A DNA stretch of 37,816 nucleotides from Actinomycetota bacterium (GTDB taxonomy: Bacteria; Actinomycetota; CADDZG01; WHSQ01): NCBI GenBank assembly GCA_016781115.1, contig JADDQX010000002.1, forward strand, positions 1 through 37,816, in the 5' to 3' direction. Made by a program: the position numbers and the translations under genes. Positions 1 through 37,816 of this stretch are shown here, piece by piece. The notes beneath the pieces are model-generated. The model had not been told where the DNA came from, did not search any database, and worked only from the letters and a program-made list of their open reading frames with translations. Within the stretch, counting starts at the first letter, position 1; every line of letters begins with the position of its first letter.

Positions 1-327
1 GAAGGTGTCGCCCGCAACCGCCGTGCCACTGCCGATCGTGATCGGCTTCGTGATCGCGTCACCCGGCAAGAGCTCGAACTCCACCATCGCGCCCTGCGGC
101 GCATTCGCCGTCCACGCGCTCAACCGGAAGGTGCCGTTGACGCCGGAATCGTCGTCCGTCAGCGTCGGAACCTCGCCGGCGAACGACGTAGGGCTCAGGA
201 ACTCGATCGCAGCTGTGGAGGCCGTCTGGCTCCACGCTGTAGACAAACCACTCAGGATCATCGCCATCACGCACGTGAGGCCGACGATCAACCTACTGAT
301 ACCGCGATACTCCTTGACGATAGCCAT
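1..327 (-). CDS. Secreted hypothetical protein, C-terminus cut by window edge
   Basis: Open frame from ATG at 327 to window start: MAIVKEYRGISRLIVGLTCVMAMILSGLSTAWSQTASTAAIEFLSPTSF...; signal peptide. Not in the ORF track because it has no stop inside the window. Confidence 0.7.
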   Translation of the reverse strand, partial: MAIVKEYRGISRLIVGLTCVMAMILSGLSTAWSQTASTAAIEFLSPTSFAGEVPTLTDDDSGVNGTFRLSAWTANAPQGAMVEFELLPGDAITKPITIGSGTAVAGDTF

Positions 328-505
328 CGTCCCTTCCTTTCGAACAAGGTCCCGAAATGAGACCGGCCGCCTGACTTGTGCTACTACGTCACATAGGTGA
401 AGCACTCTCAATAGGCGCGAGGTCATCTGAGCCACACGCTCGCGAAGTTGGGCGAAACCGCCAACACCGGTGAGCTGTTCGGTTCAGCAACGGCGACGGA
501 TCCGC

Positions 506-1171
506 TCACAACAGCCCCTTGCGGGCGAGATAAGCGACCGCCTGGATCTTGTTGTCCACCCCCAGCGCCTTCTGGATGTCGGCGAGTTGACGCTTCAAGG
601 TCGACTCGCTGACGGCCAGCGTGGCCGCGACCTCCGCGTAGCTCTTGCCCGACCCGATCAACCGGAGCAGCTCGATGTCGTAGTCGGAGAGACGCGGTGC
701 GGACCTCATGCCGTCCTCAAAGATCACCTTCGACGCGAACGTGGCAAGAACCACCTCGCCGGCGGCCACCGCACGCACCGCAGACACGAGCTTGTCGGGA
801 TCGATGTCCTTGCGGATGTATCCGCGCGCGCCCGCCCGCATCATCCCGACGACGTCGTCCGAGTCGTCCGAGCCCGTCAGGGCGACGACATGGCTCGCGG
901 GGCAAAGCGCGCAGATCTTCTTGGCCACCTCGACACCGTCCAGATCCGGCATCCGAAGGTCCAGCAGGACGACGTCCGGCTGCGATGCCACGACGGCCTC
1001 GATGCCGGCCTCCGCTGCCGTTGCAACCGCGACCACCTCGACGTCCGGCGCGATCGATTCGAGCAGCGTCTTCAGCCCGTGAACGTACGTTGGGTGATCG
1101 TCGATCATGGCCACCCTGATGCGCCGGGGTGAGCCGTCTGTCGCCGCGCGATGTTCCTGTTCGGTTCCCAT
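506..1171 (-). CDS. LuxR/NarL-type response regulator (REC + HTH)
   Basis: IRVAMIDDHPTYVHGLKTLL, VVLLDLRMPDLDGVEV, C-terminal HTH SYAEVAATLAVSESTLKRQLADIQKALGV; start taken at MGTEQEH. No adjacent histidine kinase. Confidence 0.9.
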   Translation of the reverse strand: MGTEQEHRAATDGSPRRIRVAMIDDHPTYVHGLKTLLESIAPDVEVVAVATAAEAGIEAVVASQPDVVLLDLRMPDLDGVEVAKKICALCPASHVVALTGSDDSDDVVGMMRAGARGYIRKDIDPDKLVSAVRAVAAGEVVLATFASKVIFEDGMRSAPRLSDYDIELLRLIGSGKSYAEVAATLAVSESTLKRQLADIQKALGVDNKIQAVAYLARKGLL

Positions 1172-1480
1172 CACCAGCCCTCGATCCACCAGAGTCCGCC
1201 GCCGGTACTGGTTCCGGCAGTCACAAGGCGTGACATCGCGGCGCACAGCTGTAACTTCGAGCGTTCCTGGCTCCACTCGCAGCGGCGCCGTTGCCGGCCG
1301 CCCATGCGCAGAGAGGTACGCAGGGAGCGGTCGGGGTAACGGCGTGGGAGTGGCCGGTTGAGGCAGGCTGCGAGACGGCCTCACTCCGGCGGACAACTAG
1401 GTGCACCCGGGTTGGCACGAATTGCCGTTCCGGGGATGATGCTGTGATCGGTCCGAGCGGGACGAGTGAAAGGAAGCGTC

Positions 1481-1576
1481 GTGGCGTCCAAGGACAAGGG
1501 TGGGAAGTCCGAGAAGAAGGCCCCGAAGAAGAACCTGAAGGAGAAGCGGGCGAGCAAGAAAGAGAAGAAGAAGTAG
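1481..1576 (+). CDS. Lysine-rich microprotein (31 aa)
   Basis: GTG start with AAGGAAG just upstream; M(V)ASKDKGGKSEKKAPKKNLKEKRASKKEKKK*; below the ORF-track length cutoff. Confidence 0.6.
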   Translation: MASKDKGGKSEKKAPKKNLKEKRASKKEKKK

Positions 1577-1583
1577 CTCTCCG

Positions 1584-2972
1584 CTAGCGGCGGGGGCCGA
1601 ACGCGAAGCGCTCGGAGTGGATGCTCGCCGGTGGGACCCCTGCCTCCTCCAACTGGCGCCGCAGCGCCCGCTCCATGGGTGGCGGGCCCACGATCAGCAC
1701 GTCCACGTCTTGAAGACTCGAGGTCTGCGATATCAGCTGCGGGGTGATGAAGCCACGCTCGTCCTCGGGCACTAGGAACAACCGGAACCCCCCAACGCGC
1801 CTCTCGATGCCTTCGAGCTCGTCCGCGAAGTAAGCCTGAGCTCGGTCGTTGACGCCCCAGTAGAGGTCGATCTCGTAGTCGGTCCCGTCAAGCGAACGCG
1901 CCATGCTGAGGAAGGGAGTGATCCCGATCCCGCCGGCGATCCAGATCTGACGCCGGTGGCGCATGTTGAGATGCGAGAACTGGCCGTACGGCCCTTCGAC
2001 GCGGGCCCGCGCGCCGGTGTCGAGCTTGTGCAACGCGTGCGTGAACTCGCCGACCGCCTTCACCACGAGCTTCAGGTCCGGATCCGATGGCGTCGACGTC
2101 AGGGAGAAGGGGTGGAACTGATCCCTCGCGTCGCCCGGCCTCAGAACGATCGTGGTTGATGCGCCCGATGTGCGCACGCTCACCGGGTGGAACTGCGAGA
2201 GGAACGCGTCGGAGTAGAAGGTGACGAAGATGAACTGGCCTGGCCTCGACTCGAGATGCCTGGTTAAGGGAGCCATCGTTATCTCGACCACGTTCCGGTC
2301 CAGCTCCCGGACCTCGCTGACCTGGTAGTCGTAGCGCCGCACCAGGAGGTTCCCGAACAGCGAGCGGTAGGCGAATGCCGCCAGCGCCGCCAGCGACAAC
2401 ATCCCGAGGTAGATCGTAAGTGGCCGCGACGATGACTTGGCTCCCGCGGTCAGGAACACGTGCAGCGATGCGACGGCGAAGATGACGCCGAAGGAGCGTT
2501 GGACGTAGACGAAAGCCTCGTGCGTGAGGCGCGCGTACAGCGTGGCGGCTATCGCGGCCGTCATCGCGAGGAACGCGATGAGGCCGAGGAACACGACCGC
2601 GCCTGCGGCGGGTGACAGCAGGCGAAGCCCGTCTTGCGGCGATAGCGACGCTCGTCCGGCGACGATGAGACATACGTGACCGAGGATGAGGAGGTAGGCG
2701 AGGCGGCCGTTCGCGCGGTGGGTTCGATAGAGGCGCTCGAGGCCGCCGAACGCCTTCTGGACCGTGTACAGCCGGGCGCCCAGGATGATGTTCAGCGCGA
2801 AAGCCGCCATGCCTACCAACCCGAGGGCGAGACCGATCCCGCTCAACGTCGCGGATACCTCACCTCTCCACGCGCTCCAGGGACTTTGCTGCGCCCACAA
2901 CAACGCCGGCACCAGAGATAGGACGAGAAGAGCAAGGGGGCCGGCGGCTCTGAGGAAGTAGTCGGCCCGCAC
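1584..2972 (-). CDS. Ferric reductase-like transmembrane protein with FAD/NAD(P)-binding domains
   Basis: N-terminal multi-TM region with His residues, then SRPGQFIFVTF, HPFSLTSTPSD, WIAGGIGITPFLSMARSL, VLIVGPPPMERALRRQL. Confidence 0.85.
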   Translation of the reverse strand: MRADYFLRAAGPLALLVLSLVPALLWAQQSPWSAWRGEVSATLSGIGLALGLVGMAAFALNIILGARLYTVQKAFGGLERLYRTHRANGRLAYLLILGHVCLIVAGRASLSPQDGLRLLSPAAGAVVFLGLIAFLAMTAAIAATLYARLTHEAFVYVQRSFGVIFAVASLHVFLTAGAKSSSRPLTIYLGMLSLAALAAFAYRSLFGNLLVRRYDYQVSEVRELDRNVVEITMAPLTRHLESRPGQFIFVTFYSDAFLSQFHPVSVRTSGASTTIVLRPGDARDQFHPFSLTSTPSDPDLKLVVKAVGEFTHALHKLDTGARARVEGPYGQFSHLNMRHRRQIWIAGGIGITPFLSMARSLDGTDYEIDLYWGVNDRAQAYFADELEGIERRVGGFRLFLVPEDERGFITPQLISQTSSLQDVDVLIVGPPPMERALRRQLEEAGVPPASIHSERFAFGPRR

Positions 2973-3023
2973 GGAGAGGAGCCTAGTGCGGGATGCGCAA
3001 CCGTTTGGCTTCGGCGGCGTCTA

Positions 3024-3527
3024 ATGGTTGCGATGAAAGGGCCGATACTCACGATCTGCACGCTGTTGCTGCTTGCGACGGGTTGCGACGCGACCCAAGA
3101 GCCGGTCACTTCTCCCGCTCCGCCGCAGGCCGTCGCAACGTCGCCTCAGGCGGAGGCGATCGCGTCGTCGTCCCCCTCACCATCACCTGCCGCTTCACCG
3201 GAACAGACTCCGATGCGCAACCTCGCGCCGATCGTGGTGACGGCGCCGACCGCAGGTGCCCGTATCTCCAGCCCCGTCACGGTCGCGGGCGAGGCCGACG
3301 TGTTCGAAGCGACCCTGCAGATGCGCTTGCTGGATGCGGAAGGCCACCGTGTGGCGCGCGCCTTCACCACCGCCACCTGCGGAACCGGATGCCGTGGCGA
3401 CTTCTCGCACGACCTCTCTTTCACCACCGAACGCGAACAGCAAGGGGTCGTGGAGGTGTGGTGGAGCTCACCCGAGGATGGCTCCCGCCGTGACGTCGTG
3501 AGGATCCCGGTCACGCTTGTGCCGTGA
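3024..3527 (+). CDS. Lipoprotein with Gmad2-like immunoglobulin-like domain
   Basis: Lipobox LLLATGC; IVVTAPTAGARISSPVTVAGEADVFEATLQMRLLD...VVEVWWSSPEDGS pattern. Confidence 0.7.
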   Translation: MVAMKGPILTICTLLLLATGCDATQEPVTSPAPPQAVATSPQAEAIASSSPSPSPAASPEQTPMRNLAPIVVTAPTAGARISSPVTVAGEADVFEATLQMRLLDAEGHRVARAFTTATCGTGCRGDFSHDLSFTTEREQQGVVEVWWSSPEDGSRRDVVRIPVTLVP

Positions 3528-3531
3528 GAAC

Positions 3532-3572
3532 AGAAAGGGCCGTGACAGCTGAACGCCGCCACGGCCTTTCTT
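3532..3572. terminator. Bidirectional hairpin terminator between convergent genes
   Basis: agaaagggccgtg...cacggcctttctt inverted repeat between the lipoprotein stop (3527) and the csp stop (3587). Confidence 0.7.
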
Positions 3573-3586
3573 AGATCGCGTGACTC

Positions 3587-3793
3587 CTAGGAGAGAGCCT
3601 TTACGTTGGTCGCCTCGGGACCCTTCGACCCCGCGCGCGCCTCGAACTCCACCTTTGCACCCTCCGCGAGAGACTTGAAGCCCTCAGCGAGGATGTTGGT
3701 GTGGTGGACGAAGAGGTCCTTCGAACCGTCCTCAGGAGTGATGAAGCCGTACCCCTTGGCGTCGTTGAACCACTTAACCGTTCCAGTTGCCAT
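3587..3793 (-). CDS. Cold-shock protein (CspA family)
   Basis: [34 protein letters not shown]...; classic RNP motifs. Confidence 0.97.
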
Positions 3794-3923
3794 GTAAAAC
3801 ACCTCCCTTGCGTACTTTCGAACGAGGCAAGGCAGGCGATGGCACAACCACACTCACGTTCTGAACGGGATCAGCTTACTCCCTGATCGCTCGCGACCGC
3901 GGAGGGCCGCGAGCTGGTGATGC

Positions 3924-4406
3924 CTACAGCGCCTTCAGCGTGTACTGGAGAGTCGTCGGACCGCCGATGTAGTTGTGAAGGAAGATGTACTTCGTACCGG
4001 CGGCCAGCACACCCGATTCGTCGGTGCCGGCTGCGTTGAAAGCACCGATGATGGCGCAGGCCTCGTCGAAGAGGTAGATGTCGACGTCCGCGGGCGAAGC
4101 CGCGTCGGTTGTACCAACACCCGTGGCGTTGATCGATGACTGGATCTTCTGGTACGCGGCGGGAACCTCGAACACGTAGCCGTCGACGCCGTTCGTCGTC
4201 GGGATTTCACACCGGTTGATGAACTCCTGCGCTGTCACGGCCACGACGCTCCCGCTGGCGCTGTTGAAGATCGGGTGCCCGACCAGCGCTGTTACCTCTT
4301 CGCTCTTGTAGGGCTTCGGCTTCTTCTTCTTACCTGCCGCCGCGGGCCCGACGAGGGCTGCGCAGAGGGCTAGGACCAGACCGAGGATCAACAGCTTCTT
4401 GGACAT
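3924..4406 (-). CDS. Secreted hypothetical protein
   Basis: MSKKLLILGLVLALCAALVGPAAAGKKKKPKPYKSEE... signal peptide and Lys-rich linker. Confidence 0.75.
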   Translation of the reverse strand: MSKKLLILGLVLALCAALVGPAAAGKKKKPKPYKSEEVTALVGHPIFNSASGSVVAVTAQEFINRCEIPTTNGVDGYVFEVPAAYQKIQSSINATGVGTTDAASPADVDIYLFDEACAIIGAFNAAGTDESGVLAAGTKYIFLHNYIGGPTTLQYTLKAL

Positions 4407-4488
4407 GATTTTCCTCCCTGATGTGTGTACCGGGAAGATTCGTCGGCCGGGGCGTGGTTCCTGCCTGGAGCTGAGAAGCGAGAGCGTC

Positions 4489-4944
4489 CTAGCGAGGGCT
4501 CCAGGGGCCCATCCCGGAGACGCGATCGACCGAGATCCTGGTGACGAACCCGGGGGGAGGGTCGGGCATCGCCGGGAAGACGACGTCGGGCCCCAGGTAC
4601 GTGTGTGCCAACTCTTGAAGAAGCTCGGCGGCACCACCCTCTGTCACCGTTGCTCGCCCATAGATCACGAGGTACTCGTGCAGCCCCCAGTCGTTCACCG
4701 TGGCGGTCTCCAAGGAGAGCGTCACGCGCGGGTCCCGCCTGATGTTGTGGAGCTTGCGCTGGTCGAACAGGGTGGCCATCACGATCTCGTCGCCGTCCAG
4801 CCCCACCCACGCGATCGTCACGTGTGGCTTTCCGTCGCGGTCGACGGTGGCCACGTGACCCAGAGCGCTCGAGGTCAAGACCTCCCGCGCGGAGCCCGGG
4901 ATCAATGCTCTGACCTGGCGAGCTCGAACACGGGTTCCTCCCAT
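4489..4944 (-). CDS. Pyridoxamine 5'-phosphate oxidase-like (PPOX / F420-binding split-barrel) protein
   Basis: LGHVATVDRDGKPHVTIAWVGLDGDEIVMATLFDQRKLHNIRRDPRVTLSLE. Confidence 0.85.
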   Translation of the reverse strand: MGGTRVRARQVRALIPGSAREVLTSSALGHVATVDRDGKPHVTIAWVGLDGDEIVMATLFDQRKLHNIRRDPRVTLSLETATVNDWGLHEYLVIYGRATVTEGGAAELLQELAHTYLGPDVVFPAMPDPPPGFVTRISVDRVSGMGPWSPR

Positions 4945-4994
4945 CCCGTTCGTCGCACTGGACCCTCGTCGTGAACGAACCCTAGCCCGCCCGA

Positions 4995-5843
4995 TCAGCC
5001 GGAGGGTGGCACGGCATCTGCATCCAGCACCAGCTGCCTCTCGAAGGGGCCGCGCCCGGTGATCACAGCCGCACCGCAACGGGCGGCGAAGTCAACCGCC
5101 TGCTCAGCGCCCAGGTCGGCCCCCAGCGCGTAGGCCAGGCCGGCCGCGAAGCTGTCTCCAGCTCCGTACCGATCGACAACGGGACCTGGAGGTGACGCGG
5201 GTCGATAGGCCCGGGTGTCGCCCGCGGGGGTGACGTAGGTGCCTCCCCGGTCGCCGTCGGTCCGCACCACGAGTGCAGGTGCCGGCTCCAGCTCTCCGGC
5301 CGCGTACGACTCGGACGGATCGTTCGCGCTGGAAACCAGAGCGTCCAGAGGAACCGCTGCCCGTTGCAGGAACGGAAGGATCCGGGCGGTTGCGACCAAA
5401 GCCTTTGCCCCGCGTGCGCTCGCAAGAGCGGCCGTGTCACCCGCGGTGAAATAGACTGCATCCGCCCGGGAGAGCTCCTCCCACGGGAGTGGGTCCGCCC
5501 CCAGCGGCTCCAACCTCTTCCCCAGAACGGTGATCGTCCGTTCGCCGAGGGCGTCTACGTGCGTGACGGCGCGCCGCGTCGGCTCGTCGCGGTGCATGGC
5601 GTGCACGCGAACGCCAAGACCCTGCAGCCACTCACGGGACCGATGCCCCAGCTCGTCATCGCCTAGAGCGGTGAAGAAGTCGCACGAGCCGCACAGCTTC
5701 GCCAGTTGCACCGCGGCCCCCGCCCCTCCTCCGCCGGGCTCCTCCCACCACTCCTGAGCGTGAACGATCTGGCCCACGAGCGGGGTCCGCTCGACGCGCA
5801 TGAAGGTGACCCATTCAAGATGACCGACTACGGCGGCGCGCAT
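4995..5843 (-). CDS. PfkB-family carbohydrate kinase
   Basis: GGGGAGAAVQLAKL near N-terminus; VDRYGAGDSFAAGLAYALG C-terminal PfkB signature. Confidence 0.9.
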   Translation of the reverse strand: MRAAVVGHLEWVTFMRVERTPLVGQIVHAQEWWEEPGGGGAGAAVQLAKLCGSCDFFTALGDDELGHRSREWLQGLGVRVHAMHRDEPTRRAVTHVDALGERTITVLGKRLEPLGADPLPWEELSRADAVYFTAGDTAALASARGAKALVATARILPFLQRAAVPLDALVSSANDPSESYAAGELEPAPALVVRTDGDRGGTYVTPAGDTRAYRPASPPGPVVDRYGAGDSFAAGLAYALGADLGAEQAVDFAARCGAAVITGRGPFERQLVLDADAVPPSG

Positions 5844-5868
5844 GGTTAGACCATGCCAGGCGCGATCG

Positions 5869-6765
5869 CTAGGGACGCTGCGAGCGGCCGCGCGTGGGAT
5901 CGAAGTGGTAGATGACGCCGTTGGTGAAGCCGTTCGTCGGGGGGCCCTCTTCGTTGTAGGGCTGCACCATGTAGTGCAGTGATCCCGTCAAAGCGTCGGC
6001 CTTGTTCTTGAGGTCGAAGTCGTCGTCGAGCCCCTCGGACTCGCCCACGTACTCGATCCGAGTCTCTAGCTGCGACAGCCCCGTCGCCAAGTCGATCGAG
6101 TAGATCTCTCCGCCCGCGTCCGTCCCGCCCGCGACGAAGAGTTGATCACCGATGAAGGTAGCGCCGGTGATGCCGCTCGGAGGCACCGCGCCCGGCAAGC
6201 GGCGCACCGCCTTGATCGGAGTCGCTGCTGGAGCCGCATGCTCGGCCGTCAGGTCCGACATCGCGTAGGCGAGCAGGTCGTTGCCGGCTTGGGTCCACAG
6301 CAGCGTCCCATCGGGAGACACCTCGCACCACATCGCCTTCTCGATCTCGGCGGGGTCGAGCTTGACGTAGTAGTCCATCTTCAGCGTCTGCGGGTCGGCG
6401 ACACCGATCGCTCCGGTCTTGCAGGTGTTACCGGCGGGCGGGTAGTAGCACTCGAGCGGGAGGTACAAGCGGCCCCGGCTGTAGGACAGGTCACCGACGT
6501 GGTTGTAACCCTCGCGCGCGTGCACGTCGGGCGGGATCACGTCGTCGTTGCGGCCCGTCTCGTTCAGCTCGCCATCCGTGCGATAGAGGCCGAAGTAGAC
6601 ACCGGTGAAGTACCGGTTCCCGGCTTCGTCGTGCGTCATCCCCTGGTAGTAGTACAGAGGGATCGGCGTTCGACCCACCTCGGTCCACCCGCCAGAAGAT
6701 GCGGCGGCAGGAGTCACGAGAAGCGCGACCAGGCCGAGCCCGACCACCTTGTGAAGGATCTTCAT
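5869..6765 (-). CDS. Secreted protein, possible beta-propeller-like
   Basis: Signal peptide MKILHKVVGLGLVALLVTPAAAS; repeated strand-like segments; ATGA overlap with the upstream gene (6762-6765). Confidence 0.65.
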   Translation of the reverse strand: MKILHKVVGLGLVALLVTPAAASSGGWTEVGRTPIPLYYYQGMTHDEAGNRYFTGVYFGLYRTDGELNETGRNDDVIPPDVHAREGYNHVGDLSYSRGRLYLPLECYYPPAGNTCKTGAIGVADPQTLKMDYYVKLDPAEIEKAMWCEVSPDGTLLWTQAGNDLLAYAMSDLTAEHAAPAATPIKAVRRLPGAVPPSGITGATFIGDQLFVAGGTDAGGEIYSIDLATGLSQLETRIEYVGESEGLDDDFDLKNKADALTGSLHYMVQPYNEEGPPTNGFTNGVIYHFDPTRGRSQRP

Positions 6766-8318
6766 GCCTTCAAGGTTCGCCGGAGCGGCGCCAGGACCCT
6801 GCTCCGACGTTCTGAGGTCAAGAACCTACGCAGGGACGTAGTCCAGCTAGCAGAGAAGGCGTAGGAGGCGGCGGCTCCTGCTACGGCTACGTAAACGGCG
6901 AGGTTGATCCCGAAGTGCAGCAGAACGAGGTCCACGTGCGCTCCCGCGAGCCCGGGGTTAACCTTGGCGCCGCCCTGCAGGTGCTGGAGCAGCTTCACCG
7001 AGTGTTCGACCATGTGATAGCTCTGCAGGGCGACGGCGGCGCCCAGCAGAGCATCTCCGGCCCGGATCTCCCCTCGCGGCCGCCAGCCGCGGGCGCGACC
7101 CGCGGCCACCGCAGCGATCCCGACCAAGACGGCCGCGTTGTAGACGAAGTGGATCCATTCCGCCTCGACGGACGGTCCCACTATCCCGCCCTTGCTGGGG
7201 ACGCCGTCGATGTGCACCCGATACACCTGCAGAGCGTGCTCTACCAGGTGGAAGCTCTGCACGGCCAGCCCAACGACGAACAGCGGAACCACGTACCGAG
7301 CGGGATCCGACGGGTTCCGCCGAGCTCCGGCCGACAGGCGGTCGAGTGCCCAGCGCGATCCGCGCGTCACCAGGAACAACACGAGCAGCGCCAGCAAAGC
7401 CGTGGCGACGATGTTCGGAACCGCCCGCCATCCTCGCCCGAGCTCGAACGGAGACCGGTCCCGCACCAGAGAGTGCACGAATGTTCCGACCCCGCCCGCC
7501 TCACCCGCGAGCGAGTCGTTGTTCGTGGACGCGCGGGACCGGTAGTTCACCGCAAGTCCCCAACCAGCCTGCGATCCGACACCGGCCTCGGCCACCTGGT
7601 TCACCTCGTTGCCCGAGAACTCACACATCGACATGTCGCCGCAATAGAGCCCCGCCCCAGCAGCGTCTTCGACGAGGTTGCTCCTGGCGATGCCGTGGCT
7701 CATCTCGGTGATGGCGACCGCGCGCATCGTGGTCCCCCTGACGATGTTGCGGGAGAACTCGACCTCGGCGACGTGGGAGACGATGCCCTCCTGACCTCCC
7801 TCGACCAGCGAGTTCTCGACCACCGTCCGCGGATGGTTGTCGGCGTAGCGGACCTCGATGCCCTGCGCGTACTCGCTGATCATGTTGGTGATCCGGGCGC
7901 CGCTGATCCGCGCAGATGCATCCACGACCTCTATCCCGTGCAGCCGCGCCCCGGTGACCGTGACGTCTTCTAGGACCACGTCCTCGGCCTCGCGAACGGT
8001 GATCCCCTGGACCGCGCCTTCCACCACGAGCCCCTGAACGTGGACGTCGTCGGCGGTGATGGTCAACGCCGCTTCGACCGAGGGTCGAACCGCGAGCACG
8101 GCACCGGAGTCGGCCTCGAGCGTCAGCTTCTTGTCGATGACGATGGGGCCCGTGTGCACCCCGGGCTCTAATCGCACTACAGAACCAGCGCCGGCGTCTG
8201 CGACGGCGTCTTGCATGGCAGTGCCCGCCGGAACCCGAACGGTGGTGGGACGAGAAGCCACCGTCACACCGGCCGCGACCGCGGCGAGGACCGCCGCAGC
8301 CGCCACCGCTCGCTTCAT
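6762..8318 (-). CDS. Right-handed parallel beta-helix (NosD-like) protein fused to a C-terminal membrane domain
   Basis: MKRAVAAAAVLAAVAAGVTV signal/anchor; LVVEGAVQGITVREAEDVVLEDVTVTGARLHGIEVVDASARISG helix rungs; C-terminal TM segments with QSFHLVEH / QSYHMVEH; ATG overlaps the permease stop as ATGA. Confidence 0.85.
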   Translation of the reverse strand: MKRAVAAAAVLAAVAAGVTVASRPTTVRVPAGTAMQDAVADAGAGSVVRLEPGVHTGPIVIDKKLTLEADSGAVLAVRPSVEAALTITADDVHVQGLVVEGAVQGITVREAEDVVLEDVTVTGARLHGIEVVDASARISGARITNMISEYAQGIEVRYADNHPRTVVENSLVEGGQEGIVSHVAEVEFSRNIVRGTTMRAVAITEMSHGIARSNLVEDAAGAGLYCGDMSMCEFSGNEVNQVAEAGVGSQAGWGLAVNYRSRASTNNDSLAGEAGGVGTFVHSLVRDRSPFELGRGWRAVPNIVATALLALLVLFLVTRGSRWALDRLSAGARRNPSDPARYVVPLFVVGLAVQSFHLVEHALQVYRVHIDGVPSKGGIVGPSVEAEWIHFVYNAAVLVGIAAVAAGRARGWRPRGEIRAGDALLGAAVALQSYHMVEHSVKLLQHLQGGAKVNPGLAGAHVDLVLLHFGINLAVYVAVAGAAASYAFSASWTTSLRRFLTSERRSRVLAPLRRTLKA

Positions 8319-9202
8319 TTGACTGACCCGGCCAGCAATCCCTGAACGAAGTAGCGCTGGAAAGCGAAGAACACGATCAACGGGACGATCATCGACAGGA
8401 AGGCTGCGGGAGCGATGATGTCGAGGTTCGCGCCGAAGGTACGCAGCTCCTGCTGGATCGCAACGGTGATCGGGATCGCGTCGGACGCGGTGAAGGTCAG
8501 CGCCACCAGCAGGTCGTTCCAGGTCCAGAGGAACTGGAATATCAACAGCGAGGCGATCGCCGGCATCCCCAACGGCAAGACGATCCTTGTGAAGATCCCG
8601 AGCTCGGAGGCGCCATCGATTCGCGCCGCTTCCAACAGCTCGGTCGGGATCCCGATGAAGAAGTTCCGCAGCAGGAAGATCGCGAACGGCAACCCGAACG
8701 CGATGTGGAAGAAGACGGCGGCGGGAATGGTCCCGAAGATGCCGAGGTTGCCGAAGAGGCGCGACACCGGCAGCAGAGCCATCTGCAACGGGACGATCAA
8801 CAACGCCACGATCAGAAGGAACAACGGCTCGCGGCCTTTGAAGTCGATCCACGCGAACGCGTACGCCGCGAGAGCCGCTATGAGAACGACGAGCAGAGAC
8901 GCGGGCACCGTGATGTAGAGCGTGTTGAAGAGAGCCTGGACCAGAGATTCGTTCGCGAGCACCTCCTTGTACGGCTCCAGCGTGAGCTGGCGCGGCTCCG
9001 TAAACACCGTCCACCAGCCACTCTCGGCGCTCGCTGCAGAAGAACGGAAGCTGGTGATGAGAAGCCCGAAGGTCGGCGTCAACCAGAACAGCGCCATTAA
9101 GAGCAGGAAGAGGTGAAGCGGACCGCGTCCCAACGCGCGGCCGACGCGGCCGAGGCGCGAGCGCGAGCCTTCCCCCGGAAGCCTCTCCGCCGCCGCGGCC
9201 AT
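8315..9202 (-). CDS. Carbohydrate ABC transporter permease (MalG type)
   Basis: EAARIDGASELGIFTRIVLPLGMPAI EAA loop; TM segments; C-terminal VQGLLAGSVK. Confidence 0.93.
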   Translation of the reverse strand: MAAAAERLPGEGSRSRLGRVGRALGRGPLHLFLLLMALFWLTPTFGLLITSFRSSAASAESGWWTVFTEPRQLTLEPYKEVLANESLVQALFNTLYITVPASLLVVLIAALAAYAFAWIDFKGREPLFLLIVALLIVPLQMALLPVSRLFGNLGIFGTIPAAVFFHIAFGLPFAIFLLRNFFIGIPTELLEAARIDGASELGIFTRIVLPLGMPAIASLLIFQFLWTWNDLLVALTFTASDAIPITVAIQQELRTFGANLDIIAPAAFLSMIVPLIVFFAFQRYFVQGLLAGSVK

Positions 9203-10545
9203 CAGTTCTCTCTCCGGAAACGCCGGATGTTGATGAACATCACCGGGATCACGAGGATGAACAGCAACACCGCCACCGCGCTGCCGACGCCGTACTGACG
9301 GCTGCTGAACGTCGTCTTGAACATCTCGAGCGCGATCACGTTCGCCTCGTCTTGTGAGGCCCCCGGCGCCGTCACGAGAACGATGTCGAAGATCTTCAAA
9401 ACGTTGATGACCATGGTCACGAAGACGACACCGAGCACGGGGGCGAGCAAGGGCAAGGTCACGTGACGGAAGGTCTGCCACTCGTTGGCGCCGTCGACGC
9501 GCGCCGCCTCCAGCACGTCACGCGGGAGCGCCGCGAGGCCGGCCCCGATCACGACGACCGCGAAGCCCGCCCACATCCACGAGAACGCGCCGATGATCGC
9601 GGGGGTCACCAGGTTGGGACCGAGCCAGTCGACCCCGGCGAAACCCTGGGCGAACGTGGACTCCGCGACCTGCGCCTTGAATGGTCCTTCGCCGAGCCCC
9701 GAGAACGTGACGCTCCCGTCACTGCCGGTCGTTCCGCTGGCCACGACCTCACCGGTAGCCGACAGCACCTCGACGTCCGCCCCCGGGAGGCCGATCTCTC
9801 CTTGTTCCAGCTCGCCTGGGACGCCACCGCCGGGCTTGAAGTCTCGCCACACGACGACCCCCAGTCCGTCCGCCGGGGCTTGGGGCGCCGCCGCTTGTAC
9901 CGAGTCCGCGGGTACATCGTCCTCCGCCACCGCGGTGAGGCCGATCAAGGCACTTTCTCCCGCGGTGAACTCTTCGGTCGTCACGATGGGCGCCCCCGGC
10001 TTCGCCTGCTCGAGCGGCACGTCCGGCAGCACCTTCGCGTCGGGGTAGGCGCCGGGCCCGTTGAAGGTGTTGTAGACGAGACCGGTAGCGGCGTTGATGA
10101 AACCGAGCTCGGGCGAGGGCTCGTACATCACGCGCCAGATCACACCCGTGGCCAAGAACGAGATCGCCATAGGCATGAAGACGATGATCTTGATCGCGGT
10201 CGAGTACCTCACCCTCTCAGTGAGGATCGCGAACATCAGGCCGAGCGCCGTGATGATCGCTGGCGCCGTTGCCACCCAGATGAAGTTGTTCTTGATCGCG
10301 GTCTTGATGCGCTCGGTCTCTGCGACTGCCTTGTAGTTGTCGACGCCGACGAAAGCGCCCGCCTCGCTCCGGAAGCTCTGCCCGACGGTGTCGAGGGTCG
10401 GGTAGATGACGAGCGCTCCGACGAACAACAACGCAGGCCCGAGGAACAGGACGGCCATCCACCTCCTGGCCCCTCCAGGAGGTGGCTTTAGCTCCAGCCG
10501 GGTCCGGGATCTCGCGCCGGCGCCGGCCGCGGCAGTGCTAGCCAT
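9202..10545 (-). CDS. Carbohydrate ABC transporter permease (MalF type) with extracytoplasmic insertion
   Basis: EAARVDGANEWQTFRHVTLPLLAPV EAA loop; start at MASTAAAG; about 155-aa non-TM insertion after YEPSPELGFINA. Confidence 0.9.
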   Translation of the reverse strand: MASTAAAGAGARSRTRLELKPPPGGARRWMAVLFLGPALLFVGALVIYPTLDTVGQSFRSEAGAFVGVDNYKAVAETERIKTAIKNNFIWVATAPAIITALGLMFAILTERVRYSTAIKIIVFMPMAISFLATGVIWRVMYEPSPELGFINAATGLVYNTFNGPGAYPDAKVLPDVPLEQAKPGAPIVTTEEFTAGESALIGLTAVAEDDVPADSVQAAAPQAPADGLGVVVWRDFKPGGGVPGELEQGEIGLPGADVEVLSATGEVVASGTTGSDGSVTFSGLGEGPFKAQVAESTFAQGFAGVDWLGPNLVTPAIIGAFSWMWAGFAVVVIGAGLAALPRDVLEAARVDGANEWQTFRHVTLPLLAPVLGVVFVTMVINVLKIFDIVLVTAPGASQDEANVIALEMFKTTFSSRQYGVGSAVAVLLFILVIPVMFINIRRFRREN

Positions 10546-10562
10546 GAGCTTGTCTCTCCCCT

Positions 10563-11900
10563 CTAGGACTGCTTCTTGAAGGCCTTCGCCGCGTCTTTCT
10601 CGAGCGCGGCCGCTATGCCCTCGGCGTCGTCGGGGTTCTTCAAGAAATCCTGGAAGCGCAACCACAACCCGCGTCCCGTCGTGCCGCCGAACTCGGGCGG
10701 TTGCAGGTCGGACAGGTCGAACCTGATCGCCTCCGCCGTCGCGATCGCCTCGCCCGAACGCTGCGTGATCTCGTCCGGGTAGACGCCGGTGTCGAGGTTC
10801 TGGTTCGCCGAGGTGAAGCCGCCACGCTCCGCCCATACTTGCGCCGCCTCGGGCGTGGCGAGATACGCGAGGAAATCCTGCGCCGCCTCGTTGTCCGTCA
10901 GCGCGACCGCGGCGTCACCACCACCTACCACCGCGGGCTCCGAGCCATCGATCGCTGGGAAATCGAAAAAGTCGAAGTCGGTGCCGGCCTTCGCACCGGC
11001 CTCCTCAGTGATCACGCCCGGAACGAAGTCACCCTCGTACACGGTCGCCGCGGCCGGATCCTTCGTGAAAACCTGGTTGACCGACGTCGTGAAGTCCGTC
11101 TGCAGCGCGCCCTCTCTGCCACCCGCGAGGTTTGCCTCGTCGCCGACGAGCTCCGCGAACGTCTCCAGCGCCTCGATCACGCTGTCGTCGGTCCACGGGA
11201 TCTCGTGGTTTGCCAGCTGGTCGTACATCTCTGGGCCGGCCGTGCGGATGTAGATGTTCTCGAACCAGTCGGTGAGGGTCCAGCCATCGGCGCCGCCCAT
11301 CGACACCCAGGGAACACCGGATGCGTTCACCGTCTTAGCGGTTTGCAGCATCTCGTCCCAGTCCGCAGGAGGCTCCACGCCCGCCTGCTCGAAAACCTCG
11401 ATGTTGTACCACCAGGTCGACTTGTTCGACACCTTGAAGTAGACGCCGTAGAGGGTTCCGTCGACAGAGCCCAGCTCCGCCCACACCGGAGCGAAGTTCT
11501 CCGCCAGCGCGGCCGAGACCTCTTCGTTGGCCTCGATCACGGAACCGTCGTCCGCGAGGCTACGAACCAGGCCCGGCTGCGCGATCAGCGCCACGTCCGG
11601 CGGACTTCCGCCCTCGATCTTGTTGCCGAGGAACGCGGCCATGTCGTCGCCCGCGGAGGTGAACGAAGCCTCGTGCCCGCTTGCCTCCGAGAATGCATCC
11701 AGCACGGCCTGGAAGCTCTTCTTCTCCTCGCCCGTGAAGACCGCGGCAACCTCGATCGAACCTCCGCCTTCGGCTTCGGCCTCGTCCGCCTCTTGTTGCG
11801 GCGCCGGGACCTCCCCGGTGGAGCACGCGACTGCAAGCATCATCAGCACAACCAACATCACCAGGTAACGACGCAACTGTGTCCCCCTTCGCTCGTCCAC
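10563..11900 (-). CDS. Extracellular sugar-binding lipoprotein (ABC solute-binding protein family 1)
   Basis: Lipobox MMLAVACSTG; typical SBP pattern GSPPDVALIAQPGLVRSLADDGSV, YGVYFKVSNKSTWWYN, WDEMLQTAKTV. Confidence 0.92.
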   Translation of the reverse strand: MDERRGTQLRRYLVMLVVLMMLAVACSTGEVPAPQQEADEAEAEGGGSIEVAAVFTGEEKKSFQAVLDAFSEASGHEASFTSAGDDMAAFLGNKIEGGSPPDVALIAQPGLVRSLADDGSVIEANEEVSAALAENFAPVWAELGSVDGTLYGVYFKVSNKSTWWYNIEVFEQAGVEPPADWDEMLQTAKTVNASGVPWVSMGGADGWTLTDWFENIYIRTAGPEMYDQLANHEIPWTDDSVIEALETFAELVGDEANLAGGREGALQTDFTTSVNQVFTKDPAAATVYEGDFVPGVITEEAGAKAGTDFDFFDFPAIDGSEPAVVGGGDAAVALTDNEAAQDFLAYLATPEAAQVWAERGGFTSANQNLDTGVYPDEITQRSGEAIATAEAIRFDLSDLQPPEFGGTTGRGLWLRFQDFLKNPDDAEGIAAALEKDAAKAFKKQS

Positions 11901-11912
11901 GTGCTGACCTTC

Positions 11913-13121
11913 CTAACCTCCGTAGATCCCAGATCCGGTTGCAGGATCGAAGAAGTGCAACTGCGCGGTGTCCACCGCAAGCTCGACCTCCTTACCGCGA
12001 GCAACGTCCGCCTTTGGGTCGACCTCGGCGACGAACTCCGAGCGTCCCGCGTCGCCGTTCTCCTCGAATCGACCCACCTCGACGGCGCCGGTGTCGACCG
12101 CGAGCTCTTTGATCTCCTCCGTCTGGACGCGCGGAGCATCGACCGTGAAGTGGACGAGCGTTTGGGTTCCAAGGGCTTCCACGAGGTCGACCGAGGCGCG
12201 CAGACGGCTCTGGCTGCCGGCAGGAGCGAATCCGGCTTCTTCGAAGTCCTGTGGGCGAAGCCCGACGATGACCTCTTGGTCGAAGAACCTCTGTAGCTCC
12301 GAGCGGGTGGCCAACGCTTCCTTGGAGATATCGAGCTGCTGACTGCCGATCGAGACGGACGCTCCTCCATCTCGTCGCTCGAGCTTGCTCGCGACGAAGT
12401 TCATGGCCGGGCTCCCGATGAACCCCGCGACGAACAGGTTCACGGGCCGGCCGAACAGCTCCTGTGGCGATCCGACCTGCTGTAGCTGACCCTTGCGAAG
12501 GACCGCAACGCGGTCGCCCATCGTCATCGCCTCGACCTGGTCGTGCGTTACGTAGATCGTGGTGACGTCTAGGTCCGCCTGGATGCGAGCGATCTCCGCC
12601 CTCATCTGAACGCGAAGCTTCGCGTCGAGATTGGACAGAGGTTCGTCCATCAAGAAGGCTTGAGGCTCGCGCACGATCGCGCGGCCCATCGCGACGCGCT
12701 GCCGTTGTCCCCCCGACAGCGCCTTCGGCTTGCGGTCGAGGAACTCCTCGAGCCCCAGTATGCGCGCCGCGTGCTGGACGCGCCTGTCCATCTCGGCGCG
12801 TTCCACCTTCGCGAGCTTCAAACCGAACGCCATGTTGTCGCGCACCGTCATGTGTGGGTAGAGCGCGTAGTTCTGGAACACCATGGCGATGTCGCGGTCC
12901 TTGGGCGGCATGTCGTTGACGACGCGGTCGCCGATCTTGATCTCGCCGTCGGTGATGGCCTCGAGCCCGGCGATCATCCGCAGCGCCGTGGACTTCCCAC
13001 AACCCGAAGGACCGACGAACACCATGAACTCGCCGTCTTTGATGTTCAGATCCAGTGCGTCCACCGCTGGTGGTCCCGACGCGTAGCGCTTGGTTACTTC
13101 GTGAAGCACGATCTGAGCCAC
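11913..13121 (-). CDS. ABC transporter ATP-binding protein (UgpC/MsmK/MalK type)
   Basis: GPSGCGKST Walker [16 protein letters not shown] signature, [16 protein letters not shown] Walker B, C-terminal TOBE-type region. Confidence 0.95.
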
Positions 13122-13322
13122 CGACTGGATCCCCCCGCTCGGCTACTGGTCGCTCGACCCTATACCCGACGAACGGGGCATAACGCCCGACAGAGCCGCC
13201 ACGAAGAAGGTGTCGCAGGGGGCGCATCGGCGTCGGCGGAACCGGGCAGGGTGGCGCCACTTCGAAGAACTGCCTCCCTGAGCATCCTCGGCTTGACTCC
13301 CGCGAGACACTCAGCGGCCGCA

Positions 13323-14006
13323 TCACACCTGTTCGGCGACCCCCAACGTCTTGCAGGTAGGCGAGGTCTCTACCTCGTCCTTGTCGGGGAACGTCCCGAG
13401 CACGAAGTCGCCCGCGTGCATCGTCACGCCGAACCAGTACTTCTCGTTCTTGAAGTGATGCAGACGATGAGCCCTCCAGATGAATCTGTAGACCCTGGAG
13501 CGCGGTTGATAGCGCGAGTGGATCAGGTAGTGCGTCCACTCGTAGGTGAAGAGGATCGAGAGGCCCGTAGCCATTGTCGTGACTGCGAGCCTCACGGTCG
13601 GCATGACGAGGAGGTAGAGGACCGCGCTCACCGGGATCACCCGCATGAGGAACGGGAACGGGATGAAGATCCAATCGGTCCTGCGGGGATCTTTGTGGTG
13701 GGCGCGGTGCTTGCGCGCAACGACGGGATCCAGCTTCCGACCGAACACCTCCTTGGGCTTCCAGTGAAGGATGAAGACGTGAACCAGCCACTCGATGAAG
13801 GGCTCGGCGGCGATGAAGCCTGCGACGACGACGAGGTCCCACCAACTCCATCCGCCAAGGGCGAACCGAAGCAGCAGGACGCCTGCTAGGAAGCCTGCGA
13901 TCACCTTCGCGTTCTTGTGCGACCAGAAGAAGCGCCACTCCTCAGCCAGTGTGGTGGACCCCGACGTAGACGGACGTTGGACCTCGTTACCGGTAGCTAC
14001 GTCCAT
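13323..14006 (-). CDS. Sterol desaturase / fatty acid hydroxylase superfamily protein
   Basis: His clusters EWLVHVFILH, RKHRAHH, THYLIH, RAHRLHHFKNEKYWFG. Confidence 0.85.
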   Translation of the reverse strand: MDVATGNEVQRPSTSGSTTLAEEWRFFWSHKNAKVIAGFLAGVLLLRFALGGWSWWDLVVVAGFIAAEPFIEWLVHVFILHWKPKEVFGRKLDPVVARKHRAHHKDPRRTDWIFIPFPFLMRVIPVSAVLYLLVMPTVRLAVTTMATGLSILFTYEWTHYLIHSRYQPRSRVYRFIWRAHRLHHFKNEKYWFGVTMHAGDFVLGTFPDKDEVETSPTCKTLGVAEQV

Positions 14007-14155
14007 GGCCGTCCTTTCTCGGAGCGATCCAAGGAGCGTAGCCGACCGACGTCCACGAGGGCGGGTTGGCTAACTGTTCCGGCGCCTGACGAAGAACCAG
14101 ATCCCGCCCGCGATCAGGAGATGTCGCAGAAGACGACAGCTTGCATGTCGCTAGC

Positions 14156-14548
14156 TCAGGTGGTCGTGCGCTCGGCCTTGGCTTGGTCCTCCACGCAGAG
14201 CCGGGCGTGCGGTATGGCCTCGAGGCGGTCGCGCGCGATCGGTTGGTGACATGCCTCACACGTGCCGTAAGTGCCGTCGTCGATGCGAGCGAGCGCCAGC
14301 TCGATGTCCTCCAGCTCACTCGCGAACCCATCCGCGATGGACAGATCTTTCTCCCGCTCGAAGAGCTCAGTAGCGACATCCGCGGGGTGCTGATCGATCT
14401 GCGTGAGCTCCTGCAGCTCCGTCCTCTCCGATTCGTCGTCTGATGTCTCCTCCGCGATCCCCTCATGAAGGCGCGTCAGCCGATCCCTTTCCTCTTCCAG
14501 GCGCTGCCGGGCGCGCTCTATGAACTCCGCGTCGTCCACGTCGATCAC
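14156..14548 (-). CDS. DksA/TraR-family protein with zinc-finger-like C-terminus
   Basis: LARIDDGTYGTCEACHQPIARDRLEAIPHARLCVEDQ. Confidence 0.88.
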   Translation of the reverse strand: MIDVDDAEFIERARQRLEEERDRLTRLHEGIAEETSDDESERTELQELTQIDQHPADVATELFEREKDLSIADGFASELEDIELALARIDDGTYGTCEACHQPIARDRLEAIPHARLCVEDQAKAERTTT

Positions 14549-14682
14549 TCCTCCAACGGTTAGATGAGAACGAGGCCGTGACTCGCCGAACGCGCAGGAG
14601 CCGCGACCGGCTGGAGCCTCAACCGGGCATCACATACCCGAGCAGCCACGAGGCAAACGAGCGGCCCGGGGCCGCAGGACAG

Positions 14683-15957
14683 CTACGCCGGCTCCAACGG
14701 CTCGACCGCACGCGTCCGGTCGAGATGGATCACGACGTCGAACTGGAGGCTCAAGCTCGCGTTGAAGTAATGACTCACCCGTTCCGTGCCCGGTCGGTAG
14801 ATCACGCCGATCGCTCGCTCCAGTCGCTGGGGACGCAGCGAGGATCGGGCGGGCTCGCGACGGAGATCCACTGCGAGGTCCACCAGATGAAGCTCGTGGA
14901 GATCCGCCTCGTAGCTTTCGGGCAGCGCGGGACGCACCGTCTTCACGTGCCCGGGCGAACCCCAGTCATCCGCGGCCGTGACGGTGCCTTCAAAGCTCGT
15001 GAAGCCGACCAGTAGCACCTCGTCGGAGCGATGGTGCTCCCGGACAAGCTGTCCCAGGTTCAGCTCACCTCGGCGGGACATCGATGTGGCCCTCGCGTCT
15101 CCGAGGTGTGAGTTGTGCGCCCAAACGACGATCCTCGCGGGACGGCCGCGAGATGCAGAGAGATAGCGATCCAGACCTTCTAGCGTCTCGAACATGTGAC
15201 GGTCGCGGAGGTTCCATGTGTTGGCGGTGCCTCGATACATCTCCCGGTAGTACTCCTCGGCGTCTCGCACGACCCGCGCGTTCTGCTCGGCGTAGAAGGC
15301 GGCTTCGTCCGCAGGGGTCTGTCCCGGTTCTGATCCCGCTCCAACCGCGGACGCCATCTCTTGTAGCTGCTCGATCACCGCCTCTTCGCATGGGTCCGCG
15401 ATCCCGTAGCCGGTCGCGTAGCCGTAGGTCTGCGGATCGTCTCCAAAGCGTTCGAAACAGCCGTAGCGGCTGCGCGCCCGCTCCGCCGCTTCGGGGTCGA
15501 CCTCGTCCAGGTACCGGATCACCGCGTCCATCGAACGCTCGAGGCTGTAGAGGTCCAACCCGTAGAAGCCGACCTGCTGCTCTGCACCCGCGGCAGCGTT
15601 GTGATCCCGCAGCCATGCCACCAGGTCTCTCACATCGACGTTGCGCCACATCCACTGGGGGAAGTGGTCAAAGCCGCGTAGCGCGTCGTCTGCGTCCTTG
15701 GCGTCTCCGCGGCCGCGTATGAAGCAACCCACCGCGAACGCATCCGGCCAATCCGCCTCGACCGCCACGGCGTCGAAGCCGAACTCCTCGATCAGGAGCT
15801 TCGTGGCCTCGGCTCGAAACCGATAGAACTCGTGGGTCCCGTGTGAGGCCTCGCCCAACAAGACGAAGCGTGCAGAGCCGACAAGTTCTCGAAGGAACCC
15901 GACGTCTTCCGGCCCCTCGAGTGAGATCGCGGCTGGCCGAAGGTCCTCCCGCACCAT
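14683..15957 (-). CDS. Erythromycin esterase-family protein
   Basis: RFVLLGEASHGTHEFYRFRAEATKLLIEEFGFDAVAVEADWPDAF; VVWAHNSHLGDAR. Confidence 0.93.
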   Translation of the reverse strand: MVREDLRPAAISLEGPEDVGFLRELVGSARFVLLGEASHGTHEFYRFRAEATKLLIEEFGFDAVAVEADWPDAFAVGCFIRGRGDAKDADDALRGFDHFPQWMWRNVDVRDLVAWLRDHNAAAGAEQQVGFYGLDLYSLERSMDAVIRYLDEVDPEAAERARSRYGCFERFGDDPQTYGYATGYGIADPCEEAVIEQLQEMASAVGAGSEPGQTPADEAAFYAEQNARVVRDAEEYYREMYRGTANTWNLRDRHMFETLEGLDRYLSASRGRPARIVVWAHNSHLGDARATSMSRRGELNLGQLVREHHRSDEVLLVGFTSFEGTVTAADDWGSPGHVKTVRPALPESYEADLHELHLVDLAVDLRREPARSSLRPQRLERAIGVIYRPGTERVSHYFNASLSLQFDVVIHLDRTRAVEPLEPA

Positions 15958-16133
15958 CAGTCCTCGGCGGGAGTCTCCTTGTCGGTGTCGGGCCCCTCGG
16001 TCCCGGGCGCCTGCTCCGCTGGTCCCTGCGGGTCCTGCTCGATCCGTTCGGCAGGATCGGTGTCACAGCCGGGGAAGAAGAACAAAGACCCGGCAAGCAC
16101 CACGCCCGCCAGCCGTCTCCGCGCATCGCTCAT
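15957..16133 (-). CDS. Small lipoprotein
   Basis: MSDARRRLAGVVLAGSLFFFPGCDTDPAERIEQ...; lipobox; TGATG overlap with the esterase start. Confidence 0.6.
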   Translation of the reverse strand: MSDARRRLAGVVLAGSLFFFPGCDTDPAERIEQDPQGPAEQAPGTEGPDTDKETPAED

Positions 16134-16270
16134 CGGATCCACTCCTCTCATGAAGGCGCGCCCCCGCTCTCGGGCCGCAACCGCGAAGGGTGTCGTCGTC
16201 GCGCGATACCCGGCCCCCGCGCAAGCAAACCGCGCAAGCGCGCTCCCGGGCGCGGTGGCAGAAGACCTGG

Positions 16271-16735
16271 CTACCGGCGGCGCAGATGGTCCCGGAAACC
16301 ATGCAGGGCTATCTCGACCGCCCAGTGCTGCGCCCACAGCAGCACCGGCCGTGCCACATGTATGACGCGGCGGATGCCGCGGTTCGCGATCTCGACATCC
16401 CAAGCAACGGTGCACACAGCACTGGGTGGGTCGTCACGCAGCTCGAGCCGGGCGGTTCCGCTGAGGTCTCCCGACACCTCGCCCACGATCCACTCGGGCG
16501 CCTTGGCGTCCGTAACGGCGACGGAGATCGTCATCTTGAACGGGACGGGCGGGTCGATCTCGAACGAGATCGCGGAGCCGGGGGTAAGAGCTTCTCCGTC
16601 CAGGTGGACGTCGCGCATCCAGGGCCACCAGCTCTCGAAACGGTGGACCTGGCTGAGCTCCCGCCAGAGATCTTCGGCCGAGGCGTCGAACCGATGAGCG
16701 CCGGAGTAGGAGACGTCGAAGGGTGAAGCCACCAC
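16271..16735 (-). CDS. SRPBCC-family (polyketide cyclase-like) protein
   Basis: HRFDASAEDLWRELSQVHRFESWWPWMRDVHLDGEALTPGS. Confidence 0.8.
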   Translation of the reverse strand: MVASPFDVSYSGAHRFDASAEDLWRELSQVHRFESWWPWMRDVHLDGEALTPGSAISFEIDPPVPFKMTISVAVTDAKAPEWIVGEVSGDLSGTARLELRDDPPSAVCTVAWDVEIANRGIRRVIHVARPVLLWAQHWAVEIALHGFRDHLRRR

Positions 16736-16783
16736 CCGACCCTAGAGCCGCGCCTGCGTGCCTGCTTCGTGCGCGGGTAATGA

Positions 16784-17650
16784 TTGAGAACGTTGAAGGG
16801 GTCGGTGATCGGATCTGTTCGTCATGCACGCTTTGTTGCGGCGGCCGCGTTGATCGCGCCCGTCGTCGCTTTGGCCGCCTGCGGGAACGACTCCAGCCAG
16901 AGCCCATTGCAGATATTCCAGCGGAGCCCTGCAGAGCCGGCGGAGGAGGGTCGGATCACGGCTCGTCCGGTCCGAACGCCGAAGGGCGAGCCGCGGAGGG
17001 GACTGCACGCGCTGGAAGCGGCCGAGGACGTCCTCGCGTACGTCCCTTCCGGCTACCGCGAGGGAACGCCGACGCCGCTGGTGCTCATGCTCCATGGAGC
17101 AGGGGGGTGCGCCGAGCGCGGCCTCGGCCCCTTCATCGCGCACGCTGAGAACGAGGGGATCATCCTGGTCGCGCCGTCATCCCGAGGCCGGACCTGGGAC
17201 GTGATCTTGAACGACTTCGGCCCGGACGTGGATCTGATCGACCGGGCGCTGAAGGAGGTCTTCGCGCACTACTCGATCGACCCCCAGAGGCTGGCGGTGG
17301 AAGGCTTCTCCGACGGCGCGTCGTACGCCTTGTCGCTGGGTCGAACGAACGGTGACCTGTTCAGCCACATCATCGCCTTCTCCCCCGGCTTCATGGCGCC
17401 GGGCCAGATCCGGGGGAAGCCGCCGATCTTCATCTCACACGGGGTCGACGATGGCGTCCTTCCGATCGACGTCACCAGCCGCAAGCTGGTTCCGGCGCTG
17501 GAGCGAGCAGGTCACACCGTGAACTACATCGAGTTCGACGGAGGTCACACCCCACTCCCCGACCTCGCGAGAGACGCGCTCGGTTGGTTCCTGGATCGAG
17601 ATGTCCGTGGAGCCGACCGGGGCCAGACACGTCGCAAAGGGACTTGTTAG
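16784..17650 (+). CDS. Secreted alpha/beta-hydrolase (phospholipase/carboxylesterase or PHB depolymerase-like); GTG at 16805 is an alternative start
   Basis: VPSGYREGTPTPLVLMLHGAGG, VEGFSDGASYALSLG nucleophile elbow, FDGGHTPL catalytic His; lipobox VALAAC. Confidence 0.85.
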   Translation: MRTLKGSVIGSVRHARFVAAAALIAPVVALAACGNDSSQSPLQIFQRSPAEPAEEGRITARPVRTPKGEPRRGLHALEAAEDVLAYVPSGYREGTPTPLVLMLHGAGGCAERGLGPFIAHAENEGIILVAPSSRGRTWDVILNDFGPDVDLIDRALKEVFAHYSIDPQRLAVEGFSDGASYALSLGRTNGDLFSHIIAFSPGFMAPGQIRGKPPIFISHGVDDGVLPIDVTSRKLVPALERAGHTVNYIEFDGGHTPLPDLARDALGWFLDRDVRGADRGQTRRKGTC

Positions 17651-17832
17651 CCAGTCCCCTCCCGCTCTGGAGCAGACGGCGGGGGTCCGTCGTCGCCGTG
17701 CGGCCCGTGGTTTTTACCCCGAGCGAAGCGAGGCGTCGGCGCCGGTAGGCGACGCGGCACCCGACGGCTGCGGGGCCGGGCGGGCGAGGGACCCCCGGGT
17801 AGCGCCGGGGCTATGTGGGTAAGGCGGCCCCC

Positions 17833-18120
17833 ATGGTCGGCTTCCTCATCTCCCTGCTCCTGATCGGCGTCGTCGCGGGCTACCTCGCGCGCTTGTTCGT
17901 CGCCGGGCCCGACCCGATGAGCTTCGGCCAGACCGTCCTGCTCGGCGTCGCCGGCTCGTTCATCGGCGGCACCATAGGGAGCCTCCTGATAGAGAAACGC
18001 TTCGTCATCGCACCCGCCAGCCTCGGGCTCGCGCTTCCCGGGGCCGTCCTGGCTCTCCTGATCTATCGCAAGCGCAAGTACGGCGAGATCATGCCTCCGC
18101 GGCCGAGGAGAACCCTGTAG
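17833..18120 (+). CDS. GlsB/YeaQ/YmgE-like (transglycosylase-associated) small membrane protein
   Basis: MVGFLISLLLIGVVAGYLARLFVAGPDPMSFGQTVLLGVAGSFIGGTIGSLL. Confidence 0.8.
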   Translation: MVGFLISLLLIGVVAGYLARLFVAGPDPMSFGQTVLLGVAGSFIGGTIGSLLIEKRFVIAPASLGLALPGAVLALLIYRKRKYGEIMPPRPRRTL

Positions 18121-18125
18121 CGAGC

Positions 18126-19976
18126 GTGGATGCAGGCGAACTCGCGCGTCGCTGGGGGATCCAAACGCGCTACGAGAACTTCAACAAGGAAGTGCAGGTC
18201 GTTCCCGCCGAGACGGTAGACCTCCTCTTGGAGGTGATGGACGCCCGCGAGCAGGGCCCTCCCCCGGCTGGAGCGCAGGTGACCACGCCGGGCGCCGGCG
18301 TCGATCTGACGAACGTCGTGGAGCTGCGGACGGAAGACGGCGGCAGCGAGGTCGTGGTGGACGCGCTGCCCGACGACCTTCCGCTCGGCTATCACCGGCT
18401 CGTCCGCAACGACGGCAGCGAGCAAACCTTGATCGTCAGCCCCGGCGCGTGCCACTTCCCCGAAAGCTTGCGCATCTGGGGCTGGGCGCTGCAGCTCTAC
18501 TCACTGCTATCGAAGACGAGCTGGGGGATCGGCGACCTGGGCGACCTGCGCCGGTTCGCGCGTTGGGCGCAGCAGAGCGGCGCGGGAGCGATCATGTTGA
18601 ACCCTCTGCATGCTGCGCTTCCGTTAGAGAGCCAGCAACCGAGCCCCTACTTCCCGAGCAGTCGCTGCTTCCGCAACCCGCTGTACCTGCGCATCGAAGA
18701 CGTGCCGGGGGCAGATGACGTTGCGGGGATCAGCGACCTCGCTACCGAGGGCCGCGCCCTGAACGAGGCAGCCACGATCGATCGCGACCGCGTCTACGAC
18801 CTCAAGATGCAGGCGCTGGAGAAGCTGTGGGCGGAGGCGCCGAAGACCGAGTTCGAGACGTGGGCGGAGGACCAGGGGGAGGTGTTGCGCAGTTACGCGA
18901 CCTACGCGTCTATCGCGGAGGCGCACGGCGGTGGCCCCGGAAGCGGGTGGCCGGCGGATCTGGCGCGCGGGGAACCGAACGCGCTGAGGGTATGGCAGGA
19001 GGAGCACTCGGACCGCATCACCTTCCACGGCTGGATCCAGTGGCTGTTGGAGCGGCAACTGGCCGACGCCTCGCGCGAGGTGGGACTGGTCAACGACCTC
19101 GCGATCGGGGTGGATCCCGACGGGGCGGACGCGTGGTTGTGGCAAGACGCCTTCGTCCGGGGTGTGACGGTGGGGGCTCCTCCCGACGAGTTCAACCTCG
19201 CGGGTCAGAACTGGGGGCTTCCTCCGATGGACCCGTGGAAGCTGCGGGCCGGCGGATACGAGCCGTTCATCCGAACGATCCGCTCCGCGATGCGGCACAG
19301 CTCCGGCATCCGCATAGATCACGTGATGGGGCTCTTCCGACTCTTCTGGATCCCTGACGGCGCGGAGGCCGCGGCAGGCGCCTACGTGCGCTACCCGCAC
19401 GACGATCTGCTCAACATCGTCGCGCTCGAGAGCCACCGGGCGCAGGCGTACGTCGTCGGCGAAGACCTCGGAACCGTCGAGGACGTGGTGCGGGACGAGA
19501 TGGAGCGCCGAAAGATGCTGTCGTACAGGTTGTTGTGGTTCGAAGAGGACCTGCCCGACAGCTATCCCGAGCTGGCGCTCGCGGCGGTGACGAACCACGA
19601 CCTCCAAACGGTGGCGGGCTTGTGGTCGCGAAGCGACATCGAGAGCCAGCAGGAGGTCGGGCTGGAGGTGAACGTCGAGGGGACAGAGGCTCAGCGGGAG
19701 CAGCTGCGTCGGTGGCTGGAGCTAGACGACGACGCCCCCATCGAGGAGGTCATCCTTGGCACCTACCGTTTGCTCGGCCGCGCCTCCTGCGCGGTCGTGA
19801 TGGCGACGCTCGAAGACGTGCTCGGGGTCACCGAAAGACCGAACGTGCCCGGAACGAGCGACGAACGACCGAACTGGTCGCTGCCGCTTCCGCTTCCGCT
19901 GGAGGAGATCGAGCGACACGAGCGGGTGAACCGGGTTATGGAGCTCCTAGCGCGAGAACGAGAGCGAGTGCTGTGA
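18126..19976 (+). CDS. malQ: 4-alpha-glucanotransferase
   Basis: RIWGWALQLYSLLSKTSWGIGDLGDLRRFARWA, GIRIDHVMGLFRLFWIPDGA, VVGEDLGTVEDVVRDEM, LAAVTNHDLQTVAG. Confidence 0.95.
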   Translation: MDAGELARRWGIQTRYENFNKEVQVVPAETVDLLLEVMDAREQGPPPAGAQVTTPGAGVDLTNVVELRTEDGGSEVVVDALPDDLPLGYHRLVRNDGSEQTLIVSPGACHFPESLRIWGWALQLYSLLSKTSWGIGDLGDLRRFARWAQQSGAGAIMLNPLHAALPLESQQPSPYFPSSRCFRNPLYLRIEDVPGADDVAGISDLATEGRALNEAATIDRDRVYDLKMQALEKLWAEAPKTEFETWAEDQGEVLRSYATYASIAEAHGGGPGSGWPADLARGEPNALRVWQEEHSDRITFHGWIQWLLERQLADASREVGLVNDLAIGVDPDGADAWLWQDAFVRGVTVGAPPDEFNLAGQNWGLPPMDPWKLRAGGYEPFIRTIRSAMRHSSGIRIDHVMGLFRLFWIPDGAEAAAGAYVRYPHDDLLNIVALESHRAQAYVVGEDLGTVEDVVRDEMERRKMLSYRLLWFEEDLPDSYPELALAAVTNHDLQTVAGLWSRSDIESQQEVGLEVNVEGTEAQREQLRRWLELDDDAPIEEVILGTYRLLGRASCAVVMATLEDVLGVTERPNVPGTSDERPNWSLPLPLPLEEIERHERVNRVMELLARERERVL

Positions 19977-21385
19977 AGAAAGAAAAGGTCGACATGCACG
20001 AGGTTGCGCGCGAGCGCTTCGGCTATGACAGCCTTCTGCCGGGCCAAGAACAAGCGATGAGGGCCGTGCTCGAGGGGCGGGACACGCTGGCGATCATGCC
20101 GACGGGCTCCGGGAAGTCGGCGATCTACCAGATCCCGGCCCTCTTGCTCGACGGCCCCACGGTTGTGGTCTCGCCTCTGATCGCGCTGCAACGGGATCAG
20201 GTCGAGGCCCTGGATGACACCGGCGTGGCCGACGCGGCGCAGGCGAACTCGACGCTCTCCGCGACGGAACGGTCAGAGACTTTCGACCGACTCGACTCCG
20301 GTGATCTCGAGTTCCTGTTCCTCGCGCCGGAGCAGTTCTCCAACGAGGAGACGATGGCCCGCGTGCGCGAGGCGCAGCCGTCGCTGTTCGTGGTCGACGA
20401 GGCCCATTGCATCAGCGCGTGGGGCCACGACTTCCGCCCGGACTACCTGAACCTAGGCACGGTCGCGGACGAGTTGGGCCGCCCGCCGATCCTGGCCCTC
20501 ACGGCAACGGCCTCTCCTCTCGTTAGGGACGAGATCATGGCGCGGCTGTCGATGAAGGATCCGGAGGTCGTCGTCCGCGGCTTCGATCGCCCGAACATCC
20601 GGCTCGAGGTGCGGCGGTTCGCAGACGAGAACGCTAAGCGCAGCGCGCTCCTGGAATGCGTTAGTGAGGCAAAGAAGCCCGGCATCGTCTACGTCTCTAC
20701 GCGCCGCGCAGGGGAGGACCTGGCGGGCGAGCTGTGGAAGCAGGGGGTAGGCGCGGTCTACTACCACGGAGGCATGACCCGCTCGGAGCGCGAAGAAGCC
20801 CAAGAGGCTTTCATGGAGAACGCGTTCGAAGTCGTGGTTGCGACCACTGCGTTCGGGATGGGGATCGACAAGCCCGACGTCCGCTTCGTCTTCCACTACG
20901 ACATCCCCGATTCGGTCGACTCGCTCTACCAGGAGATCGGGCGCGCGGGGCGGGACGACGAGCCGGCGGAGGCGGTGCTGTTCTATAGGTCGGAGGATCT
21001 GGGGATAAGGCGTTTCTTCGCGGCGAGCGGCGGCTCGGACGAAGAGGCGGAACAACGAAAGATGCTGGACCAGTCTCGGCTCGACATGATGCGCGCGTAT
21101 GCCGAGACCCAGGATTGCAGGAGGCAGTTCCTGCTCAACTACTTCGGCGAAGCCTTCGACGACCCGTGCGACCGTTGCGACAACTGCGAGGCGGGCACCA
21201 CGGTGCCCGCCTCGGTCACGCTCCCGTTCGAGCTCAACGCGCGGGTCCACCATGACTCCTGGGGTGACGGCATGGTTATGCGTTACGAGGGCGACAAGGT
21301 CGTCGTCCTCTTCGACGAACAGGGCTACAAGACGCTGTCGGTCGAGATGGTCACCGAAGGAAACCTCCTAACTCTTCTGTGCTAA
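19973..21385 (+). CDS. RecQ-family ATP-dependent DNA helicase, short form
   Basis: LAIMPTGSGKSAIYQIPALL, VVSPLIALQRDQV, FVVDEAHCISAWGHDFRPDY, QEIGRAGRDDEPAEAVLFY, CRRQFLLNYFGEAFDDPCDRCDNC zinc site; GTG start overlaps the malQ stop. Confidence 0.93.
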   Translation: MKKEKVDMHEVARERFGYDSLLPGQEQAMRAVLEGRDTLAIMPTGSGKSAIYQIPALLLDGPTVVVSPLIALQRDQVEALDDTGVADAAQANSTLSATERSETFDRLDSGDLEFLFLAPEQFSNEETMARVREAQPSLFVVDEAHCISAWGHDFRPDYLNLGTVADELGRPPILALTATASPLVRDEIMARLSMKDPEVVVRGFDRPNIRLEVRRFADENAKRSALLECVSEAKKPGIVYVSTRRAGEDLAGELWKQGVGAVYYHGGMTRSEREEAQEAFMENAFEVVVATTAFGMGIDKPDVRFVFHYDIPDSVDSLYQEIGRAGRDDEPAEAVLFYRSEDLGIRRFFAASGGSDEEAEQRKMLDQSRLDMMRAYAETQDCRRQFLLNYFGEAFDDPCDRCDNCEAGTTVPASVTLPFELNARVHHDSWGDGMVMRYEGDKVVVLFDEQGYKTLSVEMVTEGNLLTLLC

Positions 21386-21422
21386 CTGGACTACGTGCCA
21401 GCGTCGCTTTCCGACGTCAGAA
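21375..21422 (+). repeat. Structured dispersed element, copy A
   Basis: TTCTG-tgctaactggactacgtgcca-GCGTCG-ctttc-CGACGT-CAGAA; homologous to copies at 33352-33408 (+) and 33446-33497 (-). Confidence 0.65.
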
Positions 21423-21455
21423 CACGCCGCCGGTCCACGAGTGGGCTCCGGCGCG

Positions 21456-21818
21456 TCAGGAGATGGTCGTGAACGTCGCGGTCGCGTAGGCGATGTGTTC
21501 GCCGGTCTCCTCTTGGAAGACCTCGGCCTCCAGAACCGTGAACCGCTTGCCCTTGCGACGCACTTCTGCGGTGGCCACGATCATGCCTTCTTGACCCGGC
21601 TCTAGGTAGTTGACCTTCGCCTCGACGGTCACCGGCTGCTCGTCGTCAAGGGTGGAGGCGAGGGCCGAGCCCATGGCGCAGTCCGCCAGCGTGGCGATCG
21701 CTCCACCATGCAAGATGCCGCCGTCGTTGAGGTGCTGTTTCTCCGCGCGCATCGTGAGGCGGGCTCTACCGTCACCTCTTTCGGCGATCTCGATGCCAAG
21801 CGTCTCGCGGAACGCCAT
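21456..21818 (-). CDS. PaaI-family thioesterase (hotdog fold)
   Basis: LNDGGILHGGAIATLADCAMGSALAS; TGATG overlap with the SDR stop. Confidence 0.9.
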   Translation of the reverse strand: MAFRETLGIEIAERGDGRARLTMRAEKQHLNDGGILHGGAIATLADCAMGSALASTLDDEQPVTVEAKVNYLEPGQEGMIVATAEVRRKGKRFTVLEAEVFQEETGEHIAYATATFTTIS

Positions 21819-22576
21819 CACCGGCTTCCCGCCGCCGCCATCAACATCAAGCCGCCATCGACGACGAACGATGCGCCCGTGGCGTAGCTCGACTCGGGCG
21901 ACGCGAGGAACACCACGAAGTCCGCGATCTCCCGCGCGTGACCGGGACGACCCGCGGGGATGTTGTCGCGGACCTCGGTCTGCGGGTCGGTGTCTTCGTT
22001 GCCGGTCATCTTCGTCGCGATCTCTCCCGGCGCGATCGCATTCACGGTGATGCCGTGCTCCGCAAGTTCGAGAGCCATGACCTTCGTCAGGAGGCCGAGC
22101 CCGCCTTTGGCGGCGCAATAGGCCGACGACTTCGGCAGCGGGATGTGCTCGTGCACCGACGTGACGTTGATGATGCGCCCGTGGGTCTTGTTCTCGACCA
22201 TGTGACGGGCCGCGGTCTGCGCGCAGAGGAAGGCACCGGTGAGGTTGATGTCTAGAACCTGCTTCCACTTCTCGAGCGACAGGTCGACGAAGGCATCTGA
22301 GTGACCGGCGCCCGCGTTGTTCACGAAGACGTCGAGACCGCCGAGCCGCTGGATCAGGTCCGAGACGACGGCGGGCGCTACTGCAGGGTCGGACAGATCG
22401 AGATGGGCGACTTCCGCCGTGCCGCCCTCCGCCCTGATCTCCTCCGCGACTTCCTTCGCCCCGACCTCGTCGCTGTGCCAGGTGATCCCGACGTCGTAGC
22501 CCGCCTGGGCTAGCGCGACCGCGGTGGCCTTCCCGATCCCGGCGCTGCCACCGGTGACGATGGCTTTGCGCGCCAT
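21818..22576 (-). CDS. SDR-family oxidoreductase
   Basis: AIVTGGSAGIGKATAVALA, NNAGAG, SAYCAAKGGLGLLTKVMALELAEHGITVNAIAPG. Confidence 0.95.
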   Translation of the reverse strand: MARKAIVTGGSAGIGKATAVALAQAGYDVGITWHSDEVGAKEVAEEIRAEGGTAEVAHLDLSDPAVAPAVVSDLIQRLGGLDVFVNNAGAGHSDAFVDLSLEKWKQVLDINLTGAFLCAQTAARHMVENKTHGRIINVTSVHEHIPLPKSSAYCAAKGGLGLLTKVMALELAEHGITVNAIAPGEIATKMTGNEDTDPQTEVRDNIPAGRPGHAREIADFVVFLASPESSYATGASFVVDGGLMLMAAAGSR

Positions 22577-22794
22577 CAGGAGCCGTTGCCGGAGGTGCCG
22601 CGACCGGTCTTCTGCTGCAGCTCGTCGATCTTCTGCGATGCCTCAGCCTTCGTCAGGTTCTCGTCGACCTTCTCGCCGGCTTCGGTGGCGAGGGTGTTGA
22701 GGTACGAGGCTTGGGCGCCCGTCATCTCTTCATCGCCCGTCACCCACTCCTCGGGGTCCTTCTGCACGTTGTCCGCGTTGGCTTGGTCGGCCAT
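22576..22794 (-). CDS. DUF3072-type small protein
   Basis: DPEEWVTGDEEMTGAQASYLNTLATEAGEKVDENLTKAEASQKIDELQQKTGRG; RBS GAGGAGG; TGATG overlap with the SDR. Confidence 0.85.
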   Translation of the reverse strand: MADQANADNVQKDPEEWVTGDEEMTGAQASYLNTLATEAGEKVDENLTKAEASQKIDELQQKTGRGTSGNGS

Positions 22795-22856
22795 AGGTCT
22801 GCCTCCTCGCTTCGTGTTCTTTCGGAGCCGGATTACCCACGGAGACAGGGGCTAAA

Positions 22857-22870
22857 CGAACATATGTTCG
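22857..22870. promoter_or_regulatory. Putative SOS box (LexA operator)
   Basis: Perfect 14-bp palindrome CGAACATATGTTCG, matching Gram-positive/actinobacterial CGAAC-N4-GTTCG, 62 bp upstream of the DUF3072 ATG. Confidence 0.65.
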
Positions 22871-23257
22871 CTACCTCGCCTCCCTCCGGGAGCGGGCCTG
22901 GAGCACCAGCCGCACCCCCGAGGCGATCACGATCGCTCCGAAGAACCGCTGGAGGAGGTCGGCGTCGATCGCGAGCGCGACGTCGGCGCCGGCCTGGACC
23001 GACAGCGCGCCTCCTGCGGCCAGGGCCGCTGCTAATGCAACCTCGACGAAGCCGCGACGGTGGTGGGCGACCGCACCGACGAGCGCGGTGGGCACGATCA
23101 CCGCCAGCGACGTGCCTTGCGCCGCGTGCTGGTCGATCCCGTAGCCGAGGACCATCACCGGAACCATCAGCAAGCCTCCACCGATGCCGAACATCGCAGA
23201 GAAGGCGCCGACGACGAGACCGACCGGGATCAGCCAGAGATATGCGACCTCGATCAC
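22871..23257 (-). CDS. Half-size TauE/SafE-family membrane protein (second gene)
   Basis: GTG start in GTGA overlap with the upstream gene; GAFSAMFGIGGGLLMVPVMVLGYGIDQHAAQGTSLAVIVPTALVGAV. Confidence 0.85.
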   Translation of the reverse strand: MIEVAYLWLIPVGLVVGAFSAMFGIGGGLLMVPVMVLGYGIDQHAAQGTSLAVIVPTALVGAVAHHRRGFVEVALAAALAAGGALSVQAGADVALAIDADLLQRFFGAIVIASGVRLVLQARSRREAR

Positions 23258-23610
23258 GTCAGCACCATGACGAGGCCAACGAGGATCGTGATGACGCCGA
23301 AGGCTGCCTTCAGTCGGGCCTCGTCCGATCCCGCCATCACACGAGCGCCGACGGGAGCCCCGACAAGTGCGCCGACCGCGAGAGGAACGGCCGCTTCCAG
23401 CTCGACCTCTCCTGCCGAGCCGAACGCGGCCGCACCGACACCAGCGATAAGAACGATCGCCGCCAGTGACGTCGCATGGGCTTCGTGCTGCGACGTGCCG
23501 AGCAGCGCCAGGAGGAGCGGAACCATCACGATGCCGCCTCCGACGCCGACCAGGCCGCTTGCGAAGCCGGCGGCAAGCCCGATCAAGAACGCGAGCCCGA
23601 ACCTCTTCAT
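23254..23610 (-). CDS. Half-size TauE/SafE-family membrane protein (first gene)
   Basis: GFASGLVGVGGGIVMVPLLLALLGTSQHEAHATSLAAIVLIAGVGAAAFGSAGEV. Confidence 0.87.
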   Translation of the reverse strand: MKRFGLAFLIGLAAGFASGLVGVGGGIVMVPLLLALLGTSQHEAHATSLAAIVLIAGVGAAAFGSAGEVELEAAVPLAVGALVGAPVGARVMAGSDEARLKAAFGVITILVGLVMVLT

Positions 23611-23681
23611 AAAGCCATCGAACCACGCGAGGTGTGAACGATGAAGCCGAACTTGTCGTACCTCGGCCCTAGGTTGAGGTT

Positions 23682-24344
23682 GTGCGACGACCCCTTGTGT
23701 ATGACATCGACCAACACACTTTTCGGGAAGCTGTCGCGAGAAGCCAGTCGCTCCGCGGCATCATCCAGGCCCTGGAACTGCACGATCACACGAATACCTA
23801 CACCCGTCTTCGACGAAGGATCGCGGAGCTGGCTCTAGATACGTCGCACTTCCACCGATACCGCGGTCGCTCCGCCTATTCAGACCAGGAACTTAGAAGC
23901 GCGGTCGCGACCTCGAGATCAATCCGAGAGGCGTTGCTGAAACTCGGTCTCAAGGGCCAGGGTGGCAACTACAGGATCCTCCGTCGGAACGTCCAGCGCC
24001 TGGGGCTAAGCATGTCTCACTTCACCGGGACCGGGTGGCGAAAGGGGTCGACGATCCCCGTGACGCCGGCTCGGCAGTTGTCGGAGGTCCTCGTCGAAAG
24101 GTCGTACGCCTCCACCTATTCCGTCCGAACGCGGTTACTGCGCGACGGGATCAAGGCGTATCGCTGCGAGGTCTGTGGACTGACCGACTGGCGAGGAGCG
24201 TCTATCCCTCTAGAGCTCGATCATGTGAATGGAGTGAACGACGACCACAGACTAGAGAACCTGCGGCTCATCTGCCCGAACTGCCACTCGCAGACCGCGA
24301 CGTACCGCGGACGCAACAGGAGGGCACGGCGCGAGCCGATATAG
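23682..24344 (+). CDS. HNH endonuclease with duplicated N-terminal helical repeat
   Basis: CEVCGLTDWRGASIPLELDHVNGVNDDHRLENLRLICPNCHSQTATYRGRN; GTG start. Confidence 0.88.
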   Translation: MRRPLVYDIDQHTFREAVARSQSLRGIIQALELHDHTNTYTRLRRRIAELALDTSHFHRYRGRSAYSDQELRSAVATSRSIREALLKLGLKGQGGNYRILRRNVQRLGLSMSHFTGTGWRKGSTIPVTPARQLSEVLVERSYASTYSVRTRLLRDGIKAYRCEVCGLTDWRGASIPLELDHVNGVNDDHRLENLRLICPNCHSQTATYRGRNRRARREPI

Positions 24345-24361
24345 GTGGGTATTTTCTAGGT

Positions 24362-24436
24362 GCCCCCGTACTCCAACTGGTAGCAGAGAGCCGGCTTAAA
24401 ACCGGCACAGTGTGGGTTCGAATCCCACCGGGGGCA
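24362..24436 (+). tRNA. tRNA with UAA anticodon (Leu codon UUA) but short class I variable loop; no encoded CCA
   Basis: GCCCCCG/CGGGGGC acceptor, GCCGG-CTTAAAA-CCGGC anticodon arm (TAA at 24397-24399), GTGGG-TTCGAAT-CCCAC T arm, 5-nt variable region ACAGT, D loop with GG. Confidence 0.85.
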
Positions 24437-24444
24437 CGCCACGC

Positions 24445-24466
24445 GATCTAGTCACGGCCCTAGATC
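24445..24466. terminator. Inverted repeat downstream of the tRNA, possible terminator
   Basis: GATCTAG-tcacggcc-CTAGATC; no clear T-run. Confidence 0.3.
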
Positions 24467-25173
24467 AGGGGCCAGGGCAGTGGGCGGTCGCTCTGGGGTG
24501 AGGGGAAGCGGTCCTCCACCAGAAGCACCGCGACTCGTTCCAGCGTCACCGCGACCTCCTCGGGAGCGAGCAGTTCCGCCAGGCTCTGCTGCAGCTCTCC
24601 CGGCTCCGAGAGCCGGGCCCCCAGAACCTCGAGCCCTTGCCTGAGGTCGTCACCCAGCGGCTCTTCCGCGTAGCTCCAGATCACCGTGCGCAGCTTCGGC
24701 TCGACGTGGAAGCTCACGCCGTGATCCACCGCCCATAGCTTGCCGTCGGAGTCCTCGATCACGTGGCCGCCCTTGCGATCGGCGTTGTTGATCACGACGT
24801 CGAGCGCGGCGAACCTCCGCAGGTCGTCCGCGCGCTCCTCCATCAACACGAAGTAGTGGCGATCGGGATCGTGCTCGATGAAGAGCTGCAACGACCCCTC
24901 TCCGAGCGGAGCGTCCGGGCGCAACACCGTCGGAGGCACGATCGGCCAGCCCGCGGCGCGAGCAACGAGATACGCCGCCACCTCGCGCCCGGCGAGCGTT
25001 CCCGGCGGGAAATCCCACAGAGGACGCTCGCCGCGCTTGGGCTTGTAGACGGCGAGCACCTCTTCCCCCTCCCGCGTCAGCCTCGCGAGGAAGGTGTAGT
25101 TGGACGAATAAGGAAGGAGACCGAGAACCTCCATGTCCCCGCCGGCCAAGAGGTCGAGGACGTCGACCGTCAT
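24460..25173 (-). CDS. SCO1664-family protein (PI3/PI4-kinase-like fold)
   Basis: LLPYSSNYTFLARL...AVYKPKRGERPLWDFPPGTLAGREVAAYLV...VINNADRKGGHVI...AVDHGVSFH. Confidence 0.9.
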   Translation of the reverse strand: MTVDVLDLLAGGDMEVLGLLPYSSNYTFLARLTREGEEVLAVYKPKRGERPLWDFPPGTLAGREVAAYLVARAAGWPIVPPTVLRPDAPLGEGSLQLFIEHDPDRHYFVLMEERADDLRRFAALDVVINNADRKGGHVIEDSDGKLWAVDHGVSFHVEPKLRTVIWSYAEEPLGDDLRQGLEVLGARLSEPGELQQSLAELLAPEEVAVTLERVAVLLVEDRFPSPQSDRPLPWPLI

Positions 25174-25180
25174 GAAGGCG

Positions 25181-25711
25181 CTAGCTCAGGCGGTGGCCGT
25201 TGGAGGCCGGACACTTGTGTCCGTCGGGATCCATCGGAAGACCGCACAGCTGGCACAGCGGCCGCCCCTCGGCTACCACGGCGAGAGCGTGCAGGATGAA
25301 GGCGCGGGCGTGGTCGCGCGCGAGCAGGATCCGAACGGCGAAGTCGTCCACGTCCGGCCCCTCGTCCTCGTCTTCCTCATCCGCGGGAGCGGCAGCCACG
25401 GGCTCCAGTGCCACGACTACCGATTCACCGTCTTCCTCATACGTGAGCCCGATCGTCCCCACCCTCCACTCGGGCTCGATCGGGGCGCTGAGCGAATAGA
25501 GCGGGTCACGCTGCGGCGTCGCGGTAGCTATCTCGTCCGTCGGGTCGATGAGGAGCAGCAGCTCCTTGAGCTTCTCGGCCAGGACCTCAACCTGCCCCTT
25601 TTCCAACTGGTACGTGAGCGTCAACGCCTCGCTCCGACACTGAAGGAAGAAAGTCCGCTCTCCAGGCCGACCGGTGTAGTCGGCGGTGAGGACCTCCGGG
25701 CGAACGTCCAT
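25181..25711 (-). CDS. DUF3090-family protein
   Basis: ADYTGRPGERTFFLQCRS...LTYQLEKGQVEVLAEKLKELL; C-terminal CQLCGLPMDPDGHKCPASNGH. Confidence 0.92.
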   Translation of the reverse strand: MDVRPEVLTADYTGRPGERTFFLQCRSEALTLTYQLEKGQVEVLAEKLKELLLLIDPTDEIATATPQRDPLYSLSAPIEPEWRVGTIGLTYEEDGESVVVALEPVAAAPADEEDEDEGPDVDDFAVRILLARDHARAFILHALAVVAEGRPLCQLCGLPMDPDGHKCPASNGHRLS

Positions 25712-26323
25712 CTAAGCCTTCACCAACCGCGGCATAGGAAGCGCGTTCAACGAGAGCACCTGAGGGCCGTAGTCGCTCACGTTGAGCACCGAGACCGAAG
25801 CTGGGCCGATGAAGATCCGCTGGAACAGGTCTATGTGCAGACCCAGGTAGTGCGCGATCACGAGCTTGATCGTGTCTCCGTGCGAGACGCAACAGATCGC
25901 GTCCCGCGGGTGTTCACCCCGCAGCCGCTCGATCTCGTCCACGGCTCGAGTCTGCACCTCTCGCAGCGTCTCCCCCTCGGGAAAACGCGCGGCAGACGGC
26001 CATCTCTGCACCGTCCCCCACAACTTCGTTCGCATCAGCGACTTCAGCGAGCGGTTGGTCCACTTGCCGTATCGCACCTCGCCGATCGCGTGATTGACCT
26101 TCACGTCCAGATCGTGAACCGCCGCGATCGCTCGGGCGGTCTCGATCGTGCGATCGATGGGGCTGGAGTAGATCGCCCTTAAGGGAACGTCGGCCAGATA
26201 CTGCGCGGCGTTCTCGGCTTGACGCCTCCCCTCGTCTGTCAGGTGCACGCCCTCCATCCAACCCGTGACCCGGTGACCCGTGTGCGAGGTCACGCCGTGG
26301 CGAACGAGATAGAGCGTGGTCAC
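25712..26323 (-). CDS. MSMEG_4193-family putative phosphomutase (histidine phosphatase fold)
   Basis: LYLVRHGVTSHTGHRVTGWMEGVHLTDEGRRQAE; CCVSHGDTIKLVIAHYLG; GTG start overlaps the synthetase stop as GTGA. Confidence 0.92.
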   Translation of the reverse strand: MTTLYLVRHGVTSHTGHRVTGWMEGVHLTDEGRRQAENAAQYLADVPLRAIYSSPIDRTIETARAIAAVHDLDVKVNHAIGEVRYGKWTNRSLKSLMRTKLWGTVQRWPSAARFPEGETLREVQTRAVDEIERLRGEHPRDAICCVSHGDTIKLVIAHYLGLHIDLFQRIFIGPASVSVLNVSDYGPQVLSLNALPMPRLVKA

Positions 26324-28257
26324 GACAGAGACTTCTGGATCGCGGCGAGCGCGCTCGGGTTCTCCAGAGACGACAGGTCGCCCGGATCCTCTCCGAGCAC
26401 CTGCGCCTTGATGGCTCGCCGGAGGATCTTGGCGGAGCGGGTCTTCGGAAGCTCTTCTACGAAGCGCACCTCTTTGGGCGTGAACGCCTTGCCGAGCTGG
26501 TCGCCGATCGCCTGCTTGACCTCGGCCCTCAGCTCGTCGGACTCGTTCGTGCCGGGGCGAAGGATGCAGAAGCACCACACGACCGTCCCCTTCACCTCAT
26601 CCGGCACGCCCACCGCGGCGCACTCGATGACGGCCGGGTGCTCGACCGCGGCGGATTCGAACTCCGCGGGCCCGATCCTCTTGCCCGCGATGTTCAAGGT
26701 GTCGTCGCTGCGCCCGTGCAGGAACCAGTAGCCGTCCGCGTCGACCGAGGCCCAGTCACCGTGGACCCACACCCCCGGCCATCGTGACCAGTACGCATCG
26801 AGGTAGCGCTGCTTGCTGCCCCAGAAGCCGCGCGTCTGCGCGGGCCACGGCTTGAGGCAGACGAGCTCGCCCACCTCGCCCCGGACGGGCTTCCCGTCCG
26901 CGTCGAACACGTCCATCGTCATGCCCAGCGAGGGTGTGCCCAGCGAGCAGCTCTTGGTCGGGATGACGGGAGCCTGACCCAGGAAGCACGCGCCGACCTC
27001 CGTCCCTCCCGAGAGGTTCATGATCGGGCACCGTCCGCCGCCGACGACGTCCGAGAACCAGCGGTACGGCTCGGGGTTCCACGGCTCCCCGGTGGAGCCG
27101 AGGATGCGGAGTTTGGATAGATCGTGCTTGCGCACCAACTCTTCTCCCGACGGCATGAGCGCGCGGATCAGCGTGGGTGACACGCCGAGGATCGTCACGC
27201 CGTGGCGGGCACAGATATCCCACAGCCGATCGGGCGCGGGATGATTGGGCGCGCCTTCGTACATCAGAACCGCGGCCCCGTTCGCGTGGCCTCCCACGAT
27301 CTCGAGCGGGCCCATGATCCAACCCATGTCGGTCACCCAGTAGAGGACCTCGCCCGGCCGCGCGTCCAACTGGTAACAGACCTCCTGCGCGATCTTGACC
27401 AGGAAGCCGCCGTGCACGTGGACGCTGCCCTTCGGCTTCCCCGTGGTGCCGGAGGTGTAAGCGATCATGTAAGGAGCCTCGGGATCGAGCCGTGCGGGCT
27501 CGCACTCGCTCGACTGCGCGCCGAAAGCTTCGTCCCACGAGACATCGCGCTCGTTCAGCGGGCACTCGTCGTCCGGGAAGCGACGGAAGACCACGACCTT
27601 CTCCACACTCGGAGACTCGGCGATGGCTTCGTCGGCGGTCACCTTCATCGAGACCTTGCCGCCGCGACGCCAGAAGCCGTCCGCCGTGATCACGACCTTC
27701 GCCTTCGCGTCGTTCAAGCGGGTGACGATCGCAGGCGCCCCGAAACCCGAGAAGATCGGCAGGTAGATGGCGCCGATCTTGGCGCAGGCATACGACGCGA
27801 TCGCAGCTTCCGGGATCATCGGCATGTAGATGCCGACGGGATCGCCCTCACCGACGCCGAGCGCCTTCAACCCGTTCGCCGCGCGATCTACCTCTCTGGC
27901 GAGATCGGAGTAGGTGAGGGTCCGGGTCGCGCCCTCTTCTCCCTCCCAGATAATCGCGGGGTGCTCCGCGAGCTCGCCCGCGGCGTGGCGGTCGACGCAG
28001 TTGTAGGTGAGGTTGACGGTGGCTCCGACGAACCAGCGCGGCCACTCCGGCCCTCGCGAATCGTCGAGGATCTCTTCGTAGGGCTCGAAGAAGTGGAGGC
28101 CGAGGTCCTCGATCGCGGCCTCCCAGAACCACTCGGGGTCTTCCTGCGAACGCCGCACCAGCTCGTGATAGTCGTCGATGCCGTGCTTGCGCATGAAGCG
28201 CGTGACGTTCGCCCGCTCGATGTATCCGGAGGTCGGCTCCCACACGAAGTCACTCAT
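26320..28257 (-). CDS. Acetyl-CoA synthetase-like AMP-binding acyl-CoA ligase
   Basis: YTSGTTGKPKGSVHVHGGFLV, GSTGEPWNPEPYRWF, VHGDWASVDADGYWFLHGRSDDTLNIAGKRIGPAE, PKTRSAKILRR. Confidence 0.94.
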   Translation of the reverse strand: MSDFVWEPTSGYIERANVTRFMRKHGIDDYHELVRRSQEDPEWFWEAAIEDLGLHFFEPYEEILDDSRGPEWPRWFVGATVNLTYNCVDRHAAGELAEHPAIIWEGEEGATRTLTYSDLAREVDRAANGLKALGVGEGDPVGIYMPMIPEAAIASYACAKIGAIYLPIFSGFGAPAIVTRLNDAKAKVVITADGFWRRGGKVSMKVTADEAIAESPSVEKVVVFRRFPDDECPLNERDVSWDEAFGAQSSECEPARLDPEAPYMIAYTSGTTGKPKGSVHVHGGFLVKIAQEVCYQLDARPGEVLYWVTDMGWIMGPLEIVGGHANGAAVLMYEGAPNHPAPDRLWDICARHGVTILGVSPTLIRALMPSGEELVRKHDLSKLRILGSTGEPWNPEPYRWFSDVVGGGRCPIMNLSGGTEVGACFLGQAPVIPTKSCSLGTPSLGMTMDVFDADGKPVRGEVGELVCLKPWPAQTRGFWGSKQRYLDAYWSRWPGVWVHGDWASVDADGYWFLHGRSDDTLNIAGKRIGPAEFESAAVEHPAVIECAAVGVPDEVKGTVVWCFCILRPGTNESDELRAEVKQAIGDQLGKAFTPKEVRFVEELPKTRSAKILRRAIKAQVLGEDPGDLSSLENPSALAAIQKSLS

Positions 28258-28346
28258 CAGGGCGAGGCTACCAACGCGTCCGGTCGTGGCGGCAGAGGCG
28301 ACTTCCCCTCGTGGTCTCAGCTCGACGCAACGTGTGGGCAATGAAA

Positions 28347-28376
28347 AGGAGGCGGTCCCGCGAAGAACCGCCTCCT
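28347..28376 (-). terminator. Rho-independent terminator for the cupredoxin gene
   Basis: Perfect 10-bp stem AGGAGGCGGT/ACCGCCTCCT followed on the minus strand by TTTC. Confidence 0.75.
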
Positions 28377-28440
28377 CTTCATCCGCGACCGGCGACGCAA
28401 GGTTCGTACGACCACGCGAGCGTCGCCGGATCAGCAGGAC

Positions 28441-29640
28441 CTACTTCACGACCACCCGTCCCGACATGAACCCGCCATGCACCAAGCAGATGTACTTGAA
28501 GCCCTTGTCGCTCGATCTATCTGCCATCTTCACGGTCCAAGGCTGAGCGTCGTACGACGTCTCCTCCGGGAAGATCGGAGTCTTCACTCCGGAGTTCTCG
28601 AGATCCGAGTTGCCGGTGACTCTCCCGTTGCCGGTCTCGTCGACGATCCGCTGGTCGACGTCGAGTTCGAACTGGCTCATGTCCGCACAAGGAGGTTCGG
28701 TCTCGGAGAACGTCGCGGGAAGGTCCGGGGAGGTCCCCTCGTCACCGTCGGGGTCACAGACCGGCATGAACCCGTTCTGCCCCAGCTCCCGAGCCTTGCG
28801 GCCCCCGAACGTAGCGGTGTGCGGCTCGACCTCGTCTTGGAAGTGGTACATGACCCGGGCACCCTTCGGGACCGAGATCTTCTTCGGGTAGAACGCGATC
28901 AGCTCGATCGGGCCGCCGGTCGAACCCGCCCAGATGTCGTAGACCCTCTGGCCAGCCGCGTTGCGGTGGAAGGTGCGCTTCGCGTTCATCTTGCTGTGCA
29001 GAGCCAGCGCGTCCTCGTAGTCCTTCGCCTTCAGAGCAGCGGCGCGTGCATCCAGCTCTTCTTGCGTGGAAGCCGCTTCCTGCGGGCCGACGACCTCAAC
29101 CTTGATGTTCGTGTTGATGTCCGCCGCCGCGACAGAGCTGCCCCACAGCGTCGTCCCGGGCTCGGCCTCGATCGTCACCCACACGCTGAAGTCCGGCTCC
29201 ACGCCCTCCTGCTCCTCGGGGAAAGCGGGCAGGATGGGATCGTTGTTGCGTCCCCACACGCATGGGTTGTCCTTCGTCCCGCACTGCGTCTCCAGGTCCT
29301 CTGCGAGGTTGATCTTCACCGCGTCGGGACCCTCATCGGGATCGTTCTGCAGGAACGAGTAACGCGCCCCGTTCGTCCATACGTTCTCTGCGAAGTAGTC
29401 CTGCGGGTAAACACCCTCTGGAAGCATCGCGAGGTGGTCGCTGAAGTGGATCGTGTCGCCAGAATGCACCTTGATCGATCCGGGATAGATCCGCGCCGAG
29501 AAGCCGGGCACGCCGACCTCGAAGAAGCTCTGCCCGACCTCGATCTCGTAGGTCGTGGCGGCCTTTGCCGAACTCGGTACGAACAAACTGCCTAGCACTG
29601 CCAGCGCGACGAGCGCGCCTGCCCGCTTCCTTCTTTTCAC
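28441..29640 (-). CDS. Secreted two-domain cupredoxin-like copper protein
   Basis: Signal peptide; C-terminal EPHTATF ... YICLVHGGFMSGRVVV type-1 Cu ligand pattern (H, C, H, M); N-terminal related domain with GDTIHFSDHLAML. Confidence 0.8.
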   Translation of the reverse strand: MKRRKRAGALVALAVLGSLFVPSSAKAATTYEIEVGQSFFEVGVPGFSARIYPGSIKVHSGDTIHFSDHLAMLPEGVYPQDYFAENVWTNGARYSFLQNDPDEGPDAVKINLAEDLETQCGTKDNPCVWGRNNDPILPAFPEEQEGVEPDFSVWVTIEAEPGTTLWGSSVAAADINTNIKVEVVGPQEAASTQEELDARAAALKAKDYEDALALHSKMNAKRTFHRNAAGQRVYDIWAGSTGGPIELIAFYPKKISVPKGARVMYHFQDEVEPHTATFGGRKARELGQNGFMPVCDPDGDEGTSPDLPATFSETEPPCADMSQFELDVDQRIVDETGNGRVTGNSDLENSGVKTPIFPEETSYDAQPWTVKMADRSSDKGFKYICLVHGGFMSGRVVVK

Positions 29641-29758
29641 ATGACCTCCTTGGCCTGTTCCACCCGAACGAGAACAGCCTCGCCCTCGACCGTCTCGGAA
29701 TAGTTACGGGATCAGAGGGCGCGGCGCCAGGGGGTTGGACGAATTCGAACCAAATGGT

Positions 29759-30670
29759 TCACTCGTCGAGCAGTTGGATGACCAATCCGTCCAAGATGTC
29801 CTTTTCGGAGGTCAGGACCTCGGGCGCGTCGAAGGCCTCCATCACGCACAGCAGGATCTCGGCCCCCGCGATGATCACGTCTGCGCGGCCCGGCTCGAGT
29901 CCCTTGACGCGTTTCCGTTGCGCGTAAGTGAGTGACGCGAGGCGGCGCGCCAACATGCGGACGTCGCCGTGTGAGAGAACCGCGTGGTGCGTCACGTCGG
30001 GGTCGTAGACCGGGATCCCCGCCTTGAGAGCCGCTAGCTGAGTAACGGTTCCGGCAACGCCCACGAGGCGAGCTCCGGCAGGCACCTCGAGATCGTCCAC
30101 GACTGCGTCGATCTCTCCCCGCACCTCCTCGCGCAGCGCCTCTAGCTCGTCGGGTGCCGGCGGATCCCAGTGCAGGTGCTTCTCCAGCATCCGCACGCAC
30201 CCGATGTTCAACGAAACCAACCTCTCCGGCTGGGTCTCGCCCACTATGAACTCGGTAGATCCGCCGCCGATGTCGACGACGAGAACGGGCCCAGAGTCGG
30301 GGAGGTCGGACAGCGCGCCGAGGAAGGTCGCGGCGGCCTCCGCCTCACCGGACAGAAGCTCCGCCTCGGTTCCGGTGAGATGCCGCACGCCGTCAAAGAA
30401 CTCATCCCGGTTGTGCGCGTCTCTGACCGCCGAGGTGCCCGTGACGCGTAGCTTGTTCACGCCCAGCTCGCCGCATGTTGCGGCGTAATCGGCGATGGTT
30501 GCGAGCGTCCTCTGGAGAGCTTCCGGAGCGATCACCCGGCGCTCGTCCACGCCCTGCCCGAGGCGAGTGATGACCATCCGCCGCTCCACGGAGCGGAAAC
30601 CCTCTGCCAAGCCCTCCGCGACCAAGAGACGGGTCGAGTTGGTGCCGACGTCGATCGCGGCGACCCTCAT
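29759..30670 (-). CDS. ppx: Ppx/GppA-family exopolyphosphatase
   Basis: MRVAAIDVGTNSTRLLVAEG; VLVVDIGGGSTEFIVGE; GVAGTVTQLAALKAG. Confidence 0.95.
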   Translation of the reverse strand: MRVAAIDVGTNSTRLLVAEGLAEGFRSVERRMVITRLGQGVDERRVIAPEALQRTLATIADYAATCGELGVNKLRVTGTSAVRDAHNRDEFFDGVRHLTGTEAELLSGEAEAAATFLGALSDLPDSGPVLVVDIGGGSTEFIVGETQPERLVSLNIGCVRMLEKHLHWDPPAPDELEALREEVRGEIDAVVDDLEVPAGARLVGVAGTVTQLAALKAGIPVYDPDVTHHAVLSHGDVRMLARRLASLTYAQRKRVKGLEPGRADVIIAGAEILLCVMEAFDAPEVLTSEKDILDGLVIQLLDE

Positions 30671-31092
30671 GGGCTCTCGGCGCAGGCGAGGCGACAGTCG
30701 GGGAAACCGCTTTGCGAGAGAACGAGAGCGCCGATGGGGTTCGGCGACACCAGATGGTGGGCCAGGTGCGCGTGCAGGCACTTCACGCGATCCGGACCTC
30801 CTCCGGGTGGCGCGGGCACGGGTTCCAACACCTCGTGCTCATCTCGCGCGCGACGGAGGTCATCAACCGCCACGGCAAGCCGATGCCGCAGCGCCGGATC
30901 GCCGGTCAGCCTCTCGTTCAGCTGCTCCATCCAGCCCTCGGACTCCAGCCTGCTAGCGCGCTTCACCAGCAACGGGCACGTCAGCCAGTAGAGGGTCGGG
31001 AAGGGAGATCCATCTTCTAGGCGCGGGTGGTTCTCGATCGCCATGGGGATGCCGAGGTGACAGCGGCGAGCGACACGCCAGCGACCCCTCAA
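30667..31092 (-). CDS. DUF501-family protein (true start probably upstream of the TTG at 31092)
   Basis: RVARRCHLGIPMAIENHPRLEDGSPFPTLYWLTCPLLVKRASRLESEGWM; in-frame upstream codons encode EDRTIVERQLGRP-like sequence; ATGA overlap with ppx. Confidence 0.88.
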   Translation of the reverse strand: MRGRWRVARRCHLGIPMAIENHPRLEDGSPFPTLYWLTCPLLVKRASRLESEGWMEQLNERLTGDPALRHRLAVAVDDLRRARDEHEVLEPVPAPPGGGPDRVKCLHAHLAHHLVSPNPIGALVLSQSGFPDCRLACAESP

Positions 31093-31151
31093 AGGACGGC
31101 CCAGCTGCCGCTCGACGATCGTTCGATCCTCGGCGGAATGGGAAAGCGGAG

Positions 31152-31520
31152 CTACTTGCGACCCTCTTTGTGCCTCTTGAGGTCGACGAGACGCTCCTGG
31201 CTCTGGCTCATGAAGGTCTTGAGCTTGCGCTCGAACTCGGGATCGCGGCCTCCCTTGCGAGGCGCCTGCTCCGTGTACCCCGGCTGAGCCTGCTTGATCG
31301 AGAGATCGATCTTGCCGTCTTCCTTCTGCCCGACGACCTTCACCTGGATGCTGTCGCCCTCCTTGATGAAGTCGCGGATGTTCTTCACGTAGTTCACGTC
31401 GACCTGAGAGATGTGAACCATCCCGCTCTCGCCGCTCTCGAGCTTCACGAAAGCGCCGTACTCCGTCACCTTCTCGACGGTTCCCGTGACTACCGCTCCT
31501 ACCTCAACCATGCCGCCCAT
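31152..31520 (-). CDS. S1 RNA-binding domain protein
   Basis: VEVGAVVTGTVEKVTEYGAFVKLESGESGMVHISQVDVNYVKNIRDFIKEGDSIQVKVVG. Confidence 0.93.
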   Translation of the reverse strand: MGGMVEVGAVVTGTVEKVTEYGAFVKLESGESGMVHISQVDVNYVKNIRDFIKEGDSIQVKVVGQKEDGKIDLSIKQAQPGYTEQAPRKGGRDPEFERKLKTFMSQSQERLVDLKRHKEGRK

Positions 31521-31566
31521 CGTACCCGCGATGCGCGTTCGCCCAACAGAACCCAGCGGATGGGCG

Positions 31567-33299
<1,733 letters not shown>

Positions 33300-33351
33300 T
33301 CACACGAGAAACAACAGTAACAGCGGTCCCGCGCGACGAACCGGAACCCAT

Positions 33352-33408
33352 GCCGTTCTTGTGCGAACTGGACTACGTCCCCGCGTACTCTGTCGACGCC
33401 AGAACGGC
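33352..33408 (+). repeat. Structured dispersed element, copy B
   Basis: GCCGTTCTtG-tgcgaactggactacgtcccc-GCGTAC-tctgt-CGACGC-CAGAACGGC; 18 of 21 bases of the unpaired segment match copy A. Confidence 0.65.
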
Positions 33409-33445
33409 TCCGTGGCGCAGCTGGAGGGGGGGCGTCTCCGGCTCC

Positions 33446-33497
33446 CCTTTCTGACGTCGTCTGACGACGCTGGAACGTAGTTGGGTTAGCAGAAAGG
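33446..33497 (-). repeat. Structured dispersed element, copy C
   Basis: On minus: CCTTTCTG-ctaacccaactacgttcca-GCGTCGT-cag-ACGACGT-CAGAAAGG; begins just after the mazG stop. Confidence 0.65.
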
Positions 33498-33498
33498 C

Positions 33499-34467
33499 TT
33501 AGAAGGAGTCGCGGAAGCGGGTTGCGGCGGCTCGTAGGGCTCCTTCGGGATCGATGCCGCGCACTCGCGCCAGCGCGACGAACCAGAAGAGGACCTCGCC
33601 GAGGGTGTCGCGGCTCGGCGCGGCGGCGAGCTGCGCGACCGCCTGCGAGAGAAAGCCGAGCGCCTGTTCCTCGGTCGGCTCGAATCCCAGCGGGGCCGCC
33701 CGCTTCTGGATCTTGTAGGAGTACAGCAGCGCCGGCAGACCTGCAGGGACGTCTTCGAAGACCCCTGTTCGCTTCTTCTCGTCCGCCTTGATCGACTCCC
33801 AGTTCCTGACGACGTCGCTCGCACCCCCCACGACCGTGTCGCCGAAGACGTGAGGATGGCGGTGCAGAAGCTTGGCGACGAGACGGTCGGCGACGGTCGC
33901 GACATCGAAGCGGCCTTCATCCGCCGCCAGCTGCGCGTGGAAGAACACCTGCAACAGAAGGTCACCGAGCTCCTCTTCGAGGTCTTCTTCCAGCGAGCCT
34001 CGGTCGATCGCGTCCAGTACCTCGTACGCCTCCTCGACCAGGTGGACGCGCAGCGACTCGTGCGTCTGCTCCTGATCCCAGGGGCATCCGTCCACGCTTC
34101 GGAGCCGCGCCATCACCTCCGCCAGGCCTCCCAGAGCGAGCGCGGCGCGCCGCGCTATCGGTGCCCCATGGGCTGCGGTCAAGGGATCCACAACGGGAGA
34201 AGGCCCCGCCGTGACCTGTGCTCCGGCGCGTGCGAGGTCGCGGACGCGCACGGAGCCCGGCTCCGCAACTAGAGCGCGGGAGTCGTCGCGCGCGTCGGGC
34301 TCGTCATCGAAAGCTCCAGCCCTCGTTCCCGCGGCAACCAGGCGCTCGATCAAGGGGTGGTCGGCTCGCTCGAACACCACCTGGTCGCGGGCGAGGAGCG
34401 AGTCCCACTCCGCGAGCGTCAGCGAACCGACCTCGTCCGTCGCGAGCGGTACGACGAGCAGCGGCAC
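33499..34467 (-). CDS. mazG: MazG nucleoside triphosphate pyrophosphohydrolase
   Basis: LRSVDGCPWDQEQTHESLRVHLVEEAYEVLDAID...LEEELGDLLLQVFFHAQLA; GTG start overlaps the preceding stop (TAGTG). Confidence 0.95.
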   Translation of the reverse strand: MPLLVVPLATDEVGSLTLAEWDSLLARDQVVFERADHPLIERLVAAGTRAGAFDDEPDARDDSRALVAEPGSVRVRDLARAGAQVTAGPSPVVDPLTAAHGAPIARRAALALGGLAEVMARLRSVDGCPWDQEQTHESLRVHLVEEAYEVLDAIDRGSLEEDLEEELGDLLLQVFFHAQLAADEGRFDVATVADRLVAKLLHRHPHVFGDTVVGGASDVVRNWESIKADEKKRTGVFEDVPAGLPALLYSYKIQKRAAPLGFEPTEEQALGFLSQAVAQLAAAPSRDTLGEVLFWFVALARVRGIDPEGALRAAATRFRDSF

Positions 34468-35522
34468 TAGGTGGTAGGCGAAGGCGCGGGAGGCTGGCCC
34501 TCACCCGGGGTCGCCTCTTCCTCGGGAACCTCGGCCCCCGGAACATCCTCCGCGGTGGGATCTACGACCTGGAAGGTCTCCTCGTCGAACTCGCCGTATC
34601 GAGGATTCACCTTCACGTCGGCCTCCTCGTATGCCTGCACGACGTACTCCTCCCACGCCTTGTCGGCGGCGCCCGTTCCGAGCTCCTGTTGGATCTGACC
34701 CACGACGTCTTCGAAGGAGGCGAGGCGACGATCCGTCACCCGGATCACGTGGAACCCGAACTCGGTCTTGACGGGATCCGACACCTCTCCGATCTCTAGT
34801 TCCGCGGCCGCGGCTTCGAACGGCGGAACGAACTCGCCGGGGCCGAAGAATCCGAGATCGCCGCCCTTGGCCGCGTTGCTCTCGTCGGTGGAGTGCTTCT
34901 TCGCCAGCTGGGCGAACAGCTGGTCGATCTTTCCGCCCGGTGCCGCCTGAAGCTGCCGCGCCAGCTTCTGCGCGAGCGCCTCGTCGTCCACCAGGATGTG
35001 TTGCGCCGCGGTCTCTTCGAACCTCGCCTGGTTCTCCTCGTAGAACGCCTGAAGGTCCTCTTCGCTCGGGGCCGCGCCCTCGGTCACCTTCGCCCGGAGC
35101 TCCTCTTCGAGGAGGCTGTCGGCCACCAGTTGTTCGAGCTGATCCAACGTGAGGCCTTGCTCCTTCAACGCCTCCTCGAAAGCACCCTCGGTTTCGAAGT
35201 CGGCCTTGATCTCCTCGAGCCTTTGGGAGAGCTCCTCTTCGGAGACGTCGATCCCGAGCTCCTCAGCCTTCGGCTGAAGGACCGCGCGCCGGATCGCCTG
35301 TGACAGCAGCTGTTGTTCGACCTGGCGTTTCAGTTCCTGCGCGTCGCCCTGCTCGGACAGCCGCGCGAACTCCGGCGAAGCCGAGAAGCGTTCGAGGTCG
35401 GCCGAGATCTCCTCAACCGTGATCTTCTGGCCCGCCACCACGGCAGCGGCGGGATCCAGGAGCTCGCCGCAACCGCCCGCCAACAACGCGAACGCGCTGC
35501 ACATGACCAACAGCCGTCTCAT
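34467..35522 (-). CDS. SurA/PrsA-like parvulin peptidyl-prolyl isomerase lipoprotein
   Basis: MRRLLVMCSAFALLAGGCGELL lipobox; AAQHILVDDEALAQKLARQL...FAQLAKKHSTDESNAAKGGDLGFFGPGEFVPPFE. Confidence 0.93.
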   Translation of the reverse strand: MRRLLVMCSAFALLAGGCGELLDPAAAVVAGQKITVEEISADLERFSASPEFARLSEQGDAQELKRQVEQQLLSQAIRRAVLQPKAEELGIDVSEEELSQRLEEIKADFETEGAFEEALKEQGLTLDQLEQLVADSLLEEELRAKVTEGAAPSEEDLQAFYEENQARFEETAAQHILVDDEALAQKLARQLQAAPGGKIDQLFAQLAKKHSTDESNAAKGGDLGFFGPGEFVPPFEAAAAELEIGEVSDPVKTEFGFHVIRVTDRRLASFEDVVGQIQQELGTGAADKAWEEYVVQAYEEADVKVNPRYGEFDEETFQVVDPTAEDVPGAEVPEEEATPGEGQPPAPSPTT

Positions 35523-35830
35523 GTGGCCGAGGTTAACTGTTGCAAAAGGTCGGTCACCCACGGAACGACCCCGGTTCGCGGCAACACGCGCTCGGGCACC
35601 AACAGCGTGCGGTTCTCCGGTCTCCACTGCGCGGACGGCACGATCCGTTGCAGGCGAACCTGGCGCGAGTCCTCGAGCTCGATAGGGCGGATCCGCAGGT
35701 TGCGCGCGACGGTGGCGGCCTCGGTGATTCCCACGTTCGCCATCAACGCCCTGAGCTTGGCGACCTCGAAGAGCGCCTCGACCACGTCGGGAACCGGCGA
35801 CCCGTACCTGTCGACCAACTCCGAGCGCAC
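35519..35830 (-). CDS. mfd: C-terminal fragment of Mfd (TRCF domain), same frame as the upstream mfd part, separated by TAG
   Basis: VRSELVDRYGSPVPDVVEALFEVAKLRALMANVG; GTG directly follows the TAG. Confidence 0.8.
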   Translation of the reverse strand: MRSELVDRYGSPVPDVVEALFEVAKLRALMANVGITEAATVARNLRIRPIELEDSRQVRLQRIVPSAQWRPENRTLLVPERVLPRTGVVPWVTDLLQQLTSAT

Positions 35831-37816
35831 CTAGGCGAGCTCCTCTTCGGTGCGAGCGGACGCGATACGCCGGTACGACTCCAGACGCAGGTTCTCGTCC
35901 GCGACGTAGGTCTTGGGGATGAAGGCGTTCAGCGGCAGGTCGATACGTACCTCGCCGTCGAGGCCCGGGGGGACGCTTCCCTTCGCCTCCTCGACTGCTT
36001 GCGATATCAGCTTCACGTAGAGATCGAAGCCAACCTCTGAGATGTGCCCGTGCTGCTCCGCCCCCAACAGGTTTCCCGCGCCTCTGATCTCGAGGTCGCG
36101 CATCGCGATGCGGAATCCAGAACCCAGGCCGGTGTGCTCCGCGATCGTCTTCAGCCGCTCGTGCGCATGCTCGGTCAGAGCCCGCTCGGGCGGGAAGAAG
36201 AGATACGCATACGCCCGCTCGTGGGCTCGGCCCACACGACCGCGCAACTGGTACATCTGCGAGAGCCCCAAGAGGTCGGACCGCTCGACGATCAGGGTGT
36301 TGACGGTCGGGATGTCGAGACCGGACTCGATGATGGTGGTGCAAACGAGGACGTTGGTCTTCGCGTCGCCGAACTCGAGCATCGTCTGCTCCAACTGGTT
36401 CTCGTCCATCTGTCCGTGCGCGACACCGACGCGCGCATCGGGGACGAGGTCTTGCACCCGTCGCGCCGCTGCCTGGATCGTGTCCACCCGATGGTGGACG
36501 TAGAAGACCTGACCGTCGCGCAACAACTCGCGCCGGATCGCCGAAGACAGCGTCTCCTCGTCGAAGTCGCCGACGTAGGTCATGACCGGGTGACGGTCTT
36601 CGGGCGGAGTGTCGACGATCGACATGTCGCGGATGCCGGACATCGCCATCTCGAGCGTGCGCGGGATCGGCGTCGCGGTAAGCGTCAAGATGTCCACGCT
36701 CGTGCGCAGTTGCTTGAGCCTCTCCTTCTGCTCGACCCCGAACCGCTGCTCCTCGTCCACGATCACGACACCGAGGTCGGAGAACTTGATGTCCTTGCCG
36801 AGCAGACGGTGCGTCCCGACGACCACGTCCACCTTCCCGTCGGCCAGGTCCGCGATCACCTTCTTCGCCTCGGCGGCAGACAGGAAACGGGACAGCATCT
36901 CGACCCTGACGGGGAAGTTCCGGAATCGTTCGACGAAGGTCGCGTGGTGCTGCTGCGCCAGGATCGTCGTCGGGACCAGAACCACTACCTGCTTGCCGGC
37001 AGCCACCGCCTTGAAGGCGGCGCGCACCGCTATCTCGGTCTTGCCATAGCCGACGTCGCCGCACACGAGGCGATCCATCGGGAGGTCCTTCTCCATGTCG
37101 TCTTTGACCTCGTCGATCGCGCGCAGCTGGTCCGGCGTCTCCTCGTACGGGAACGCGTCTTCCAGCTCGCGCTGCCAGGGTGTATCGGGCCCGAACGCGA
37201 ATCCTTTCGCCCGCAAACGGTCGGCGTACAGCTTCACGAGCTCGTGCGCGATCTCGCGGGCGCGCCGGCCGACGCGAGCCTTCGTCTTCGCCCACTCGTT
37301 GGAGCCGAGGCGGCTCATCTTCGGGAGCTCGCCACCGATGTACTTCGAGACCAGGTCGACCTGGTCGCTGGGGACGTATAGCCGATCGCCCTTGGCGTAC
37401 TCGATCACGAGGTACTCGCGGTGGACGCCGAGCAGCTCCCGGTCGACCATCTCGATATAGCGACCGATGCCGTGGACCTCGTGGACCACGAGATCGCCGG
37501 AGGCGAGATCGAGGGGGCCGGAGGTCTCGCGCCTCTTGGACTGGATCCGGCGCCGAGCCGCGCCCGCTCGCCGTCCCGTCAGATCCGACTCCGCCACCAG
37601 CGCGAGCTGCGCCCAGGGAAGAACGAAGCCTCGGGCCAGCTCCGCGATGACGATCACGCCGCCCGGAGAAGAGTCCTCGGAGGGGGCCGTTTCGCTGATC
37701 GGGAACGACGTGCCGGCGGTGGTCTTCAAGTTGTGCTGTAGCCGCTGCGCCGTCTCGGGCAAGGACGCGGCCACGACGCCCCGGTACCCGTTCTTGATCA
37801 AGGAGTTCAGCCGCTC
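35831..37816 (-). CDS. mfd: Transcription-repair coupling factor Mfd, N-terminus outside window, ends at in-frame TAG
   Basis: GDLVVHEVHGIGRYIEMVDRELLGVHREYLVIEYAKGDRLYVPSDQVDLVSKYIG; RLVCGDVGYGKTEIAVRAAFKAVAAGKQVVVLVPTTILAQQHH; ends ...RIASARTEEELA*. Confidence 0.95.
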   Translation of the reverse strand, partial: ERLNSLIKNGYRGVVAASLPETAQRLQHNLKTTAGTSFPISETAPSEDSSPGGVIVIAELARGFVLPWAQLALVAESDLTGRRAGAARRRIQSKRRETSGPLDLASGDLVVHEVHGIGRYIEMVDRELLGVHREYLVIEYAKGDRLYVPSDQVDLVSKYIGGELPKMSRLGSNEWAKTKARVGRRAREIAHELVKLYADRLRAKGFAFGPDTPWQRELEDAFPYEETPDQLRAIDEVKDDMEKDLPMDRLVCGDVGYGKTEIAVRAAFKAVAAGKQVVVLVPTTILAQQHHATFVERFRNFPVRVEMLSRFLSAAEAKKVIADLADGKVDVVVGTHRLLGKDIKFSDLGVVIVDEEQRFGVEQKERLKQLRTSVDILTLTATPIPRTLEMAMSGIRDMSIVDTPPEDRHPVMTYVGDFDEETLSSAIRRELLRDGQVFYVHHRVDTIQAAARRVQDLVPDARVGVAHGQMDENQLEQTMLEFGDAKTNVLVCTTIIESGLDIPTVNTLIVERSDLLGLSQMYQLRGRVGRAHERAYAYLFFPPERALTEHAHERLKTIAEHTGLGSGFRIAMRDLEIRGAGNLLGAEQHGHISEVGFDLYVKLISQAVEEAKGSVPPGLDGEVRIDLPLNAFIPKTYVADENLRLESYRRIASARTEEELA

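Follow-up and report, generated by a model that had tools for sequence, protein, structure and literature searches.

The stretch of DNA analysed here (the window; 37,816 nucleotides of contig JADDQX010000002.1 from an Actinomycetota bacterium) carries on its reverse strand a gene whose 518-amino-acid product joins an N-terminal signal or anchor helix and a right-handed beta-helix, predicted to be extracytoplasmic, to a membrane domain made of two tandem repeats (Table 1). This fusion gene is single-copy in its own assembly (2.24 Mb, 84% complete) and is preceded, in order, by genes for a UgpC/MalK-type ATPase, a solute-binding protein (SBP), a MalF-like permease and a MalG-like permease. It is followed by a gene for a secreted, repeat-like protein, which matched no Pfam family and is perhaps a beta-propeller. 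The gene set is that of the AglEFGK/MalEFGK2 alpha-glucoside and maltose importers, from which the window operon differs by the added start/stop-coupled beta-helix membrane gene and by an SdrD-like insert in the MalF-like permease. This SdrD_B/CarboxypepD_reg-like insert is Ig-type and sits between membrane helices. Elsewhere in the window, positions 18126-19976 encode a 4-alpha-glucanotransferase (GH77, MalQ type), which would fit glucan metabolism in the vicinity of the importer.

Table 1 Window coordinates of the fusion gene, its parts and the neighbouring operon genes
Feature	Position	Strand	Basis
UgpC/MalK-type ATPase	11913..13121	-	NF008653 480.7 bits, cut-off 432
Carbohydrate-type solute-binding lipoprotein	10563..11900	-	SBP_bac_1 8.4e-20; NCBIfam carbohydrate SBPs below cut-off
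MalF-like ABC permease with SdrD_B/CarboxypepD_reg-like insert	9202..10545	-	Pfam; junctions read
MalG-like ABC permease, stop overlaps fusion start (ATGA)	8315..9202	-	BPD_transp_1 5.8e-16; junction read
Beta-helix/duplicated membrane-domain protein gene, 518 aa	6762..8318	-	Translation, Pfam, AlphaFold2
N-terminal signal or anchor helix, residues 1-25	8244..8318	-	AlphaFold2 helix 2-20; two positive residues at start
Right-handed beta-helix, extracytoplasmic, residues 26-299	7422..8243	-	Pfam Beta_helix 5.8e-12; AlphaFold2; Foldseek 6kfn
Invariant beta-helix patch: H182, T204-E205-M206-S207, C226-G-D228-M229-S-x-C232	7623..7775	-	Alignment of six fusion proteins
TM1 linker helix, residues 300-331	7326..7421	-	AlphaFold2; positive charges after TM1
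Repeat 1, VQSFHLVEH...EAEWIHFVYN	7128..7262	-	Self-alignment
Repeat 1 HxxEH, H357 E360 H361	7236..7250	-	Invariant in every family row
Repeat 1 ExxHxxxN, E387 H390 N394	7137..7160	-	E, H invariant in 19 rows; N in 17/19
Repeat 2, LQSYHMVEH...LLHFGIN	6894..7028	-	Self-alignment
Repeat 2 HxxEH, H435 E438 H439	7002..7016	-	Invariant
Repeat 2 HxxxN, H468 N472	6903..6917	-	Invariant
Downstream gene, ATGA overlap with fusion gene; secreted, repeat-like, 298 aa	5869..6765	-	ORF, Pfam, junction

Fusions of the same layout occur in other Actinomycetota MAGs (G001, L033, L034, L035, L036 (Acidimicrobiales) and L037 (Egibacteraceae)); all fusion homologues found here are MAG-derived, and the counts of homologues and carriers are lower bounds. 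The fusion gene belongs to a conserved, coupled operon of the MalEFGK type: the order ATPase, SBP, MalF-like permease, MalG-like permease and fusion is kept in the window, G001 (locus L011), L033, L036 and L037, and is followed in L034 up to the contig end, with the SBP and UgpC genes beyond it. In the window, L033, L034 and L037, the start codon of the fusion gene and the stop codon of the MalG-like gene share bases (ATGA or GTGA), and in L036 the closest GTG codons in frame lie 2 and 11 bases past that stop; overlap or close succession was thus found at all five readable loci. In G001 the fusion gene is split, which we attribute to an assembly fault because its whole operon is likewise broken by frameshifts; a reading as two separate genes was rejected, the ABC genes of that locus being frameshifted too.

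Orthologous SBPs were also found in six genomes from the same draw of relatives (G011, G012, G015, G028, G044 and G096), none of which gave a beta-helix match, and in G012 the orthologous ABC cassette adjoins GH13, GH1 and GH38 genes. Since close relatives carry the same cassette without the fusion, the fusion is not essential to transport. The fusion-free orthologous cassettes, together with the genes beside that of G012, point to an importer probably specific for glucosides or related oligosaccharides, to which the fusion protein is probably an optional accessory.

The beta-helix domain

AlphaFold2, run on window and locus sequences with models built on six to seven sequences, places a beta-helix at about residues 26-286 with core pLDDT values mostly of 88-97. 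The Pfam models Beta_helix (5.8e-12) and NosD (7.9e-8) match only the N-terminal part of the protein (residues 87-252), in agreement with the beta-helix fold proposed in the initial annotation, and the C-terminal half has no Pfam match reaching the cut-off. In a Foldseek comparison the beta-helix most closely resembles the PL31 alginate lyase 6kfn (E 1.6e-5, TMt 0.72). Nearly all of the top matches are beta-helices that act on polysaccharides, the others being mostly pectate lyases, polygalacturonases, epimerases and phage depolymerases.

Residues invariant in the six aligned fusion proteins include E130, Q152, E155, R157, H182, E205, M206, C226, D228, M229 and C232. H182, E205 and D228 are spaced by 23 residues, aligned with an Asn ladder (N191/N214/N237), and for this reason are probably stacked on successive coils, where they could plausibly form a ligand-binding or catalytic patch. 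The beta-helix showed no recognisable set of catalytic residues that would define an enzyme. Identity with a PL31 lyase was considered and rejected: the fold agrees, but the catalytic Tyr184 and Lys221 of the alginate lyase PsAly (PDB 6kfn; PMC6796002), together with its conserved lysines, are without an invariant counterpart in the six-fusion alignment, in which no beta-helix column holds an invariant Tyr or Lys.

The initial annotation had further likened the protein to NosD, which acts with NosFYL in the maturation of nitrous oxide reductase and is likewise an extracytoplasmic beta-helix encoded beside an ABC system. This analogy was not supported. The Pfam NosD model, itself a beta-helix model, scores 32.4 bits, above its gathering score of 23.6, but the NCBIfam NosD model (TIGR04247), whose cut-off is 300 bits, matches residues 35-197 with only 55.2, and NosD is absent from the top 50 Foldseek matches of the beta-helix. 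NosL was found in none of eight carrier genomes (the window's own being 84% complete), with two control genomes giving a match; the NosZ model PF18764 matched none of the eight, nor any control genome. A NosF/NosY-type ABC partner was not found at the locus, where an SBP_bac_1 protein, two BPD_transp_1 permeases and the UgpC-type ATPase make up a carbohydrate-type, binding-protein-dependent importer; the window protein also differs from NosD by its duplicated membrane domain. We therefore reject identity with NosD on the model score, the missing NosL and the wrong type of ABC system, and the NosD label should be avoided.

Duplication and invariant residues of the membrane domain

The pairing of repeat 1 with repeat 2 is the top self-match within the membrane domain, with 15 of 45 positions identical, 26 of 45 positive and a BLOSUM62 score of 73, a value reached by none of 1,000 class-preserving shuffles (mean 15.7, sd 6.3, maximum 43; z = 9.1). 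Comparison of the first and second halves of the 19-member family alignment with hhalign gave a probability of 98% (E = 3.3e-14). The 45-residue tandem duplication described in the initial annotation is thus real, with exactly the coordinates it had been given. Because corresponding repeats are 39-43% identical across proteins, compared with 30% for the two repeats within one protein, the duplication predates the family. That homologues always carry two repeats, a point the initial annotation had raised for checking, is true of all 19 aligned proteins and of the DUF6008 proteins described below; a homologue at L063:3362-4021 and archaeal fragments at L039 are incomplete. The former has both HxxEH motifs and has lost the final HxxxN segment through a short deletion, and the latter (L039:3919-4187, from a Nitrosopumilales MAG) are frame-broken membrane-domain fragments with intact HxxEH motifs that represent either a decayed copy or assembly errors.

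Conservation, read first in ten diverse proteins and then in 19, leaves 12 invariant columns: H, E, H, G, G, E and H in repeat 1 and H, E, H, H and N in repeat 2, following the motif order HxxEH and ExxHxxxN, then HxxEH and HxxxN. Six His, three Glu, two Gly and one Asn are therefore the only invariant residues in this set, whose most distant members share about 24% identity with the window protein. Overall, His accounts for only about 5% of residues, Glu for 3% and Asn for 2%. Membrane helices with such an invariant His/Glu/Asn pattern typically house cofactor sites, and with His and Glu conservation this strict, a metal or heme site would be the natural reading. The conservation of these residues among homologues, on which the proposal of such a site had hinged, is complete for the six His and three Glu.

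AlphaFold2 predicts five helices in the membrane region, namely the linker helix (300-331) and helices A to D (340-370, 386-409, 419-449 and 464-517); modelled alone, the membrane domain has a pLDDT of 77.7. Lys and Arg together number 4, 5 and 7 in the inner segments and 2 and 1 in the outer A-B and C-D loops, the positive segments being placed before helix A, after helix B and after helix D. With the beta-helix outside, the positive-inside rule would put the outer ends of helices A and C, which carry HxxEH, and the starts of helices B and D, which carry HxxxN, on the outer face, so that both His/Glu clusters are predicted to lie on the outer side of the membrane. The initial annotation had placed these residues in transmembrane segments; judged by helix boundaries and charge distribution, the motifs would lie beside the outer loops, near the outer termini of four helices, and not deep in the membrane.

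Relatives of the membrane domain

Outside the beta-helix fusions, the domain recurs with other partners or alone. In a Chloroflexi MAG (L038:7899-10139) the two-repeat membrane domain is fused to FG-GAP repeats and UnbV_ASPIC instead of a beta-helix, with a divergently oriented gene for a fused MalF-MalG permease some 200 bases away, and 12 of the 200 other genomes drawn around this one match the membrane domain. Stand-alone two-repeat proteins of 160-220 amino acids occur in these genomes and in G080, G297 and G179, with no shared metal or heme genes among their neighbours. The contig scan used four fusion rows, the alignment that includes stand-alone members being too degenerate, and the viral contigs yielded no relatives. 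Co-occurrence with the same ABC genes applies to the fusion form but not to other forms of the domain.

No significant match to members of the membrane-domain family was obtained from Pfam or NCBIfam, where weak hits included DUF6358, Turandot, terpene synthase and HXXEE (E 0.3, a tentative lead), and PDB sequences gave no match to the family profile. The window protein itself does not reach the gathering threshold of DUF6008 (PF19471), and the best score of that model among the 19 relatives is a weak one for a single member (E 0.013). Profile-profile comparison of the family with DUF6008 gave a probability of 96% (E 3.9e-9) over 144 columns spanning the whole domain, compared with 0.2-0.3% for an unrelated ABC permease family used as a control, and we therefore read the membrane domain and DUF6008 as one superfamily. 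The C-terminal domain is thus linked to no characterised family, only distantly to one that is itself without an assigned function.

The DUF6008 proteins, from Streptomyces-type genomes, share the two repeats (HxxEH ... ExxHxxxN and HxxEH ... HxxxN) in the form GHxQEH ... GMEILHLxGN and HGLEH ... WWHFxAN, but differ in their longer A-B and C-D loops, in an extra Met/His-rich N-terminus, and in having neither a beta-helix nor an ABC operon. Their gene neighbourhoods were uninformative. In the DUF6008 proteins L084-L087 (genomes G703, G699 and G675), Met/His-rich N-termini of the type MPxMPGMxMGHH, which resemble copper-binding segments, precede both HxxEH/HxxxN repeats; MPTMPEMPGMQMGHH is one example, and such a terminus is a hint that may point to metal.

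Candidate roles of the fusion protein

Our results suggest that the fusion protein is likely to be a membrane-tethered accessory of a MalEFGK/Agl-type carbohydrate ABC importer. Its beta-helix would lie outside the membrane beside the permeases, with which the protein is presumed to be in contact, and would bind or process a glycan or oligosaccharide ahead of import; we consider it about as likely as not that the beta-helix binds or acts on a glycan. The duplicated helical domain of the DUF6008-containing superfamily would be more than a plain anchor, in that HxxEH and (E)xxHxxxN from each half could form a pseudo-symmetric cluster of six His, three Glu and two Asn at the outer membrane face. 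This cluster would most probably carry one or two transition-metal ions, rather than heme, that serve a catalytic or redox step or stabilise the complex. Metal binding by the cluster is slightly favoured on the basis of its conserved residues, and heme binding is unlikely. Taken as a whole, this combination of importer accessory, glycan-acting beta-helix and outer-face metal or heme cluster is our best explanation, offered tentatively as falling a little short of an even case.

Several other roles can be envisioned for the membrane domain. The His/Glu cluster might be structural or serve as a proton or ion relay, the protein acting simply as an adhesin or scaffold anchored in the membrane next to the importer. 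Fusion of the domain to unrelated outer modules, and its stand-alone occurrence without a common neighbourhood, would suit such a role. A scaffold, though, would need nothing like so strict a pattern, in which only His, Glu, Asn and Gly stay invariant between phyla even at about 24% identity, and we judge this role rather unlikely.

A heme b bundle resembling cytochrome b561 or the NOX four-helix bundle could carry electrons through the membrane to a glycan-directed step, possibly an oxidation, outside the cytoplasm. The top Foldseek matches of the membrane domain include Dcytb (E 0.61), NOX5, NarI, cytochrome b561 and CcmC, a heme on the pseudo-axis could take its ligands from His residues related by the two-fold, and a ferric-reductase/NADPH-oxidase-like FAD/NAD oxidoreductase (Ferric_reduct, FAD_binding_8 and NAD_binding_1) is encoded within the window at 1584-2972. 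None of the Foldseek matches to the PDB is significant, however (0 with E<=0.001, metal and heme proteins included); cytochrome b561/Dcytb (PDB 5zle), also a small helical membrane bundle with conserved His, has a different His/Glu/Asn pattern; and because the cluster is predicted to lie only near the outer face, a two-heme path would be missing. The invariant Glu and Asn next to each His fit a metal better, and heme-based electron transfer is, in our judgement, improbable.

The domain could also be an intramembrane metal-dependent hydrolase for which the fused outer domains (beta-helix, FG-GAP/UnbV) recruit substrates. We take HxxEH to be an inverted zincin motif and HxxxN to resemble that of the Rce1/CPBP proteases; HxxEH with a third His per repeat is compatible with a Zn site, and the site stays constant as the partner domain changes. 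Yet both halves retain the full set, unlike typical enzymes with one active site, and a Pfam or NCBIfam peptidase match is absent. CPBP/Rce1 proteases are marked by the motifs EExxxR, FxxxH and HxxxN, of which only HxxxN is present by inspection of the 19-row family alignment; EExxxR and a conserved Arg are missing. We regard a hydrolase as very unlikely.

Equally doubtful is a NosD-like maturation role in which the beta-helix would deliver copper to a copper enzyme by way of the His/Glu site in the membrane, supported by the ABC system: the Pfam NosD score, the invariant Met, Cys and His of the beta-helix, a NosD chain as a weak profile match (E 0.0088), the Met/His-rich N-termini of DUF6008 proteins and a cupredoxin-like protein in the window speak for it, but the NCBIfam score, the missing NosL, the carbohydrate type of the ABC genes and the structural ranking speak against it. 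The cupredoxin-like protein (28441-29640) is secreted, without a Pfam match at E<=0.001, and its cupredoxin-like C-terminus carries YICLVHGGFM, with the pattern C-x2-H-x3-M.

Returning to the importer accessory with an outer-face metal site, a broader reading can be put forward, which we consider possible though doubtful: the duplicated membrane domain, DUF6008 included, may define an overlooked superfamily with a six-His/three-Glu/Asn metal (or heme) centre at the outer face, recruited as a module through fusion to a beta-helix in glucoside-type importers of Actinomycetota and to an FG-GAP/UnbV propeller in a Chloroflexi bacterium, and standing alone elsewhere. With its motif, duplication, topology, relatives and modular fusions now defined, direct tests become possible. 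That twelve residues, nine of them His or Glu, stay invariant across phyla in small membrane proteins to which no function has been assigned points to a cofactor site not studied before. In a sugar importer this His/Glu site is borne by a coupled fifth gene, a link that would not be expected from the NosD label which automatic annotation could assign, and if the module reading is true, the importer would gain a metal-dependent step, embedded in the membrane, that acts on its glycan substrate.
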